A DNA stretch of 64,000 nt from the NCBI GenBank assembly GCA_030430205.1, contig JAUIGE010000018.1, positions 1 through 64,000 of the forward strand, in the 5' to 3' direction. The notes beneath the pieces were generated by a model. That model was not told the DNA's origin, ran no database searches, and saw nothing but the letters and a program-made list of their open reading frames with translations. Source of the DNA: Bacteroidia bacterium (GTDB lineage: Bacteria; Bacteroidota; Bacteroidia; J057). Position 1 is the stretch's first letter; the number at the start of each line of letters is the position of its first letter. Shown here piece by piece: positions 1 through 64,000 of this stretch. The position numbers and the translations under genes were made by a program.

Positions 1-90
1 CTTGAAAAAATTTGTTTGCTTGCTTTGCTAGAAGATGATGTCGGATTACAGTTTTTCAAAGAACGATTAAAAGAGGATATTATCAAGTAA
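1..90 (+). CDS. C-terminal end of an unrecognised protein (partial)
   Basis: An open frame enters the window at base 1 and stops at TAA 88-90. The visible 29 residues are mostly leucine, lysine and acidic residues (ending FFKERLKEDIIK) and look alpha-helical. The start lies outside the window. Nothing recognisable remains, so no function is proposed; it could also be a tail fragment. A heptamer repeat array begins 30 bp after the stop. Confidence 0.5.
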   Translation, partial: LEKICLLALLEDDVGLQFFKERLKEDIIK

Positions 91-120
91 GATACTTCGA
101 CTTTTGAATGAACACGACTA

Positions 121-232
121 ATTGTCCATTATCCATTGTCCATTATCCATTCTCCATTGTCCATTATCCATTGTCCATTATCCATTGTCCATTATCCATT
201 CTCCATTATCCATTCTCCATTATCCATTCTCC
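121..232. repeat. Heptanucleotide tandem repeat array, 16 units (ATTRTCC family)
   Basis: Sixteen consecutive 7-bp units in perfect register: ATTGTCC, ATTATCC and ATTCTCC, varying only at the fourth base. It fills most of the gap between the first stop codon and the convergent OmpA-family gene. The layout resembles the short tandemly repeated repetitive (STRR) heptamers described in cyanobacteria; that likeness is by structure and is not evidence of common origin. Confidence 0.9.
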
Positions 233-305
233 ATTCAAAGGAGCGGAACCAGTTTCTACTGAAAAAGAGAACCCAAAGTATTACGACCATTTGATGCAAT
301 CCCCC

Positions 306-345
306 CATCTGCTAATCCTCTCATCCGCTAATCAGCTAATCCTGC
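306..345. repeat. CTGCTAATC-type intergenic repeat abutting a stop codon
   Basis: Degenerate repeats of a CATCYGCTAATC / CAGCTAATC unit run up to the base before the stop codon (346-348, minus strand) of the OmpA-family gene. A 21-base segment at 314-334 recurs with one mismatch at 58656-58676, again just beside the stop of a leftward gene. Confidence 0.7.
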
Positions 346-2301
346 CTACCGTACTTCCAAAATCTTAAACTCCGTCCGTCGGTTCAGCTTCCGGTTTTCC
401 GGGCTGTCATTGGGTGCGATGGGCATAGATTCGCCATAGCCCTTTGCCGTCACGCGCTCAGCGTCTATCCCCTGATTGAGCAGGTAAGTCCGGACAGATT
501 CAGCCCGTTGCTGGCTCAGGGTGCTGTTGACTTCATCAGAACCGACATTGTCGGTATGTCCCTGAATTTCGATGCTCAGGCGCGGGTTGCGCTGGAGGAA
601 AGTCGTGAGGAAACGCAGTTCAGGTTCGGACTCTGGCTTCAGCTTATAGCTGTCAAAGGCAAAAAATATATTGTCCAGGCGGACGGTTTTGCCCGGACGG
701 ACGGGCGTCAGGTCTATGGTCAGGTCAAAATAGGTCTCTTCTGTAAGCGACTTGAGGTAGAAGTTTTTGCTGGCAAAAAGGTAGCGAGGCGCTTCTACGA
801 AGGCGGCATATTCTCTTTCGAGCGGCAGGCTCATGAGAAATTTTCCATCTCCTTTACCTGAGTAAAGGGTACGGATGGTATCATTTCGCTCCACATCCAC
901 CAGGTGGATGCGTGCCTGGACGGGGGCGCGCGTCACGCTATCGCGTGTCAGACCGCGCAAAAAGGTTGCGCGCTTGGGCTGGATATCCTCATCCAGCATA
1001 AATTCGAGCAAATCGTTTTTCCCAAAACCATCCTTCCTGCTCGAATTGATGTAGCCCAGGGTTCCTTTTGCATTCACAAAAATATAGCCTTCCTCTGCCT
1101 CAGTATTGATGGGAAAACCCAAATTTTTGGGCTCGGACCACTTGCCAAAATCATACGCGTAGCTTACAAATAGGTCGCCATTTCCAAAGCCGTTGTGGAA
1201 GTCGGAGGCGAAGTAGAGACTTGCGCCATCGGCATGCAGGAAAGGCGCGTCTTCGTCGCCTTCGGTATTGATAGGACCGTCCAGGTTTTGGGCTTTCGTC
1301 CATTTTCCATTCTTCAGTTCGCAGTACCAAATATCTGAGCCGCCTTTTCCGCCTTTTCTGTTTGAGGCAAAATACAAGATCCGGCCGTCAGGGGAGAGGC
1401 AGGGCTGCGAATCCCAGGCCTCCGAATTTACGTTGGGGCCCAGATTTTCGGGTTCAGACCAGTTTTTTTCCACCCAAACGGAGCGATACAAATCACAATT
1501 TCCCAGGCCGTCTTCTTTGTTGCAGACGGTAAAATAGAGGGTACGTCCATCCTGGGTGAGGCATGGGCCTCCTTCATTTCGGAAAGTGTTGATGGGCTCG
1601 CCGAGGTTTTCGGCGGGCTGCCAGACGCCATTGACTTTTTTACTGATGTAAAAATCTTCGGGATAGCCTTTGAGCATGCGGCTGTAGCCGCCGGTGCTGC
1701 TGCTGCGCCGCGAGACAAAAAGCAGGGTTTGGTCATCTGCCGTCAGATAAGGCATTGTATCATCCTCTTTCGAATTGATGTCACTTCCCAGGTTGACGGG
1801 TTTGAAATCCACCGGATTTTTGATCGCTTCTCTTGCGAAATATGCTTTTCGCAGCTGGATGGTAGCCGTTTTTACATAAGTCGGCCCGCCTCTTCCTTCG
1901 GCCAGATAGGCTTCATATCGGGGAACAGCCTCGGCATAGGCTCTGGTAAAAAAAAGCGCCTGCCCCAGGTGGAAATCCATGCCGCCAAATGCGCCTGGCT
2001 CCAGAGAATCTGCCATCTGCAAATGCTTGCGCGCATCTTCAAATTCGAACAGTATCAGGTGGTTGACACCTTTGAAGAAATGCGCATTGGAAAAATAGGG
2101 CTCAATCTCCAGCGCTTTCCCAAATGCTGCTATGGCCTCCTGCCGGGCGCGGTAGCTTTCCTGTTCACGACCTTCCAGGTAATAGGAAAGGGCTTTTTTA
2201 GACTTGATATTCAGGTCTTTAGGCTTAAGTTTTTGAGAAAAACCTGGTGTGAGAGAAGCCATCAAAAGCATGATGGAAAGAAATATTGCTTGAGGGATCA
2301 T
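346..2301 (-). CDS. TPR / PD40 beta-propeller / OmpA-domain protein, PorE-like
   Basis: This 651-residue protein starts with a signal peptide (to about residue 22) and continues with TPR-like helices (about 25-150). Several PD40 propeller repeats follow (about 170-430, with PCLSPDGRILYFASNRKGG as the clearest), then a carboxypeptidase-regulatory-like beta domain (about 445-525) and a C-terminal OmpA domain (about 540-651, motif IEIQGHTDNVGSD) that should bind peptidoglycan. This domain order is that of PorE, the protein that ties the type IX secretion apparatus to the cell wall in Porphyromonas. Bacteroidota have many paralogues of this build, so a T9SS role is inferred from architecture and from the T9SS cargo genes nearby. 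It should sit in the periplasm, attached to the outer membrane. Confidence 0.85.
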   Translation of the reverse strand: MIPQAIFLSIMLLMASLTPGFSQKLKPKDLNIKSKKALSYYLEGREQESYRARQEAIAAFGKALEIEPYFSNAHFFKGVNHLILFEFEDARKHLQMADSLEPGAFGGMDFHLGQALFFTRAYAEAVPRYEAYLAEGRGGPTYVKTATIQLRKAYFAREAIKNPVDFKPVNLGSDINSKEDDTMPYLTADDQTLLFVSRRSSSTGGYSRMLKGYPEDFYISKKVNGVWQPAENLGEPINTFRNEGGPCLTQDGRTLYFTVCNKEDGLGNCDLYRSVWVEKNWSEPENLGPNVNSEAWDSQPCLSPDGRILYFASNRKGGKGGSDIWYCELKNGKWTKAQNLDGPINTEGDEDAPFLHADGASLYFASDFHNGFGNGDLFVSYAYDFGKWSEPKNLGFPINTEAEEGYIFVNAKGTLGYINSSRKDGFGKNDLLEFMLDEDIQPKRATFLRGLTRDSVTRAPVQARIHLVDVERNDTIRTLYSGKGDGKFLMSLPLEREYAAFVEAPRYLFASKNFYLKSLTEETYFDLTIDLTPVRPGKTVRLDNIFFAFDSYKLKPESEPELRFLTTFLQRNPRLSIEIQGHTDNVGSDEVNSTLSQQRAESVRTYLLNQGIDAERVTAKGYGESMPIAPNDSPENRKLNRRTEFKILEVR

Positions 2302-2428
2302 GTGTGTAAGTAATCTGTTACTTTTTTGTCAAAGGTCATCAAAATGAAGAAACCTGGAAATAAAACGAAGAATAAATTGACAAAGTACCTTCTCTTACGG
2401 CTGTTTGAAATGGAATGAAATCGGTGAT

Positions 2429-2456
2429 TTTCCTTACGTATAACTACTTATATTTG
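2429..2456 (+). promoter_or_regulatory. Candidate Bacteroidota promoter for the histidine kinase
   Basis: TATATTTG at 2449-2456 matches the TAnnTTTG -7 consensus. A TTTC box about 16 bases upstream could be a weak -33 element. It lies 37 bases before the kinase start codon. Confidence 0.4.
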
Positions 2457-2493
2457 GACTGTAAATTTCAATTTATGAATTAATCACACGCCT

Positions 2494-3285
2494 ATGCCTA
2501 GCATTGATTATCTGGATCAGACACAAAAAAAGGGGACCCGAGCACTACGATTTGAAGTTGAAAAAATCAAAAAAGAAAGGGATCATTGGAAACAAGCCAG
2601 CATGGCCAAAGACAAAATTCTCTCCACCATCAGCCATGATTTGAAAGGGCAATGGGGCGGGATCAATGGCCTGATCCATATCTTGTCTTTAGAAAATCAG
2701 GGAGTGAATTCAAGTCCTTCGCAGGCTTATCTCGACCTGCTGAGAAAAAGCAGCGCAAGCTTTTCTCTTTTGATGGAAAACCTGCTTCAATGGGCCAAAA
2801 AGCAAAGTTGGGAGATAGAGGCCCGCCTTCAGGACGAAAATCTGTATGAACTTCTGAAGGAGGTTTATGAGCTGAATCAGCTTTCCGCCCAGACAAAAGG
2901 GATAGATTTCAGGATGGATTGCCCTGAAGACCTATGGGTTTCAACGGATCTGGATTTGCTTTCTTTTATCCTTAGAAACCTGGCAATAAACGCCCTCAAG
3001 TATACTTCCAGAGGGAAAAAGGTCACATTGCGGGCCCGTCGCGTAGCGGAGGATATGGTTTTGGTGGAAGTGGAAGATGCGGGAACGGGAATTCCCGAGG
3101 AGGTTCAATCAAAGCTATTTGATCCGGAGGCCTTGATCTCTTCTGCCGGCACGGCAGAGGAAAAAGGCACAGGCCTGGGCCTGCTGCTCTGCCTGGAGTT
3201 CGCCCAAATGCTGGGCACTTCTCTGCATATAGATACTGCTCCCAGGAAAGGGACCCGATTTTCCTTTTTTCTTCAGACAAGCTGA
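2494..3285 (+). CDS. Soluble sensor histidine kinase
   Basis: This 263-residue protein has a short coiled-coil lead (15-40), a HisKA dimerisation helix with the phospho-accepting His48 in ISHDLKG, and a HATPase domain. The ATPase motifs are the N-box RNLAINALKY (161-170), the G1 box DAGTG (195-199) and the G2 box GTGLGL (225-230). There is no membrane segment and no obvious sensor domain, so it probably works in the cytoplasm and takes its input through a partner. No response regulator lies next to it, making it an orphan kinase. The input signal is unknown. Confidence 0.88.
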   Translation: MPSIDYLDQTQKKGTRALRFEVEKIKKERDHWKQASMAKDKILSTISHDLKGQWGGINGLIHILSLENQGVNSSPSQAYLDLLRKSSASFSLLMENLLQWAKKQSWEIEARLQDENLYELLKEVYELNQLSAQTKGIDFRMDCPEDLWVSTDLDLLSFILRNLAINALKYTSRGKKVTLRARRVAEDMVLVEVEDAGTGIPEEVQSKLFDPEALISSAGTAEEKGTGLGLLLCLEFAQMLGTSLHIDTAPRKGTRFSFFLQTS

Positions 3286-3370
3286 TAGATTTGAATTGTA
3301 AGGATTTTTACAGAATTTAAAGATTCTTGCATTTTTTGTCATTTTTGTGGCTACTAATCTATATCGTAAC

Positions 3371-4540
3371 ATGCACAAACGGCTTTATATCATTTGCATC
3401 TGGATATTTTTGGGAGGAATAGGAACGAATTTCTCATTAGCTCAAAGCCCTGAGGAAGATTGTCAGCTTGCCCAAAACCAGCTTCGCTATTATTTCATGG
3501 AATATAATGAGGAAGGCTACCTCAACCTGAAATACCTGGAGGACCTCTATTATAGCTGTGACTCTGTGGACCTGCGAAGCAGCATCTCTTATTATTACCT
3601 GAAAGCAGCTTCGCTGCTCGAAGTCCACGACAACTATGTCGCCAGGCCGAGCGAGCTTTTTTATTTTTACCATAAAAAATTTCAGGAGTCCGCTGCCCAA
3701 AGCGGCAGCCTGATATCCACCGATCCCGACTTCGTCGGGACCCTTGATCTGCGCGCAGATCAGCTGAAAAGCCTCCTCAGCAGGGCTGAGGCAGTGGGCG
3801 ACAAGCCTTACCTTGACGAAAGCCGAAATCGGCAGCTAGACGAAGAAGGCCTTCGCCGCAAGGATGTCGGCGGCAACAGAGGCGGGCAGGAATCGCCACC
3901 CCTGACCTCTTCCTCATCGAATATCCCTGATTTCGCTTCTTTCCCCTATCCCGTCAAATCCGCATCAGATAGCTACCGCTTTGATGGCCGCCTTTTTTTG
4001 CAGGCGCGTAGCCTGGGCGAAATCAACCAGCAACTCAGCCAGGCCCTGAATGCCGAAGGCTATTATGGAAAACGCTATTTTGCCTTGCCCGAAGGCTTTG
4101 CCCTGGTCACCCAGCTGGAGCGGGTATATCCCGATGGAAAACCCCTCCCCACGCTGGAGCGTTGGGGCCAATCGGTGCGCCATCAGGCGCAATTTTCCCT
4201 GCGGGAATATATGATGTCGCTCGTTTTTGCCGAGCAGGGCTACTACCGCACCTTTGCCTTTGTGGTGATGCCCAGGAGCATCGCAGAAAATCCCCTCCTG
4301 GGACTGGGGCGACTCGACCCCAAGCCCTGGCAGCAGGTGGAAGGCGAAAAATTGCCGGAGAAAATCGCTCAATTGAGCCTCGATGATGGCTATGTGGTGA
4401 TGCTTTATCTGTTCGCTTTTGATGTGCCCGGAGGTGCTGAAAATGCCATACTGATGACGCTGCCTGCGGGAGAACAAAACGGTTCTCTGGTCGAAAAACA
4501 TCTCCGCCAGGCCAACCTCCTGCCGCATTTGCAGCCATGA
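3371..4540 (+). CDS. Secreted protein of unknown function, coupled to a polysaccharide deacetylase
   Basis: I chose the ATG at 3371 over an upstream GTG (3347) because a signal peptide (MHKRLYIICIWIFLGGIG, then a cleavage site near SLAQS) begins there. The mature protein has an N-terminal helical part (to about 105), a low-complexity linker rich in Ser, Gly and charged residues (about 107-200), and a C-terminal alpha/beta part (about 205-389). I do not recognise the family. Its stop overlaps the next gene's start (ATGA, 4537-4540), so the two are almost certainly co-translated. The linker DNA is unusually dense in perfect inverted repeats (see 3692-3872). Confidence 0.75.
   Translation: MHKRLYIICIWIFLGGIGTNFSLAQSPEEDCQLAQNQLRYYFMEYNEEGYLNLKYLEDLYYSCDSVDLRSSISYYYLKAASLLEVHDNYVARPSELFYFYHKKFQESAAQSGSLISTDPDFVGTLDLRADQLKSLLSRAEAVGDKPYLDESRNRQLDEEGLRRKDVGGNRGGQESPPLTSSSSNIPDFASFPYPVKSASDSYRFDGRLFLQARSLGEINQQLSQALNAEGYYGKRYFALPEGFALVTQLERVYPDGKPLPTLERWGQSVRHQAQFSLREYMMSLVFAEQGYYRTFAFVVMPRSIAENPLLGLGRLDPKPWQQVEGEKLPEKIAQLSLDDGYVVMLYLFAFDVPGGAENAILMTLPAGEQNGSLVEKHLRQANLLPHLQP
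3692..3872. repeat. Cluster of perfect short inverted repeats inside a CDS
   Basis: Seven hairpins or palindromes lie in about 180 bp of coding DNA. They are GCTGCC/GGCAGC (3692-3709), TCCCGAC-TTC-GTCGGGA (3724-3740), GATCTGCGCGCAGATC (3746-3761), CCTCAGC-AGG-GCTGAGG (3775-3791), GCCGA-AA-TCGGC (3822-3833), GAAGGCCTTC (3845-3854) and CGCCG/CGGCG (3854-3872). All fall in the linker of the unknown secreted protein. AGCAGC-TTC-GCTGCT at 3604-3618 precedes them. Confidence 0.8.
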
Positions 4541-5481
4541 TGCAAGCCATGCTACACCAGCTCGACAAGCTGGACCAATGCTTCGCGCGTATTTATCTGG
4601 GTATACAAAAGCAGCGACCTTCGCTGATGATTTGGGTTTTTCACTCCCTTTTTCAGGATGAAAAAGCCCTTCAGGAAAAAAGCCTTTTTCCCTTCGAACA
4701 ACTGACCGTCGGGCAACTCGCCCGCTTCATCTCCCACTTTCAGCAAAAAGGCCATGCCTTTGTGACGCCTGAGCAGGTCCTTGCCGGACTTCCGGCAGGT
4801 GGTTTTTACCAAATGCTGACATTTGATGATGGCTACTACAACAACAAATGGGCGCTGCCCGTGCTGGAAGCCTATCAGGTGCCGGCGGTTTTTCATATCG
4901 CTACGAGCTATATAGAGCAGCATCGCTCATTTTGGTGGGATGTGCATTTTCGGGAAAATGTCAAACAGGGCATGTCGATGAAAGCGATCCTTGCCGGGCA
5001 AAACCAGCTCAAAAAACTGCCTTTTGGTGAAGTAGAGGCTGTTTTGGAAAAACAGTTTGGCAAAGCGGCATTTGAGCCCCTGGGCGATCAGGATCGTCCT
5101 TTCACAGCTCAGGAGCTCAAAGCTTTCGCTCAGCATCCGCTTGTTCAGCTCGGCAATCACAGCCACAATCATGCGATTTTACTGCATCATAGCGAGGCGG
5201 AAATCCGCCTCCAAATCCGACAATCCCAGCAATACCTTGCTGACCTAACAGGCACAAGGCCGCGGGTCATCGCCTACCCCAATGGGGAATGCTCTCCGCA
5301 AGTTGCGGAGATCGCCCAGGCCGAAGGCCTGGAACTCGGATTGACAGGCGAGCGAAAAAAATATTTTTTCGATGAGCCGATGCCGCTCATGCGCCTGGGG
5401 CGCGTGACGCTCTATGGATTCCGGCAGATTGCCGGACAGGCGGAAACCTATCGGTCGGACCGATCGCTGAAGTGGCGGTAG
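4537..5481 (+). CDS. Polysaccharide deacetylase family protein (CE4/NodB fold)
   Basis: The 314-residue protein carries the NodB-fold metal-site motifs: TFDDGY (catalytic base and metal Asp at 97-98), NHSHNH (207-212, metal histidines) and AYPNGE (247-252). The family removes N- or O-acetyl groups from peptidoglycan, chitin-like glycans or exopolysaccharide. No signal peptide is evident, so it may act in the cytoplasm on lipid-linked precursors or leave by another route. Start codons at 4537, 4540 and 4549 are all possible; 4537 gives the ATGA overlap with the upstream gene, which implies joint function. The DNA holds at least five perfect hairpins. Confidence 0.85.
   Translation: MMQAMLHQLDKLDQCFARIYLGIQKQRPSLMIWVFHSLFQDEKALQEKSLFPFEQLTVGQLARFISHFQQKGHAFVTPEQVLAGLPAGGFYQMLTFDDGYYNNKWALPVLEAYQVPAVFHIATSYIEQHRSFWWDVHFRENVKQGMSMKAILAGQNQLKKLPFGEVEAVLEKQFGKAAFEPLGDQDRPFTAQELKAFAQHPLVQLGNHSHNHAILLHHSEAEIRLQIRQSQQYLADLTGTRPRVIAYPNGECSPQVAEIAQAEGLELGLTGERKKYFFDEPMPLMRLGRVTLYGFRQIAGQAETYRSDRSLKWR
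4782..5464. repeat. Series of perfect mini-hairpins in the deacetylase gene
   Basis: Perfect inverted repeats: TGCCGGA-CT-TCCGGCA (4782-4797), GAGGCGGA-AA-TCCGCCTC (5204-5221), CTCCGCAA-G-TTGCGGAG (5294-5310), CCAGGCC-GAA-GGCCTGG (5316-5332), TCCGGCA-GAT-TGCCGGA (5420-5436) and ATCGGTC-G-GACCGAT (5450-5464). All have stems of 7-8 bp and loops of 1-3 bases. Confidence 0.85.
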
Positions 5482-5530
5482 GTAGTTGGCAGTGGGCAGT
5501 TTGCAGTGGGCAGTGGGCAGTTTGCAGTTT
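5482..5530. repeat. Heptanucleotide tandem repeat, 7 units (GCAGTGG family), filling a convergent gap
   Basis: Units of 7 bp (GTAGTTG, then GCAGTGG or GCAGTTT) occupy the whole space between the stop codon of the deacetylase (5479-5481) and the stop codon of the convergent aminotransferase (5530-5532). The same family, in reverse complement, is found at 53318-53359. Confidence 0.92.
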
Positions 5531-6639
5531 TATTTTTTCCAAATGCGCTCCAAAGCCTCTGTAAATGTCCCCATTTCCTCCAATTTGCCGATACTCAGGC
5601 GCGCCCATCGCCCTTCTTCATCTTCAAATTGCTGGAGCAAAATATTTTCTTTTGCCATATCTGCCTTGAAATCACCGCTGTATTTTTTCAGGTCAAACAT
5701 CATGAAGTTGGTGTGGGAAGGGATGTAGCGGATGTTCAGCTGATCCAGGCTATCGTACACATGCTGCTTCGCAACGGTATTTTGCTCGATGGTGTGGCTG
5801 ACAAAGGCTTTGTCGTTGAGGGAAGCCAGGGCTGCTCCTATGCCGGCAGCATTGGTACTGATCCCGGGGAAAATCTGGTAAGAGCCGATCTTGCGGAGGG
5901 TGTCCGCATGTGCCAGCGCATAGCCTATGCGCATACCGGCAAGGCCAAAAACTTTGGAAAAAGTACGCAGGACGATCAGCTTCGGGTTGTTGCTCACTTC
6001 ACTGGCCACAGAGCGGCTGTATGCCGGATCTACAAACTCGATATAGGCCTCGTCTACGAGCACATAGGATTTTTGGGAAGCTTCTTTGATAAAATCCAAA
6101 AGAGCCTGATGGTCTACCAAAGTCCCTGTAGGGTTGCTGGGGTTGACGATATAAACCATGCCTGGCGTCTTGTCAGCCGCCCGGAGCATGGCGGGCAGAT
6201 CATGCGCTTTTTGCGCATTGAGCGGGATATGTGTCACCTGACCGCCAAAGCGCTCGATATACATGCCCAAAACCGGGAAGACAGGGTTGGCAGCTACCAC
6301 CGGTAGCTTGGTTTCGAGGCACCAGGAGGCTGCATTGAGCAGCAGTTCGTTGGAGCCTGCTCCGAGGATGACCTGGTTGGGAGTGAGGCCGTTGCGGCTC
6401 GCCAAAGCCTTGACGAGTTCCTGAACCAGTTCAAATGGATAGCGGTTGCCGTCGCGCATATAGCGCGCCATGGCTTCGAGCGCGGCGGGCGAAGGCCCAT
6501 AGGGGTTTTCATTGGAGCCCAGGCGCAAAGCGCCTGAGGAGGCCTGCCCAGGCAGGAAGTCGGCAGCTGAAAGCTGCCAGGGGATCAGGAGGCCTATGCC
6601 TCCGAGGCCCAGCGTACGAAAGAGGTCTCTTCTGTTCAT
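5530..6639 (-). CDS. Tat-signal PLP aminotransferase related to HisC
   Basis: Residues 1-28 form a twin-arginine-type leader (RRDLF followed by a glycine/leucine-rich hydrophobic run). A class I/II aminotransferase domain follows, with the HisC-like opening LGSNENPYGPSP, NPSNPTG (166-172), DEAY (196-199) and the PLP lysine Lys229 in TFSKVFGLAG. HisC itself is cytoplasmic; the Tat leader predicts a folded, cofactor-loaded enzyme in the periplasm. No other his genes are nearby, so histidine biosynthesis is unlikely and the substrate is unknown. Three tight hairpins lie in the DNA encoding the leader and mature N-terminus. Confidence 0.83.
   Translation of the reverse strand: MNRRDLFRTLGLGGIGLLIPWQLSAADFLPGQASSGALRLGSNENPYGPSPAALEAMARYMRDGNRYPFELVQELVKALASRNGLTPNQVILGAGSNELLLNAASWCLETKLPVVAANPVFPVLGMYIERFGGQVTHIPLNAQKAHDLPAMLRAADKTPGMVYIVNPSNPTGTLVDHQALLDFIKEASQKSYVLVDEAYIEFVDPAYSRSVASEVSNNPKLIVLRTFSKVFGLAGMRIGYALAHADTLRKIGSYQIFPGISTNAAGIGAALASLNDKAFVSHTIEQNTVAKQHVYDSLDQLNIRYIPSHTNFMMFDLKKYSGDFKADMAKENILLQQFEDEEGRWARLSIGKLEEMGTFTEALERIWKK
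6520..6578. repeat. Three consecutive mini-hairpins at the leader/mature junction of the aminotransferase gene
   Basis: CAGGCGC-AAA-GCGCCTG (6520-6536), CCTGCC-CA-GGCAGG (6543-6556) and GGCAGCT-GAA-AGCTGCC (6562-6578) follow each other within 59 bp. A fourth, AGCTACC-ACC-GGTAGCT, lies at 6292-6308 in the same gene. Confidence 0.85.
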
Positions 6640-6801
6640 GGGGATATATATCTGTTTCCCTAAAAATACAGAATTATTTCAACTTGCACTCCCAACCATA
6701 AAGCATGTATTTTCAACCATCAATCCTAGCTTTCAGACCGTTGGACAGCGGAGGGAAAAGGAGAAAAAGGAAAATGCTAACTTGAGCCAAATTATCATGC
6801 T

Positions 6802-7536
6802 ATGAAGTTATTGAACATAATTATACTCCTTGCCCTAATCAGCCTGACAGCCTGTAAAACAGATTCGAAGGGAACAGATTCGGATGGGCAAACCGTGACC
6901 ACAGATAGTGTAGAGCAGCCCCAAATAAAGATTGAGGTAGATAAAAGTGATCAACAGGAAAACATTCCTACAGGTATTGTTTTTGACCCTGACCGCTTTC
7001 CTTACCTGGAACCTCTTAACGATTCCACCACCCTGATGCATGCCTTCACTGTCAAAATGCAGCTAACCCACAGCTATCCGCTGGCTCCGGTTACCAATGA
7101 TCGCCTTACCTGGATAAATGCAGATAACTCTACAGAAACCATGGGTACCTTCCTTTCCTATGTGGTGAAAGGCCGCAAGATCATGCTGGCAGCTGTCAAC
7201 TACCGCGTTGATTATTTCAAAAAAACAGTGAAAGGTTATTCCAGTGTAGATTCTTCCTTTTATTCTGCGCGCTCTTATTTCCTGCTTGATGCCGAAAAAT
7301 CCAAAGTAATCAGGGAGCGGCAGAAGATACAAACTGCTTCTGGCCAGCATGCCTATGTCGAAGAATACTATTCCGTTCGCAGTGAGCAATTTACGCCCAA
7401 ATATGTTGCATTGGGCTACCTGGAGTATAATGAAGATTATATCGTCGGTTTTGTGATGAATGCCGTCGACGAGTTTGAATTCAAGGATGCTTTGCCTCCT
7501 TTTTACAAATTGATCCGCAGCTTTAAGGCTGAATAA
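6802..7536 (+). CDS. Lipoprotein of unknown function
   Basis: The 244-residue product has a classic lipoprotein signal (hydrophobic run ending LTAC, lipid Cys at 19) and a Thr/Ser/Asp-rich spacer to about residue 50. A compact mixed alpha/beta domain (about 60-244) of unrecognised family follows. It should be anchored in the inner or outer membrane, facing the periplasm or the surface. Its last 14 bases overlap the convergent PrsW-type gene. No operon partner is visible. Confidence 0.75.
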   Translation: MKLLNIIILLALISLTACKTDSKGTDSDGQTVTTDSVEQPQIKIEVDKSDQQENIPTGIVFDPDRFPYLEPLNDSTTLMHAFTVKMQLTHSYPLAPVTNDRLTWINADNSTETMGTFLSYVVKGRKIMLAAVNYRVDYFKKTVKGYSSVDSSFYSARSYFLLDAEKSKVIRERQKIQTASGQHAYVEEYYSVRSEQFTPKYVALGYLEYNEDYIVGFVMNAVDEFEFKDALPPFYKLIRSFKAE

Positions 7537-9568
7537 CCTTTATCCATCCCAAAAACTGAAAATCTTCCCTGGCGGGAAGCGCTTCGGCAAGCAGGCTTGC
7601 CTGAGGTATAGCCAGCACCAGGGCAAGGCTTTCGCCTTTGCGCTTCAATTCATCGCGTGACTTAAATTTGAGCAGCACACGATCACAAAGGGCAAAATCC
7701 CATGTTGCCGGTGTGCTGAGTGCAACCTCATACCAATCGGACTCTACTGCCAACTCCTCCGGCAGGGAAAGGGAAAGTTGCTTTTCGACTTGTGCACAGA
7801 TATCTGGTGTAAAATAAGCTTTCAGCGAAGGATTGTAGGCATAGGCTGACAAAAGCAAATTGCTGCCAATAATCCGTTTTTGATCTGCGATACGTCGGAT
7901 GCGCCCTTCATCTGTGCGACTATAAATCAGTATGCCCCTCCAGTGAATGCCGCGCCAGGCGCCCTTAACCAATTCAATTCTGCTCAGCCCTACGGCCAAT
8001 ACCAAAATCATAAAACTGCCATTGGCACTGGCATTGAGCAGGGAACGATTGGCAACCAGCGAACCATAGTGCAAGCCTACCGTGAGGTATTCAAATACCA
8101 GCACTGCGGTCAGTGCGATGACAAGGTAGGACATCAGTTTATAAGGGCGAAGGCGGTGTTTGTAATCAAAAAAGGGTGATTGGTTGAGGGAATTGTTGAT
8201 GATATTCGCCCAAAGCAGGATGAGAAGCAAAAAGAAGAGTACAAATGCCGGGTACACTTCTTTGTTGAGCACTTCAACATAAATGCCTTTTCCCAGCAAA
8301 AAATCATACAAGCCATGGGAAAGTGAAGCCAGCAAAAAGGCCAGGATGCCGCCTAGCCAGACAGGGAAATGGCGGTAGCGATACTTGCACAAAATGATGC
8401 CGTAGGCAATGATCGAACTGTGAAACATGTGACCGACCACGGCGGTCATGGCGCGGGCGTGGATGATATTGAGGCGGATGCCGTCATAGTAGAGGCCGTT
8501 TTCGACAAAGGCAAAACCCAGCGCAGAAACGGAGGCATATAGGATAAAATCAAAAGGCTCGTCCAGCCATTTGGTAAAAGCCATCAGGCCCAAAAGCGGT
8601 ATGATTTTCACCAATTCTTCCACGATGCCCACATCCAGCACCCAATAAAAAAAGTTATCGCCATGGGCCACATCACCAAGATTGAGCAAGAGTTGCCGGC
8701 TATCAGCCATGATGAACACGCCAACGCTCATGAGCATTCCCAGGCCTAAAACGACCAGCAATTGCTGTATTTTTTCGGGATTAAAGATGTCGAGTTTCAT
8801 CAGGTAAACCAGCCAGATGAGCATCACCCCCAGTGCTGCGAGAAATCCTGTGACATTGAAATGTAGCCAGAGCATCCGTAGGATGGCTCCGAGATAAATC
8901 CCCATTTTGCCTTTGGCAAAAGCCGCCTTCCGGACATCGTCCGGATGGAGCAGGCTGCGTGTCTCGGGTGCCAGCACCAGGCCCATGCGAGCGGAATCAT
9001 TGTTTGTCAGGGAAAACAACTGAAAAAGCTCGCGTACCGCGCCTTCGTGGAAGCCCTGAGGGAGTTTGCACTCGTGTTCGAGATAAACCCTGGCGCGGCT
9101 GTATTGCCGGAGGGATTTATAGGAAGTCCCCAGGGCATAGTTTAGGTACTTAAGCTCTACCTGAGATACTTTATTGAAATTGAAAATCGCCTGAAAATGG
9201 TCGCCCAAAGCCGCTTCACAAAGGCCTGCGGCCAGATGTGCCACATTGGAAATGCGTTCATTGGGAGCCTGTTTAGCCTGGCGAACAAAGCTGACCGACA
9301 GCCGGTTTAGCTCCACCGCTGATGACTTTGCCTGAGATATGAGGCCAAAATAATGGTCTGGATTTTCGGGCTCTTGCTCGATCAACTGGCTGTAGCCGGT
9401 GGCAGCTAATTTGGGCAAGTTGTATTTTTTTGCAAAAACTACTTTATCTTCCGCTTTTTCGGGATGAGGCTCAGGCAATATAAAATTGACCAGCAAGTAT
9501 GATCCGAAGATCATTGCCACCAAAATCCCAAAGATGTGAATTAGCTTCAAGCTTTGATTATTTTGCAA
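7523..9568 (-). CDS. PrsW-family intramembrane metalloprotease with TPR-like domain
   Basis: Numbered from an upstream ATG at 9610, the protein has a membrane segment (about 24-46), an extracytoplasmic TPR-like helical region (about 60-235), a multi-pass PrsW core and a soluble C-terminal domain of about 170 residues. The PrsW motifs are all present: EELVK (331-335), FAFVEN (366-371), His394 in VVGHMFHS and SHGLYD (431-436). PrsW proteases cleave membrane proteins such as anti-sigma factors. I set the start at TTG 9568 because the ATG at 9610 would overlap the divergent symporter start (9598); an ATG at 9514 would cut into the first membrane helix. Hairpins lie at 7586-7601, 8906-8922 and 8930-8946. 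Confidence 0.82.
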   Translation of the reverse strand: MQNNQSLKLIHIFGILVAMIFGSYLLVNFILPEPHPEKAEDKVVFAKKYNLPKLAATGYSQLIEQEPENPDHYFGLISQAKSSAVELNRLSVSFVRQAKQAPNERISNVAHLAAGLCEAALGDHFQAIFNFNKVSQVELKYLNYALGTSYKSLRQYSRARVYLEHECKLPQGFHEGAVRELFQLFSLTNNDSARMGLVLAPETRSLLHPDDVRKAAFAKGKMGIYLGAILRMLWLHFNVTGFLAALGVMLIWLVYLMKLDIFNPEKIQQLLVVLGLGMLMSVGVFIMADSRQLLLNLGDVAHGDNFFYWVLDVGIVEELVKIIPLLGLMAFTKWLDEPFDFILYASVSALGFAFVENGLYYDGIRLNIIHARAMTAVVGHMFHSSIIAYGIILCKYRYRHFPVWLGGILAFLLASLSHGLYDFLLGKGIYVEVLNKEVYPAFVLFFLLLILLWANIINNSLNQSPFFDYKHRLRPYKLMSYLVIALTAVLVFEYLTVGLHYGSLVANRSLLNASANGSFMILVLAVGLSRIELVKGAWRGIHWRGILIYSRTDEGRIRRIADQKRIIGSNLLLSAYAYNPSLKAYFTPDICAQVEKQLSLSLPEELAVESDWYEVALSTPATWDFALCDRVLLKFKSRDELKRKGESLALVLAIPQASLLAEALPAREDFQFLGWIKVIQP

Positions 9569-9597
9569 ATGAATCCCAAATAAGAAATTTTTTTTAC

Positions 9598-11112
9598 ATG
9601 AGTCCCACATTGATCTTACTCGTCGTTGCTTTATACTTTTTATTGTTATTGGTGATCTCCTGGCGCACTGGACGTACTGCAGACAGCCGCACTTTTTTTA
9701 CGGGCAACCGCAACTCTCCCTGGCCTGTCGTGGCCTTTGGCATGATAGGCGCATCTCTGTCGGGGGTGACCTTCATCTCCGTGCCCGGTGCCGTAGGCGC
9801 AGAGGGAGCAAATGAAAATTTTGCCTATATGCAGGTCGTACTGGGCTACCTCCTGGGATATGTCGTGATTGCTCAAGTTTTACTCCCGGTATATTACAAG
9901 CTCAAACTTACTTCTATTTATTCCTATTTAGAACAACGTTTTGGTATCTCTTCTTATAAAACAGGCGCAGCTTTTTTCCTTTTGTCCCGCATTATCGGTG
10001 CATCTTTCCGCCTTTACCTGGTTTCCATCGTGCTGGATAAGTTTGTGCTGGGCCCTTTGGGCGTGCCTTTTGCCTTCACCGTGGCAGCCACGATTTTGCT
10101 GATTTGGGTGTATACCCTGCGTGGTGGTATCAAAACGGTCGTGTGGACCGATACATTTCAGACAGCAAGTATGCTGATCGCAGTTATTTTGACATTTATT
10201 TTTATCGGAAGGGAGATGGACATGGGGCTGGGAGGCCTGGTAGGGGAAATATCTCAAAGCGATTTTACAAAGATGTTTTACTTTGAAAATGGCTGGAGCG
10301 ATCCCAACAATTTCTTCAAACAGTTCTTCTCAGGCATGTTCCTTACCATTGTGATGACGGGCCTGGATCAGGATATGATGCAAAAAAACCTCACTTGCCG
10401 CAACCTGGGTGAAGCCCGCAAAAATATGTACTGGTTTAGCGGAACGCTCTTTTTTGTCAACCTGCTTTTTCTCGCATTAGGCGCTTCCCTATACCTATAT
10501 GCAGGGCATATAGACCTCCAAATACCTGCTCGTGCCGACCAGCTTTTTCCCACCATCGCTCTGGAGCACCTCTCCCCAGCCATCGGGCTGGTATTTGTCA
10601 TCGGCCTCATAGCCGCTGCCTACTCCAGCGCCGACTCAGCTCTTACGTCGCTGACGACTTCTTTCTGCATAGACTTTCTCAATTTTGAGAAAAAAGAAGC
10701 GTCATCCCGCCAAAACAGCACCCGTATCGGGGTTCACTTTGGCTTTTCGCTGGTTCTGTTTATTGTGATTTTGGTCTTTTGGCAGCTCAATGACGAGAGC
10801 GTCATCAATTCACTCTTCCGCGTAGCGGGCTATACCTATGGCCCTTTGCTGGGGCTGTTCGCCTTTGGGCTGTTTACAAACAGGAAGGTTATCGACGCAG
10901 CCGCGCCCTGGATATGTATTGTTTCCCCCATTTTGACCTATATCCTCAATGCCTATTCCGAGACTCTGCTTTGGGGCTATAAATTCGGTTTCGAATTGCT
11001 GATCGTTAATGGAGCCATTACTTTCCTGGGCTTGTTGTTGATTCGGAGACCGGGGAGGCATGTGTCTGTAGACCCGGATACTGAAGGCATGATTGGAGAA
11101 ATTGGGAAATAG
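9598..11112 (+). CDS. Sodium:solute symporter (SSS family)
   Basis: This is an integral membrane protein of 504 residues with about 13 hydrophobic helices. The N-terminal SSS signature is recognisable (SRTFFTGNRNSPWPVVAFGM, then GASLSGVTFISVPG), as is the helix-8 sodium-site region AAAYSSADSALTSLTTS. It should take up a small organic solute with sodium; the substrate cannot be told (sugars, sialic acid-like and amino-acid-like substrates all occur in the family). The ATG at 9598 was preferred over an upstream frame extension because the first helix begins directly there. It is divergent from the PrsW-type gene. Confidence 0.88.
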   Translation: MSPTLILLVVALYFLLLLVISWRTGRTADSRTFFTGNRNSPWPVVAFGMIGASLSGVTFISVPGAVGAEGANENFAYMQVVLGYLLGYVVIAQVLLPVYYKLKLTSIYSYLEQRFGISSYKTGAAFFLLSRIIGASFRLYLVSIVLDKFVLGPLGVPFAFTVAATILLIWVYTLRGGIKTVVWTDTFQTASMLIAVILTFIFIGREMDMGLGGLVGEISQSDFTKMFYFENGWSDPNNFFKQFFSGMFLTIVMTGLDQDMMQKNLTCRNLGEARKNMYWFSGTLFFVNLLFLALGASLYLYAGHIDLQIPARADQLFPTIALEHLSPAIGLVFVIGLIAAAYSSADSALTSLTTSFCIDFLNFEKKEASSRQNSTRIGVHFGFSLVLFIVILVFWQLNDESVINSLFRVAGYTYGPLLGLFAFGLFTNRKVIDAAAPWICIVSPILTYILNAYSETLLWGYKFGFELLIVNGAITFLGLLLIRRPGRHVSVDPDTEGMIGEIGK

Positions 11113-11162
11113 GAATAGATATTTTTCATACTACCAGACAAAATTGTCATACCTCCGTTTTT

Positions 11163-11242
11163 GACAGGATTGTAGGATTTTCAGGCTTAACAGGATGCCA
11201 TTTGTTTTTCTTGTAAATCCTGAAAACCATGTTTATCCTGTC
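11163..11242. repeat. Imperfect intergenic inverted repeat (ACAGGAT type)
   Basis: GACAGGAT at 11163-11170 pairs with ATCCTGTC at 11235-11242. Inside lie further ACAGGAT and AAATCCTG copies, so the segment folds into a long imperfect stem. It sits between the symporter stop and the convergent AsmA-like gene. A smaller stem, GCCTGG-CTAA-CCAGGC (11258-11273), follows and could help terminate transcription. Confidence 0.6.
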
Positions 11243-11323
11243 TAAATCTTCTCTTCAGCCTGGCTAACCAGGCAAAATGTCTAGTAGGATGATTTGAGCT
11301 TTTCTAAAGTTAAATCCAAAAGC

Positions 11324-14300
11324 CTAATCCACCTCAAAATTTTTCAGGAAATCTTTGATGCGATCTCTTTCCCCTTTGATGCTGATGCTGGAGCTGATAC
11401 CCGACCGCATGCTGCGGTACCAATAATTGAAGATCGAACGATTGGGATCGTTTTCGGCGGCGATGCGCCCGGCGCGCAGAAAGCTTTTATTGAGGGGAGG
11501 GTTATTGTCGCGGACAAGAAAGGAGTTGGCGAAGAAGGACTGTACGTTCTTGAGGTTGCCGCTTTTGCGGTTGAGGACAGAGATACGCAAGTCGGTGTAA
11601 TAACAGCGCATGCGGCCTTTTGCCTCATTTTTATCTGCTGTCATGTTGAAAGTCACTTTTTGGACCTGTCCGCTTTTGATGGACAGGAAAGCCGCCGGCT
11701 CTGTGATGACATTCAGCTCTTTGAGGTCCCAGGCTCCCAGCACCCCGGCAAGTGAAAACTTGTCCAATGTATCTGCCAGCGGCACGCGAAAGTTCGCTTT
11801 GAGGTGGCCGCTTTTCATCAGCGTAGCCTGTGAGATCAGCTCTGAGACAATATTTTGGGCCAATAAAACCGAGTCATTGGTGATCGGAAAAATTTTGGAA
11901 CGAATGTTTTGCACATGAAAAAAGCCTGCCTTATCCGCCCCCTCTATATGCTCTCCGTAGGTGACATCCCCATTTTCGACCAGGGCTGTATCTATCCTGA
12001 TGTAAGCCGGAAACTTCCGCAGCCATGCCTGCGGCATTATTTTTTTGACGATCACCGTATCGGGATAGCGCCTGTCCCGAAATACATCACAGCTAATGCC
12101 TTTCACGCTGAGTTGCTGCGCCTCTATCCTTTGATCCACCAGCAAGTGCCAGAGGTCCATACCTTTAAATACAATTTTTGCCATGGACAAATCTACCCTG
12201 TCAGTCGAATAGCCCAGCTTTTCGCCATATTCATACATCCCATAGCGGGGAATCAATTTCAGTGAATCGATCGACAGGCTGTCATAGCAGCTTGAAATAT
12301 TGAACTTCCTGACACGGAAATCATACATATCATTGATCTGGTGCCGGAAATTATTGAGCTGAAGGCTGATATCCTTGGCAAATAAATAGCGCCACAGTCG
12401 CTGGTGGGACCATTCATCCAGCAGGAAATCTTCCAAATGAAGGTTGATATCAGGAAGGGTAAAGCTTTTGCCGGAGTGCAAACGGCAGCCCGCCCAGCCG
12501 TTGTAAATTTCGACTGAAGCGATGTTGACAAAAGACAGATAAGGTTTGAAATGGGCGAAAATATCAGGGTTAAGGAAGTTAACCATTCGCTGGCCCTTTT
12601 TGATATGATGAAACTCAGGCAGCCGTTCGCGCAGGCTCATCTGAGGCCGCAGCATGCGCAAGGCCGCCAACTCTACCTGGCGGTGCAGGTACAATTGCCG
12701 CAGATTGATCCCTTCCAATTGCAATTGGGGGATAAAAATCCGGGCAGCCTGCCCTTGAACCTTTTCCGGAATCAGGCTCAAACTGTCAATGAATATGGTG
12801 GAGCCACCTGACGAAAAGCCGATTTTTCCGGCCTGAAGCTGGTAGCTGCTATCCGGCAACATCAGTTTGTACTGATCTATGTTGAGGTTGATGGCGATGT
12901 CTTCGGCATAAAAAGGGTTGTTGTCCTGCTTTCGCGCCAGCGAATCCAGTCGAAATTTTTTAATCTGAATGGCTACCTCTTTCGCCACAAAATCGTCGCC
13001 CGAAGTGATACGCTCATCCTTCACACGCAAGCTGCCTTTTTCCACCCGCAAATTACCGACCTCCAACGAACGCAGATAGCCAGAGATCAGGCCATACAAA
13101 TCCGATTGGGCCAGAGAATCCAGTTTTTCCTTGTTAACAACAGGATAATTGACCAGCTCCAGACTTGGTGTATTCAGCATGATGCTGTCCACATGCAAAT
13201 CCCGATCAATGTACAATTGATAGGGGTCCAGGCCCTGCACCCTGATATGGGGTACAAATGCCTGAAAAAGGCTGGGTACTTTCTGCCACAGGCTGCTGTC
13301 TTCTGTCGGCAGCAATTGAATGCCATCCAGGTATACTTCCTTACTTGCTGACGAAAGCCCCAACTCCCTCACACTCAGGCTGTGCACGCTGTCACCGAGC
13401 AGTTTGTGAAAGCCGCGTATGCGTGCCTCTATGGCTTTTGCAAAAAGGAAATTATCGCTTCCCATGCGGCTCGTAGAGTCCAGCGAAAAGGACTCCAGCA
13501 TCATCCAGACATCTGGAATGGAAAAGTCAGATAGCTGCTTACCCTTATGGCGGGTATGGTGAAAAGTACCGCCTTCAATGGTCAGCCTGCCCACACTCAG
13601 CGCATTCAGGCTTGGCGCTATCAGCTCATACGCATGTTGTATATCAAAATCGGCAGCCTCTTTATTTCCTGCATAAGAATGCATCCGCAAGAGCGGCTCC
13701 TGCAATTGCACCCCATCGACATGCAGGGCCTTGTCGAGATACAGTTCCAATACATTCAGCCCCTGTAGCTCAAAGCGGGGGATAAAAAGATCATAGAGGT
13801 TTCTCCTGACAGAATCGGGCTTCAAATAGGCTTTGGTCGTTGGGCTAAAGCGAATGGAAGAAGCAAAAATGATGGAGTCTTTCGTAGAAACGCCTATATC
13901 TCCGATGGTCACCTGGTGAATGCTGTCAGGCAGGGTAAAAGAATAGCCTTCCACATTGATATTGACGTTGATGTCATCGGCATAAAAAGGCAGATTGGCC
14001 TTTTGGCGGGTGGTGGAGTCGAGGCGAAAATTGCTTACCTGAACGGAAATATCTTTTACAGAAAAGGCATGCTGGTTGGCGTCATTGTCAGTATTGAATA
14101 AAAAGCGGCCTTCATCTACTTCGAGATCGTTGATGACGAGCGATTTCAGTTGGGCTGAGATCAGGTCATAGAAGTCGGACTTGGCAAGGGCGCTTACCTG
14201 CTCCCTTTCTACCTGTGGGTAGTTGGTCAGCCGCAGTTGGGGCCCTCCCAGGTAAATTTTATTTACATCCAGTCTTCGCTCAAAATAGGCCTGGTTGGCG

Positions 14301-15718
14301 TCTACGCCTTCGATAGCCAGCGAAGGGAGCGACAGCTCAAAGACATCCGGCGGCGGGCCGCCGGCTTTCCCTCTGCGCGCCGCCTCATAGGCGCGCGGAC
14401 CCGGTATCAGCCGCAGGCTGTCGGTCAGCAAAAAACGGCTCTGTGTAGAGAGCCAGAGGTTGCGACCGCTGATGCGGTAGGTCTCCTGGATAAGCTCGAG
14501 ATCGTACTTCTCGATCTCCAGGATGATGTCATCTGCCCGCAACAGTTTGTTGCGGCTCAGGGAGTCCAGCCTGAAGTTTCGCAGGCTCACACTCATGCCT
14601 TTGATAGAGGCAAAGGAGGCTGTGTCTTCCCATTTTTCTTTTTGATTGACCCTGGCATGGGTGATTTCGATTTCTGCTATCTGAAAGTCCTGAAACCAGG
14701 GTTTTATCTGTCGCTCCAACACATCCAAACCCAATGGGTTTCTGCTTTCGAAGAGATCCTGCGGATTCTCAGACCGGACCAGTGTCAACTCGGGATTGAA
14801 GAGGCGTAGGGCGTCCAGTTTCACTTTTCTGCCGAAGTAAAGATCGTGCAGGTTGATGCCTTCGAGCCGCAGGCGCGGCAGGGTGATGGCCGCCATGGCG
14901 TGCGCCAGGGTATCGCCGGGTCGGGCTACTTTTTGCAAAAGCGGCTGTATGCTGATGGCCCCCGCCATCAGCTCGGAGCGATGCGTAGCCACGCCTATTT
15001 TTCCTATTTTTATTTTGTACAGACTATCTGCCGATATCAGGCTATAATCCCGCACATCTGCCCCCAATTCAATTTCTTCTGCGAAAAAAGACCTGTCGGA
15101 GAATATGCGGGAGGCAGAATCCAGCCGAAAATTCCTGATAAGCAGGAAAATGTCTTTTGCCTCAAAAACGTCCTGCCCCTTGCCCGGCATGGGCAGATAG
15201 GTAAAGGAACCTTCCTTTATCTGCAACTTTCCGATGTTCAATTGGGTGAGATTGCCCTTGGTGAGATCGTACAGGGTGCTTGGATTCAGGCTATCGATAG
15301 CCTTGCTGGGGTCTGGTTTTCCTGCGGTAAATTCTACTTCGGGCTGATCTATTTCGATGGTACTGATATCGAGTTTTTTGCTGCGAAAGGCGGAGTAGAC
15401 TTCCATGCCTTTCATGCGGATCCGAGGTGCTTTCAGCTGGTAGCTGGCTGTGTTTTTGCTGCCGATGGCAGCCTGGCGGGCTGTATCTACTTTTATTTCG
15501 AAGTCCTTGATCGTCAGCGAGCCATTCATCAGGTTGAGGTTGGCGCTGCGGTTGCTGATTTTGTAGACGCCATAGCTGGCTTCTTCTATCCGCTCACTCA
15601 AGCGGCTGGCCAGGACAGGCCCTAAAAAGAAAGTCGCTATCAGTTGCAATATGAGTAGCACCCCCAGGACAATTCCTGTCACCTTCCATACCTTCTTCCA
15701 GGGTTTACTGATGCGCAT
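11324..15718 (-). CDS. Giant AsmA-like protein with seven internal repeats
   Basis: The 1464-residue product has one N-terminal membrane helix (about 12-35) and a very long periplasmic part of beta-rich repeats. Three motif types recur in order about every 190 residues: a 'lxGxxLxxLYxxRxlxvxxlxLxxP' block (seven times), a 'LxxLxIgxLxIxxGxF' block (seven times) and an 'FRLDSxSR...F.A.DI' block (six times). This is the build of AsmA/TamB/YhdP-type repeating beta-groove proteins that carry lipids between the inner and outer membranes; the assignment is by architecture, not by a recognised motif. The ATG at 15718 was chosen over a TTG at 15724. The DNA has several hairpins, for example at 14347-14364. 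Confidence 0.75.
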   Translation of the reverse strand: MRISKPWKKVWKVTGIVLGVLLILQLIATFFLGPVLASRLSERIEEASYGVYKISNRSANLNLMNGSLTIKDFEIKVDTARQAAIGSKNTASYQLKAPRIRMKGMEVYSAFRSKKLDISTIEIDQPEVEFTAGKPDPSKAIDSLNPSTLYDLTKGNLTQLNIGKLQIKEGSFTYLPMPGKGQDVFEAKDIFLLIRNFRLDSASRIFSDRSFFAEEIELGADVRDYSLISADSLYKIKIGKIGVATHRSELMAGAISIQPLLQKVARPGDTLAHAMAAITLPRLRLEGINLHDLYFGRKVKLDALRLFNPELTLVRSENPQDLFESRNPLGLDVLERQIKPWFQDFQIAEIEITHARVNQKEKWEDTASFASIKGMSVSLRNFRLDSLSRNKLLRADDIILEIEKYDLELIQETYRISGRNLWLSTQSRFLLTDSLRLIPGPRAYEAARRGKAGGPPPDVFELSLPSLAIEGVDANQAYFERRLDVNKIYLGGPQLRLTNYPQVEREQVSALAKSDFYDLISAQLKSLVINDLEVDEGRFLFNTDNDANQHAFSVKDISVQVSNFRLDSTTRQKANLPFYADDINVNINVEGYSFTLPDSIHQVTIGDIGVSTKDSIIFASSIRFSPTTKAYLKPDSVRRNLYDLFIPRFELQGLNVLELYLDKALHVDGVQLQEPLLRMHSYAGNKEAADFDIQHAYELIAPSLNALSVGRLTIEGGTFHHTRHKGKQLSDFSIPDVWMMLESFSLDSTSRMGSDNFLFAKAIEARIRGFHKLLGDSVHSLSVRELGLSSASKEVYLDGIQLLPTEDSSLWQKVPSLFQAFVPHIRVQGLDPYQLYIDRDLHVDSIMLNTPSLELVNYPVVNKEKLDSLAQSDLYGLISGYLRSLEVGNLRVEKGSLRVKDERITSGDDFVAKEVAIQIKKFRLDSLARKQDNNPFYAEDIAINLNIDQYKLMLPDSSYQLQAGKIGFSSGGSTIFIDSLSLIPEKVQGQAARIFIPQLQLEGINLRQLYLHRQVELAALRMLRPQMSLRERLPEFHHIKKGQRMVNFLNPDIFAHFKPYLSFVNIASVEIYNGWAGCRLHSGKSFTLPDINLHLEDFLLDEWSHQRLWRYLFAKDISLQLNNFRHQINDMYDFRVRKFNISSCYDSLSIDSLKLIPRYGMYEYGEKLGYSTDRVDLSMAKIVFKGMDLWHLLVDQRIEAQQLSVKGISCDVFRDRRYPDTVIVKKIMPQAWLRKFPAYIRIDTALVENGDVTYGEHIEGADKAGFFHVQNIRSKIFPITNDSVLLAQNIVSELISQATLMKSGHLKANFRVPLADTLDKFSLAGVLGAWDLKELNVITEPAAFLSIKSGQVQKVTFNMTADKNEAKGRMRCYYTDLRISVLNRKSGNLKNVQSFFANSFLVRDNNPPLNKSFLRAGRIAAENDPNRSIFNYWYRSMRSGISSSISIKGERDRIKDFLKNFEVD

Positions 15719-15757
15719 GAACAATTATTAAGCTGTAAAAATAGCTTTTTGCCAATC

Positions 15758-16903
15758 CTACATTCCTGCTTCTGGCAAGCCTGCCATTATACGGTTTTCC
15801 ACAGGCTTAGCATATATATTTAATAAAAACGGTAAAAGCGCTGTTTTATCATTTTTGACTTTCCGGCACATTTCGTCTATATGATTTTCGAAGGCTTGTT
15901 GCTCCAAATCTGTATAATGCTGCCGAAATCGCTGGTCGCCATGTAGCATATCGGCCGCTATATAATTATTGGGGAAAAGACGAAACAATCCCTGGATTTT
16001 GGAATCCAGCAGATCCGTGAATGCCCTAAAGCGGTCATTTTTATTGACCATCTCCGCCAGGCTTTCCAACTCCTGGTCCAATACCTCTCCCAGGGCGATA
16101 TGTACCCTGCCTTTGGGGTCAAATATGCCTGCCTGCATATTCAGAAAATCCTCTGCTTCGGATTTCTGAAAGGGCATCCCTGTATGACGATGATAGAGTT
16201 CCCGGGCTTTGAAGCGATCACAGGGGTCCAGCTCATAGGAAATCGCCATGGGGACGATATTCAATTCCCGAAAACCTGTCAGGAAATCTTCGCCTGAAAG
16301 GCCCAGCATTTTTAGCAAACCCGTTTCTGTCTGGTCATCGCCATCTTTGGTGCGGCCATTGCGCTGGGCGATCCATACGGAGGCATGGTCCTGAGATACG
16401 CGTTGGCGGATGTACTCTGAAAGGCGAACAGAATAGCTGTGAAGCTCGCGTGGCGTCAGGTTGCGGTGAATCTTGAAGCTCCTGTTGAGGCGCATCATAT
16501 CCGCCACGATGGGCGAAAAGAAGAGGTTGTCACCCGTTCCGATCTCCACGGTCTCCCGTCCGGCTTCTACCAATTTGTAGCTCAAAAAGGCCGAATCCAG
16601 AATGATGTCACGGTGGTTGGAGATAAAAAGATAGGCCTCGTTGGCAGGCAATTCGTCCAGGCCTGAGAGGCTCAGGCCATCGGTGCTATCGTGTATCATG
16701 CGGGCTACCGCATTGAAAGAAAACAGCACCTGAAGCTCATGTATGGACTTGAGCGCTCTGGCGCGAGCCTTGATATCCTCCGGATTTTCATTCGGAAAAA
16801 TAAATGCGATAATCGCTTCGAATTGGGGCGTATTCAGGATTCTGTTCAGAACTTCCCCTATTTCATTATCTCTGTAGGGACGTATTTCGTCAAAGTTTGT
16901 CAT
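15758..16903 (-). CDS. Glycerophospholipid acyltransferase-like protein
   Basis: This 381-residue protein has a PlsB/PlsC-type acyltransferase block YLFISNHRDIILDSAF (91-106) and later conserved segments around VWIAQRNGRTKDGDDQTETG, compatible with a lysophosphatidate or glycerol-phosphate acyltransferase. The usual motif is H-x4-D; here His97 and Asp103 are separated by five residues, or Asp99 is used. No clear membrane span is present, so it may be peripheral. It lies between the AsmA-like gene and the ABC ATPase gene on the same strand, which suits a role in envelope lipid supply. Confidence 0.72.
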   Translation of the reverse strand: MTNFDEIRPYRDNEIGEVLNRILNTPQFEAIIAFIFPNENPEDIKARARALKSIHELQVLFSFNAVARMIHDSTDGLSLSGLDELPANEAYLFISNHRDIILDSAFLSYKLVEAGRETVEIGTGDNLFFSPIVADMMRLNRSFKIHRNLTPRELHSYSVRLSEYIRQRVSQDHASVWIAQRNGRTKDGDDQTETGLLKMLGLSGEDFLTGFRELNIVPMAISYELDPCDRFKARELYHRHTGMPFQKSEAEDFLNMQAGIFDPKGRVHIALGEVLDQELESLAEMVNKNDRFRAFTDLLDSKIQGLFRLFPNNYIAADMLHGDQRFRQHYTDLEQQAFENHIDEMCRKVKNDKTALLPFLLNIYAKPVENRIMAGLPEAGM

Positions 16904-16961
16904 GCAAAAGCTGTATCATAAATGAATGATACGGCCCAATATACAAATCTGTCCATCAACC

Positions 16962-17666
16962 TTAAGCCTTTCGCCTGTTTTCATTTTGCTGAATCGTTTC
17001 CACATCTCCATCGCGGAGCCTCACGACGGTCTCGGCATAGAGGGCAATATCCTCTTCATGAGTCACAAGAATAATGGTATTGCCTGCTTCATGCAGCCTT
17101 TCAAACAATCCCATGATCTCATAGGAGGTCTTGGTATCGAGGTTACCGGTAGGCTCATCCGCCAGGATGATAGAGGGGCTGTTGACGAGGGCGCGGGCTA
17201 CCGCGACGCGCTGGCGTTGTCCGCCCGAGAGTTCGTTGGGCTTGTGGTCGAGGCGGTCGCCCAGACCGACAGAGGCGAGGACTTCAGAAGCCCGCTTCTG
17301 GCGGGCTGCCTTGCTCATGCCTGCATATACCAGTGGCAGGGCCACATTGTCCAGTGCCGAAGCACGGGGCAAGAGGTTAAAGGTCTGAAAGACAAAGCCG
17401 ATTTCTTTATTTCGGGTAAAAGCCAGATCGGCATCTCCCATCCCACTGACATCCACTCCATTTAGGTAATAATGCCCGGAACTGGGCGAATCCAGACAGC
17501 CCAAAACATTCATCAGGGTAGATTTTCCGGAACCCGATGGCCCCATGATAGCGATATACTGATTGGGAAAAATCTCCAAAGAAACACTATTGAGGGCATT
17601 GATTACCTCCGAACCCATGTAGTAGGTTCTTCTGATATCTTTGAGTTTGATGATCGGCTCCGGCAT
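16962..17666 (-). CDS. ABC transporter ATP-binding protein, LolD/MacB type
   Basis: The 234-residue ATPase has Walker [10 protein letters not shown] (42-50), signature LSGGQRQR (146-153), Walker B IILADEP (166-172) and the switch His203. The sequence class ([35 protein letters not shown]-like Q-loop region) is that of the LolD/MacB/FtsE group, which powers lipoprotein release, efflux or signalling with an FtsX-like permease. No permease gene adjoins it. The ATG at 17666 was chosen because the upstream in-frame extension (to 17732) lies outside the family's normal start. A hairpin (AGCCCGC/GCGGGCT, 17289-17307) lies in the helical subdomain. Confidence 0.87.
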
Positions 17667-17769
17667 GAATGTTTGTTTTTGGTTAGGATGAATGAGAAAT
17701 TTGTGCCTTTTATCCCTGGGATGGTAAATCAAGGGATGAAGCAGCTAAAACACGGCATTAGTCGTTGTC

Positions 17770-19893
17770 TTGCTTGCATGCTTACGATTATTCTTAAAAA
17801 AACGTGCTTTGGTAAGGGGAATCATATTGGCTTTAGGCATTTTTACTCAATTATTTGCTCAAAATACCTTTGTGCCGGGAAAAGTATTCCTCCAAATCAA
17901 TAGCAAAGATATCCATGCTCCAGCCCATTTAACCCCTTCTTCCTTTCCATCTGCCGCCTCCTCTTTTCATATAAATGCAATTGAGAAAACCTTTGTCACC
18001 CAGGACCCGCGCCTGGATGGTATCTACAGCCTTTCTGTAGCACAGGGGCAGGAGATGGCATTTTGTGAATGGGCCGAAAGCCTCGATTGGGTGGCCTATG
18101 CCGAGCCTGTACCTTATGTCTATTCGCACTATGTGCCAGATGATTATGATTCTACGGCACTTTCACATCTGAACATCATTCGGGCAGTGGAAGCATGGGA
18201 TTTGGAAAAAGGGGATAAAAAGGTCGTGATCGCCATTGTGGACAATGGGGTGATGACAGACCACAAGGATTTGCAGGCAAATCTCTGGATCAACCCACTC
18301 GAAATCCCAGGCGATAGCCTGGACAATGACGCCAACGGCTTCATAGATGACATCTATGGCTATGATGTCGCCGATGGCGACGGCGACCCATCTATTCCCC
18401 ACACCGCCTTTAAGCATGGCAGCCATGTCGCAGGCTGTGCCTCCGCAGTCACAGATAATGGGCTGGGCATCGCCTCCATTGGCTACGGATGCAGCCTCAT
18501 GGCTGTCAAAGTAGCCTCTGACAAAGGCCCTTCCAATGTATATTCATTTGACCAGGCGCTCAAAGGCGTAGACTACGCCATCCACAATGGCGCAGACATC
18601 ATCAATATGTCCTTTGGCGGCACAGGCTACAGCCTGACAGGCCAGATCCTCATGGAGGTCGGCCATGAGCGGGGCCTGATCTTCGTCGCTGCCGCAGGCA
18701 ATGGCCCCGGCGACACCAACCCCGCCACAGGCGATACCACCTGGGAGTATCCCGCTTGCTTCGCACATGTCATCAGCGTGAGCACGACCGACGCGCTGGA
18801 CAAGCGCGCAGCCATCGCTACAGTCAACAGCCAGGTGGATGTGTGTGCGCCCGGATTGCAAATCCGAAGTACCATACCCAGCGTCTCGCTGGGTTCCAGT
18901 TATAGCGCGCTGAGCGGAAGCTCCATGTCTTGCGCCATCGTCTCCGGCCTGCTCGGCCTGATGCTGGCGCACAACCCCTGCCTCAGCCCTGATGAGGCCG
19001 AAAGCCTGCTGAAAGCAGGCTGTGTGAATATCGACGGCAAGTCGCCGGCCTGGGCCGGAAAGCTGGGGGCCGGCAGGATAGACGCTTTCGCTTCCCTGAC
19101 TTTGCTGGAGACGCTGGCAAGGCCATCGGCACGCTTTGTCGTGAAAGATAGCATCGCTTGCGATGGCTTGTTGAGCCTGAGCTATAGGCCGGATTCGCTT
19201 TCTGCCTGCCCTGAAAGCTGGCTGTGGCGATGGGGCAATGCAGCTGTGGACAGCAGCGCACATCCGATTATCAGGCTGGATAGCAGCGGCTTGTATGACT
19301 TTTCATTGGTGGTGACAAACGCCTGGGGGCGAGACAGCTTTCACATGCAAAAATATATTTTTGTGGCCGCTGCTCCCCTGCTGGATGCGGGCGCATCCAT
19401 TTACATCAGCCGGGGTGACACGGCCCAGTTGATGGCTACAGCTCCTGCCAGCAGTTTTGCCTGGCAACCGACGGAAGGCCTGTGGCCTTCTGCTCAAATT
19501 GCGAATCCCAGGGTCGCGCCAGATAGCACGACACGCTATTGGGTTTGGGCTACAAATGCTGCAGGATGCAGCAGCAGCGATAGCGTGACGGTATTTGTAG
19601 ACCCCAGAATGAGTCTTTTTCCCTCTGACCAAAAGAAATACAACCCTCTCCATGTACATTGGATTTCTGAAGAAAATTGCTTTTATATACAAATGGAACA
19701 ATTCTTTAGGGGGACAATAAACGTTAGTTTGTATAACATGGAAGGAAAAAAATTGAATAACAGCCAATACAATTTTTTTACCGAAAACGCCGGATTTTTT
19801 ATTTCATTCAACCAGCCACCTCCAAAAGGAATATATCTCCTTGAATGCTCAATTGAAGGAAATAGCTGGAGTCGGAAATGTATTATTTACTAA
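17770..19893 (+). CDS. Secreted subtilisin-like serine protease (S8) with T9SS-type tail
   Basis: The catalytic triad is intact: Asp158 in AIVDNGVMTD, His216 in HGSHVAG and Ser385 in SGSSMS, with the oxyanion Asn311 in AAGNG. An N-terminal signal-like segment (GIILALGIFTQLFAQ) and a propeptide (to about 145) precede the domain. After it come PKD-like beta domains (about 445-610) and a C-terminal module (about 625-707) resembling a degenerate T9SS type A sorting domain. No ATG is available in the right place; TTG 17770 or TTG 17809 must be used. The gene opens a four-gene rightward protease island. Confidence 0.85.
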   Translation: MLACLRLFLKKRALVRGIILALGIFTQLFAQNTFVPGKVFLQINSKDIHAPAHLTPSSFPSAASSFHINAIEKTFVTQDPRLDGIYSLSVAQGQEMAFCEWAESLDWVAYAEPVPYVYSHYVPDDYDSTALSHLNIIRAVEAWDLEKGDKKVVIAIVDNGVMTDHKDLQANLWINPLEIPGDSLDNDANGFIDDIYGYDVADGDGDPSIPHTAFKHGSHVAGCASAVTDNGLGIASIGYGCSLMAVKVASDKGPSNVYSFDQALKGVDYAIHNGADIINMSFGGTGYSLTGQILMEVGHERGLIFVAAAGNGPGDTNPATGDTTWEYPACFAHVISVSTTDALDKRAAIATVNSQVDVCAPGLQIRSTIPSVSLGSSYSALSGSSMSCAIVSGLLGLMLAHNPCLSPDEAESLLKAGCVNIDGKSPAWAGKLGAGRIDAFASLTLLETLARPSARFVVKDSIACDGLLSLSYRPDSLSACPESWLWRWGNAAVDSSAHPIIRLDSSGLYDFSLVVTNAWGRDSFHMQKYIFVAAAPLLDAGASIYISRGDTAQLMATAPASSFAWQPTEGLWPSAQIANPRVAPDSTTRYWVWATNAAGCSSSDSVTVFVDPRMSLFPSDQKKYNPLHVHWISEENCFYIQMEQFFRGTINVSLYNMEGKKLNNSQYNFFTENAGFFISFNQPPPKGIYLLECSIEGNSWSRKCIIY
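18852..19058. repeat. Mini-hairpins in the subtilase gene
   Basis: CGGATT-GCA-AATCCG (18852-18866), ACCCAGCG-TCT-CGCTGGGT (18876-18894), AGCCTGCT-GAA-AGCAGGCT (19003-19021) and CCGGCC-TG-GGCCGG (19045-19058) all lie around and after the catalytic-serine codons. GAAGGCC-TGT-GGCCTTC follows at 19474-19490. Confidence 0.85.
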
Positions 19894-19940
19894 ATGCTGA
19901 ATTAATTGCAAAGATTTACACGCTTAACAGATTACAACAC

Positions 19941-22034
19941 ATGATGAAAAGAATTTGGTTTGCCCTGATAATGCTACTTCCTATGCTGGCGATAGCTCAG
20001 GAGCAGGCAGTGCCCTTTGGTACAGGCCCCAATGGTATTATTCGCTGCGCTACAGTAGAGAATATGGCGCAGCTTCGCGCTCAGTATCCCCAGATGCAAA
20101 CGGAAGAAGAATTTGAAAACTGGATACAGGAGAAGATAGTGGAAGCCGAACGAAATGGAACTGCCCATAGCCGCATGGTGCTGACGATCCCTGTGATCGT
20201 GCATGTGATTCACAATGGTGAAAATGTGGGTGTCGGCACCAATATTTCCCAGGCCCAGATCAATTCTCAGATTGAAGTTTTGAATGAAGACTACCGCCGC
20301 ATGCTGGGTACAGCCGGATACAATACAGATTCGGTAGGAGCAGATACGGAGATTGAATTCTGTCTTGCTTACCGTGACCCTATGGGTCAGGTATTGGCGG
20401 AGGCAGGTATTGAACGAATAGATAGAAACTCCCGCAGCTGGCCTTCTCAGCCCTACAATATGACAACGATGTCAGGAACCATCAAGCCTGCTACTTTCTG
20501 GGATCCTGAAAAGTACTTTAACGTTTGGGTTACAAACATCAGCGGGTCTGTTTTGGGCTATGCCCAGGGACCAAATGGAGGTTTTGTAAGTGGTTGGGGC
20601 AATAATGTAGGAGGTGCGAGCACAGATGGTGTGGTCATCGGATACCGCTATTTTGGGCGAGTTGGAAACGTAGCTGCGCCCTATAACAGAGGCAGAACCC
20701 TAACCCATGAAGCTGGTCATTGGCTGGGACTCCATCATCTATGGGCACCTTCTAATGGATCTGGTAGCTGTAGTACAGATGATTTCTGTGCTGATACCCC
20801 TAACTCTGACGACGCCAACTATGGCTGCGCGACAACCCATGTCTCCTGCGGTACGCCGGACATGGTCCGCAACTACATGGATTATTCTGATGATGCTTGT
20901 ATGAATATCTTCACCCAGTGCCAGAAAACGCGTATGCGTACGGTTTTGATGAATGCGCCCCGCCGTGCGGGTTTGATTACCTCTATGGTCTGTGGGCAGC
21001 CTACAGCTGCGCCTGTAGCCAACTTTGGTGTTATTGATAACAATGCCTGCACAGGATTGGTAAGTTTTCAGGATTCTTCTTCTGAATTTCCCAATCAGTG
21101 GTATTGGGTATTTGGGGATGGCAATACATCCACAGTCGCTAATCCTACGCATGTTTATACCACCTCAGGCACCTATACGGTGACTCTTGCCACCACCAAT
21201 TCATTTGGAACAACCAATACAAGTCGGCAAATAACCATCAATGTAAGCCCTGCAGCCAGTGTAGACGCAGGCCCTGACCTGGTCGCCTGTGCCGGAGGAA
21301 GCTATACGTTGAACGTAAATGTGTCTGATCCCACCGCGACCGTGCGTTGGAGTCCTTCTTTTGGCCTGCTCAACCCTACGAGTCGCAATCCTATCTTCCA
21401 GGCCATCAATGGCAATACTTTTTTTGTGACAGCGACTGACTCTACCGGCTGTCAGGCGACAGATACACTGATGATCAGTGTTGTCCCCAAACCTCTGCTC
21501 AATGCAGGAAACGACATCACCATCCAGCCGGGAAATACGGCCAACCTGAGTGCAAGCCTGAGCAAAACGCCGCGTAGCTGGCGCTGGACACCGATCTACG
21601 GCTTTATGACCACTGGTCATGATACCCTCCGCAATCCTGTCGTGCAGCCAGCACAGACGGTGACCTATACGGTGACAGCTACCGATTTAGACGGCTGTGT
21701 CGTCACTGACAATATCAAAGTGACAGTTGAAGGCACAAACCCTCTTTCTATTGGTCAATCCTTTGAAAGTGACTTTGGCCTGATCAGCCTGCCTTACCCC
21801 AATCCCGCTCAACGCGAAGTGGTTTTTATGGCTGATTTCACCCAATCGGCGGACTTGCATCTGGAGCTTTACGACCTCAGCGGTCGCCGGATAACCACCA
21901 TCTTCCAGGGGAAGGTAGGACAGGGAGGCTTTACCCAGAAGTGGCAGCGTGATACCCAGGTAAGTGACGGACTCTACTTTGTGATTTGGCGGATCGAAGG
22001 CAAGCAGCTGGTTCAAAAAATCCAATTAAACTAA
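19941..22034 (+). CDS. Secreted M43 (pappalysin/cytophagalysin) metalloprotease 1
   Basis: The ATG at 19941 starts a signal peptide (MMKRIWFALIMLLPMLAIAQ); the open frame upstream overlaps the subtilase and is ignored. The zinc site is THEAGHWLGLHH (HExxHxxGxxH, near residue 255) and the Met-turn NYMDYS follows. A PKD domain (about 355-435), two beta domains and a C-terminal T9SS sorting domain (about 610-697, YPNPAQ onward) complete the protein. It is the first of three tandem paralogues; only 24 bp separate it from the second, so the pair is probably one transcript. Confidence 0.92.
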   Translation: MMKRIWFALIMLLPMLAIAQEQAVPFGTGPNGIIRCATVENMAQLRAQYPQMQTEEEFENWIQEKIVEAERNGTAHSRMVLTIPVIVHVIHNGENVGVGTNISQAQINSQIEVLNEDYRRMLGTAGYNTDSVGADTEIEFCLAYRDPMGQVLAEAGIERIDRNSRSWPSQPYNMTTMSGTIKPATFWDPEKYFNVWVTNISGSVLGYAQGPNGGFVSGWGNNVGGASTDGVVIGYRYFGRVGNVAAPYNRGRTLTHEAGHWLGLHHLWAPSNGSGSCSTDDFCADTPNSDDANYGCATTHVSCGTPDMVRNYMDYSDDACMNIFTQCQKTRMRTVLMNAPRRAGLITSMVCGQPTAAPVANFGVIDNNACTGLVSFQDSSSEFPNQWYWVFGDGNTSTVANPTHVYTTSGTYTVTLATTNSFGTTNTSRQITINVSPAASVDAGPDLVACAGGSYTLNVNVSDPTATVRWSPSFGLLNPTSRNPIFQAINGNTFFVTATDSTGCQATDTLMISVVPKPLLNAGNDITIQPGNTANLSASLSKTPRSWRWTPIYGFMTTGHDTLRNPVVQPAQTVTYTVTATDLDGCVVTDNIKVTVEGTNPLSIGQSFESDFGLISLPYPNPAQREVVFMADFTQSADLHLELYDLSGRRITTIFQGKVGQGGFTQKWQRDTQVSDGLYFVIWRIEGKQLVQKIQLN

Positions 22035-22058
22035 TTCCGTGTAACCATTTTTAGAAAA

Positions 22059-24170
22059 ATGAAAAACTATATTATACTCTTAATGACTTGTCTTCTCCCA
22101 ATCTTCATGTGGGGGCAAGAGCAGGCGCGGCCTTTTGGTACAGGGCCTCAAGGCATTATAAAATGTGCTACAGTAGAGAATATGGCTTACCAGCGGAGCC
22201 TGTACCCTGACATGCTTTCTGATGCCGAATTTGAAGCCTGGATTCAGGAGAAAATGGAGGACGCAGAGCGCAATGGCACAGCCAACAGCCGCGCGGTGCT
22301 GACTATTCCTGTTATTTTTCACATTATCCATAATGGCGAAAGCGTAGGCACGGGACGAAATATTTCTGCGGCCCAGATTCAATCCCAATTGGATGTGTTG
22401 AATGAGGATTTTCGGAGAAAGGCGGGCACGCCCGGTTTCAACACAGATCCTGCCGGAGCTGATGCCGAAATTGAATTTTGTCTGGCCTTCTGGGATCCCG
22501 AAGGCATGCCTTTGGCAGAGCGTGGGATTGAGCGCATCAACCGCAACGATAGGGGCTGGACAGCTCCGCCTTATATCCGCCCACTGATGGGAAGCAGCTA
22601 TATCGAAACAACCCTTAAACCAGAAAGTATCTGGGACCCCAATAAATACTTCAATGTTTGGGTAGCAAGTATTGAAATTCAAAATCAGGGAAACAATCTC
22701 TTGCTGGGCTACGCCCAATTTCCCACAAGTAGCGGCTTGTCTGGCTTGAATGGCGGAGCCACATCAGCAGGCACAGATGGCGTTATCCTGCGTCCGGATT
22801 ATTGTGGAAGAACCGGCTCTGCTGCCAATAACAGCAATGCCGGTCGTACACTTACGCACGAAACAGGTCACTACCTGGGCCTTCGCCATATCTGGGGCGA
22901 TGGTGGCTGTGGCGTGGATGACTATTGTTCCGACACGCCAGCATCTGACGAAGCCAATAACGGCTGCCCCGTGGGAGCCTTGTCCTGCGGGACGGTAGAT
23001 ATGGTCCGCAATTATATGGACTATTCAGATGGAACCTGCCAGAATACTTTCACCAATTGCCAGAAGACACGCATGCAGACTGTCCTGATGAATTCTCCTC
23101 GCCGGGCTTCTCTTACAACCTCTACTGTCTGCGTAGAGCCCACGACTGCGCCTACTTCCGGCTTTCGCCTTGCCGATGCAGGCAATTGTGATGGGATAGT
23201 TGTCTTTGAAGATTCATCCGAAAATATGCCCACCCAGTGGTTCTGGACATTTGGAGACGGCGGGACCTCTACCCGCAAAAATCCAACGCATGCCTATGCG
23301 ACTTCCGGCAATTACTTTGTGACATTGAATGTCGTTAACGCTTTTGGAAACTCTCGTTTTACCAAAACAATCAGCGTATTTGTTAGCCCTGCGGCATCCA
23401 TAAATGCAGGTCCTGACCTTGTCGCCTGTGCGGGAGAAAGCTATACACTGAACGTTAGCGTTTCGGATCCTACAGCTACTGTGCGCTGGAGTCCTTCTTT
23501 TGGCCTGCTCAACCCCACGAGCCGTAACCCTGTATTCCAGGCTATCAATGGCAATACCTATTATGTCACCGCTACGGATTCTACCGGTTGTACGGCTACC
23601 GACACATTGAATATCACTGTCGTGGTGAAGCCCATCCTCAACGCAGGAAGCAATGTCACCATTCAACCAGGCAACAGCATCAACCTCAATGCAAGCATGA
23701 GCAAAGGCGCTTCACGCTGGCGCTGGACGCCTGTATATGGCTTCACCAATGTGGGTGACGATACTTTGCCCAAGCCTCTGGTGATGCCTGCACAGACAGT
23801 CACCTACACCATGACCGCCACAGATGTGGATGGCTGTGTAGTGGATGATAAAGTTACAGTAACAGTTGAAGGCACCCCGCCGCTTTCGGTGGATAAAAGC
23901 TTTGATGAAATCGGATTGATCAACAATCCTTATCCCAATCCTGCGCAGCAGCAAGTGATGTTTTCCGCGGATTTTATTTCCGCAGGAAATTTACAGTTGA
24001 GCCTCTATGACCTTCAGGGTCGCAAAATAGAGACGATTTTCCAGGGAAATGTAGGACAAGGCAACTTTGTCCACTCCTGGAAGCGCGCCAACAACTTAAG
24101 CAATGGATTGTATTTTGTGGAGTGGCAAATGGCCGGCAGGCGCATTGTCCAGAAAGTACAATTTCGATAA
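22059..24170 (+). CDS. Secreted M43 metalloprotease 2
   Basis: This 703-residue protein has the same plan as its upstream neighbour: signal peptide, zinc site THETGHYLGLRH (near residue 266), Met-turn NYMDYS, PKD domain, beta domains and a T9SS sorting domain with YPNPAQ. The stretch after the PKD domain (SPAASINAGPDLVACAG onward, about 110 residues) is nearly identical to that of copy 1, at the DNA level too, while the catalytic domains differ much more. That pattern suggests recent recombination between copies. A strong terminator follows the gene. Confidence 0.92.
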   Translation: MKNYIILLMTCLLPIFMWGQEQARPFGTGPQGIIKCATVENMAYQRSLYPDMLSDAEFEAWIQEKMEDAERNGTANSRAVLTIPVIFHIIHNGESVGTGRNISAAQIQSQLDVLNEDFRRKAGTPGFNTDPAGADAEIEFCLAFWDPEGMPLAERGIERINRNDRGWTAPPYIRPLMGSSYIETTLKPESIWDPNKYFNVWVASIEIQNQGNNLLLGYAQFPTSSGLSGLNGGATSAGTDGVILRPDYCGRTGSAANNSNAGRTLTHETGHYLGLRHIWGDGGCGVDDYCSDTPASDEANNGCPVGALSCGTVDMVRNYMDYSDGTCQNTFTNCQKTRMQTVLMNSPRRASLTTSTVCVEPTTAPTSGFRLADAGNCDGIVVFEDSSENMPTQWFWTFGDGGTSTRKNPTHAYATSGNYFVTLNVVNAFGNSRFTKTISVFVSPAASINAGPDLVACAGESYTLNVSVSDPTATVRWSPSFGLLNPTSRNPVFQAINGNTYYVTATDSTGCTATDTLNITVVVKPILNAGSNVTIQPGNSINLNASMSKGASRWRWTPVYGFTNVGDDTLPKPLVMPAQTVTYTMTATDVDGCVVDDKVTVTVEGTPPLSVDKSFDEIGLINNPYPNPAQQQVMFSADFISAGNLQLSLYDLQGRKIETIFQGNVGQGNFVHSWKRANNLSNGLYFVEWQMAGRRIVQKVQFR

Positions 24171-24188
24171 AAAATGGATTTAACAAGG

Positions 24189-24220
24189 CGGCAGGGGGGA
24201 TTCTCCTGCCGTTTTTATTT
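24189..24220 (+). terminator. Intrinsic terminator after M43 protease 2
   Basis: CGGCAGG (24189-24195) pairs with CCTGCCG (24205-24211) and a T-rich run follows at once. It ends only 9 bases before the start codon of M43 copy 3, so copy 3 either has a very short leader or depends on read-through. Confidence 0.8.
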
Positions 24221-24228
24221 TTATTCCC

Positions 24229-26316
24229 ATGCAAAAGCGATTACTCTTTTTCCTGCTCCTTTTTCCCTGGCTTCTTTCCGCTCAGCAAACTGCCCTGCCA
24301 TTTGGTGCCGGACCCGGTGGGGTGGTGCATTGCGCTACGGTGGAAAATATGCAGCACCTGCGAAGCCAGTATCCAGATTTGCAAAATGATGCGGCATTTG
24401 AAAGCTGGCTGGATCAAAAAATGCGGGAAGAGGAACGCAGCGGACGGGCCCATAGCCGCATGGTATTGACGATCCCTGTTGTTTTTCACATCATTCATTA
24501 TGGAGAGGCGAAAGGGACCGGACAAAACCTGTCCGCCGCCCAAATCCAGTCCCAACTGGATATCCTGAATGAAGACTTCAGGCGGATGAGTGGCACGCCT
24601 GGCTTTAACAACGACCCTGCCGGGGCGGATACGGAAATCGAATTCTGCATGGCCTTCTGGGATCCCAACGACATGGCGATGGCTGAGCCAGGCATTAACA
24701 GGATTGAAAAAAGCAGCCGAAACTGGCCTTTGAAGGAGTTTACCCGCACCACCATGGAGGATACAGTCAAGCCCCAGAGCATTTGGGACCCCAACAAATA
24801 TTACAATGTTTGGGTGACAGATATTGGCTTCAACGAGCCGGGCTATACCCTGCTGGGCTACGCCCAGTTTCCCAGTGGCAATGCCGTGACGGGAATTCCC
24901 TTCAGTGGCCCCGCCCATACCGATGGCGTGGTGATATTGCACACCAATTGTGGTCGCCTGGGCCGCGCTCAGGGCAACTCCAATCAGGGTAGAACCCTGA
25001 CACATGAAACAGGCCACTGGCTGGGATTGCGCCACGTATGGGGCGACGGGCCTTGCGGCGCAGACGATTATTGCAATGACACCCCCGAATCGGATTCGGC
25101 AAATTACAGTTGTAAGCTCAACCACATTTCATGTGGTTCGCTGGATATGGTGCGCAACTATATGGATTATTCCCTTGGAACCTGCAAAAACATTTTCACC
25201 AACTGCCAAAAAACCCGCATGCGCACCGTGCTGCTCAATGCGCCCCGGAGGGCTTCGCTGATGCAATCTACGGTATGCCAGCAGCCTACGACCACCCCTG
25301 TTTCGGCTTTCAGCCTGCGCAATCAAAACAATTGCGACGGAGTGGTTTCTTTTACAGATTCTTCCCAAAACTTGCCTACGGCCTGGTTTTGGATATTTGG
25401 GGATGGCGGCACTTCCACCCTCCGCAACCCTACGCATACCTATGCGGCTTCCGGCATTTATACGGTCAGGTTGGTCACCAACAATTCCTTTGGCACGCAT
25501 GTCCTCGACAGGCAGATCAGCGTGAACGTCAGTTCCTCGGCCAATATCCATGCAGGGCCGGACCTCCTGGCCTGTCGGGGAGATTCCATCTCCCTGGGGG
25601 TACAGCTTCGGGATAGCACAGCATCTGTGGTATGGCAGCCTATACAGGCGCTTTCCAATCCCAATGTAGCCAACCCTCGCTATTATGCGCAGCTTACCCG
25701 TACTTTTTGGATCACGGCCACAGATACCGTGGGCTGTGTAGCAAAAGATACGCTTGTCATCACGGTGGTTCCCAAACCCATTTTGGATGCAGGTGCTGAT
25801 GTGAGCATTGCTTATGGAGACTCAGTCAGGCTGAATCCTACTTTTAGCAAAACTGCTGCTCACTGGCGCTGGACGCCCTTTTTGGGCTTTCTGAATGCAG
25901 GGGATGACAGCCTTTCGAATCCGCTGATTCTTCCTGACACGAGTACGACTTATCATCTGTTGGCGACAGATACGGATGGCTGCCAGGCGAATGATTCGCT
26001 GAGCGTGACTGTGGAAGGCGGCCCGCCTAATACAATCCATAGCTTTGAGCGGGAAGTGGGGCATATTCATTTGCCATATCCCCATCCCGGAGAAAGCGAG
26101 GTGCTTTTCTCCGCAGAATTCCATCTTTCAGGAAGCCTGCAATTGCGTTTGTATGATTTGAATGGGAAGGAAGTAGCGAATATATATGAGGGAAAAGTGG
26201 GAAAAGGTCCTTTTAGCTACCTATGGCAGCGCGACCCGGCCATCAGCACAGGAATGTATTTTTTGCTATGGCAAAAAGGAGGAAGGAGATTTGTCCAAAA
26301 AATGCAACTACGATAG
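24229..26316 (+). CDS. Secreted M43 metalloprotease 3
   Basis: This 695-residue third paralogue has a signal peptide (MQKRLLFFLLLFPWLLSAQQ), zinc site THETGHWLGLRH (near residue 258), Met-turn NYMDYS, a PKD domain and a T9SS tail. Its beta domains have diverged from copies 1 and 2, and the conserved YPNP start of the sorting domain reads YPHP. It meets the convergent next gene with a single base between stop codons. Confidence 0.92.
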   Translation: MQKRLLFFLLLFPWLLSAQQTALPFGAGPGGVVHCATVENMQHLRSQYPDLQNDAAFESWLDQKMREEERSGRAHSRMVLTIPVVFHIIHYGEAKGTGQNLSAAQIQSQLDILNEDFRRMSGTPGFNNDPAGADTEIEFCMAFWDPNDMAMAEPGINRIEKSSRNWPLKEFTRTTMEDTVKPQSIWDPNKYYNVWVTDIGFNEPGYTLLGYAQFPSGNAVTGIPFSGPAHTDGVVILHTNCGRLGRAQGNSNQGRTLTHETGHWLGLRHVWGDGPCGADDYCNDTPESDSANYSCKLNHISCGSLDMVRNYMDYSLGTCKNIFTNCQKTRMRTVLLNAPRRASLMQSTVCQQPTTTPVSAFSLRNQNNCDGVVSFTDSSQNLPTAWFWIFGDGGTSTLRNPTHTYAASGIYTVRLVTNNSFGTHVLDRQISVNVSSSANIHAGPDLLACRGDSISLGVQLRDSTASVVWQPIQALSNPNVANPRYYAQLTRTFWITATDTVGCVAKDTLVITVVPKPILDAGADVSIAYGDSVRLNPTFSKTAAHWRWTPFLGFLNAGDDSLSNPLILPDTSTTYHLLATDTDGCQANDSLSVTVEGGPPNTIHSFEREVGHIHLPYPHPGESEVLFSAEFHLSGSLQLRLYDLNGKEVANIYEGKVGKGPFSYLWQRDPAISTGMYFLLWQKGGRRFVQKMQLR

Positions 26317-26317
26317 C

Positions 26318-27142
26318 TTAGAGGCCAATTTCGGGGATAAAAAGGCCGCACATACGCCATATCGTATGGTCTTCGGTTCCAAGCTGAAAATTGACAGAAA
26401 TCTGTCCATTATACAACTCATAAGAATGAGGCATTAGGCCCTCAAAGTATATGCAGGCAGCAGCTGTTGCCTGCTTTTTTTCTGTATTGATTTTCGAAAA
26501 ACGAATGTCCGTCAATTGAATATTTTCATACAGGCTGACCCAATTTTGCAGGCTCTGCAACACTTTTTCCCTTTTCATGGATGAGCGCGGTGTGGCCTGC
26601 ACTTTGTCGCAGAGCTGTCCCTCTACAAGCGTCCAAAGCTGGTGAAAACAGCGCTGGAAAAACTCTTCAACCGTGATTTTGATTTCGTAAGCCTGATTGG
26701 GGTAAAATTCTTCGTAGAGAAAAGTTTTGATATGATTGTGCTCTCTTTGTCTGGGAATTTCCTGCCAAAAGACCTCTTCTGTGATAAAGCGATACATTTC
26801 GCGGTCTGAGACTTCACAGAGGCTTTCAACTCTGATTTGATTGGCTTCCAGGAGAGCTTTTACTTTTCGAATTTCCTCGGGAAGTTTATGTCGGGAAAGC
26901 TTTTCGACTGAAGAAATATGAGAAGGTTCGCCGATATATACAAAAACCGGAACCTGGTTATAGTCGGCATAGCAATGCTCAAATTCTGTCAGGTTGTTGA
27001 GCCATTCATTTTCCTGCTCGGGGCTATCGCTTGGATTTTCCAGCAGTTTGATACCAAACTCTGCACGAAGTTTAAGTTTCTTAAACTCGTTCTCAAAATG
27101 TAAATCGTCTCGATTGTGAGAAGTAGAATCTTGATGCTGCAT
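26318..27142 (-). CDS. Conserved-looking cytoplasmic protein of unknown function
   Basis: I set the start at ATG 27142 (MQHQDSTSH) rather than an open-frame extension to 27238 that would run into the glycosyltransferase gene. The 274-residue product has no signal peptide or membrane span. It is helix-rich and acidic at the N-terminus, with a C-terminal region (about 215-274) that reads as an NTF2-like or other beta sheet; that is only a guess from the pattern. No family is recognised. The gene is 58 bp downstream of the glycosyltransferase on the same strand. Confidence 0.6.
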   Translation of the reverse strand: MQHQDSTSHNRDDLHFENEFKKLKLRAEFGIKLLENPSDSPEQENEWLNNLTEFEHCYADYNQVPVFVYIGEPSHISSVEKLSRHKLPEEIRKVKALLEANQIRVESLCEVSDREMYRFITEEVFWQEIPRQREHNHIKTFLYEEFYPNQAYEIKITVEEFFQRCFHQLWTLVEGQLCDKVQATPRSSMKREKVLQSLQNWVSLYENIQLTDIRFSKINTEKKQATAAACIYFEGLMPHSYELYNGQISVNFQLGTEDHTIWRMCGLFIPEIGL

Positions 27143-27200
27143 GATGTTTCTCCCTTGCCTATGGATTATGTGGACGTAGGAGCGAAATGCCTGATTGAAA

Positions 27201-28298
27201 TTAAGAATTATCTGAGATAATCCTATCAAAAAGTGCATTAAGCCCTTCGTTTAACAGAAAAGAGAGGTCCTCTTTCAGGGGAAAACCGCTAAAGGAATCT
27301 ATTTGTTCTAAGGCAGCCTGTAGATCCAGCTGTTCCTGCTGCTGAACCAGCGCGATTTTGCGCGCTGCCAGCCTTTGGGCAAGATATACTTGCTCTGTCT
27401 GCCCTGGTGTCGGGATCAAAATCAATTTTTGCTTACCCAATGCGGCATAATCCATCAGGCTGGAGTAGCCGGAGCGCGATACAATCACTTCCGCCTGTCG
27501 GCAGAGGCTGGCCAGCTCAGCCGACCCCAAAAAACTTATCGTAGTAAGTGTCCCCTTTTGTTGTCGGCGTATTTTCCCCGGCAGGCCCTGCACCAGTATA
27601 GCTTCCTGCGACAGCCTTCTTAGCTGCTTTCGGATTTTTTCCTCCAAAAGTGTACGCTGCGGTTCCAGCCCGGAAAGGATAACCAAAAGGGGGATTTTTT
27701 CAGCTAAATTAGCTGCCTGACCCTTCAAATGCGAAAGTGGCCCCATGAAGCGGAGCTTGGTCAGCTTTCTGATTTTTTCGGGAACCAACCCTCCCACCAA
27801 CTCATTTTTTCCAGGTGCATCGGGCACCCAGATTTCATCAAATCTACGGACAAAGTGCCACTGTCCCTGAAATAGCAAGGGCCGCAGCCAGGCCATGCCT
27901 GGCGGTGGCTGAATGGCGAGCTGATGCGCCATGAGGATGGAATGCAGCTCCGGATGCCACAGGCCCAGCCTGTGATCAGCAATCAGGGCATCCAGGGGAT
28001 GCCTTTGCAGATAGGCCCGCAGCCAGCGATGCTCGCTGCGGATGCTTCTGTATATCGGCAGCAACTGCCGCAGCATGGCTCCCGATTGGCTGTTTTTTGC
28101 GCTGTAGCGCAAGTTATAAGCAGGAAGCTCCAACGCTTCCAATGCAGGATAATGACCACTCAGCAGTTCCAAAGCCTGCCCTGAACTCGCCAATACCACC
28201 TCCGCTCCCCGGGCGAGTAGGGCGTCAATCAGCGGTATGCAGCGTGTCGCATGTCCAAGACCCCAGTCGAGGGGCGCGACCATGATTCGAGGAGTCAT
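27201..28298 (-). CDS. MurG-like (GT28-type) glycosyltransferase
   Basis: This 365-residue protein has an N-terminal Rossmann domain starting MTPRIMVAPLDWGLGHATRC, with the GLGHATR glycine loop of GT-B enzymes. The C-terminal donor-binding domain carries SRSGYSSLMDYAALGKQ and PTPGQTEQVYLAQRL, as in MurG and related UDP-GlcNAc transferases. It probably adds a sugar to a lipid-linked envelope glycan. MurG itself normally sits in a dcw cluster, which is absent here, so this is a paralogue. Its start codon lies 6 bp from a G-rich heptamer array. Confidence 0.8.
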   Translation of the reverse strand: MTPRIMVAPLDWGLGHATRCIPLIDALLARGAEVVLASSGQALELLSGHYPALEALELPAYNLRYSAKNSQSGAMLRQLLPIYRSIRSEHRWLRAYLQRHPLDALIADHRLGLWHPELHSILMAHQLAIQPPPGMAWLRPLLFQGQWHFVRRFDEIWVPDAPGKNELVGGLVPEKIRKLTKLRFMGPLSHLKGQAANLAEKIPLLVILSGLEPQRTLLEEKIRKQLRRLSQEAILVQGLPGKIRRQQKGTLTTISFLGSAELASLCRQAEVIVSRSGYSSLMDYAALGKQKLILIPTPGQTEQVYLAQRLAARKIALVQQQEQLDLQAALEQIDSFSGFPLKEDLSFLLNEGLNALFDRIISDNS

Positions 28299-28304
28299 GG
28301 GGAT

Positions 28305-28388
28305 GTTTTGGGTTTTGGGTTTCGGGTTTTGGGTTTCGGGTTTTGCGTTTCGGGTTTCGCGTTTCGGGTTTTGGGTTTTGGGTTTTGT
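28305..28388. repeat. G-rich heptanucleotide tandem repeat, 12 units (GTTTTGG family)
   Basis: Twelve 7-bp units in register (GTTTTGG, GTTTCGG and close variants) fill the space between the stop of the M28 peptidase gene (28399) and the start of the glycosyltransferase gene (28298). The plus strand has successive GGG runs spaced by four bases, the pattern of a G-quadruplex. The plus strand is the template strand for the flanking genes, so the transcript would carry the C-rich complement. Confidence 0.92.
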
Positions 28389-28398
28389 CTCGCCTCCC

Positions 28399-29703
28399 CT
28401 AAAACGCCTCCAAAAAGCGAATCAGAAGTTCTCTCACTTCTACGTATTTAGAGAATTGCAGATTCTCGGCATTGTCATAAATATCGTGGTAGTGTTTGGG
28501 GCCGCCCATGGTGAAGATAAAAAAGGCAGGCACGCCTTTGAGTACAAAGAAATAGTGGTCGCTATTGGGCGCGTTGGGGCGCGCTTTGACGGAAGGCACG
28601 GCCTTCAGTTCTTCATTCAGGGCGACGAGTCGCTCGTACAAAACAGGGTAATCTTTGCCACAAACCGCCATGATGCCGTCGACCCCATTGCCCATCAGGT
28701 CCAGGTTCAGCACAAACTTTGTTTTGCGAAGCTCTACCAAAGGGTCTTTTTCTACATAGTATTGCGATCCTTTCAGGCCGCATTCCTCCGCGCCAAAGCC
28801 TATGAACAGCATGGAAAACTTAGGTTTATGTTTGCTGAAATATTCCGCCATCGACAGCAGCATCACGGTGCCGGAGGCGTTGTCATTTGCGCCGGTAAAG
28901 TAGGCGCCACTGTAGGTGCCGAGGTGGTCATAATGCGCACTGACGATGATAAAGCTGTCAGGCTTTTCGCTTCCCCGCAGCATAGCTGCGACATTTTGGG
29001 TCCCGATGGTCGTGACGCCCGCCTCTATTTTGAGGGTGATTTTTTTGATTTTGGAAGGCATATTGTCTTCCTGTAGCTCGATGATCGGGATGGGGGCGGC
29101 CTCGCCGCCAAAGGCGGCGGTGAGCTTGCTGCGCAAGATGATGATGCCCGCCGGGCGATAGCCCATCATCGCCTGGATCTTACTCAGGTCGCTGCTACGC
29201 TCTGCGTAGGCTTTTTTCTTTTCAGCATCTTTGCTGATTTTCTCGGGAAGGCCTTCCCGAAACATGACCACCTTGCCTTCGATAGAAGGCCTGGCTTCCA
29301 GACCATATTTGCAATCCACCACCTTGACATCCGTGAGCTGGCCACCACCGCTGAAGCGGCTGATGATGAAATCGCGCCCGGCTTCCAGCTTTTTTCCACT
29401 TAGCTCCACGCTTGCTTCGCGCACCAGGTTGATCTGCATCTCAAAAGGCTGCAGGTAGCTGCGCCTGCCCAGCCCGTCGTAGGCTGCTGCCTGCAGCCCC
29501 ATTTGATTGAAGCGTTTGGCCAGGTAGTCAGCGGCCTTTTTGTGGCCGCCATTCAGATAACCCCGCCCCGCAAACTCCTGAGAAGTCAGCACGGCGAGTT
29601 CCTTACGCGCCTTTCGGAGCAGGCTATCCGGAGATTCCAGCGTTTGGGCAGACATGCAGGAAAATAGAAAGATACAGGCAGAAAAAAGAATGAATCGGTT
29701 CAT
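28399..29703 (-). CDS. M28-family aminopeptidase with PA-type insert
   Basis: The 434-residue protein starts with a signal sequence (MNRFILFSACIFLFSCMSAQ; the Cys could also make it a lipoprotein). A PA-like domain lies at about 110-220. The M28 zinc site follows: SAHYDHLG, TGANDNASG, GAEECGLKGS, a DLMGNG-type Asp and a late His in NSDHYF. It should be a periplasmic or surface aminopeptidase acting on peptides, fitting the protease-rich surroundings. The DNA holds an 18-bp perfect palindrome (29243-29260) and CGCCGCC-AAA-GGCGGCG (29103-29119). Confidence 0.87.
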   Translation of the reverse strand: MNRFILFSACIFLFSCMSAQTLESPDSLLRKARKELAVLTSQEFAGRGYLNGGHKKAADYLAKRFNQMGLQAAAYDGLGRRSYLQPFEMQINLVREASVELSGKKLEAGRDFIISRFSGGGQLTDVKVVDCKYGLEARPSIEGKVVMFREGLPEKISKDAEKKKAYAERSSDLSKIQAMMGYRPAGIIILRSKLTAAFGGEAAPIPIIELQEDNMPSKIKKITLKIEAGVTTIGTQNVAAMLRGSEKPDSFIIVSAHYDHLGTYSGAYFTGANDNASGTVMLLSMAEYFSKHKPKFSMLFIGFGAEECGLKGSQYYVEKDPLVELRKTKFVLNLDLMGNGVDGIMAVCGKDYPVLYERLVALNEELKAVPSVKARPNAPNSDHYFFVLKGVPAFFIFTMGGPKHYHDIYDNAENLQFSKYVEVRELLIRFLEAF

Positions 29704-29724
29704 GATTGCTGTGTTTCGGGTGGG

Positions 29725-30522
29725 TCAGAGATTATCGGAAGATTGATGCTTCAATCGCTCAATAAATTTCTCCACATTAAATTTGATGTCATCTTCGCCC
29801 ACCTGGTCAAAAGGATTTTCCAAATGCTCCTGGATATTTTCCAGGCTTACCAGGATCATTGTGAGCAGGATCGGGATGACATACTGCAAGCCCCAGGACA
29901 TTTCCGCAGCGATATAGGCAAAATAGGGTCCGTAGACAATCGGAAGAATCTTGATAAAAAGTGCGCTAAAAGCCCTGAGCGTACGCGGTGTGCGGTATTG
30001 GTAAATGTGTTTGATAGATTCAAAGGAGATCATCATCTTTTGCAAATACTGATTTGTACGGGAGCATTCGCCAGCAGATAAGCCTTCCTCTCTCAATTCT
30101 TCTTTGATATAAAGAGAGAAATCCGAAAAATTATCATAAATCCTCTCTTCGTTTTTGATCAAATCAGTCTTAGGGTCGGTAAACATCACCCGCAGGTTGT
30201 CGAAAAAATCATGGATGATCAGGACGACTTTGTCAATGTTCTCAGGCTTGGGATTGTCCAGCCAGTCCCTGGCGACAAAATAAATCGAGCGTAAATAGCC
30301 TTTGATAGCAGCATACTCCCTCAGGGCAGCTTCCCTGCGCTTATACGCACCACCAATCGAAAAAACAATCGGAAATATAATGGCGGTCGCCACCAGCGTC
30401 AGCGGAAACTCCGCTGTAAACTGATAATGGATGCAAATGGCCGTAGAAGCCACCGCCAGGCTGGAAATGATTAAGGTTTGCAGATTTACAATGAGGAGAA
30501 ATCTTCGAATGTATTGCTTCAT
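29725..30522 (-). CDS. Bestrophin-like anion channel
   Basis: This 265-residue membrane protein has hydrophobic helices near residues 12-32, 38-58, 185-205 and 210-230. A C-terminal segment (LENIQEHLENPFDQVGEDDI) matches the bestrophin signature (E-x-PF...D). Bestrophins form pentameric chloride or other anion channels in the inner membrane. The distance of 21 bp to the downstream M28 gene suggests co-transcription, without an obvious functional link. Confidence 0.72.
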   Translation of the reverse strand: MKQYIRRFLLIVNLQTLIISSLAVASTAICIHYQFTAEFPLTLVATAIIFPIVFSIGGAYKRREAALREYAAIKGYLRSIYFVARDWLDNPKPENIDKVVLIIHDFFDNLRVMFTDPKTDLIKNEERIYDNFSDFSLYIKEELREEGLSAGECSRTNQYLQKMMISFESIKHIYQYRTPRTLRAFSALFIKILPIVYGPYFAYIAAEMSWGLQYVIPILLTMILVSLENIQEHLENPFDQVGEDDIKFNVEKFIERLKHQSSDNL

Positions 30523-30635
30523 GAGTGAGAGAAAATAGGTGGCACTTGATGGAGATGTTCAATTTGATACAAATCTATCAAGTCTGGGGGAGGATTCGCA
30601 AACATTCATTTTGAAAATGATACTCCTTTTATCAA

Positions 30636-30902
30636 TACAGGACAATTTTTCAGGAAAGTCCCCCAAAGTCCCGAAGGGACGCCATATTCAGCATGGGGCG
30701 AAGCCCCATGAAGGTAAACGCCCCCAATAGAAGTCCTGAAAGGACGGCATATCTTAGGAAGCCATAGCTAATATATCGCCCTTTCAGGGCTTTAAGACCT
30801 GGTGTGAATCGAATGATCGGGCTTTGCCCGATCGTAGTATATAGCGTCCTTTCAGGACTTTGAGGATGTTTATTATTCATGACTTTCATTTTTTGTCCTG
30901 TA
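30636..30902. mobile_element. MITE-like element with 10-bp TIRs and REP-like hairpins
   Basis: TACAGGACAA (30636-30645) is repeated in inverted form as TTGTCCTGTA (30893-30902). The 14-bp direct repeat ACTCCTTTTATCAA abuts the left end (30622-30635) and lies 5 bp beyond the right end (30908-30921). Inside are six perfect hairpins: GTCCC-GAA-GGGAC (30668-30680), CATGGGGC-GAA-GCCCCATG (30692-30710), GTCCT-GAA-AGGAC (30733-30745), GCCCT-TTC-AGGGC (30778-30790), GATCGGGC-TTT-GCCCGATC (30815-30833) and GTCCT-TTC-AGGAC (30846-30858). There is no reading frame, so it would need a transposase encoded elsewhere. It fills the 490-bp gap upstream of the bestrophin-like gene. Confidence 0.72.
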
Positions 30903-31012
30903 CTAAGACTCCTTTTATCAAATATGAAGGGAGTAAAAAAACAGGAGGATATGAAATCTTAGAAAGCTATAGAGATATCCTTGATAAAATGATTGCACGA
31001 TAAATTACACCC

Positions 31013-33418
31013 CTACCGCCGAATCTCAACCCCCAATTCCCCTTCCAACAGCATATACACCCGCTGGGTGATCTTCTCCGCAGCCTTATCCTCAATGGTC
31101 TTCTTATCATCGCGCAGCTCGATGGAGACGAGGTAAGACTTCTTCCCTTCGGGAATATTCTTGCCTTTGAAGACATCGTGCAGGTCGATGCTGCGGATCA
31201 TTTTGGGGTTGGCCTGCTGGATCAGGCGATGGATAGATGAGAAGCTCACATCCTCATCCATGATCATGCTGATATCGCGGCGTGTGCCGGGGAACTGCGG
31301 GATCGGCTGAAATTGGGGTTGTGAGCGGAAGTAAAGCTTCAGCAAAGCCTGAAAATCAGCAAATAGGTAGTAAACCTCATTTTTGAGGCCGTACTGCTCT
31401 GTCCAATCCGCGTTTACGCGGCCATACTGCAAGACGGTTTCCGTCTTGTCGACCACCAGCTTCAGCCCGAAATCAAATTCGGGATGATCGCTCTCTTCGA
31501 GTTCGCCGCTGAAGCCAAACCATTGCTGGAGGCGCTCGACCTCTTTGGTCAGGCTATAGAGGCTGACATTTTTGGCTGGGCCGGTCCAGTGCATGGGCGC
31601 TTTTTTGCCCGTGACAGCCATGGCGAGCCATGCTTTTTCGTCATAGCCATCTCCCGCTTTCCAATACGTTTTGCCAAACTCATAGAAAGCCAAATCTTCA
31701 TTTTGGCGGTTTTGGTTGTGGCGGATGCTATCCAGGAAGCCTGGAAGCAGGCTTTGGCGCAGGATACCCAGCTCCTCGCTGAGCGGATTGACCAATGCGA
31801 TCGCCTGATCATCTCCCAGATTTTTGTTGATCAGAGAGTTGTTCATGATCTCAAAAAAGCCGTTGGCGCTGAGGTAGTCAGCATAACGCTGACGCACGAT
31901 ATGCTCGTCCTGATAAGGCTTATAGCTCAGCGTTTGGCTGATGGAAGGCGAGGGCGCTATGTTGTCGTAGCCGTAGATACGCAGGATTTCTTCCTGCACA
32001 TCCTGGGCGCGTGTCACATCCACCCGATAAGGTGGAATGCGCAAATGCAGAGTATCCCCATCAGCATCTTCTTTCACCTCTATTTCAAGTAAATGCAGGA
32101 TCTCAAGGATACGCGCTTGGCCGATCTCTACTCCGATGATGCTATGGGTACGCTTCACCGAAAGCTCAACCTCATGGTGGGGAAACTCCCCCACGATCTG
32201 ATCTGAAACCTCCGAAGGCGTGCCGCCTGCAATCTCCAAGATCATGCCTGCTGCGCGCAAAAGCGCCGTTTCAGTCATGTGCGGGTCTGCACCCCGCTCA
32301 AAGCGAAAAGAAGAATCGCTGTGGATACCCAGCCTTTTGGCTTGCTTGCGCACCGTGCCCGCATCAAAATAGGCGGACTCGAGGAATACATTTTGGGTCT
32401 CCATGGTCACGCTGGACTTGAGGCCGCCCATGGTACCGGCGATACAGCGCGGCTGCTCGGCGTCACATATCAGCAAATCAGAATGTGCTTTGAGTTCGCG
32501 CTCTTCGCCGTCAAGTGTAGTATATTTCATGTCCGCTTCGAGCGTACGCACGATGATCTGCTGCCCGATCAGCTGATCGGCATCGAAGGCGTGCATGGGC
32601 TGCCCCAGTTCATGGAGGACATAATTGGTAATATCTACGATGTTGTTGCGTGGGCGAAGGCCGAGGCTTTCGAGCCGCTGCTTCAGCCATTCGGGGCTTT
32701 CCGTGACCTTCACTTTGGCGATATACATGGAAGTATAGCGCTTGCATTTCTCCTTGTCAGCGATGGTGACAGGGATAGGGTTTTTGCCGGAAAGATTTTC
32801 TTTCTTCAGCTTGATCTCTGGCAAATGGGCTTTTTTACCCCAAAAAGCAGCCAGGTCCCGCGCCACGCCATAGTGCGAGGCTGCATCTATGCGGTTGGGA
32901 GTCAGGTCAACTTCGATGATATAATCTTCTTCAACCTGGTATATTTGGTTAAAAGGCGTGCCTGCCTGGATGGCGGCATCCAGAACCATGATGCCTTCAT
33001 GGTTGTGACCGATGCCGAGTTCATCTTCTGCGCAGATCATGCCGAGGGAGACTTCTCCCCGGATTTTGCCTTTTTTGATTTTGAGAGGCTCTGTCGTATC
33101 GACAGGGTACAGGCTTGTGCCGACGGTGGCGACGGCTACTTTCTGGCCTTCGGCCACATTGGGCGCTCCGCAAACGATGCTGAGAGGCTCAGCCTCTCCG
33201 ATATGTACTTCGCAGACGCGCAGGCGGTCGGCATTGGGGTGCTGTCTCACAGAAAGTACATGGCCTACTACTACGCCTTCAAAGTTGCCTTCCACTCCGC
33301 CCATTTTTTCCGCTTTGCCCTCTGTCTCCAGGCCCAGCATGGTCAGCACATCTGCCAGATCATCTGCAGACATATCAAAATCGACGTAGTTTTTCAGCCA
33401 GTTGTATGAAATCTTCAT
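31013..33418 (-). CDS. pheT: Phenylalanine--tRNA ligase beta subunit
   Basis: The 801-residue protein has the full PheT order: start MKISYNWLKNYVDF, a tRNA-binding OB domain (about 40-150), the B3/B4 editing domain (about 210-400), B5 (about 405-480), the catalytic-like core, and a C-terminal ferredoxin-fold anticodon-binding domain (about 705-801). It pairs with PheS (not in this window) to charge tRNA-Phe. The ATG at 33418 was chosen because the family starts with MKIS; the frame upstream adds 17 unrelated residues. An 8-bp hairpin (CAAGACGG-TTT-CCGTCTTG, 31430-31448) lies in the anticodon-side part. Confidence 0.96.
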   Translation of the reverse strand: MKISYNWLKNYVDFDMSADDLADVLTMLGLETEGKAEKMGGVEGNFEGVVVGHVLSVRQHPNADRLRVCEVHIGEAEPLSIVCGAPNVAEGQKVAVATVGTSLYPVDTTEPLKIKKGKIRGEVSLGMICAEDELGIGHNHEGIMVLDAAIQAGTPFNQIYQVEEDYIIEVDLTPNRIDAASHYGVARDLAAFWGKKAHLPEIKLKKENLSGKNPIPVTIADKEKCKRYTSMYIAKVKVTESPEWLKQRLESLGLRPRNNIVDITNYVLHELGQPMHAFDADQLIGQQIIVRTLEADMKYTTLDGEERELKAHSDLLICDAEQPRCIAGTMGGLKSSVTMETQNVFLESAYFDAGTVRKQAKRLGIHSDSSFRFERGADPHMTETALLRAAGMILEIAGGTPSEVSDQIVGEFPHHEVELSVKRTHSIIGVEIGQARILEILHLLEIEVKEDADGDTLHLRIPPYRVDVTRAQDVQEEILRIYGYDNIAPSPSISQTLSYKPYQDEHIVRQRYADYLSANGFFEIMNNSLINKNLGDDQAIALVNPLSEELGILRQSLLPGFLDSIRHNQNRQNEDLAFYEFGKTYWKAGDGYDEKAWLAMAVTGKKAPMHWTGPAKNVSLYSLTKEVERLQQWFGFSGELEESDHPEFDFGLKLVVDKTETVLQYGRVNADWTEQYGLKNEVYYLFADFQALLKLYFRSQPQFQPIPQFPGTRRDISMIMDEDVSFSSIHRLIQQANPKMIRSIDLHDVFKGKNIPEGKKSYLVSIELRDDKKTIEDKAAEKITQRVYMLLEGELGVEIRR

Positions 33419-33582
33419 AAGGATATATTGAAAGAGGGGCAAATTTAGGAAAAAAGCTGTATAGTTCATGGCCTGGAAAAGCCTTCCTAAATTTTCTTCA
33501 AAAAGGATCGTTGTAAATTCGGGACAGTTTTTGCTGTATACCCGTATAAGCTTTTCATCCAGCTATCAATCCTTAAAAAATC

Positions 33583-34071
33583 ATGAATAAAAAGCCATTT
33601 CTTACAATATGTTGTTTCGTCTTTCTTCTCTTCGCCTGCCAAATTGCCATCGGGCAACCCGGAAGTGAGAAAAAGGAAAATAAAAACACCAATGCTGACG
33701 GGAGTTATAGCGTGCAAAAAATAGAGAAAGGCTCCCAATTGATCCCCAAGGCGCTGGGAGGAGGAGAAGCGCCCGCCAATTCACTGATGATCGTCAGCCC
33801 CAGCTGGCGTGGTGGCAAGGAGGTCACACCTCAGGCCCTCGGCGTAGACAACCTGCTTCCAGCCCGCTGGCTTGACAAGGAGCATTTTTTGTTTTTGGGA
33901 ACCGATGCCGTTGATATACAGGACTATTTCATATACTTCTCTGGGGATGACAAAATTTACAAATGTGATTTTGCCGTAGGCGAAAAAATCGGCTACAGTG
34001 ATTTTGAGGAGGGCAAAACATTTGAATTCACCATAGAGAATGAAATAATTACGGATTTTCGGGTGAAGTAA
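33583..34071 (+). CDS. Small secreted or lipoprotein of unknown function
   Basis: This 162-residue product has an N-terminal hydrophobic signal containing LLFACQ, which could be read either as a lipobox or as a plain signal peptide. The mature part has a charged linker and one small beta-rich domain (about 60-162). The family is not recognised. The last 23 bases overlap the convergent epimerase gene. It stands alone on its strand. Confidence 0.65.
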   Translation: MNKKPFLTICCFVFLLFACQIAIGQPGSEKKENKNTNADGSYSVQKIEKGSQLIPKALGGGEAPANSLMIVSPSWRGGKEVTPQALGVDNLLPARWLDKEHFLFLGTDAVDIQDYFIYFSGDDKIYKCDFAVGEKIGYSDFEEGKTFEFTIENEIITDFRVK

Positions 34072-35065
34072 AAAGTTGTTGAAAATACGCCACTGTCAGA
34101 CCCAAACCATCTTCGAAAGAATACAAAGGCTCATATCCCATGAGCCTTTTTGCTTTTGAGATATCTGCCCACGAATGCGGAATATCAGCAGGCCTTTGCG
34201 GCTTAAACAAGGGTTCCAGCTGTGATCCGAGCCGTTTTTGGATGGCATCAAAGAGAGCCAATACGCTGTATTGCTGTCCATAGGCGACATTGAAGATTTC
34301 TCCGAAAGCTTCCTCCCGCTCCGTTAACATCGCTTTTACATTCGCCTGCACCACATTTTCCACATAGGTAAAGTCCCTTGTCTGGCTGCCATCCCCATGT
34401 ATGGCGGGTTGCTTCCCTTCGAGCATCTGTTGGATAAACAAAGGCACCACTGCGGCATAGGGGCCCTGGGGGTCCTGATACGGCCCAAAAACATTGAAAT
34501 AGCGTAAGCCGATCAATTTGAGCTGGTAGAGCTCTGCGAATACGTGGGCGTAGAGCTCGTTGGTGTATTTGGAAACAGCGTAGGGCGAAAGCTGCCTTCC
34601 GATCTGGTTTTCCCTTTTGGGCAAAGTAAGGTCGTCTCCATAGACGGAGGAAGAGGAGGCAAAAACAAAACGTGAAACCGCGGCATCCCGCGCTGCCATC
34701 AGCATATTCACAAAGCCTCCGGCATTGATGTCATGGGTCGTAACGGGATCGTGTACCGATCGGGGAATGGCGCCCAGCGCCGCCTGGTGGGAGACGATGT
34801 CCATGCCTTCGCAGGCCTGCCTGCAAGTCGCTTGCGAGCGAATATCCCCTTCGATAAACTCAAAATTGGGAAGGCCTTCATAGGCCTGAAGGCGCTGACG
34901 ATCTCCTGTCAATAAATTGTCGAGCACCCTGACACGAGCTGCGCCATGCCTCAGCAAATAAGCAACCAGGTTGGAGCCGATAAAGCCGGCTCCTCCCGTC
35001 ACCAGAAAATGCAGTTTGTGAATAGATTTGTCGTGGTAGACTGTTTGGTACATGGCATCTAGCAT
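34049..35065 (-). CDS. UDP-sugar 4-epimerase (WbpP/GalE-like SDR)
   Basis: An extended SDR with TGGAGFIGSN (NAD-binding glycine motif) near the start, SSSSVYGD, the catalytic YxxxK in SPYAVSKYTNE, and RYFNVFGPYQDPQGPYAAV, the signature of UDP-N-acetylglucosamine 4-epimerases of the WbpP group. It should supply UDP-GalNAc or a similar sugar for surface glycans. The open frame reaches 35137, but that extension is encoded by the mscL terminator hairpin, so I start at ATG 35065; ATG 35053 is equally plausible. Confidence 0.85.
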   Translation of the reverse strand: MLDAMYQTVYHDKSIHKLHFLVTGGAGFIGSNLVAYLLRHGAARVRVLDNLLTGDRQRLQAYEGLPNFEFIEGDIRSQATCRQACEGMDIVSHQAALGAIPRSVHDPVTTHDINAGGFVNMLMAARDAAVSRFVFASSSSVYGDDLTLPKRENQIGRQLSPYAVSKYTNELYAHVFAELYQLKLIGLRYFNVFGPYQDPQGPYAAVVPLFIQQMLEGKQPAIHGDGSQTRDFTYVENVVQANVKAMLTEREEAFGEIFNVAYGQQYSVLALFDAIQKRLGSQLEPLFKPQRPADIPHSWADISKAKRLMGYEPLYSFEDGLGLTVAYFQQLFTSPENP

Positions 35066-35102
35066 GCTCCAAAGATAGGAATTGGGCAGGAGACACAAAC
35101 AA

Positions 35103-35134
35103 AAAAGGAGAAGCCATTGCTGCCTTCTCCTTTT
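35103..35134 (-). terminator. Terminator of mscL
   Basis: AAAAGGAGAAG (35103-35113) pairs with CTTCTCCTTTT (35124-35134), giving an 11-bp stem with A and T flanks. It lies 19 bp beyond the mscL stop codon and rules out the longest frame of the epimerase gene. Confidence 0.85.
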
Positions 35135-35152
35135 CATGCTAAGTCCTTGAAT

Positions 35153-35557
35153 TTACTGATTCTTCAATAAATCACGGATTTCGCTCAACAGTTTTTCTTC
35201 ATTGGAGGGCTCGGGTGGAGCTGCAGGGGCCGCAGGGGCCTCTTCCTCTTTTTTCTGGGTGCGGTTGTAAGCTTTGATCACCATGAAAATGGCAAAAGCT
35301 ACAATCACAAAGTCAACGATATTTTGAATAAAAATACCCAGATTCATGGTGACGGCAGCTGTTTCGCCAACCGCTTCTTTGAGTGTAATGACGATGTCTG
35401 TAAAATTGACATCTCCCATCAGCATGCCGATGGGCGGCATCAAAATGTCTTTTACAAAAGACGAGACGATCTTACCAAAGGCAGCGCCTATGATCACAGC
35501 CACTGCGAGGTCCAGTATGTTGCCTCGCATAATAAAGGATTTGAATTCTTTCATCAT
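35153..35557 (-). CDS. mscL: Large-conductance mechanosensitive channel
   Basis: The 134-residue protein is a complete MscL: the N-terminal helix [20 protein letters not shown] leads into TM1 (about 15-45) with the gate glycine/alanine pattern, then a short periplasmic loop, TM2 (about 72-95), and a C-terminal Ala/Pro/Glu linker plus amphipathic bundle (ending [12 protein letters not shown]). It is the emergency valve that opens under osmotic downshock. It is divergent from aroQ and transcribed alone, ending at the hairpin at 35103-35134. Confidence 0.96.
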
Positions 35558-35698
35558 AATTAATCGGAGTTAAGTTAAAGGAGGGAAAAATGTGTTTTTC
35601 TGAAAAGAATATCCCAAAATAATGGATTTTATCCTAAGGTGATAATTTAAACAATCCTTTAGATGCAACTTATTTCCAGAGGTAACTCAACAATTGCA

Positions 35699-35706
35699 TA
35701 TTTTTG
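35699..35706 (+). promoter_or_regulatory. Candidate -7 box for aroQ
   Basis: TATTTTTG fits the TAnnTTTG consensus of Bacteroidota promoters and lies 18 bases before the aroQ ATG. No convincing -33 box was seen, so this is tentative. Confidence 0.3.
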
Positions 35707-35724
35707 GCAGAAGAAAAGAAATTC

Positions 35725-36144
35725 ATGAAAATACTGATCATCAACGGCCCCAACCTGAATCTGCTCGGAAGCCGGGAACCCGAAATATATGGCAAGCAAA
35801 GCCTGGAGGATATTTTGACGGAGCTCAGGCAGCGCTTTTCGGAAGTACAGATTCTTCATTTTCAATCCAATCACGAAGGTGAAATCATAGACCGTATTCA
35901 GCAGGCGATGGAGGAAGAGCTGGATGGCTTAATCATCAATGCAGGTGCATTTACGCATTATAGCCACGCCATAGCAGATGCACTTCGGGCGCTCGACCTC
36001 CCCAAAATAGAAGTACATATCTCTCATATCTTCAGCCGTGAGCTCTTTCGGCAGACATCTGTCCTGGCTCCTGCCTGTGATGGGATGATCTGTGGATTGG
36101 GGGTAAAAGGCTATGGATTAGCTATTCAGTCGATGAGAGATTGA
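35725..36144 (+). CDS. aroQ: 3-dehydroquinate dehydratase, type II
   Basis: This 139-residue enzyme has the type II signature MKILIINGPNLNLLGSREP at the start and the active-site tyrosine in EPEIYGKQ. The other conserved blocks are FQSNHEGEIIDRIQ, INAGAFTHYSHAIADA and EVHISHIFSRE. It forms a cytoplasmic dodecamer that converts 3-dehydroquinate to 3-dehydroshikimate in the shikimate pathway. The ATG at 35725 matches the family start exactly; an upstream frame extension was discarded. Confidence 0.96.
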   Translation: MKILIINGPNLNLLGSREPEIYGKQSLEDILTELRQRFSEVQILHFQSNHEGEIIDRIQQAMEEELDGLIINAGAFTHYSHAIADALRALDLPKIEVHISHIFSRELFRQTSVLAPACDGMICGLGVKGYGLAIQSMRD

Positions 36145-36164
36145 GGATAGGCACTGCGCCCTGC

Positions 36165-37304
36165 TCAAAAGGCTTCGCCTGTGTATATATAGAGGCCTGT
36201 TCCCTCGGGGGTAATCCCCAGATCGACCCGAATAAAAATATCCTTCTTGGGGAAAATTAAATACCGCAACCCCAGCCCGCCCGCGGGCCGCAACTGACTC
36301 AGCTGAAGCTGATCCCAACCCGGCCCCACCAGGCCTCCGGCCATGAAGACCGTCCCCCCCAGCCTTTTATGAAAAGGAAAGGGCAAAAAGCGGTATTCCG
36401 CTTGCACAGCCATATATTGACGATCGCGAAAGCGACCCGTATAATAGCCGCGCATGATTTGGTCCCCTCCCAAAAGGGCGAGCTGGTTAAAGGGGATTTC
36501 ATCCCCCTGCAAAAAAATGCCTACAGCATGTGCAGCAAAAACCTGCTGTTTTTTCGCATCAACCGGCACAAAAATGCGGGATTCAAAAAACAAGCCCTGA
36601 AAACGGTAATCACTGCCCCAGCCCGGATGGTAATTGAGCCAGGCAAGTTCTGCGAAAAAACCGTCGCGCTCATTGAGCACGTTGTGGCGGTTGTCGTAGA
36701 CAAGGCCCAGACCGAGCCCCACATTGCGGGAGCCTTCATGGCCGATCGGCAAATCGGCAGGCGGATTTTCAAATTCAGCACGATAGAGACGCTGATAATC
36801 CAGCTCTAAGCCAACGAAAAAGTCAGGAGATACTTTTTTTAATATCCGCTCGCGGGCAAGCTGATAGTCTGCCTGAACCACGCTAGGATTTTCTTTGGGA
36901 GATTCGGGCCCGATCCCATAGTAGAGGAGGGGAAAGCGCTGCAAGCGCGTTTTGCCCAGAAAGAACCACTTGTCCTCATAGCCATATATGGCATGATCCA
37001 ACCACAGTCCATACTGTTTTCGCAAGGTGAAAAAGCTAAAAAGCTGAACCTCGCTTAAGCGGCTTTTTTCCACATCATTTTTCGCATAAAAAAAAGCAAC
37101 GGAAGAAATACCTATTTCCAGGCTGGTCTCCGGGGCGTATGCCAGCGTCGGATACATCAACAGCCGCGCTTTTTCCGGGGAGCCGGATTCGCTGAAGATC
37201 GTGCTCAGGCTGCGCTTAAACCAGCTTGTATCCTGCTGTGCCTGCAAAAGATTAGCCATCAGGCAAAGACAAAAAAAGAGCGCGAGAGTAGATTTAGAAA
37301 TCAT
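36165..37304 (-). CDS. Omp85-type outer-membrane beta-barrel protein (bacterial surface antigen family)
   Basis: A signal peptide (MISKSTLALFFCLCLMANLLQAQ) precedes a 350-residue barrel of alternating strands, with the Omp85 C-terminal segment GGDQIMRGYYTGRFRDRQY (the RGY motif found in BamA/TamA/FhaC barrels). POTRA domains are missing, so it is a barrel-only member that may export or anchor something rather than assemble other barrels. The gene is 17 bp from the heptaheme cytochrome gene upstream and probably shares its transcript. Confidence 0.8.
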   Translation of the reverse strand: MISKSTLALFFCLCLMANLLQAQQDTSWFKRSLSTIFSESGSPEKARLLMYPTLAYAPETSLEIGISSVAFFYAKNDVEKSRLSEVQLFSFFTLRKQYGLWLDHAIYGYEDKWFFLGKTRLQRFPLLYYGIGPESPKENPSVVQADYQLARERILKKVSPDFFVGLELDYQRLYRAEFENPPADLPIGHEGSRNVGLGLGLVYDNRHNVLNERDGFFAELAWLNYHPGWGSDYRFQGLFFESRIFVPVDAKKQQVFAAHAVGIFLQGDEIPFNQLALLGGDQIMRGYYTGRFRDRQYMAVQAEYRFLPFPFHKRLGGTVFMAGGLVGPGWDQLQLSQLRPAGGLGLRYLIFPKKDIFIRVDLGITPEGTGLYIYTGEAF

Positions 37305-37321
37305 GGTGGAGAAGAATGCTA

Positions 37322-39250
37322 CTAAAGAATCAATTGCCTTAATCGCTCTTGATTGACATAATCAGGATGCGCCTGGCTCAGGCGTTCGAAGAAAATACGC
37401 GCCCTTGCCTTGTTGTTTTTTGTTATTTCCAGGTAAATCATATTTTCCAAAGCCTGCACATCCTGCGGCTCCAGACGGAGCGCCTTCATCAAAAAGCCTT
37501 CGGCTTCCTCCAGTCGTCCCTGATTCATGGCTACAAAGCCCAGATTTGTCAGCAGACGTGGATCAAAAGGTTTTTGATCATAGAGCGCATCAAACATGCT
37601 GCGCGCTTCTGCCAAGGCCTGCGCCTGACCTGCCCTTGCCTGGAGCAAGCTGGTTCCTGCCTTGAAGCCCGCTTCAAATGCTTCCCCATTGAGCGCATAG
37701 GCTTTGGAAAAAGCCTGAAAAGCCGCCTCATATTCGCCCAGGCCTTCATGGATTTCGCCCAGCTGAAACAGCATGGCCGTGTTTTCTCCCTTTTCGCTGA
37801 TGGCTTGCTGAATCAGGCTTTTGGCCCTGGCAAGATTGCCTTCATAAAAGGCGATGCGCGCCCTTTCGAACGTACTGCCTTTCGTCAAATATTTTGCTGC
37901 CTCTGCCAGATAGTTCGCTTCCGCGGCAGTTTTTTCAAAATGTAGCAGATAGGCCTTTCCAAGCACCGAATCCGCAATAAATGAATCATTGGCACAAATC
38001 AGTTGTTGGAGAAAGGCTTTTTCAGCAGCGATATTGCGCTTTTCACTTGCCTTGTCAACAAGCACCCGTATTTTGTGGTCATGAAAGCTCACATGCGGAA
38101 TGTCGCTGGTACCGCCCTGCGGCATGTGGCAAGAGATGCAGTTGCCTTGCTCCAGCATTTGCGCCTGCTCATCAAGTTTGCACTCAATCTGCCGATTGGG
38201 CTGGTGGCAGTTTTCACACTGGCGGATATACACCCGCTCCTCGGTCACAGAAATGCTTTTGTGAGGATCGTGGCAGGTCGTGCAAGTGAGTTTTCCCTCG
38301 CTTTGGATAAAGCATCTCGACTGCTGCAGACGCTCTGCATGGGAGGCAATGCCAAAGGCATTGCTGTCGGATCTCTCTTCCAAAAAGACATGAAATATGT
38401 CTTTCAGGTCCATGCCGGGACGAAAGTCCCTCACGCTTTTCCCTTCAGCCAATACATTCAATCCCTGCAAATGGCACTGTTGGCAGACATCAAAACTTTT
38501 GGTGAGCGACAGTTTGGCAGGATTGACGATGGTATAGTCGGTGAGTTCTCCGACGTCAATTTCATTGCCTGCTTTCATGGCTTTGACATGGGCTTCTCCG
38601 GGGCCATGACAGCGCTCGCAGTCGATCCCCAGCGTGATCTCGCGGTAGCGGTTTTTGCTCCCTTCGACATAGTCGAAGGCACCGGTATGGCAGGCGAGGC
38701 AGTCCTCGCCGATCTCGCGGCTGAAGCGGGAATTATTGCCCGCTTCATAGCCGGGACTGAGGTCCCAGAGCTGCTTGCTCACATACCATGTGATGGGGAC
38801 TTCGTAGAGGTAGCCATTGCGCTGAAGCAAATAGGATCGGGTCTGGTGGCCGCTGCCTACGATGTAGTCAATTTTTTCTGTCCGCTGATAGGTGGTATCG
38901 CCAGCTTCCAGCTGAAATTCGGTGATAAACAGCTCATTATCCCGATAATAAGGGATATAATAAAAAGAGCTATGGCGGTCATAAACGACTTCCCCGGGCC
39001 CAAATCGCTCGATGATCTCGCTGGTATCGGGCCTGTACAGGGCACGGCCCATGCCTGTCTCTTTATAGGAGGTGTAGATTTTTTCGTGGCAGGATTGGCA
39101 GGAGGCGTCACCTGTGTATTGCACATCAGGAGAAAGGCTGGCGAAGGCCTGGGGTTGGCGCGCGCATCTGATAGTAGCAAAAGCAAATAATACAATCCCG
39201 GTAAAGAATAGACTAACTTTCCAGTATGAACGAATTTCTCTGCTTTGCAT
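37322..39250 (-). CDS. Heptaheme c-type cytochrome fused to a TPR domain
   Basis: The 642-residue protein has an N-terminal signal or membrane anchor (about 10-30). Seven CxxCH heme sites follow: CQSCH, CLACH, CERCH, CQQCH, CTTCH, CENCH and CISCH, all in the first 400 residues and in a cytochrome c554-like arrangement. The last 240 residues are TPR helices. It should be periplasmic and carry electrons, with the TPRs docking a partner. Perfect hairpins at 38661-38679 and 38722-38747 (9-bp stem) flank the DNA for the second heme. The Omp85-type barrel gene follows in the same direction. Confidence 0.85.
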   Translation of the reverse strand: MQSREIRSYWKVSLFFTGIVLFAFATIRCARQPQAFASLSPDVQYTGDASCQSCHEKIYTSYKETGMGRALYRPDTSEIIERFGPGEVVYDRHSSFYYIPYYRDNELFITEFQLEAGDTTYQRTEKIDYIVGSGHQTRSYLLQRNGYLYEVPITWYVSKQLWDLSPGYEAGNNSRFSREIGEDCLACHTGAFDYVEGSKNRYREITLGIDCERCHGPGEAHVKAMKAGNEIDVGELTDYTIVNPAKLSLTKSFDVCQQCHLQGLNVLAEGKSVRDFRPGMDLKDIFHVFLEERSDSNAFGIASHAERLQQSRCFIQSEGKLTCTTCHDPHKSISVTEERVYIRQCENCHQPNRQIECKLDEQAQMLEQGNCISCHMPQGGTSDIPHVSFHDHKIRVLVDKASEKRNIAAEKAFLQQLICANDSFIADSVLGKAYLLHFEKTAAEANYLAEAAKYLTKGSTFERARIAFYEGNLARAKSLIQQAISEKGENTAMLFQLGEIHEGLGEYEAAFQAFSKAYALNGEAFEAGFKAGTSLLQARAGQAQALAEARSMFDALYDQKPFDPRLLTNLGFVAMNQGRLEEAEGFLMKALRLEPQDVQALENMIYLEITKNNKARARIFFERLSQAHPDYVNQERLRQLIL

Positions 39251-39353
39251 GAAATAAAATTACAAAGCCAATTGCAATTCACCAGATAAATTCGAAAAGA
39301 TTCATAAGGGTGTTTCATTTTGAGGTTGTCAAAAGTTCAAAATTTATTAAATC

Positions 39354-40172
39354 ATGCGCACATACTATTGGTTGTTGGTATTCATCGGATGTCTGGGAGT
39401 AGAAAATGGCATTTCTCAAAGCAGTTTCCAGCTGGGGCTTCACTACAGTATGGGGCGGACCTTTACACAGATCGACTATAGCCAGGCTACCTCAGAGAAT
39501 CTTGGAAAAAAGGGAGGACTGGCTGTTCCTTTGGGCCTGGAATTCGCATGGATTGCCACTCCCCACCTTCAAATCTCAAGTGGAGTTTCTATTACGCCTT
39601 ATGTTGTTGCAGTTCAACACCCCCTAAATCCCTGGCGATCTTCCGTCGATGACAACTTCACTTTATTCCAGATTCCGCTGGATCTAAGTTATCGCCTTTT
39701 TGATCAGCGATCTAGCCGGAAGAACATACTTTTTATCATGGGGGCATCCTATAATTTGACAGAAGCCTATTCTGGGGCAACAGGAGGATCCAGTCGCAAT
39801 GTCAATATGGGTGTAGAGGAAGGAAGCAGCTATTGGATGCCCTATCGTGTCAGGCCTGGTCTTAATTTTTCGCTTCGATGGGGTCTCGGTCAGGAAACGA
39901 AAATAGGGAAACAAGACCGTTGGGCATTGCAAATATTTGCTTTATACAACCAGGGTGTAGGCAATATATGGGAGGCCGATTTTTACATGTGGGACGAAAG
40001 CTTTCCTGATGATGTGCGATGGCCTACGACCTATCCCGATGTCATGCCTGAGCCTATCGAATTTTACGATTTACTCACCTCCAGTGCTTCTTATTTTACC
40101 GTTGGATTTAAATTGATGTATACCTTCAAGAGAAGAAATCCATCCCTGCGGCAAGAGTACGAATATAATTAA
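39354..40172 (+). CDS. Outer-membrane beta-barrel protein, paralogue A
   Basis: This 272-residue protein has a signal peptide (MRTYYWLLVFIGCLGVENGISQ) followed by amphipathic beta-strands typical of PorT-like or OmpW-like small barrels. It is a tandem paralogue of the next gene: GLHYSMGRTFTQIDYSQATS aligns with GVRYAMGRTYTQFDYAEASS, and both end with a VMPEP-containing loop. The function is unknown; small barrels of this kind in the phylum are often adhesin or T9SS-related. Confidence 0.75.
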   Translation: MRTYYWLLVFIGCLGVENGISQSSFQLGLHYSMGRTFTQIDYSQATSENLGKKGGLAVPLGLEFAWIATPHLQISSGVSITPYVVAVQHPLNPWRSSVDDNFTLFQIPLDLSYRLFDQRSSRKNILFIMGASYNLTEAYSGATGGSSRNVNMGVEEGSSYWMPYRVRPGLNFSLRWGLGQETKIGKQDRWALQIFALYNQGVGNIWEADFYMWDESFPDDVRWPTTYPDVMPEPIEFYDLLTSSASYFTVGFKLMYTFKRRNPSLRQEYEYN

Positions 40173-40251
40173 GCAACACAGTTGGAGAAAACCCGCTCTT
40201 CCTGTACCTCTATAGGGGAAAAGTTTAATTGAATTGTCAATAAGAAAAAAG

Positions 40252-41037
40252 ATGTTGAAATATATTTGGATTTGGGGATGTATCGCCTGCCTGGCTATGG
40301 GCTCCGCCTTTGCACAGCAAGGCCTGCAAGTGGGCGTGCGTTATGCAATGGGGCGAACCTATACCCAATTTGATTATGCCGAGGCAAGCTCCCAAAATAT
40401 GGAAGGGAGAGCCGGTCTTGCCGTACCTGCCGGCCTGGAGATAGGCTGGCTGCTAACGCCTCACTGGCGCATTTCCACGGGTTTGGGAGTTCTCTCACAG
40501 GAATACAGCATGGTTGGGAGAAATATTACAGGATCATCCTGGATATTTCAGTACCTCACCCAGATGGAGATTCCCCTGAATGTCACCTATCGCTTGTTTG
40601 AGGGGGAAAGTTTGAAAAAAGGTTTTCTGCTTACAGCAGGCCTATCCTATGGATTGGTTGAATCGCGCAATAGCGCCTCTACTTCTGTCAGGCGCGACTT
40701 TAATGGGGGGACCGAAGAAGGAAGCACCGAGTGGATGAGGTTTCAGACAGTGTCTGACTACAGCCTTTCGGCCCGTGTGGGCATCGGGCAGGTATGGCGA
40801 CTCGGCAAGAAAAGCCGCTTTACGCTGGAAAGCAGCCTGATCTATAGTTTTGGTCTGGTGAATATCTGGGAAGGCTCCCTGTTTTACTGGGATATCATAC
40901 CGCCTGAAGATTTTCCCCGAAACATCCCTTTCCTGGAAGTCATGCCCGAGCCTGTCGAATCCTACCCCAGTATTTTTTCAACTGGCTCTTATCTGGCAAT
41001 TGAATTGCGATTTTTCTTTCAAATCAACAACGAATAA
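40252..41037 (+). CDS. Outer-membrane beta-barrel protein, paralogue B
   Basis: The ATG at 40252 starts a signal peptide (MLKYIWIWGCIACLAMGSAFA); a short upstream frame extension was ignored. The 261-residue product matches its neighbour along its full length, with strands and loops in the same order. The spacing of 79 bp and shared orientation suggest one transcript. A bidirectional terminator follows. Confidence 0.75.
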   Translation: MLKYIWIWGCIACLAMGSAFAQQGLQVGVRYAMGRTYTQFDYAEASSQNMEGRAGLAVPAGLEIGWLLTPHWRISTGLGVLSQEYSMVGRNITGSSWIFQYLTQMEIPLNVTYRLFEGESLKKGFLLTAGLSYGLVESRNSASTSVRRDFNGGTEEGSTEWMRFQTVSDYSLSARVGIGQVWRLGKKSRFTLESSLIYSFGLVNIWEGSLFYWDIIPPEDFPRNIPFLEVMPEPVESYPSIFSTGSYLAIELRFFFQINNE

Positions 41038-41083
41038 AAGCCGTAATTCTCGCAAATCTTACATCCGGTTTCTATATAAAAAT

Positions 41084-41111
41084 AAAGCCATTCCTCTTTA
41101 GGAATGGCTTT
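41084..41111. terminator. Bidirectional terminator
   Basis: AAAGCCATTCC (41084-41094) and GGAATGGCTTT (41101-41111) form an 11-bp stem with loop TCTTTA. It sits between the barrel pair and the convergent Fe-S gene and can serve both. Confidence 0.85.
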
Positions 41112-41196
41112 CTCAGCAAACAGCTTTGGGTTCGAAAGGGTGTCCCTTATTGATTAAGGTTACTACAAGTTCATGTAGATATTCAATACAATATAC

Positions 41197-41985
41197 TCAA
41201 TTTTCCATTTCCTCTGCCACAATTTCCGCCAAATCCAGCACTTTTATTTCATTTTCTTTCTCAAAATGCTTGACCCCATCGCTCATCATGGTCATGCAAA
41301 AGGGACATGCCACAGCGATGGTTGACGCGCCTGTGGCGATCGCCTCCTCGCTTCGTTCTACATTGACTTCTTTGTCGCCTTTTTCAGCATCCTTAAACAT
41401 CTGAGCGCCTCCGGCACCACAGCAAAGCCCTTTGGTACGACAGCGCTTCATCTCTGCCAGATCGGCATCCAGCGCTTCCAGTACAGACCGGGGGGCTTCA
41501 TAGATATTGTTGGCGCGGCCCAGGTAGCAGGAATCGTGGTAGGTGATTTTTTTACCCTTAAAAGAGCCACCTTCCTTCATTTTGATTTTGCCTGCATTGA
41601 TCAGGCTCTGCAAAAAAGTGGAATGATGAACCACATCATACTTGCCTCCCAGACTGGGATATTCATTTTTGAGGGTATTGAAGCAATGCGGACAGGCCGT
41701 GATGATTTTTTTGACCTGGTACATATTCATCACTTCGATATTTTGCATCGCCATCATCTGAAAGAGGAATTCATTTCCGGCACGCTTGGCGGGATCGCCC
41801 GTGCAGCTCTCCTCCGGTCCAAGGACCGCAAAATCAATGTTGAGGCTCTGCAATATTTGCACAAAAGCACGCGTCACGCGCTGGTAACGGCTATCATAAG
41901 AACCCGCGCATCCCACCCAGAAAAGATATTCGGGGGTCTTTTCTTCTGCGGCGAGGTCCGACATCAAAGGAATATTCAAACTCAT
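41197..41985 (-). CDS. CCG-domain (heterodisulfide reductase-like) Fe-S protein
   Basis: The 262-residue protein has two cysteine-rich CCG domains: the first runs from FWVGCAGSYD to ITACPHC, the second from YHDSCYLGR to GLCCGAGG. Such domains bind a non-cubane or linear Fe-S cluster in HdrB/HdrD, GlpC and lactate-utilisation proteins. It is 12 bp downstream of a membrane ferredoxin-like gene, and together the two form an HdrDE-like module that would move electrons between a soluble substrate and the quinone pool. Confidence 0.85.
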   Translation of the reverse strand: MSLNIPLMSDLAAEEKTPEYLFWVGCAGSYDSRYQRVTRAFVQILQSLNIDFAVLGPEESCTGDPAKRAGNEFLFQMMAMQNIEVMNMYQVKKIITACPHCFNTLKNEYPSLGGKYDVVHHSTFLQSLINAGKIKMKEGGSFKGKKITYHDSCYLGRANNIYEAPRSVLEALDADLAEMKRCRTKGLCCGAGGAQMFKDAEKGDKEVNVERSEEAIATGASTIAVACPFCMTMMSDGVKHFEKENEIKVLDLAEIVAEEMEN

Positions 41986-41997
41986 TTTTTTGTTCTT

Positions 41998-43374
41998 TTA
42001 GTCATTGGCCCAATCAAAACGGGAAGCTGTCGGCATCCCCCAGGGATTGCCGCTATTTTCAATGTTGTTGCTCATACTCATCCATGCCTCAGGCATATTG
42101 CTGTCTTCCATCACCAGATGGCGGCGCAGATCCACAATGATGGATAGCTGGTCAATATTGACCGGACAGGCTTCGACGCAGGCATTGCAGGTGGTACAGG
42201 CGTTGAGTTCTTCGGTGGATACATAGTAATCACTCAGCAGGGTATGTGCTGCGGCTTCTTCTGCCCCGGCGACTTTGCTTTCGCCAGCCACCACTGTGCC
42301 TTCTTCATCCACGGAAAGTTTAAACTTCTGTATCTCCTCCAGGCGGTCACGCACGTCCATCACCACCTTTCTGGGCGAAAGCTTTTTGCCAGTCTGGTTG
42401 GCCGGGCAAACCGAGGTACAACGCCCACACTCCGTGCAGCTATAAGCATCGAGCAGGCTTTTCCATGACAGGTCCGTCACATCTCTCGCCCCAAAGCGCT
42501 TGGGCGCATTCGGATCTTCAACTGGCTGATACTCAGGATCGAGCACGGCTTTCATCTCTTCGGTGACACTGCTCAGGTTATTGAGTTTTCCTTTAGGCTG
42601 GAGGCCGGTATTGGAATAATAGACATTGGGAAATGCCGCCATGATGTGAAAATGCTTGGAAATAGGCAGGTAATTCAAAAATGCCAAAATCCCGACGATG
42701 TGTACCCACCAGCCGGTGCCTTCCATGAAGTGAAGACTGGCTTCGTTGGTTCCCAAGATGTGCATGCCTGCCAGCCAGCCGCTGATCGGAAAAGCGCCCG
42801 CCATCTCCAGACCCTGCATATTATGCAGGCTCACATCAGCTGTATTGAACAGCAGCAGCGCCAGCATCAGGATGATTTCTGTATACAGAATGATCGCGGC
42901 ATCTATGTGGGAATAGTTGCGGCGGCGTATCAATCCTTTGGATTCGCTCATCTCGATTCCCTGAAATCGCTTCACTTTCATGATCTGGCGGCGAGCCAAA
43001 AGCAGCATACAGGCAACAATCACCAGCACAGCCAGGATTTCATTCAGCCACATCAGGCCATCATATATGGGCCCCAAAAAGCCCAATACCCGATGCGAGC
43101 CGGTCAGACCGTCTATGACGATTTCCAATACCTCAATATTGATGATCAGAAAGCTGACATAAATGATGGCATGCAGGCTGGCGGGAAGCCATCTCTTAAA
43201 CATTTTCTGCTGCCCAAAGGCCACAAGGGCCATCTGCCGCAAGCGTTCTATCGGGCGATCGGAGCGATCGTCTGGTCTTCCCAGCAGCACATTTTTTCGA
43301 ATGCGCCAGATTTGGAAAGCAAATAGGCCTGCGCCAGCTACCAATACCAGAAAGAAAAGGATTTTGCTTAACAT
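41998..43374 (-). CDS. Membrane Fe-S oxidoreductase with 4Fe-4S domain
   Basis: This 458-residue protein has about five membrane helices in the first 260 residues, resembling the cytochrome b-type gamma subunit of nitrate reductase. A ferredoxin domain follows, with CTECGRCTSVCPANQ and CTTCNACVEACPVNID, two full 4Fe-4S sites. It should sit in the inner membrane, exchange electrons with quinone and hand them to the CCG protein encoded directly downstream. Electron donor and acceptor are not shown by the sequence; an electron-transfer flavoprotein or a heterodisulfide-type substrate is possible. Confidence 0.82.
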   Translation of the reverse strand: MLSKILFFLVLVAGAGLFAFQIWRIRKNVLLGRPDDRSDRPIERLRQMALVAFGQQKMFKRWLPASLHAIIYVSFLIINIEVLEIVIDGLTGSHRVLGFLGPIYDGLMWLNEILAVLVIVACMLLLARRQIMKVKRFQGIEMSESKGLIRRRNYSHIDAAIILYTEIILMLALLLFNTADVSLHNMQGLEMAGAFPISGWLAGMHILGTNEASLHFMEGTGWWVHIVGILAFLNYLPISKHFHIMAAFPNVYYSNTGLQPKGKLNNLSSVTEEMKAVLDPEYQPVEDPNAPKRFGARDVTDLSWKSLLDAYSCTECGRCTSVCPANQTGKKLSPRKVVMDVRDRLEEIQKFKLSVDEEGTVVAGESKVAGAEEAAAHTLLSDYYVSTEELNACTTCNACVEACPVNIDQLSIIVDLRRHLVMEDSNMPEAWMSMSNNIENSGNPWGMPTASRFDWAND

Positions 43375-43509
43375 AAGGTTCGTTTTTCGTTCTCAGTTCT
43401 TCCAAAGCCGCAATTTGGTATGCGTGCATAATAAAATCAAGTAATTCTTTAAACTAAGGAAAAATCAGGGAAAGAAAGCTTAGGAATGCGGGAAATCCCG
43501 TTATTTATC

Positions 43510-43517
43510 TAAATTTG
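43510..43517 (+). promoter_or_regulatory. Candidate -7 box upstream of mgtE
   Basis: TAAATTTG matches TAnnTTTG. It overlaps the beginning of the longest open frame of mgtE (TTG 43519), which argues for a start codon further down. Confidence 0.35.
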
Positions 43518-43581
43518 TTTGAGTATAATCGAAATCCGGTTATTCAGGAAAAGCATTTTCATAACAAATGAAACCTCCATC

Positions 43582-44937
43582 GTGGGCAAAGAACACACGA
43601 AAGATCGCCTGGACAAAGTTGAGCGCGTAAAGCGCTTGATGAAGTACCCGAATGCACGTATTCGGAGGCTTTTCCTGAATTTACATGCCACAGAAGTTGC
43701 CAGTGTCCTCGAAGATTGTGATGAAGAGACCCAACAGCGGATTATCCGGCAGTTGCCTACTAACTTTATCTCAGATGCCCTGGCAGAGATGGATGAGGAT
43801 ATGCGTCCCGGGCAATTGCTGCAGCGATTGCATCCCCGCGCAGCGGCGGATTTGGTCATGGAGCTTGACCCGGATGATGCGGCAGACATCCTCGCACAGA
43901 TAGAAGAACCTTACAAAGAGCGCATTCTATACCACGTCCCCGATGATGAGGAAGCGGTATTGAATAAACTGCTCGAATATGACGAAGAGTCTGCCGGGGG
44001 CCTGATGAATCCTGAGGTTGTTTTTGTTAAAGAAAACATCACCACCTTTCAGGCGATCCAGGATGTAGCCCGCCAATCCGAGGAGATAGAAGACTTTTAC
44101 AGTATATATGTGGTCAATGAAGAAGGGAAACTGACGGGGTACCTTACCTTTAAATCTCTTTTTCGCAACAAAAGAAATACGCTGGTGAAGGATGCCATGG
44201 ATACAGATATTGTATCTGTAACAGCAGAAACGGATCAGGAGGAAGTCGGTAAAATGATGGCGCAATATAACTTGCCCACACTCCCTGTGGTCGATAGTGA
44301 ACTCCGGCTTCTTGGCCGCGTCACCTTTGATGACATCATGGATGTCATGGAGGATGAAAACACAGAAGACCTCTTGAATTTTGCGGGTGTATCTGATGCC
44401 GCCAACCTGCGCGGAGGCTGGGCAGAGACGGTCCGTAGCCGGATTCCCTGGCTGCTGGTCAACCTGGTCACCGCTTCGATTGCGGCATTTACCATATCGC
44501 AGTTTGAAGAGACAATCAGCGCGATTACGACCATTACTTTCTTTATGCCTATCATCGCCGGCCTGGCCGGCAATGGCGCCACCCAAACCCTGGCGGTCAC
44601 CATCCGCCGTATCTCTACCGATGGCATTCCCCGAAACAAAGCCACCTCCGTTATCCTCAAAGAGATCATTACAGGCGTCATCAACGGCCTGATCATCGGC
44701 GCGCTGGCGTCTATCCTGGCTATCGCCTCCAATACCAATCCTATGATTGGACTGGTCGTATTTATGGCCATGCTTTGCAACCTCACCATCTCTGGTTTCG
44801 CGGGATCTTTCATCCCCATCACCCTGGAACGGCTGGGTGTTGACCCTGCGGTTGCTTCTTCTATTTTGATCACGGCTTTCACCGATATTATCGGTTATAT
44901 CCTATTATTTGGTCTGGCCACCCTCATTTTACTCTAA
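43582..44937 (+). CDS. mgtE: Magnesium transporter MgtE
   Basis: The protein (451 residues from GTG 43582) has the N-terminal superhelical domain with LDPDDAADILAQIEEP and LLEYDEESAGGLMNPEVV, then two CBS domains (about 130-250) that sense magnesium. The five-helix membrane channel carries the MgtE pore motif AGLAGNGATQ. It lets magnesium into the cell and closes when cytosolic magnesium is high. The start is uncertain: TTG 43519 gives a longer frame, but a promoter-like box lies there; ATG 43639 is the first ATG in frame. Confidence 0.93.
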   Translation: MGKEHTKDRLDKVERVKRLMKYPNARIRRLFLNLHATEVASVLEDCDEETQQRIIRQLPTNFISDALAEMDEDMRPGQLLQRLHPRAAADLVMELDPDDAADILAQIEEPYKERILYHVPDDEEAVLNKLLEYDEESAGGLMNPEVVFVKENITTFQAIQDVARQSEEIEDFYSIYVVNEEGKLTGYLTFKSLFRNKRNTLVKDAMDTDIVSVTAETDQEEVGKMMAQYNLPTLPVVDSELRLLGRVTFDDIMDVMEDENTEDLLNFAGVSDAANLRGGWAETVRSRIPWLLVNLVTASIAAFTISQFEETISAITTITFFMPIIAGLAGNGATQTLAVTIRRISTDGIPRNKATSVILKEIITGVINGLIIGALASILAIASNTNPMIGLVVFMAMLCNLTISGFAGSFIPITLERLGVDPAVASSILITAFTDIIGYILLFGLATLILL

Positions 44938-44955
44938 CATATATGAGTATAGTGT

Positions 44956-44974
44956 AGCAGAAATTATTTCTGCT
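44956..44974. repeat. Near-perfect 19-bp palindrome after mgtE
   Basis: AGCAGAAAT and ATTTCTGCT flank a single central T. It lies 19 bp past the mgtE stop and 23 bp before the main terminator stem. It may be an extra terminator stem or a protein-binding site. Confidence 0.5.
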
Positions 44975-44996
44975 CATGAAGCAAAAGGCATAAAAA

Positions 44997-45020
44997 AACC
45001 CTCCACCGGAGGGGAGGGTT
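44997..45020. terminator. Bidirectional terminator between mgtE and the TPR gene
   Basis: AACCCTCC (44997-45004) pairs with GGAGGGTT (45013-45020), preceded by a run of seven A and followed by an AT-rich stretch. It can stop both convergent transcripts. Confidence 0.8.
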
Positions 45021-45047
45021 ATAATGTATTGGGATTATCTTTTTGTT

Positions 45048-46373
45048 TTATTGTTTGCCGTTGAGTTTGTCAAGCTCGATGCTTGCGGCGGGCTTATAAG
45101 GCCCATAACGGGCTTCTTCAAAAGCTTTTTTGGCGATATCCATATCGCCGGCTTTTCGGGCAGCCATGCCTTTCATGAAGTTATACCTTGCCTTGCTGCG
45201 GGTATCTACCCCTGCACTCAACAGCTTGTCAAGTGTATTGATTGCATCAGAAAACCTGCCTGAGCCGTATTCTGCTTTGGCACGCATATACAACAAATTG
45301 GAATTGTTGGGATTCGCATCAAGCGCACGGTCAATGGAAGCAAGCGCTCCATAGCTGTCATTATTGCTCAACTGAAGAGAAGCTACCAAAGAATACATTT
45401 TGGCACGTCTGGCAGGATCTTTTTCCAGCTGTATGGCATCTTCATAGTTCTGAATAGCCCGGGAAATATTTCCTCTTTTCTTTTCTATTTTCCCTCTCAG
45501 GATAAATGCACTGGAAAAATCCCGCTGCAACTCAAGCGCCTTCTCTATGTACTTTTCACTTTCTTCATATTCGCCATTCATATAATAGCTGATGGCAATC
45601 TTGTAAAAGTAGACGTGGCTCGTCTGCTGCATTTGCTGCTGGATCATGTTTTTATAAGGACCAAAATTGGCCTTTGCCCATGCCTTGCGCGCATTTTCAT
45701 TATCTCCCAGGTTGCTGTAAGCAAGTCCCAGCCCATAATAATACTTGGCTTTGACAGCAGGAGAAGCAGACTTCAATTCATCTGAATTCAACGCAAGCTC
45801 ATAGTCATCCTTGGCTCTGCGCCAGTCTTCATCCTGCGCTGCAAGCTCGGCTGTATAGTACAGAATCTTGGGATTTGTCGGATCTAGCTCGCGCGCTTCA
45901 TCTATATGCCTGCGGGCGTCGTAGGTACGATCTTCTTTTAGCAAAAGATTGATTACCAGTAATTTATACTGGAGCTTCCGTGAGTCGCTTCTTTCGTATT
46001 TAGCGGCTTGCTCGTAGTAGTAGATGGCATCATCTACCTTACCCTCATCCCGAAAGATTTTGGCAAGTAGAGAATAGGCGGGAGAATAATTTTCGCGATA
46101 CTCTACTGTACGGCGAAAAGATTCTTTGGCAGCCTCCATATTTTGGAGCTTATATTCGCATTTGCCTTTAGCAAAAAAATACTTGTAGTTTTGCGGCTCG
46201 GCTGAAATCGCCTCCATATATTTATCGATGGCATCCTGACAGCGGTTTTGTTTCCGCATGTTTTCACCCTGAATAAATGCAGCGCGACCAGGCGTATTTT
46301 GAGCCACGCTCTGCATCGGAGTGAGGATAAGTATCGTTAAGAAAAGGAGAAGTAGATAGAGTTTATTTTCCAT
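45048..46373 (-). CDS. Secreted tetratricopeptide repeat protein
   Basis: The ATG at 46373 starts a signal peptide (MENKLYLLLLFLTILILTPMQSVAQ); the open frame extends upstream to 46451 but that part is not signal-like. About ten TPR units follow over 415 residues (for example SPAYSLLAKIFRDEGKVDDA and SAFILRGKIEKKRGNISRAI). It is probably a periplasmic scaffold that binds other proteins; the partner is unknown. There is no OmpA or propeller domain, unlike the gene at 346-2301. Confidence 0.82.
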   Translation of the reverse strand: MENKLYLLLLFLTILILTPMQSVAQNTPGRAAFIQGENMRKQNRCQDAIDKYMEAISAEPQNYKYFFAKGKCEYKLQNMEAAKESFRRTVEYRENYSPAYSLLAKIFRDEGKVDDAIYYYEQAAKYERSDSRKLQYKLLVINLLLKEDRTYDARRHIDEARELDPTNPKILYYTAELAAQDEDWRRAKDDYELALNSDELKSASPAVKAKYYYGLGLAYSNLGDNENARKAWAKANFGPYKNMIQQQMQQTSHVYFYKIAISYYMNGEYEESEKYIEKALELQRDFSSAFILRGKIEKKRGNISRAIQNYEDAIQLEKDPARRAKMYSLVASLQLSNNDSYGALASIDRALDANPNNSNLLYMRAKAEYGSGRFSDAINTLDKLLSAGVDTRSKARYNFMKGMAARKAGDMDIAKKAFEEARYGPYKPAASIELDKLNGKQ

Positions 46374-46703
46374 GTGAGTTCCCTTGGTGATTGGCAAAAT
46401 CGGTAGCAATAAGCGGTTTGTTGCAGTTGGAAGGATTTGCTGGTTCTTCATATCCGAAGTTAACTAAAATTTCCCGATATTTTAAAAAGCACATGCCTTG
46501 AACTAGAACGCTAGCCTGTGGCATTAAGTATCGCCAGCTATAGTTTTAAAGGAAAAGAACCTAAATCAAAGCCTTTGACATTTTGGGTTGGAAATAAATT
46601 AAATAAATTTGAAATCGCTTATCCGATTTCCAATAATAAGGATAGTTTAAAAAAATAAATGAATTTTTAGCCGATTTTTTCGATTTAGACCAAAATTAAC
46701 ACA
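46374..46703. promoter_or_regulatory. 330-bp divergent intergenic region with candidate tyrS promoter
   Basis: This AT-rich gap separates the leftward TPR gene from tyrS. TTTG (46582-46585) and TAAATTTG (46604-46611), 18 bases apart, fit the Bacteroidota -33/-7 promoter and would give a leader of about 85 bases for tyrS. I see no clear T-box or other riboswitch structure and no tRNA. Confidence 0.5.
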
Positions 46704-48005
46704 ATGAATTTTTTAGAAGAACTGCGTTGGAGGGGGATGATACACAATGAGGAAGCCCTTATGCCTGGAACAGAAGAGGTTTTTGCTCAAGGGCAAGTGA
46801 AAGGATATATCGGCTTTGACCCTACGGGTAGCTCTCTGCATATCGGTAACCTGGCCACCATCATGCTGCTGGTGCATTTGCAGCGGGCAGGTCACAAGCC
46901 TATCGCCCTGGTGGGCGGTGCCACTGGCATGGTCGGCGACCCTTCCGGCAAGGATGCCGAGCGCCAATTGCTTTCCATCGAAAAAATCCGCCACAATGCC
47001 GGGTGCATCCGCAAGCAACTGGAGCATTTCCTCGATTTTGAGGCGGCAGACAATGCCGCCGAGATGGTCAACAATTACGATTGGTTCAAGGACATCAGCT
47101 TCCTGGACTTCCTGCGCGATGTCGGCAAATACATCCCCATCAATTATATGATGGCCAAAGAATCCGTCAAAAAACGCCTGGAAACAGGCATTTCCTATAC
47201 CGAATTCGCTTACCAGCTGCTACAAGGCTACGATTTTCTGCATCTGCATGAGCATCATGGCGTACAGCTGCAGATGGGCGGTGCCGACCAGTGGGGAAAT
47301 ATCACTACCGGCACCGAGCTGATTCGCCGCAAACTCGGCCATGAATCCAAAGCATTTGCTGTCACCTGCCCGCTGATCACGCGGGAAGATGGGACCAAGT
47401 TTGGCAAGACCGCCGATGGGCAGAGCGTCTGGCTCGATGGTGAAATGACAACGCCCTACAACTTCTACCAATACTGGATCAATGCTTCAGATCAGGATGC
47501 TGAAAAATACATCTACGTTTTCACCCTCAAAGACCAGGAAGAAATAGAAAGCCTGGTGAAAGCGCATAAAGAGGCGCCTCACCTAAGAGCGCTGCAAAAA
47601 GCGCTGGCCGAAGATGTGACCCGCAGGGTGCATGGGCAGGAAGCGCTGGACGAGGTGATTTCTTTGACCAATTTTTTCTTTGCCCGAAAAATAGACAAGC
47701 AGATTTTGAGTGGCCTGAGCCTGAAGTCATGGAAGCAGGTGGGCGAAAACTCCGGAGATACCCTGATTTTCAGCAAAGAAAAGTTGGCTGAGGAAGTGAA
47801 CATCATGGATTTTCTGATAGATCTCGGGATTGTCTCTTCTAAAGGAGAAGCGCGCCGTGCGATTACCCAGGACAAATCCGTCGCTATCAATGGCGAGAGG
47901 TGCCAAGACATCGAAATGATGCTCAAGGCTGCGGATACTTTCCACGGCAGCTATATGCTTGTGCAGAAAGGGAAAAAGAATAAGTATATTGTTTCAGTGG
48001 AATAA
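46704..48005 (+). CDS. tyrS: Tyrosine--tRNA ligase
   Basis: The 433-residue enzyme has the class I HIGH-type motif HIGN (46-49), tyrosine-binding residues in the YTEFAYQLLQGYDFLHL region, GGADQWGN (192-199), and KFGKT (232-236), the bacterial TyrRS form of KMSKS. It ends in an S4 RNA-binding domain (about 350-430). It charges tRNA-Tyr in the cytoplasm. Its DNA is almost free of the mini-hairpins seen elsewhere. Confidence 0.97.
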   Translation: MNFLEELRWRGMIHNEEALMPGTEEVFAQGQVKGYIGFDPTGSSLHIGNLATIMLLVHLQRAGHKPIALVGGATGMVGDPSGKDAERQLLSIEKIRHNAGCIRKQLEHFLDFEAADNAAEMVNNYDWFKDISFLDFLRDVGKYIPINYMMAKESVKKRLETGISYTEFAYQLLQGYDFLHLHEHHGVQLQMGGADQWGNITTGTELIRRKLGHESKAFAVTCPLITREDGTKFGKTADGQSVWLDGEMTTPYNFYQYWINASDQDAEKYIYVFTLKDQEEIESLVKAHKEAPHLRALQKALAEDVTRRVHGQEALDEVISLTNFFFARKIDKQILSGLSLKSWKQVGENSGDTLIFSKEKLAEEVNIMDFLIDLGIVSSKGEARRAITQDKSVAINGERCQDIEMMLKAADTFHGSYMLVQKGKKNKYIVSVE

Positions 48006-48018
48006 ATTCACGATCCCC

Positions 48019-48056
48019 TGATCCGCAGCAAATCAGCACATGAGCAAATCAGTACA
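48019..48056. repeat. AGCAAATCAG repeat spanning a start codon
   Basis: AGCAAATCAGCACATG is followed directly by AGCAAATCAGTACATA (16-bp period) in the gap after tyrS. The second copy includes the first codons of the next gene (ATG 48040). It resembles the CTGCTAATC repeats at 306-345 and 58638-58678 read in reverse, though less closely. Confidence 0.5.
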
Positions 48057-49188
48057 TATTTCTCTGTTAGTTGCTCTTTTGCTCATGTGCACATGCGCAT
48101 ATTCCCAATCGGTCTATTTCTCCCGATACATCGGGCTAAACTACCTCAATGACCCTGTCTTTCAGGTAGATATCTTTAACCCTTCGGATCAGCCGAAGGT
48201 GCTGGATGGCTATATGCTTGTGAGCAGGCAGTTTGTGGCAAAACTGCCGCCCGGCACCCGAATCAATGCCTATGAAAAGCTCAGCCTGGGCAAGCATAAC
48301 AGCCAGGCGCTGGAGCTGCCATTCAGCCAGATACAGGATTTTATCATTCGCATACCCAAAATCCAGGCTCCGGGGGATTACCTGGTCCTGTTTGATCCCA
48401 GGGGAAAAATCGTAGATGCATTTTACTTTGGGCCGCGGCCTGCTGTGAATTTTCTGCCCGATCAGGGAGAGTTGATTACTTTCCGTAATGAGCAGATCCC
48501 CTTTGAGCTGCCGGATGAGGCCGATCCGGCCTGGAGATATCTGCAAATCGCGCCGGACCCGGCGCTGGCTTTCGTCCGTATCAACGGACGCTGGGAGGTC
48601 AGCTCCCGCAAGCGCAATACCTTGCCAGCCACCGCCTATGGCCCTTTAGAGGCCAAATATGTCCAGGGAATTGTCACCATCAACGGCCAAAGCCTCTTTG
48701 AGAGAGACTGCCTCCCGCACCAATTGGAGCGCTCGGAAGATGGCAGAAATTTTGAGCGGATTTACCGCTTTCCCACGGCTGGCAACTCCACTGAAAAAAC
48801 GGGTTACCGTTTTTATGATGACGATGTCGCACCCAATAAGCGGTATTTTTACCGCCTTAAAAATGAAGACAAATTTGGCTTTTCCCTTTACTCCAACCTG
48901 GTGGAAGTGCAGACCGATGACCTCCCCAATGATTTTTCATTGGAGGTTTTTCAGTCCAGTCCGGGCGGCAGCCTGAATGTGCGCTTCTCCACGCGGCAGC
49001 AACGCCGTGTGAGGATCAAAATCATGGATGAGCAGTTCCGTGAACTGGATTTGCTATTTTATGATGAATTGAAGGAAAATAGCCAGCATTTGATCAAATA
49101 TGACTCGGATTTGCCGCCAGGCAAGTACCTTATTCTGGCTGACCTGGGGGAGAGACGGATTTTTGAAACCGTCATTATCTCCAGGTAA
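48040..49188 (+). CDS. Secreted beta-rich protein with lamin-tail-like and sorting-like domains
   Basis: This 382-residue protein has a signal peptide (to about residue 22). An N-terminal domain (about 23-130) follows a lamin-tail-like pattern: IFNPSDQPKVLDGYMLV, then LVLFDPRGKIVDAFYFG. A middle region (about 215-295) resembles a fibronectin-type fold, and a C-terminal module (about 310-382, ending GKYLILADLGERRIFETVII) resembles a T9SS sorting domain. It is probably exported to the cell surface; its role is unknown. Hairpins cluster at 48181-48199 and 48510-48590. Confidence 0.7.
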   Translation: MSKSVHISLLVALLLMCTCAYSQSVYFSRYIGLNYLNDPVFQVDIFNPSDQPKVLDGYMLVSRQFVAKLPPGTRINAYEKLSLGKHNSQALELPFSQIQDFIIRIPKIQAPGDYLVLFDPRGKIVDAFYFGPRPAVNFLPDQGELITFRNEQIPFELPDEADPAWRYLQIAPDPALAFVRINGRWEVSSRKRNTLPATAYGPLEAKYVQGIVTINGQSLFERDCLPHQLERSEDGRNFERIYRFPTAGNSTEKTGYRFYDDDVAPNKRYFYRLKNEDKFGFSLYSNLVEVQTDDLPNDFSLEVFQSSPGGSLNVRFSTRQQRRVRIKIMDEQFRELDLLFYDELKENSQHLIKYDSDLPPGKYLILADLGERRIFETVIISR

Positions 49189-49194
49189 AAAGGG

Positions 49195-49485
49195 CTATTT
49201 TTTCACCACTTTCGGCACCCGAAAATACTGCCCGTCCTGATCGGGTGCATTTTTCAGCACCTGCTCACGCTCAAGTTTCAGAATTGCTTCGTCTTTACGC
49301 AAGCGGTTTTTTTCCTGGGTAATATGGATAAGCGGCTCCACGCCCCTGGTATCAACTTCCTGAAGCTTGTCCACGAAATTGAGCATTTTTTGAAAATCCT
49401 TTTTTAGTGCTTCTCGCTCGTTCTCAGGAATTTCCAGTTTAGCCAGATGGGCCATTTTATGCAGTAGTTCGTCTGTGATTTTCAT
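49195..49485 (-). CDS. gatC: Asp-tRNA(Asn)/Glu-tRNA(Gln) amidotransferase subunit C
   Basis: The 96-residue protein is a complete GatC: it opens MKITDELLHKMAHLAKLEIP, has the FQKMLNFVDKLQEVDTRGVE helix-and-linker core, and ends in the FRVPKVVK tail that contacts GatA. It stabilises the GatA-GatB complex, which makes Gln-tRNA and Asn-tRNA from the misacylated forms. gatA and gatB are not nearby. Confidence 0.95.
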   Translation of the reverse strand: MKITDELLHKMAHLAKLEIPENEREALKKDFQKMLNFVDKLQEVDTRGVEPLIHITQEKNRLRKDEAILKLEREQVLKNAPDQDGQYFRVPKVVKK

Positions 49486-49498
49486 GTTGCGAAGTTAA

Positions 49499-49723
49499 GT
49501 GAAAGATCAGGAAAAAGTAGCTCTGTTTGATGTGGAAGAGGGGATGCATTACATTGAAGAGAGGGATGGACACCTTTATGCCTTCGAGTTCAAATGGAAT
49601 CCCAAAGCAAGGACGAGTATCTCCAAATCATTTAGTCAGGCTTATAAGAACCACAGTTTTGAACTCATTCACAGAGAAAACTTCGAAACTTTTTTGATGC
49701 CTGAATTGAAAAAAACAATATGA
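49499..49723 (+). pseudogene. C-terminal remnant of a DUF4143-type AAA ATPase
   Basis: The 74-codon frame (VEEGMHYIEERDGHLYAFEF, FKWNPKARTSISKSFSQAY, then FELIHRENFETFL) matches the final segment of AAA ATPases with a DUF4143 nuclease-like tail, normally about 400 residues long. A stop codon (49496-49498) directly precedes the frame and gatC occupies the upstream DNA, so the ATPase body is gone. The fragment opens with GTG and may not be translated. Confidence 0.65.
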
Positions 49724-49849
49724 TCAGCAAAAAAAACAAAAGCAGCATGCAATATTCCACAACCTTCGACAGTCTATTAGGATAGACAAAAAATCGGCAA
49801 CAGTTTTTGTCATTTTCCATAAATTCGCATTTCAAATCACAAATTGACT

Positions 49850-50290
49850 ATGAAACTTTTCAAAATCACAGGAATTTTTGCCCTGATTATGATGCTGGGA
49901 TTGGCTACTTCCGGCCTCAAAGCTCAGGATACGGGTATTCAGTTTTTTCAGGGTACCCTGGCGCAGGCACAGGCTAAGGCCAAGGCAGAAAAAAAGCTCA
50001 TCTTCATGGATGCCTATACCGTATGGTGCGGCCCCTGTAAGTGGATGGCTGCCAATACCTTCACGGATTCCGAAGTGGCTGCTTATTACAACAAAAATTT
50101 CATCAACCTGAAAATGGATATGGAAAAAGGCGAAGGCCCTGGTTTGGCGCGTAAATATGGCGTAAGAGCTTATCCAACCCTTTATTTCCTCAATCCAGAC
50201 GGTACTGTAGCCCATCAGGTGATGGGAGGAAGAGGGCCTGATGATTTCATCAAACTCGGAAAAAGCGTCATCAAAGATCACGCACTCTGA
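49850..50290 (+). CDS. Secreted thioredoxin-like protein
   Basis: This 146-residue protein has a signal peptide (MKLFKITGIFALIMMLGLAT... to about 25) and one thioredoxin fold with the redox pair Cys60-Gly-Pro-Cys63 and a cis-proline region (VRAYPTLYF). It should act in the periplasm as a disulfide reductase or isomerase, similar to the DUF255/thioredoxin_7 group. The ATG at 49850 was chosen over a TTG two codons upstream. A strong terminator follows. Confidence 0.9.
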   Translation: MKLFKITGIFALIMMLGLATSGLKAQDTGIQFFQGTLAQAQAKAKAEKKLIFMDAYTVWCGPCKWMAANTFTDSEVAAYYNKNFINLKMDMEKGEGPGLARKYGVRAYPTLYFLNPDGTVAHQVMGGRGPDDFIKLGKSVIKDHAL

Positions 50291-50326
50291 GATCTGGAGA
50301 TCCCCCAAAAATGATGTCTTCAATAT

Positions 50327-50354
50327 AAAAGCCAGTCCAAGCGGACTGGCTTTT
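50327..50354. terminator. Bidirectional terminator between thioredoxin and sigma factor genes
   Basis: AAAAGCCAGTCC (50327-50338) pairs with GGACTGGCTTTT (50343-50354) around the loop AAGC, a 12-bp perfect stem with an A run on one side and a T run on the other. Confidence 0.92.
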
Positions 50355-50377
50355 GCATAAACCTATCTGAAAAAGGT

Positions 50378-50938
50378 TTACAGTATATAGGAAGGGAAGG
50401 ACAAATATTTTTTCTCGTATATATCGAGCACTTTTTCTTTTGCCCGCTTGAGTTTCATTTTTATCGCGCCTTCTGTGCTATCCAGTTTTTCGGCGATTTC
50501 ATCTATTTGCCAGTCAAAGGCATATTTCATCATCAGCAACTCCCGGATTTCTGGCGAAACTTCATCCAGGATAATCTTCAACCTCTCTGCTTTTATCTGA
50601 AAAAGCTCCGAATCAGGGATTTCATCTCTTTCAGGTGGCGGCTCTTCATTGCTTTGCAGGCGGTAGCCTGCTGACTTCAAGAAATCCAGACAGTGATTTC
50701 TCGTGATTTGAAACAACCAGGTCGAAAAACTGGATTTATGCTGAAAGCGGGAAATCTTGTCATGTATTTTCAAAAAAATATCCTGAGAAAGATCACGAGC
50801 CAATTCTTCGTTTTTGGTATAGCTCAAACAATGGTGATACACCTTTTGGTGGTACCGCTTATAGAGTAAGCCGAAAAGTACTTCATTTCCAGACTTTAGG
50901 TAGGCAAGTACCAGCGCCTCATCGCTTTGCTGTGCCAT
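50378..50938 (-). CDS. ECF-type RNA polymerase sigma factor
   Basis: The 186-residue protein has sigma region 2 (RYHQKVYHHCLSYTKNEELA, DLSQDIFLKIHDKISRF, STWLFQITRNHCLDFL) and region 4 (LLMMKYAFDWQIDEIAEKL, then STEGAIKMKLKRAKEK). Region 3 is absent, as expected for group 4 sigma factors. No anti-sigma gene adjoins it, so control may be by expression. Several lysines and Glu-Pro residues link the two regions. It could steer an envelope-stress or surface programme. Confidence 0.9.
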   Translation of the reverse strand: MAQQSDEALVLAYLKSGNEVLFGLLYKRYHQKVYHHCLSYTKNEELARDLSQDIFLKIHDKISRFQHKSSFSTWLFQITRNHCLDFLKSAGYRLQSNEEPPPERDEIPDSELFQIKAERLKIILDEVSPEIRELLMMKYAFDWQIDEIAEKLDSTEGAIKMKLKRAKEKVLDIYEKKYLSFPSYIL

Positions 50939-50981
50939 ATTACAGTCTGCTATGATTAAAATCGTGAATAATAGACAACTC

Positions 50982-51812
50982 TCACTTAGCCAGTACGGTG
51001 AGCTCGCTATTGATAAATTTTTTGGCAGGTATATGCCTGCGGCCTTCTCCTGTTTCCAGGACGATATAGATACTCGTTATCTCCCTGATGGTGCCTTCCT
51101 GCTTGCCAATCCTGATTTTTTGCCCCACCTTAAACTGATGTTTGCTGTAGTAGGACGAAATAAGATGAGGCAATACTGCCCGGGCTGACAGCCCATAGCC
51201 AATGGCAAAAGCCACCACTACCCCGCCTATCAGTATCAGCACATTGGAGGTCAGAAGCTCCACATTGAGCTGAAGCTGATCCAAAGCAGTCAGAATCACA
51301 ATGAGTGCAAGAAAATAAAAAATGATGCTTCCCGCCATCCTGCCGGCCCTTACGCCATAAGACTCAAAAGTGACTTTGACCACTTCCCTGATAGAATTTG
51401 CCAGGTACAAGCCCAGTGTCAAAATCAAAATCGCCATCAGGATATTGGGAACATAGGCGATTAAGGCACCTATTTTTTGGGAAATAACTGTTAATTCCGT
51501 GGCTTCTGCAAAACCCGCAAATACCAGCAACATAATCACCCAGAAGATCATCTTCGAAAATAACTCGCTTGGCTTCTTCTGAATCTGTGCTTTTTCCAAA
51601 AAAAGATTTACCTGAAGTCTTTTCATCAACGAATCAAACTTGAGCAGCCGCAGCGATTTACCTATCAGAAAGGCAATCAGGCGGGCGAAAACCCAGCCGA
51701 TGAGCAGCAGTATGATGCCCGAAATAAATTTCGGTACGGCTTCTATCAAGCCTTCAATCAACTTGCTGTAAGAAGCAAGCATGATTTCTGTCCAGTGTTT
51801 GAGTTCATTCAT
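50982..51812 (-). CDS. Small-conductance mechanosensitive channel, MscS family
   Basis: This 276-residue protein has three or four N-terminal membrane helices. The MscS pore helix region is GGVVVAFAIGYGLSARAVLP, and the beta domain that follows reads YYSKHQFKVGQKIRIGKQEG...REITSIYIVLETGEGRRHIPAKKF. It is a short member and should release small solutes on osmotic downshock. A 64-codon gene lies 18 bp upstream on the same strand. Confidence 0.88.
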   Translation of the reverse strand: MNELKHWTEIMLASYSKLIEGLIEAVPKFISGIILLLIGWVFARLIAFLIGKSLRLLKFDSLMKRLQVNLFLEKAQIQKKPSELFSKMIFWVIMLLVFAGFAEATELTVISQKIGALIAYVPNILMAILILTLGLYLANSIREVVKVTFESYGVRAGRMAGSIIFYFLALIVILTALDQLQLNVELLTSNVLILIGGVVVAFAIGYGLSARAVLPHLISSYYSKHQFKVGQKIRIGKQEGTIREITSIYIVLETGEGRRHIPAKKFINSELTVLAK

Positions 51813-51830
51813 GATCTGTGAGTTGGAGAG

Positions 51831-52025
51831 TTAGTTGCTGACGGGGTCCTGCGGATTGTCGCTGGCCGGGCCGGAAGCCATAGCCACCCAGCCAAAGAGC
51901 GAAGAGAATAATTCTAAAATACTGAGCAGGAAACCTTTGAATTGGATGTTTTCCAATACCTCTTTTTCCCCTTGGGGGTCAGGAGGTGCCTGCAGGTTAA
52001 ATATTTCTTTGAAGGGGTTTTCCAT
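51831..52025 (-). CDS. Small protein of unknown function upstream of the MscS gene
   Basis: A 64-residue frame (MENPFKEIFNLQAPPDPQGE, with a hydrophobic FLLSILELFSSLFGWVAMAS segment) lies 18 bp before the MscS-type gene. One membrane-inserting helix (about 31-52) is likely. The spacing and hydrophobic helix make it a plausible small channel-associated protein, but conservation could not be checked. Confidence 0.45.
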   Translation of the reverse strand: MENPFKEIFNLQAPPDPQGEKEVLENIQFKGFLLSILELFSSLFGWVAMASGPASDNPQDPVSN

Positions 52026-52109
52026 CGGAAATTGCGATTTAAGCTGAGACGAGCTTCCCTTTTCAAAGTAACAGGGTCTTCGGAAAAAGGGGGCGATTTG
52101 CCTCAGCTT

Positions 52110-53261
52110 TTAAAGTAAACCCCACAGCCCCAACCCCAGAAAACTGCCCAGCACAAAGCCGATCACACCCGTAGTCATGCCGGAAGCAATGATCTCCTTA
52201 TTCTTCATGACCCGCGCTATGGGCGGGACAAATACCGGACTGAATACAGCCGCCACCGAGGTGATGATGACCGTATCGGCATCTATTTTGAAAAAACGCG
52301 CCAGCACAAAGTGCAGCACGATAGCGCCATAAATGGCGATAGCCATAAAAGCCAGTAAATCTGCGATTTTATCCAAATCTGCCAGCTCGCGCACATCTAT
52401 CATGAGGCCGATGGCCACACAAAACACCAGCAAGAAGTATTCGCCCAGCTGAAAAGTGCCCGGCAAATTCCTGATTTTCACCTTATTGGAAAGGCCAAGG
52501 GCTACCAGCGTCACCGCCAGCAGGGCTATCGTATAGGTCATCATTTGCTGATCTTTGGGATCTCCAAAGGAGATAAACATGCCTGCCAATTCGCCCAGCC
52601 CCAGGCTGCCGCCTCCTACCACTGCCCCCAAAAGCAAAGCTTTTGCCCACCCCAACAAGCCCTTTGGCAAGGGAAGTTCCTGCTGCTCAGTGCCTCCGTC
52701 CTCCCCTTTCAGTTTCTGAAAGGCTGGCAAAAACAGCAAAGCGATGCGCTGCATCACCGTAAACAGCAAAAGCAGGTAGACCGAAGAGACAAGCAGATCC
52801 GCCAGATTGGCTTTGCCGATCAGCTCGGGAGAAGTGCCAAGGATCTTGGCGATGATATTCAGGTTGACGGTGCCACCGGTATACACTCCGACGGTCATCC
52901 CGGCAAGTTCCTTGCCTTCTTCCATCTGAAAGCCTATCAGCTGATAGGCCGCATAAGTGGCAAGCAAAGCTGCCACAAGGCACAATCCAAAAGAAAGCAG
53001 GGTTTTCCCTGCAAGGCGTTTCCAGGCTTGAAGGTTGGTGGAAAAAAGCACCAAAGGAATCGCCAGAATGGCGCTGATTCCGGACATAAGGTTTGCCAGA
53101 CCCGCGTCTGGTGTCCAGATCGGCAGCGTAGCTGCCAGCATACCCGTCAGGTAGCACAATATAACCGGGCCCACCCATTCTACCAGTTTTACGCGCTTCT
53201 CTGCGTACATCAGCAGGGCAGGGATGCCCAGCATCAGGAGGAATTGTATGATTGTGACCAT
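52110..53261 (-). CDS. DUF819 family membrane protein
   Basis: The protein (383 residues from ATG 53261) has about ten hydrophobic helices. Typical DUF819 stretches are GVYTGGTVNLNIIAKILG, a glycine-rich middle region, and AVFSPVFVPPIARVMKNKEI. The family is widespread in Bacteroidota and resembles sodium-dependent or amino-acid carriers; no substrate is established. The longest frame reaches 53354, but its first 31 codons are encoded by a heptamer repeat array and intergenic DNA. Confidence 0.85.
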   Translation of the reverse strand: MVTIIQFLLMLGIPALLMYAEKRVKLVEWVGPVILCYLTGMLAATLPIWTPDAGLANLMSGISAILAIPLVLFSTNLQAWKRLAGKTLLSFGLCLVAALLATYAAYQLIGFQMEEGKELAGMTVGVYTGGTVNLNIIAKILGTSPELIGKANLADLLVSSVYLLLLFTVMQRIALLFLPAFQKLKGEDGGTEQQELPLPKGLLGWAKALLLGAVVGGGSLGLGELAGMFISFGDPKDQQMMTYTIALLAVTLVALGLSNKVKIRNLPGTFQLGEYFLLVFCVAIGLMIDVRELADLDKIADLLAFMAIAIYGAIVLHFVLARFFKIDADTVIITSVAAVFSPVFVPPIARVMKNKEIIASGMTTGVIGFVLGSFLGLGLWGLL

Positions 53262-53317
53262 CTGCTTTTTCCGGTAAGATAGAGATAGTTCCGAAAAAGC
53301 AAAATGGCAAAAGTCAT

Positions 53318-53359
53318 ACTGCCAACTGCCCACTGCCCACTGCCAACTGCCCACTGCCT
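53318..53359. repeat. Heptanucleotide tandem repeat, 6 units (GGGCAGT family), overlapping a stop codon
   Basis: Units ACTGCCA, ACTGCCC and ACTGCCT run in register. The array overlaps the first bases of the stop codon of the TIGR01777 gene (53358-53360, minus strand). It is the same family as the array at 5482-5530, in the opposite orientation. Confidence 0.9.
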
Positions 53360-54242
53360 ACTTCCTCAACATCCGGAGTGCCGGCTCAAGCTCAGGATAT
53401 GCAAACACATAGCCCGCTTCCTCCAGCTTCGCGGGCAGCACCTTTTGGCCGCCCCAGAGGATCACAGATTTTTCACCAAAAATCAGTTTCAGGGCAAATT
53501 TGGGCACAACCATCAAATCCATCACGCCCAGGCTGTGGGCCAGTTTTTCCGAAAATGTCGCCTGGTCTACCCAGTTGGGGGCAACGAGGTTAATCGGTCC
53601 TTCGACCGATTCATTATCTATCGCGAAGCGAATGGATTTTACGATATCATCGATGTGAATCCAGGAAAACCCTTGTTTTCCGCTGGCAAAACGACCTCCC
53701 AGCCAAAATTTATAAGGGGTTACCATCTGAGGATAGGCACCGCCATCTTTTCCCAGCACCACGCCTATGCGTGGATTCACCACCCGGCAGTTTGCTGCCT
53801 GAGAGGCTGCTTCCCACTGCTTGCAGATTTCTGCGAGAAAATCCTCGCCGGGGCCGTCGGCCTCGCTCTTGACTTCCTGCGGGAAGCCGCCATAGTAGCC
53901 AATGGCAGAGGCAGAAATGAAGACCCGGGGGGGGCGGTTAGTGCGATTGATAAATTCAACGCAGGCCCTGGTCGCATTCAGCCGGCTATCCAAGATTGTC
54001 TTTTTATAGCTTTCTGTCCATCTTCCCTTGGCTAAACTGGCCCCTGCCAGATTGATCACGGCATCGTAGATGCCGGTGGCGAGGGGAAAACGCTTTCCGT
54101 CCCACTCCAGGTAATTGACGAGCCGGTTGTCCGATTTCTGAGCTTTCCGCGACAAAATGCTCACCTGGTGGCCATCCGCTGTCAGCGATGCTGTCAGCCT
54201 GGTACCAATAAATCCGCTGCCGCCTGTAATCAAAACATTCAT
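53358..54242 (-). CDS. TIGR01777 family NAD(P)-binding protein
   Basis: This 294-residue protein is an extended SDR-like epimerase: MNVLITGGSGFIGTRLTASL at the start, NLAGASLAKGRWTESYKKTI, FISASAIGYYG, FSWIHIDDIV, and a short C-terminal DUF1731-type region (ALKLIFGEKSVILWGGQKVL). The family is sometimes annotated as a SulA-like or nucleoside-diphosphate-sugar epimerase; its reaction is not settled. A hairpin AATCGGTC-CTTC-GACCGATT (53592-53611) lies within it. Confidence 0.9.
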   Translation of the reverse strand: MNVLITGGSGFIGTRLTASLTADGHQVSILSRKAQKSDNRLVNYLEWDGKRFPLATGIYDAVINLAGASLAKGRWTESYKKTILDSRLNATRACVEFINRTNRPPRVFISASAIGYYGGFPQEVKSEADGPGEDFLAEICKQWEAASQAANCRVVNPRIGVVLGKDGGAYPQMVTPYKFWLGGRFASGKQGFSWIHIDDIVKSIRFAIDNESVEGPINLVAPNWVDQATFSEKLAHSLGVMDLMVVPKFALKLIFGEKSVILWGGQKVLPAKLEEAGYVFAYPELEPALRMLRK

Positions 54243-54335
54243 GTTTTTGTTTCTTTACGGGGCTTTCCTTTAATATCTTATGAGGAGTATAATGGATTAT
54301 GAAAAAATAAACGAACCGTTTGTTTCAAGGAGTTT

Positions 54336-54431
54336 GTCATTTCGACGCTTTGGGAGAAATCTCCTGAATTCAATACAAGCGTAATCTTCAGTATTTCAGG
54401 AGATTTCTCCTCGAAGACTCGTCGAAATAAC
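54336..54431. repeat. Intergenic inverted repeat (GTCATTTCGAC / GGAGAAATCTCCTGAA type)
   Basis: GTCATTTCGAC (54336-54346) pairs with GTCGAAATAAC (54421-54431) with one mismatch. Inside, GGAGAAATCTCCTGAA (54353-54368) pairs perfectly with TTCAGGAGATTTCTCC (54395-54410). This long hairpin type is widespread between genes in Bacteroidota. It fills part of the 324-bp gap between the TIGR01777 and aminotransferase genes; I see no gene in the rest of that gap. Confidence 0.85.
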
Positions 54432-54566
54432 ATCCTCTGGCTAAAATGACACTGTCAGTTTATTTCTTAAAGGAAAACCCCAATATTTCTCTACTATTCG
54501 TGAATATACCTTAAACTTGGTTTTGCTAATATTGTTGAAAGGCTGTTAAAATCCACACTTTTTCAC

Positions 54567-55631
54567 ATGAAAATCCTAACTCCCGGACCCGTCCCCATCC
54601 CCGACTTCGTGCGGGAAGCCATCTCTCAGGCAGTCATACCGCATCGTTCGGCAGAATTTGAGGAAATGTATGCTGAAATCCTTTCAGGCCTGAAATACCT
54701 TTTTCAAACAGAAAAAGGAAAAGTCGGCACGCTCATCGCCAGTGGCACAGGCGGCATGGAAATATTGATGCACAGCCTCTTTCGCCCCACGGAAGAAGTC
54801 CTGATCGTGAGCAATGGAAAATTCAGCCAGCGCTGGGCGGATTATGGAAAAATGGAAAATTGGGAAGGGAAAATATTGGAGAAAGAATGGGGGAAAATAG
54901 CGGACAAGGAAGAAATCCTTGCGCAACTCCATCAGATGGCTGCGCCTCGCGGCATCGTGCTCACGCACTGCGAGACCTCCACCGGAGCCCTGCTCGATCT
55001 CGAAGAGATCGCCTTCGCCCTCAAATCCCAATTCCCCGATCTCCTGATCGTCGTCGATGGTGTCACCAGCATCGCTGCCCAGGCCTTCTATTTCGACGAC
55101 TGGCATATAGATGCCGCCCTTGTCGCCGGCCAAAAAGGACTCATGAATCCCGCAGGCCTGGCAGCCTACGCATTGAGTGAAGTCGCCTGTGACAGGCTCC
55201 AGCCCACATTTGCCGGCGACTTCCACAACCTCTACAACTATGTGCAGTGGGCTGCACGTAACAGCTACCCCTTCACCCCAGCGGTGAACCTGCTCTACGG
55301 CCTGCAGGCCGCTTTGCGCTACATACAGGCTAGCAGCCTGCCCGTGATTTGGAATAGCACCCAACGCGCTGCGCGCGTCTTCCGCGCGGGTATCCGCGAG
55401 ATGGGCGGCAAGATGCTGCCCGATGTGGCAGCAGAATCGCTGACGGCCTTCTCCCTGCCGGGCTGTGACAGCCAGGCATTGCTGGCAGCACTCAAAGCCC
55501 AGGGCTTTTGGCTCTCCGGCGGGCAAGGCCCGCTCAAAGGCAAAATCCTGCGAATCTCGCACATGGGGCCGCAGGCCGATGCCGCAGTGATGGAAGAAGT
55601 CCTGGCCGCACTGCGCGCCTACCCCCGCTGA
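54567..55631 (+). CDS. Class V aminotransferase (alanine-glyoxylate/serine-pyruvate type)
   Basis: The 354-residue PLP enzyme has LTPGPVPIPDFVREAI at the start, GTGGMEILMHSLF, DGVTSIAA (Asp164 contacts the PLP pyridine) and the PLP lysine Lys190 in VAGQKGLMNPAGL. It resembles archaeal and bacterial serine--glyoxylate or phosphoserine-type aminotransferases. The substrate is uncertain. Its last 13 bases overlap the convergent rlmB gene. Palindromes at 55298-55311, 55326-55340 and 55519-55533 lie in the gene. Confidence 0.88.
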   Translation: MKILTPGPVPIPDFVREAISQAVIPHRSAEFEEMYAEILSGLKYLFQTEKGKVGTLIASGTGGMEILMHSLFRPTEEVLIVSNGKFSQRWADYGKMENWEGKILEKEWGKIADKEEILAQLHQMAAPRGIVLTHCETSTGALLDLEEIAFALKSQFPDLLIVVDGVTSIAAQAFYFDDWHIDAALVAGQKGLMNPAGLAAYALSEVACDRLQPTFAGDFHNLYNYVQWAARNSYPFTPAVNLLYGLQAALRYIQASSLPVIWNSTQRAARVFRAGIREMGGKMLPDVAAESLTAFSLPGCDSQALLAALKAQGFWLSGGQGPLKGKILRISHMGPQADAAVMEEVLAALRAYPR

Positions 55632-56341
55632 CGCCCCGCTTCAGCGATAGCGATCGCCGCAGCTACAGACACATTCAGCGAAGAGACCTGGCCCTTCATG
55701 GGAATTTTGATGAGGTAATCTGCCCGTTTGAGCAGAGGCGCCGAAATACCTTTGTCCTCAGCACCGAGGATCAGGCAGCAGGAGCCTTTCAGGTTGGTCT
55801 CAAAAAGGTTTTGGGAAGCCTTCTCTGTGACGGCATAGGAAAAGATGCCATAGGCCTGCAACAGCAGGAGGCTGTCTACCAGCACATCTGTGCGACAAAC
55901 CGGAATATGCAGCAATGCGCCTGCTGAGGCTTTGATGGCATCCGCATTGGCGGCGGCAGCGCCCTGGGTGGGAATGATGATCGCATCTGCGCCCATACAC
56001 TCCGCTGTGCGGGCAATCGCCCCAAAATTGCGGACATCTGTCACGCCATCCAGCATGACAAACAAAGGCATCTTGTTGGTTGCCTGTACCGCGAGGATGA
56101 TTTCCTCGAGGTTTTGGTAGCGGATTTGAGCGACCAGGGCGACCACGCCCTGGTGGTTAGCGCCGCGTGTCAGCTTGTCCAGCTTGATCTCCGGCACAAA
56201 CTGTATGGGCAGATTCGCCTCACGGGCTGCGCCAAAGATGCGATCGGGTTTGCTGCCCTGCCGTAGCAGGATTTTTTCGATGGAAGCTCCAGACTCTATG
56301 GCTTCCGCTACGGGATGATGACCAAATATGATGTTACTCAT
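55619..56341 (-). CDS. rlmB: 23S rRNA 2'-O-ribose methyltransferase (SpoU family, RlmB-type)
   Basis: This 240-residue protein has an N-terminal L30e-like substrate-binding domain (HHPVAEAIESGASIEKILL; NHQGVVALVAQ) and a SpoU knot. The three knot motifs are NFGAIARTAECMGADAIII, CLILGAEDKGI and PMKGQVSSLNVSVAAAIAIA. It methylates the ribose of G2251 in the 23S rRNA peptidyl-transferase loop, or a close site. A 9-bp hairpin (ACCAGGGCG-ACCA-CGCCCTGGT, 56133-56154) lies within the codons of its conserved NHQGVVA motif. Confidence 0.92.
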   Translation of the reverse strand: MSNIIFGHHPVAEAIESGASIEKILLRQGSKPDRIFGAAREANLPIQFVPEIKLDKLTRGANHQGVVALVAQIRYQNLEEIILAVQATNKMPLFVMLDGVTDVRNFGAIARTAECMGADAIIIPTQGAAAANADAIKASAGALLHIPVCRTDVLVDSLLLLQAYGIFSYAVTEKASQNLFETNLKGSCCLILGAEDKGISAPLLKRADYLIKIPMKGQVSSLNVSVAAAIAIAEAGRQRG

Positions 56342-56344
56342 GTT

Positions 56345-57463
56345 TTATACATGTAATTCAAATTCCCGGGCCGCGATGATTTCTCCATTGACCTGAATCT
56401 CAATGGTGTGCGTACCGGGATAATATACCCGCGTTGTGACGGGTTTGATAGCGTGATTTTTTTGTATCAACTGGTCTTTGCCCGGGCCCAGCTGTTTTTT
56501 CGCAAGTTTAAAAACTTTTGGAGAAGTACCGCCATTGGCTTTAACATGATGGATGATATAATCTATCATCAGGTTTTGTGGGCGTTTGCTTTTGCTTCTC
56601 AGCATAAAGTTGATGGAAATTTTTTCGCCCAGCTTGATTTCTTCCGGATTTACCTCAAAATCGTGAATCTCGATGGCAACTTTGCCATAGCCCAGGATGG
56701 CCAATGCGCGGGCATCGCCCGCTTTCACAAGGCCCCGCAGGGCATGCCCAGTGATCCATTGTACCTCCTCAGAAGCATCTTCGCTCCATTTCTCCAACAG
56801 TTCCATGACCATCTCAGGATGATCTTTGCTGAGGTCATTGAGGTTGTTGGCGACGGATCGCCTGACATATAGCTCAGGATCGTCCTTGAGCATTTCCAAA
56901 AGGGGAATGATGGGGCTCGGATCTTCGATCAAAAAATGTAGCCGCATGCCCCAGGGCAGGCGCGTACGTGTGCCTTCACTCACCAATCTGCGCACATGCA
57001 GGTTTTCATCCTGTGCCCAGGTTTTAAGCACTGCAAACATCTGCTCAGGGTATTTTTTGAGAAAAGGCCTGATGGCAAATTCTGCGCTGAAGCGCTGGGT
57101 GATTTCATACATGCCTTTCAGCGATGCTTCCAGCTCCTCTACGCCATGATCTTCGATAAACTGGGCGATAGGCCAATAGCCGAAGCCATTTTCGGAGATG
57201 CTGCGATCTGTCTGCAAGGGCGCGCCCAGCGTTTTGAGCAGCACCTGCTGCGCTTCGGGATAAGGATCGGGCAGGTTGTTGCGCAGCGCACGGGCGATCA
57301 GCTGCACACGGCCTTTCAGCTCCAGCTCTGGCAATTCGCCATTCACTTCTTCCAAAAAGCGCTGAAGCGCAAAGGAAGGATGCGCGGCTTTCACCTGCTC
57401 ACCCAGGTTCAGGACACTGGTTTCGTTAAAATGGTCTTTAAAAAGGGTCGATTCCTGACTCAT
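56345..57463 (-). CDS. AlkD-like HEAT-repeat DNA alkylation repair protein
   Basis: The 372-residue protein is a chain of HEAT helices (about 30-270) with segments typical of the AlkC/AlkD DNA glycosylase family: WPIAQFIEDHGVEELEASL, DENLHVRRLVSEGTRTRLPW, DDPELYVRRSVANNLNDLSK. A C-terminal beta domain of about 100 residues follows (EIHDFEVNPEEIKLGEKI... ending FELHV). It should recognise alkylated purines; the extra domain matches the longer AlkC-type members. Three bases separate its stop from the rlmB start, so the two are co-transcribed. Confidence 0.88.
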   Translation of the reverse strand: MSQESTLFKDHFNETSVLNLGEQVKAAHPSFALQRFLEEVNGELPELELKGRVQLIARALRNNLPDPYPEAQQVLLKTLGAPLQTDRSISENGFGYWPIAQFIEDHGVEELEASLKGMYEITQRFSAEFAIRPFLKKYPEQMFAVLKTWAQDENLHVRRLVSEGTRTRLPWGMRLHFLIEDPSPIIPLLEMLKDDPELYVRRSVANNLNDLSKDHPEMVMELLEKWSEDASEEVQWITGHALRGLVKAGDARALAILGYGKVAIEIHDFEVNPEEIKLGEKISINFMLRSKSKRPQNLMIDYIIHHVKANGGTSPKVFKLAKKQLGPGKDQLIQKNHAIKPVTTRVYYPGTHTIEIQVNGEIIAAREFELHV

Positions 57464-57497
57464 GCTGCAAAAGTATAAAAATTGATGATGGTTAATG

Positions 57498-57567
57498 GGA
57501 AAAGGGAGAAGAGAGATTAGAGAAGAGAGAAGAGAGAAAAGAGATTAGAGAAAGAGAATGGAGAATT
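57498..57567. repeat. Heptanucleotide tandem repeat, 10 units (AGAGAAG family), upstream of the beta-lactamase-fold gene
   Basis: Ten 7-bp units in register (GGAAAAG, GGAGAAG, AGAGATT, AGAGAAG twice, AGAGAAA, AGAGATT, AGAGAAA, GAGAATG, GAGAATT). It ends 25 bp before the start codon of the beta-lactamase-fold gene and is purine-only on the plus strand apart from scattered T. Confidence 0.88.
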
Positions 57568-57592
57568 GTTGTGTATTTCGTAAGTTGATCTT

Positions 57593-58615
57593 ATGGCGTG
57601 GAAATCCTGTTTTTCATATCTGCTTTTTGTCGCTTTTGGTTTTTGTCTGGTATTTTCTCAAAATCATGATGCTGAGATACAGAAGATGCTAGACAAGCTA
57701 CATGCCAAGAATCAATTCAATGGCGCTATACTTGTCATTGAGCAGGGAAAGTGCGTGTTTAAAAAGGCATTTGGTGTGCAGGAGTATGGCAAAAAAGAAA
57801 GCCTGACTATCCATACGCCTTTCAACCTTGCTGAAGCCTCCGCAGGCTTCACTTCCATGGCTATAGCCATTCTACAGGATCGGGCCTTGCTCGATTGGGA
57901 CGATCGCATCGCCCGCTTCCTGCCGGAATTACCCTACCAAAACATCCGCATCCGCGACCTCCTTTGGCACACATCAGGCCTGCCCGACTATTTTTTGCTC
58001 TGCGAAAAATACTGGGACCGCCAGCGGCCTGTCAACAACCACGATCTGCTCGACCTGCTACGCATCCACGAGCCGCGCCTAAAATTCCCGCGCGGCATGA
58101 ATTTCGAATTCAGTAACATAAATTATGCCCTTCTTGCCCTCATCGTTGAGCGGGTGAGCAAACAGCCCTTCTCGACATTTCTCCAAACAGAAATTTTCGA
58201 CCCGCTGGAGATGCAGGACGCCTTTGTCTTTGGAAGCAGAGAAGAAGAAAAGGATTTCCCCAGTACTTACCTCGACGGGATCGTCGGTGACAAAGGGATT
58301 TATGTCTCCATAGAAGACATGCACAAGTGGGTCAATGCGCTGCAAAATCATCGCTTCCTGTCAGAAGCTGGCGAGGCCAGCTACCTGGAAGCTGGAAGCC
58401 TGGCCAATGGCATGACGACATATTATGCGATGGGCTGGGTGCGGATAGATTCTCCCGCAGTGGTTTTCCACGATGGTGCCTGGAGAGGCTTTCACAGCAC
58501 CGTGGTTTTGTACACACAAAAAAAACACGCGATCGTTCTGCTTTCAAATAGCAGCGATCGCGTGGTAAGTATTCAAAGGCGGATAGCTAAAATTCTCGAA
58601 GAGAGGAGAGAGTAG
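57593..58615 (+). CDS. Beta-lactamase-fold serine hydrolase homologue with ruined active site
   Basis: This 340-residue protein has a signal peptide (MAWKSCFSYLLFVAFGFCLVFSQ) and the class C beta-lactamase/penicillin-binding fold: FNLAEASAGFTSMAIAI, LLWHTSGLPDYF, NFEFSNINYALLALIVERV, FHDGAWRGF. In active relatives the first segment reads FNLASVSKQFT. Here the nucleophile Ser is Glu81, the base Lys is Ala84 and the YxN tyrosine is Phe173; only the HxG motif (His293-Gly295) survives. It is therefore predicted to be a pseudoenzyme, perhaps a periplasmic binding protein. Heptamer arrays flank the gene on both sides, and the second overlaps its stop codon. Confidence 0.88.
   Translation: MAWKSCFSYLLFVAFGFCLVFSQNHDAEIQKMLDKLHAKNQFNGAILVIEQGKCVFKKAFGVQEYGKKESLTIHTPFNLAEASAGFTSMAIAILQDRALLDWDDRIARFLPELPYQNIRIRDLLWHTSGLPDYFLLCEKYWDRQRPVNNHDLLDLLRIHEPRLKFPRGMNFEFSNINYALLALIVERVSKQPFSTFLQTEIFDPLEMQDAFVFGSREEEKDFPSTYLDGIVGDKGIYVSIEDMHKWVNALQNHRFLSEAGEASYLEAGSLANGMTTYYAMGWVRIDSPAVVFHDGAWRGFHSTVVLYTQKKHAIVLLSNSSDRVVSIQRRIAKILEERRE
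57832..57851. repeat. Perfect 8-bp hairpin on the SxxK-equivalent codons
   Basis: TGAAGCCT (57832-57839) and AGGCTTCA (57844-57851) flank the loop CCGC. The stem and loop encode residues 81-86 (EASAGF), exactly where relatives have the catalytic SVSKQF. Confidence 0.9.
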
Positions 58616-58636
58616 AGAGCAGAGAATAGAGATTGT
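58602..58636. repeat. Heptanucleotide tandem repeat, 5 units (AGAGAAG family), overlapping a stop codon
   Basis: AGAGGAG, AGAGTAG, AGAGCAG, AGAATAG and AGATTGT run in register and contain the TAG stop (58613-58615) of the beta-lactamase-fold gene; the last coding residues (EERRE) derive from the array. It is of the same family as the array in front of the gene. Confidence 0.88.
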
Positions 58637-58637
58637 C

Positions 58638-58678
58638 CTCATCTGCTAATCTGCAAATCCTCTCATCTGCTAATCATC
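58638..58678. repeat. CTCATCTGCTAATC repeat abutting the LVIVD gene stop
   Basis: CTCATCTGCTAATC occurs at 58638-58651 and again at 58662-58675. The array ends directly beside the stop codon of the leftward LVIVD gene (58679). It is near-identical over 21 bases to 314-334. Confidence 0.8.
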
Positions 58679-59974
58679 CTATCTTTTCACCTCAATCTTG
58701 CTGAGCAAGCTGATATTATTCAAATCTGAATAATCATACTGATAAAATCCATCGGCTCCGATCATGAGCAAAATATCATTGGGCAGCGGAATCACATCCG
58801 TAGCCTGGATATTTTGGTAATGCTCAAGCTGGTTGTCGAGGAGACCCCAGTCGCTGGTAGCGTCAAATATCTTGAGTCCGGCATCGCCGTCGCAGATGAA
58901 GAGCGTTTTGTTGCGAATGCCGAGGCCATGTGGATTCTCGAAGTTGTACGAAGTGATCAGGCTGGGATTGGCCATATTGCTGATGTTGATGACATGCAGC
59001 AGGTTTTGGGAGCCGGGGCAACCGTTGCCGGTGCGCAAGGTTACATAGGCGCGATCGCCTTCGACAGCCACGGGGTCACAGTTGCGGGCATGTACAAACT
59101 CAGACACGAAAGTAGGACTTGCAGGATCGCTGATGTTGTAGATAAACATGCCTTGCTGAGAACCGATGAAAAGGTGGTCCTTGTAAGGGAAAATCGTTTC
59201 TATGCCAAAACCCACATCAAAGCGGCCATTCTGGGAGGGATTTGAGGGGTTGTTCAATCCAAAGTGGATGAGTTCCTCGTCGGTGACGGCATAGAGATTT
59301 TCACCTATGATGGTGAAGCGCGCCAAAGAACCGCCCAATCCGGGGCTGGTGGCATTGGTGAAATTGCCCTCAGATGAAGGTGCGCCAAAGTCATTGACAG
59401 CATTGGCAGCCAGGTCCACAGTAGCAAAGAAAACACCGCCACGGTTAGGGAAGCTCACATTACAGGCCACCACTTCGGTGACTTCTTCTTCATGCCAATT
59501 GCGCACGATGCCCAATGCCGGATCACCGACAAAGCCATTGTGCCAGTTGTCATAAGGAAAAACGTCTTTTTCACGGCCGACCTGTGATACAGAGGTGGGG
59601 TCGCTGATGTCTATTACCCAGAGATCAACATAGGAATCTGCGTACAGCATATTGCCTTTGACCGCGATGTCGCGGTTACCCGGTACGCTGATGAAAGAGA
59701 CGCGCTGTGGCGCGCTGGGATTGCTGTTGTCAATGATATGAATCCCTTCATTCAGCTCGCTGATAAAGATAAAATCATTGTAGAAATACATTTTTCCTGG
59801 GTTCTCCAACTCGCGTGCAGCCTCAGATTTTGCACGGGTGTTGCGAAGCTCGTCGAAGGAAATGTACTCAGGAAGGAGGGTGATGTATGTGACGGATTGC
59901 TCACATTTGTCCTGGATGCAGCCGCCTAGCAGCAGCACAAACAGACCGGTAAGTAGAAGCGTAAAATTTTTCAT
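58679..59974 (-). CDS. LVIVD-repeat lipoprotein
   Basis: The ATG at 59974 (or GTG 59983) starts a lipoprotein signal with LLGGCIQ; the lipid Cys is near residue 19. The rest is a beta-propeller of LVIVD repeats: GIHIIDNSNPSAPQRV, LWVIDISDPTSVSQVG, MFIYNISDPASPTFV, LLHVINISNMANP. This surface or periplasmic propeller is common in Bacteroidota and probably binds other macromolecules. The function is unknown. It stands alone on its strand. Confidence 0.85.
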   Translation of the reverse strand: MKNFTLLLTGLFVLLLGGCIQDKCEQSVTYITLLPEYISFDELRNTRAKSEAARELENPGKMYFYNDFIFISELNEGIHIIDNSNPSAPQRVSFISVPGNRDIAVKGNMLYADSYVDLWVIDISDPTSVSQVGREKDVFPYDNWHNGFVGDPALGIVRNWHEEEVTEVVACNVSFPNRGGVFFATVDLAANAVNDFGAPSSEGNFTNATSPGLGGSLARFTIIGENLYAVTDEELIHFGLNNPSNPSQNGRFDVGFGIETIFPYKDHLFIGSQQGMFIYNISDPASPTFVSEFVHARNCDPVAVEGDRAYVTLRTGNGCPGSQNLLHVINISNMANPSLITSYNFENPHGLGIRNKTLFICDGDAGLKIFDATSDWGLLDNQLEHYQNIQATDVIPLPNDILLMIGADGFYQYDYSDLNNISLLSKIEVKR

Positions 59975-60050
59975 GATAGACACACAATTAGAAATAAATA
60001 AAGCATTTGTTGTGTAGACGGAGCTGATCCCGCAGGCGCTGCATATTCTT

Positions 60051-63000
60051 TTATTGCCTGTTCAGAAAAAGAACTTTTTTGCTTTTGCCCAGCCGGATTT
60101 CCAGCGCATATATTCCGCTGCTAATAGACGGGATCGCCAGCAAAAAGTCATGCTCTCCTGCAAATAAACGCATTTTTTCACCCTGCCAAATGACTTTTCC
60201 ATACATATCCCAAAGTATAAACTGAATTTCATCTGCATGAGGAATCCGCAATTTTGCCCTGATTTTTTCGGAGAAAGGATTGGGAAATACCTGCAAGCCC
60301 ATTCCGGCAAATTCATCTATGGATACACTGTTTTTGGCTTTTACCCAAACCCATCTGATCACCGAATCTGCCAGGCAGCCGCCCTTGTTTTGTGCCAAAA
60401 CAACGATTTTCACCCAGCCCAATGAATCCCAGCGAATGTGCAGGCTGTCACTTAGGCTCCCACAGTTGAGGCAAGTGCCTCCCTGAATGGCTATTTCCAG
60501 GCTATCAGCCCAGCTTTTATCCCACAAGAGTTTGCTTATTTCTTCCTGGAAAACGCTGTCAGGGGTCGGGAGAAAATTGACTGGCTCTGTTGGCTGAGCG
60601 AAAATCTCAATCGTCCTGCTTTTGTCTTCGCCACAGCCCAGCTGGAAATCCAGCTCCACCTCAAAGTAAAAATTGGTTTCCTTGCCCCAGGGGGCAGAGA
60701 GATGCGAAGTGCCTCGCGGAAAGGTCGTCACAGAATCGTAGATGACGTTTGCATAGCCTGTAGTTGAAAAGGGCCCTACGCTGTCCAGGCGAATGATTCT
60801 AACTGAATACAGGCTATCCTTTTCTACCGGAACAGAAAATAAAGCCGGTTGCGCGACCGGCTGTCGCCAACTGCCAAGATACAGCCAGCTGCTGTCCGAC
60901 CACAGCAATTGCCCCGCACCGGGCAAGCCCCGGTAGACCTCCCGCGCAAAATGCGCGGAATCCCCTAATACTATCTGGAAGTAGACTTCCCCCAGGTGAG
61001 CAGTCGTATCAGGCCAAAAGGCCTGCCAGTATTCGCTGCCTTTCAGCGCCCGAATGCCACGCACCTGCCCGCCGGGCAGGGGAATTTTCAGGTTGACCAG
61101 CCGCAGGCTGTCGTAGACATTGGGCAGATGCATCTGCAGCTGATGCCGCCCCGCGCCCAGCGCGGCGGGAAAGAGGCTGTCCAGGGCTGTGCCCTGGATG
61201 GAAAATGTGGCCTGTGGCCACAGCTTTTGAAGGCTGTAAGCGGAATCGCTTTCGCAGAAGGTCTCCTGGAGCACAATATGAGCTGTGTCATAAATGGTCA
61301 CCATTGCTTCATGGGAAGCATTACAGCCATTATAATCCTTGTAATGAAGGGCGATGTCATGCATACCCGGACCCAGTTGCCCGGGGCGAATAAGGGTATC
61401 GCTTTGCCCGTTCACCTCAAATCTTTTTTCCTGAAAATAGGCGTCCGCATTGAAGCTGAAAAAAGACCCCATGGAAATCGGCCTTTCCTCCAAACAAAAG
61501 CGATCCTCCGGCTCCCAGTAAGAAGCCAATGGCTCTACCACCACAAAGCGGTAGCTGATGCTGTCGCCATGGCAGAGCATCTGCGTAGAGGTGATTTCGG
61601 TAGCGAAACAGGGTGACCTGTCCCGAAAACTGTTGAGAGAATCAAAAAGGCTGCTCCTCTCCTGAGGATGCGTATAGCCCGTACTGGCTGTTTCCCAGCG
61701 AAAAGAATCGGCTGCGGCAAAGGCCAGGGTGTAGCGCTGCCCTGCCTGTTGCATGACAGGATTGCTGAGCGCAAAGCGGTACCAACGCATCAGGCTGTCT
61801 GCGGGCAAAGTGTCCGTTTGGCTATGCAAAACGCTGCCTCCCAGGCCAATACCGCTTAGCAGGCGCCAGTGGATCAGTCGCTGGCTGTCTGCCTGAGCGC
61901 GGATGCGGATGGCATCCAGGGGCGCGCTTTCGCCCGCGCGAAAGCCCAGCCAAAGGCTATCTCCCTGATAGGGTGTGCCATAGTAGACCGACTGCACAGC
62001 ATCTGTTTTGCTGTAGGGAGCCACCTGCGTAGCAGGGGGGAGATGGTAGGTGATTTCGTACTCGCCTGCGAGCAGATTGCTGGCGATCAAGCTATCGCCT
62101 ACGACTCCAGCACCCGAAAATGTCCCGCCTGCGGGATAGGCGCTCAGTTTGACGCCTAGGCTTTCGCCGACGCACAGGAGCTGAGGCACGCCTTCCAGGC
62201 GCGCAAATTGGCTGCTGTCCACATTCATCATATAAAAGCGTTCTTGCGCATAGGTATCCAGCATGCGCTGGTGCTGGCCCGGGGAAAAGTGGTCCGTTTG
62301 GCAGGGATAATAAGACATGATGTTGGTCAGGTCGGGCATATAGAGGTCGCCATTGGCGTCTCGCAGGAGGGTGTCATCATATGCGCAGCTATTGTAGTTG
62401 CCATAGGTATAGGGATCGGCAGGGGTGTCGCAGACTTCATCTCCGGTGGTGGTGCAATTGCCGCCATTTACCCATTCGGCGGAAATGCCATTGAGTCCGA
62501 CGCCATTGCCAAAGGTGTGGTACAGGCCGAGGTTATGGCCTAGCTCATGGGCCAGCACACGGCCCGAAATCCCTCCGAAGGTGACGATGCGGTTCGAGCC
62601 GCCCGGAAAGGAGGCATAGGCAGAGACAGGAATAGGAAAGCCAGGATTGGCGAGGGTTTCAAAAACATTGATGTAGCGGGGATCTGCCACCTGGTAGGCC
62701 CAGGGCACAAATGCATTGTACCCATAGCGGACAGTGCTGCTGTCATAGTATACAGGGCTGCCGCAAAGCGCGAATTGAATGCCTGAACCGGCAAAGAAGG
62801 TATTGGTTTCTGCTATGGCCCGGCGAATCCGGGCATCGGATTGCAGCCCACCGACTCCGTTGTCATCACGGACAATGTGAAATTTCAGCAGGAATATTTT
62901 GTCGCCGCCATGGCTTTCAGGGCCATTTGCATGCAAATGATGGTGCGGCAACAAATGAGGCGCAAAGCCACTCGTCCCGCAGGAGGAGGGATGCATTTCT

Positions 63001-63053
63001 TGAGAAAAAAGGAAAAGGGGAAAAAGAAAAAGGAGGAGGATATATCTTTTCAT
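60051..63053 (-). CDS. Large secreted M43-type metalloprotease with T9SS sorting domain
   Basis: The ATG at 63053 starts a signal peptide (MKRYILLLFLFPLFLFSQ); a short upstream extension was discarded. A histidine-rich stretch (about 33-49, HLLPHHHLHANG) precedes the catalytic domain, which has the zinc site AHELGHNLGLYH (168-179) and Met-turn NIMSYYP. Then come about 600 residues of beta domains and a C-terminal T9SS sorting domain (VFPNPFSEKI to the end). It is related to, but much longer than, the three tandem M43 proteases at 19.9-26.3 kb. Its DNA has a dense hairpin cluster. Confidence 0.9.
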   Translation of the reverse strand: MKRYILLLFLFPLFLFSQEMHPSSCGTSGFAPHLLPHHHLHANGPESHGGDKIFLLKFHIVRDDNGVGGLQSDARIRRAIAETNTFFAGSGIQFALCGSPVYYDSSTVRYGYNAFVPWAYQVADPRYINVFETLANPGFPIPVSAYASFPGGSNRIVTFGGISGRVLAHELGHNLGLYHTFGNGVGLNGISAEWVNGGNCTTTGDEVCDTPADPYTYGNYNSCAYDDTLLRDANGDLYMPDLTNIMSYYPCQTDHFSPGQHQRMLDTYAQERFYMMNVDSSQFARLEGVPQLLCVGESLGVKLSAYPAGGTFSGAGVVGDSLIASNLLAGEYEITYHLPPATQVAPYSKTDAVQSVYYGTPYQGDSLWLGFRAGESAPLDAIRIRAQADSQRLIHWRLLSGIGLGGSVLHSQTDTLPADSLMRWYRFALSNPVMQQAGQRYTLAFAAADSFRWETASTGYTHPQERSSLFDSLNSFRDRSPCFATEITSTQMLCHGDSISYRFVVVEPLASYWEPEDRFCLEERPISMGSFFSFNADAYFQEKRFEVNGQSDTLIRPGQLGPGMHDIALHYKDYNGCNASHEAMVTIYDTAHIVLQETFCESDSAYSLQKLWPQATFSIQGTALDSLFPAALGAGRHQLQMHLPNVYDSLRLVNLKIPLPGGQVRGIRALKGSEYWQAFWPDTTAHLGEVYFQIVLGDSAHFAREVYRGLPGAGQLLWSDSSWLYLGSWRQPVAQPALFSVPVEKDSLYSVRIIRLDSVGPFSTTGYANVIYDSVTTFPRGTSHLSAPWGKETNFYFEVELDFQLGCGEDKSRTIEIFAQPTEPVNFLPTPDSVFQEEISKLLWDKSWADSLEIAIQGGTCLNCGSLSDSLHIRWDSLGWVKIVVLAQNKGGCLADSVIRWVWVKAKNSVSIDEFAGMGLQVFPNPFSEKIRAKLRIPHADEIQFILWDMYGKVIWQGEKMRLFAGEHDFLLAIPSISSGIYALEIRLGKSKKVLFLNRQ
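60843..61222. repeat. Hairpin cluster in the large M43 protease gene
   Basis: AGCCGGT/ACCGGCT (60843-60862), ACCGGG/CCCGGT (60918-60934), CCGCGCA-AAA-TGCGCGG (60942-60958), CCTGCCC-GCC-GGGCAGG (61064-61080), CCGCGC-CCA-GCGCGG (61151-61165), TCCAGGGC-TGT-GCCCTGGA (61180-61198) and TGTGGCC-TGT-GGCCACA (61206-61222). A further stem, GCTTTCGC-CCGC-GCGAAAGC, is at 61926-61945. Confidence 0.85.
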
Positions 63054-63162
63054 TGAAAAAGCAATTAAGTGTTGAAAGGAAAGACTCAATTGCCTGTTTG
63101 CTCTAAAACAAAACTAAAGAAGTTTCAGTTGAAAGCAAATCGGATGAGAATCCCCTATGTGT

Positions 63163-63170
63163 TATATTTG
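63163..63170 (+). promoter_or_regulatory. Candidate -7 box upstream of the 63194 gene
   Basis: TATATTTG matches TAnnTTTG and lies 24 bases before the ATG at 63194. No good -33 element was found. Confidence 0.35.
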
Positions 63171-63193
63171 CAACATCTCAAAATAGAAAAAAC

Positions 63194-63661
63194 ATGACAA
63201 AATACACCTGGTTTTATTCCTTCGCCCAAGCCCTCAGTGTGGATCAAATCATTGCTTTGGAAGCTGATTTTGAGGCTTTTTTAAGTCAATGGAAAACCCA
63301 TGGTACGCCGGTGCAGGGCATGATTCAGATACGCTATGCGCGTTTTGTGATCATCCAGGCTGATCCCCGCGAAGGCCGCCCTTCGGGCTGCTCCATAGAC
63401 AGCATGAGGCATGCTGTCGAGCAGATACTCACGGCCCATGGCCTCTCCTGGCTCGACAACTCCCACGTCTTCATCGCCGATGAAGAAGACGAAATCCTCG
63501 CCCTCAACTTCCGCGACCTTCCGGCCCTCGCCGCCGCCGGCAAACTCAAAGCCGATACCCTGGTCTTCGACCACACCCTCAGCCAAACCGACGACCTGAG
63601 CAAGTGGGAAATGCCTTTGGCTGATACCTGGTTGCGCCGTTACCTTTCTGTTGAAGCTTAA
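63194..63661 (+). CDS. Conserved Bacteroidota protein often labelled 'ABC transporter ATPase'
   Basis: This 155-residue cytoplasmic protein has the family landmarks FVIIQADPREGRPSGCSID (SGCSID) and SHVFIADEEDEI. Despite the common label, no Walker A or other ATPase motif is present. The SGCSID cysteine is the most notable conserved residue. A 9-bp hairpin with loop AGG (63398-63418) lies in the gene. It runs 13 bp ahead of the flavin reductase gene, so the two are probably co-transcribed. Confidence 0.78.
   Translation: MTKYTWFYSFAQALSVDQIIALEADFEAFLSQWKTHGTPVQGMIQIRYARFVIIQADPREGRPSGCSIDSMRHAVEQILTAHGLSWLDNSHVFIADEEDEILALNFRDLPALAAAGKLKADTLVFDHTLSQTDDLSKWEMPLADTWLRRYLSVEA
63398..63418. repeat. 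9-bp perfect mini-hairpin in CDS
   Basis: GACAGCATG (63398-63406) and CATGCTGTC (63410-63418) flank the triloop AGG. This is the longest stem with a 3-base loop that I found in the window. CGAAGG-CCGC-CCTTCG lies just before it at 63370-63385. Confidence 0.9.
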
Positions 63662-63674
63662 TTACCAGCCAAAC

Positions 63675-64000
63675 ATGCTATCCATAGATCCCCAATCCAC
63701 CCCAACACCACAGCTCCACCAATACCTGCTGGGCTCAGTTTCGCCGCGACCCATCGCCTTTGTGAGCACGCTCTCGCCCGATGGCGTGGCCAATTTGGCG
63801 CCTTTCAGCTTTTTCAATGTATTTAGCTCCAATCCGCCGATTGCCGTTTTTTCCGCCAACCGCACGGTAGCAAACAATACCACCAAGGATACCCTCGCCA
63901 ATGCTGAGGCTACCGGCGAAGTCGTCATCAATGTGGTGACCCACGATATCGTGCGCCAAACTGCGCTTGCCAGCGTCAACTACCCACCGGAGGTGAGTGA
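63675..64000 (+). CDS. Flavin reductase family protein (N-terminal part)
   Basis: An open frame from ATG 63675 runs off the end of the window (108 codons visible). SVSPRPIAFVSTLSPDGVAN, LAPFSFFNVFSSNPP and FSANRTVANNTTKDTLAN are typical of the FMN-binding split-barrel flavin reductases. The enzyme should reduce flavin for a partner monooxygenase or act alone. The rest lies beyond base 64000. Confidence 0.88.
   Translation, partial: MLSIDPQSTPTPQLHQYLLGSVSPRPIAFVSTLSPDGVANLAPFSFFNVFSSNPPIAVFSANRTVANNTTKDTLANAEATGEVVINVVTHDIVRQTALASVNYPPEVS

Follow-up and report, generated by a model that had tools for sequence, protein, structure and literature searches.

Template switching at quasi-palindromes is already known, both in reporter systems and through the phylogenies of closely related strains. 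Small excesses of inverted repeats have already been reported in prokaryotes. The text of PMC8604942 considered here cites the quasi-palindrome correction model of Ripley (1982) and documents template-switch multinucleotide mutations in coding genes of yeast, where sites of this kind have shorter spacers and homogenisation of the arms can alter several adjacent codons. The locus described below resembles those yeast sites in carrying a short perfect inverted repeat with a short spacer in coding sequence. The yeast changes were, however, polarised with the use of close strains, whereas here a single ortholog of 45% identity was available and the changes are not those of one arm.

According to PMC4060949, Ladoukakis and Eyre-Walker (2008) proposed template switching as the cause of a small but significant excess of inverted repeats in prokaryotic genes. 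The survey in PMC4060949, in the portion considered, found coding regions to be generally normal and some genera to be extremely over-represented there. Both the repeat class of that survey (8-mer inverted repeats within 6 nt) and its proposed cause correspond to ours. The excess described here, in contrast, amounts to 4–5x in coding sequence and belongs to one genus with sampled relatives at ~1x, and it is unranked relative to the extreme genera of the survey. Template switching is also described as creating and maintaining RNA hairpins in RNA genes (PMC8794818, in part), likewise through a DNA-level process that yields perfect stems and compensatory changes; our case differs in that it concerns protein-coding sequence and shows no sign of selection on RNA structure in the genome with the larger excess. 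In the portion of PMC10434271 considered, repeats were counted without a codon-preserving null, for which reason that work was set aside. We found no report of such an excess in this bacterial group among the matches listed from openly licensed literature.

The gene and the hairpin at its former catalytic motif

The window (the whole stretch of DNA that was analysed, 64,000 nucleotides in length) contains a gene for a 340-aa protein that matched the PF00144 profile over near full length (E 2.8e-46; residues 30–328, profile positions 2–318 of 329) and whose nearest solved structure by sequence was Flp (4gdn, E 1.1e-23). G000 denotes the genome of the window and G001 the one same-genus genome found, referred to here as the sister genome. 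The features of the locus are listed below.

56345-57463, minus strand: conserved upstream neighbour, 372 aa; same-genus counterpart of 55% identity in the same place in G001
57593-58615, plus strand: gene for the 340-aa PF00144 serine beta-lactamase/DD-peptidase-like protein without catalytic Ser, Lys and Tyr (open reading frame and profile match)
57832-57839, plus strand: left arm of the hairpin, TGAAGCCT; third base of codon 80, codons 81-82 and first base of codon 83
57833-57850, plus strand: former SxxK segment, now EASAGF (ELSKQF in the ortholog)
57840-57843, plus strand: loop CCGC, the last two bases being bases 1-2 of codon 84
57844-57851, plus strand: right arm of the hairpin, AGGCTTCA; third base of codon 84, codons 85-86 and first base of codon 87
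58109-58111, plus strand: codon 173, Phe replacing the motif-2 Tyr (FSN); Tyr in the ortholog and in 66/66 others
58469-58477, plus strand: motif 3, HDG, residues 293-295, retained (HDS in the ortholog)
58679-59983, minus strand: conserved downstream neighbour, 434 aa; same-genus counterpart of 58% identity in the same place in G001

An active PF00144 hydrolase is expected to show a domain-wide profile match and an HxG motif 3, both of which the window protein shares with serine beta-lactamase/DD-peptidase-like enzymes of the family. It is unlike these enzymes in that the nucleophile and base of SxxK have been replaced (EASA) as has the motif-2 Tyr (FSN), and it lacks 19 residues that its ortholog has. 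On the basis of these replacements, the 340-aa protein is a probable pseudoenzyme. The 19 ortholog residues are absent at ~58264, just before YLDG. GA-rich low-complexity tracts (agagaagagag...) lie on either side of the gene, at 57500-57565 and 58598-58632.

The preliminary description had placed a perfect hairpin exactly on the destroyed motif, and both the sequence and a repeat search bore this out: TGAAGCCT-CCGC-AGGCTTCA, with 8-nt arms and a 4-nt loop, occupies 57832-57851 and, as had also been stated, encodes EASAGF (codons E81-A82-S83-A84-G85-F86, 57833-57850). The derived sequence at this position is a perfect inverted repeat, as is expected for a template-switch mutation. As a 32-nt single-stranded DNA, the hairpin was the minimum-energy fold (–7.4 kcal/mol, z –3.7, with 0/200 shuffles as good), and an 80-nt RNA around it folded with a z of –2.2. 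No Rfam family reached its gathering score in 57400-58800, and no terminator-like site was found at 57832-57851. A repeat with 8-nt arms at the motif was present in 2 of 68 homologs, the window gene and its ortholog, with the remaining 66 reaching an arm of 6 at most. The repeat of the ortholog has a different sequence, TTGGAGAG-CTCTCCAA, and is a 16-bp perfect palindrome centred 6 nt (two codons) upstream. Given this second repeat, of a kind carried by 0.6% of same-size segments in G001, some link between hairpins and this motif may exist.

An excess of short perfect inverted repeats in two genomes of the genus

In coding sequence, we counted inverted repeats whose spacers measured 0-5 nt, and within-gene synonymous-codon shuffles supplied the expected counts. 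In a sample of 512 CDS (701,544 nt) from the 7.24-Mb G000 genome, repeats with arms of exactly 8 bp numbered 321 versus 59.0 expected (5.4x), the highest of 10 shuffles giving 75. The corresponding counts were 855 versus 207.2 for arm 7 and 2039 versus 766.8 for arm 6, and the excess of arms of at least 6 amounts to approximately one per 315 bp of coding sequence. The arm-8 excess was first seen in one G000 sample (168 versus 33.0) and was repeated in a second (153 versus 22.0). The window alone (39 CDS, 53,880 nt) contained 41 arm-8 repeats versus 5.2 expected, as well as 7 longer repeats versus 2.3. The intergenic excess in the same genome was smaller, at 2.0x for arm 7 and 2.8x for arm 8, these values referring to dinucleotide shuffles and not to the null used for coding sequence.

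The sister genome showed a lower excess, with 94 arm-8 repeats versus 43.8 expected in 622,551 nt of coding sequence (2.15x). Four same-family genomes pooled (G003, G005, G007 and G009, of the eleven family genomes available besides G000 and G001) gave 17 versus 23.3, and four same-class genomes pooled (G301, G305, G337 and G398) gave 31 versus 26.7. With 72–83 kb of coding sequence each, these eight Bacteroidia genomes taken singly had ratios of 0.36–1.79, the top value being that of G398 (14 versus 7.8). Escherichia coli K-12 gave 4 versus 4.1 in 79,353 nt of coding sequence. Both genomes of the genus show the excess and none of the nine others sampled does; it concerns complementary as opposed to mirror repeats, and the repeats have no common sequence.

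These counts bear on whether the motif hairpin arose by chance, through point substitutions that occurred independently while the segment was relaxed, a reading that we consider possible but doubtful. When the window gene was shuffled synonymously, leaving its protein unchanged, a repeat with arms of at least 8 and a spacer of 0-5 appeared at the motif in 167 of 5000 shuffles, and about one-fifth of the arm-8 hairpins in G000 are expected by chance (59.0 of 321, or 7.6 of 39 at spacer 4). Such a repeat occurred in 1.5% of 27-nt coding centre windows in G000, compared with 0.6% of same-size segments in G001. The motif hairpin is beyond codon-shuffle chance, yet ordinary for its own genome. Against the chance reading, about four-fifths of the arm-8 hairpins in G000 are in excess (321 versus 59.0), which makes a non-chance origin likelier for any single one of them. 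Given this ratio and that for its own spacer length (39 versus 7.6 at spacer 4), the motif hairpin probably belongs among the excess hairpins of the genome.

Template switching and selection as possible sources of the excess

Mirror repeats were not in excess in G000 (0.97 and 0.90x in two samples, in which inverted repeats stood at 3.97 and 4.53x); their ratios in G001 were 1.05 and 1.25x. The G000 excess was confined to short spacers, fading by ~9 nt, and each of the three codon-pairing classes showed it (5.4, 4.1 and 4.2x). HIP1- and REP-like elements are iterated palindromes, and no arm sequence shared in the manner of such palindromes was found, the commonest arm occurring twice among the 244 repeats of the first G000 sample. 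The excess in G000 fell from 5.0x for perfect arms to 2.6x with one mismatch and 1.4x with two, so that perfect close inverted repeats are more in excess than near-perfect ones, without an accompanying mirror excess. Repeats with one internal mismatch did not favour wobbles in that genome (G-T, 2.05x; A-C, 2.53x; other, 2.10x). The absence of a mirror excess, of a common arm sequence and of a G-T preference in G000 together speaks for a DNA-level process. In G001, on the other hand, G-T led (1.96x, versus 1.66x for other mismatches and 1.49x for A-C), as it also did, on small counts, in two comparison genomes, so that G000 alone gives a clear wobble result. Its proteins have a slight tendency of their own towards hairpins, since 143.8 and 125.6 repeats arose in synonymous shuffles compared with 128.2 and 99.2 in codon-order shuffles; the values for G003 were 20.0 and 23.0. 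Close direct 7-mer repeats were also raised in G000 (1.66 and 2.32x) and likewise in G003 (1.58x).

We propose that short inverted repeats are made or perfected genome-wide by a process acting on DNA, which among the genomes sampled was seen in this genus alone. Its products would have arms of ~6–10 nt and loops of mostly 0–5 nt, and the process would not be tied to loss of function. We infer replication template switching at quasi-palindromes, an established mechanism for such an outcome, as the likely mechanism, and as the probable maker of the motif hairpin. We lean slightly towards the view that such a hairpin-perfecting mutation process is unusually active in the genus as a natural mutator state, strong in one species and weaker in its sister, with no excess in the four other family genomes sampled. 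Should this be so, the genus would be a place to measure the effect of template switching on protein evolution.

The two genomes of the genus were compared at 73 reciprocal protein pairs of at least 45% identity. Amino-acid identity was 0.650 inside G000 hairpins and 0.649 in their flanks (n = 357), with no raised change at the hairpins. The excess of arms of at least 7 was similar in the low, middle and high thirds of protein identity (4.16, 4.38 and 3.94x). Changes the size of an arm would be expected to be removed from conserved proteins, and this equality therefore counts against template switching, as do the lack of a one-arm footprint, the lower intergenic excess and the reversed wobble order in G001. 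With regard to the footprint, one arm was conserved and the other changed in 12 of 142 hairpins (arms of at least 7), which is not above the 125 of 1587 for sham sites, although divergence may erase such a footprint. Arm asymmetry |L–R| was likewise not raised (0.199, versus 0.226 at shuffled sites; arms of at least 6).

The main rival to template switching is that the hairpins have been selected as functional DNA or RNA structures, for mRNA stability, nucleoid structure or a hairpin-binding protein. The equal excess across conservation classes favours such selection and, since the excess was measured against synonymous shuffles, codon choice accounts for most of it. A weak covariation, which counts in favour of template switching too, points in the same direction, hairpin pairs covarying with the ortholog in 67 of 150 cases compared with 152 of 459 sham complementary pairs (arms of at least 7; Fisher p 0.014). 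A few hairpins (6 of 143, arms of at least 7) have an axis common to the two species. Column shuffles averaged 0.6 of 40, but they contain fewer hairpins than the real sequences, so that this control is not clean and flatters sharing. A rotation control, which ignores shared codons and is also not clean, gave 0.45 expected versus 7 of 143 shared within 2 nt. G-T wobbles are in addition somewhat favoured in G001 (1.96x versus 1.49x for A-C). Selection on RNA would, however, predict a G-T preference in G000, the genome with the strongest excess, where none was seen (2.05x versus 2.53x for A-C). The hairpins also have no common motif, most are unshared with the sister species (pairing in the ortholog was 0.477, versus 0.453 for sham complementary pairs; arms of at least 6), and no Rfam match was found around the gene. 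We therefore regard selection as unlikely. Taken together, the comparisons with the ortholog genome suggest that the hairpins turn over, arise largely through codon choice and seldom alter proteins. The window open reading frame at 43639-44934 (plus strand) and its counterpart L153 share a hairpin with identical 8-bp arms, ATGACATC, and a 3-nt loop, located at the same codons in the two species.

Order of the catalytic losses

The G001 ortholog encodes a protein 45% identical to the window protein and is syntenic with the window gene, lying between the same two neighbour genes. Its motif codons are GGA GAG CTC TCC AAG CAA TTT (G-E-L-S-K-Q-F), compared with GCT GAA GCC TCC GCA GGC TTC in the window. 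The catalytic Ser is already Glu in the ortholog, whereas Lys, Gln and the motif-2 Tyr are kept, with YSH at motif 2 and HDS at motif 3. In a tree of 68 homologs, restricted to open frames of 250 aa or more with an E of 1e-25 or better, the window gene and the ortholog formed a 100/100 clade with a stem of 0.54. L043 was left out of the tree, its contig lacking the motif, and L012 was misaligned at the motif in one homolog alignment. SxxK, the motif-2 Tyr and HxG were each present in 66/66 of the other homologs, Y-x-N in 64/66 and the exact SVSKQF in 22/66. By parsimony, Glu had replaced Ser before the split of the two species, and the window lineage alone would later have exchanged Lys for Ala, Gln for Gly and Tyr for Phe. 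The active site was thus most likely lost stepwise and not by one hairpin-making accident, and the gene suggests a stepwise route to a pseudoenzyme in which the nucleophile goes first and the base and tyrosine afterwards.

Further relatives were sought in several ways. A search of genome contigs with the window protein matched ten stretches, none of which was a closer relative, and a search with the alignment of the two orthologs gave five loci, the best of which (L060) was taken to be the G001 ortholog again. No further member of the Glu81 clade was found among the loci examined in family, order and class searches, with at most four candidates scored per genome in the class step and loci given for part of its matches. 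In searches with the flanking genes outside the genus, flanks and homologs were on one contig in G003, hundreds of kilobases apart.

The preliminary description had tentatively explained the hairpin and the loss of function by one event, an intramolecular template switch that copied one arm from the other and removed the nucleophile and base together. In its favour are the exact position of a perfect hairpin on the motif, the plentiful occurrence of such hairpins in the genome and the sequence of codons 85 and 86, GGC TTC, which is the reverse complement of left-arm GAA GCC. The ortholog, however, has Glu81 together with intact Lys84 and Gln85, so that Ser went first, and the model would survive only if Glu81 had arisen twice independently. 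That model had anticipated differences confined to one arm and equal to the reverse complement of the other, yet the residues differ from those of the single ortholog at codon 82 in the left arm, at codon 84 in the loop and its edge, and at codon 85 in the right arm. A change of Val to Ala at codon 82 requires at least one change in the left arm. Whichever Lys and Gln codons were ancestral, two changes in the loop (bases 1-2) are required for codon 84, and three in the right arm for codon 85. With changes spread over both arms and the loop, copying of a single arm cannot explain them; left-arm copying would account at most for codons 85-86 (three changes at 85, and TTC at 86). A single switch of this kind is accordingly very improbable. 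A case in which relatives carry the same residues without the hairpin, which had been named as counting against the model, was encountered in part: Glu81 occurs in the ortholog without the window hairpin, though with another repeat. The other case so named, codon differences outside the arms, was likewise encountered in part, since the changes are not limited to one arm. Template switching itself fared better as a genome-wide process, in view of the excess of short perfect repeats, than as the cause of the loss at this locus, where the changes were probably stepwise and fall in several segments.

The reading that we favour, with moderate confidence, is that the motif hairpin is one instance of a template-switch perfection process of the genus acting on a segment already without Ser. 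Under this reading, the catalytic Ser would already have been Glu in the ancestor from which both known species of the genus descend, with Lys and the motif-2 Tyr lost later, and the hairpin would have formed on a segment predicted to be already inactive, codon 85 and codon 86 TTC having probably been matched to the left arm. The ortholog repeat TTGGAGAG-CTCTCCAA could, by the same process, be the origin of the Glu codon in the ortholog.

Two other routes to the window codons were considered. Inversion of the loop, described in yeast in the text of PMC8604942 considered here, was rejected, given that inverted CCGC yields TGC GGA (Cys-Gly) and not Ser-Lys. Compensating frameshifts, in which a 2-nt deletion is joined by an insertion of GC (2 nt) that makes the hairpin perfect, could convert the Lys-Gln codons AAG CAG to GCAGGC. 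This is kept as an idea only, because the ancestral codons are unrecoverable, those of the ortholog being AAG CAA, and because any GCA-Gly pair yields GCAG; codon reconstruction here relied on one ortholog whose synonymous sites are too diverged to help.

An assembly or sequencing artefact is a very improbable explanation of the excess: both genomes are drafts (80 and ~130 contigs), but both show the excess and nine others do not, the repeats were counted inside long open reading frames, and their sequences are unrelated. A genus at 4–5x beside sampled relatives at ~1x offers a contrast for seeking the genetic cause of hairpin-making mutation, and with the same contrast the share of the hairpin process in codon and amino-acid evolution could be measured. 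The genes sbcD, xseA and recJ encode exonucleases linked to hairpin or single-strand processing. All three are present in G000, with no exonuclease defect seen. In the family genomes searched, sbcD was found above the cut-off in G000 and five others and was not found in G001; its loss was rejected as the cause of the excess, given that G000, with the stronger excess, has the gene. The xseA product (exonuclease VII large subunit) matched PF02601 in two pieces, with profile positions ~180-233 missing, in G000, G001, G003, G005 and G007, the split match thus also occurring in relatives without the hairpin excess.
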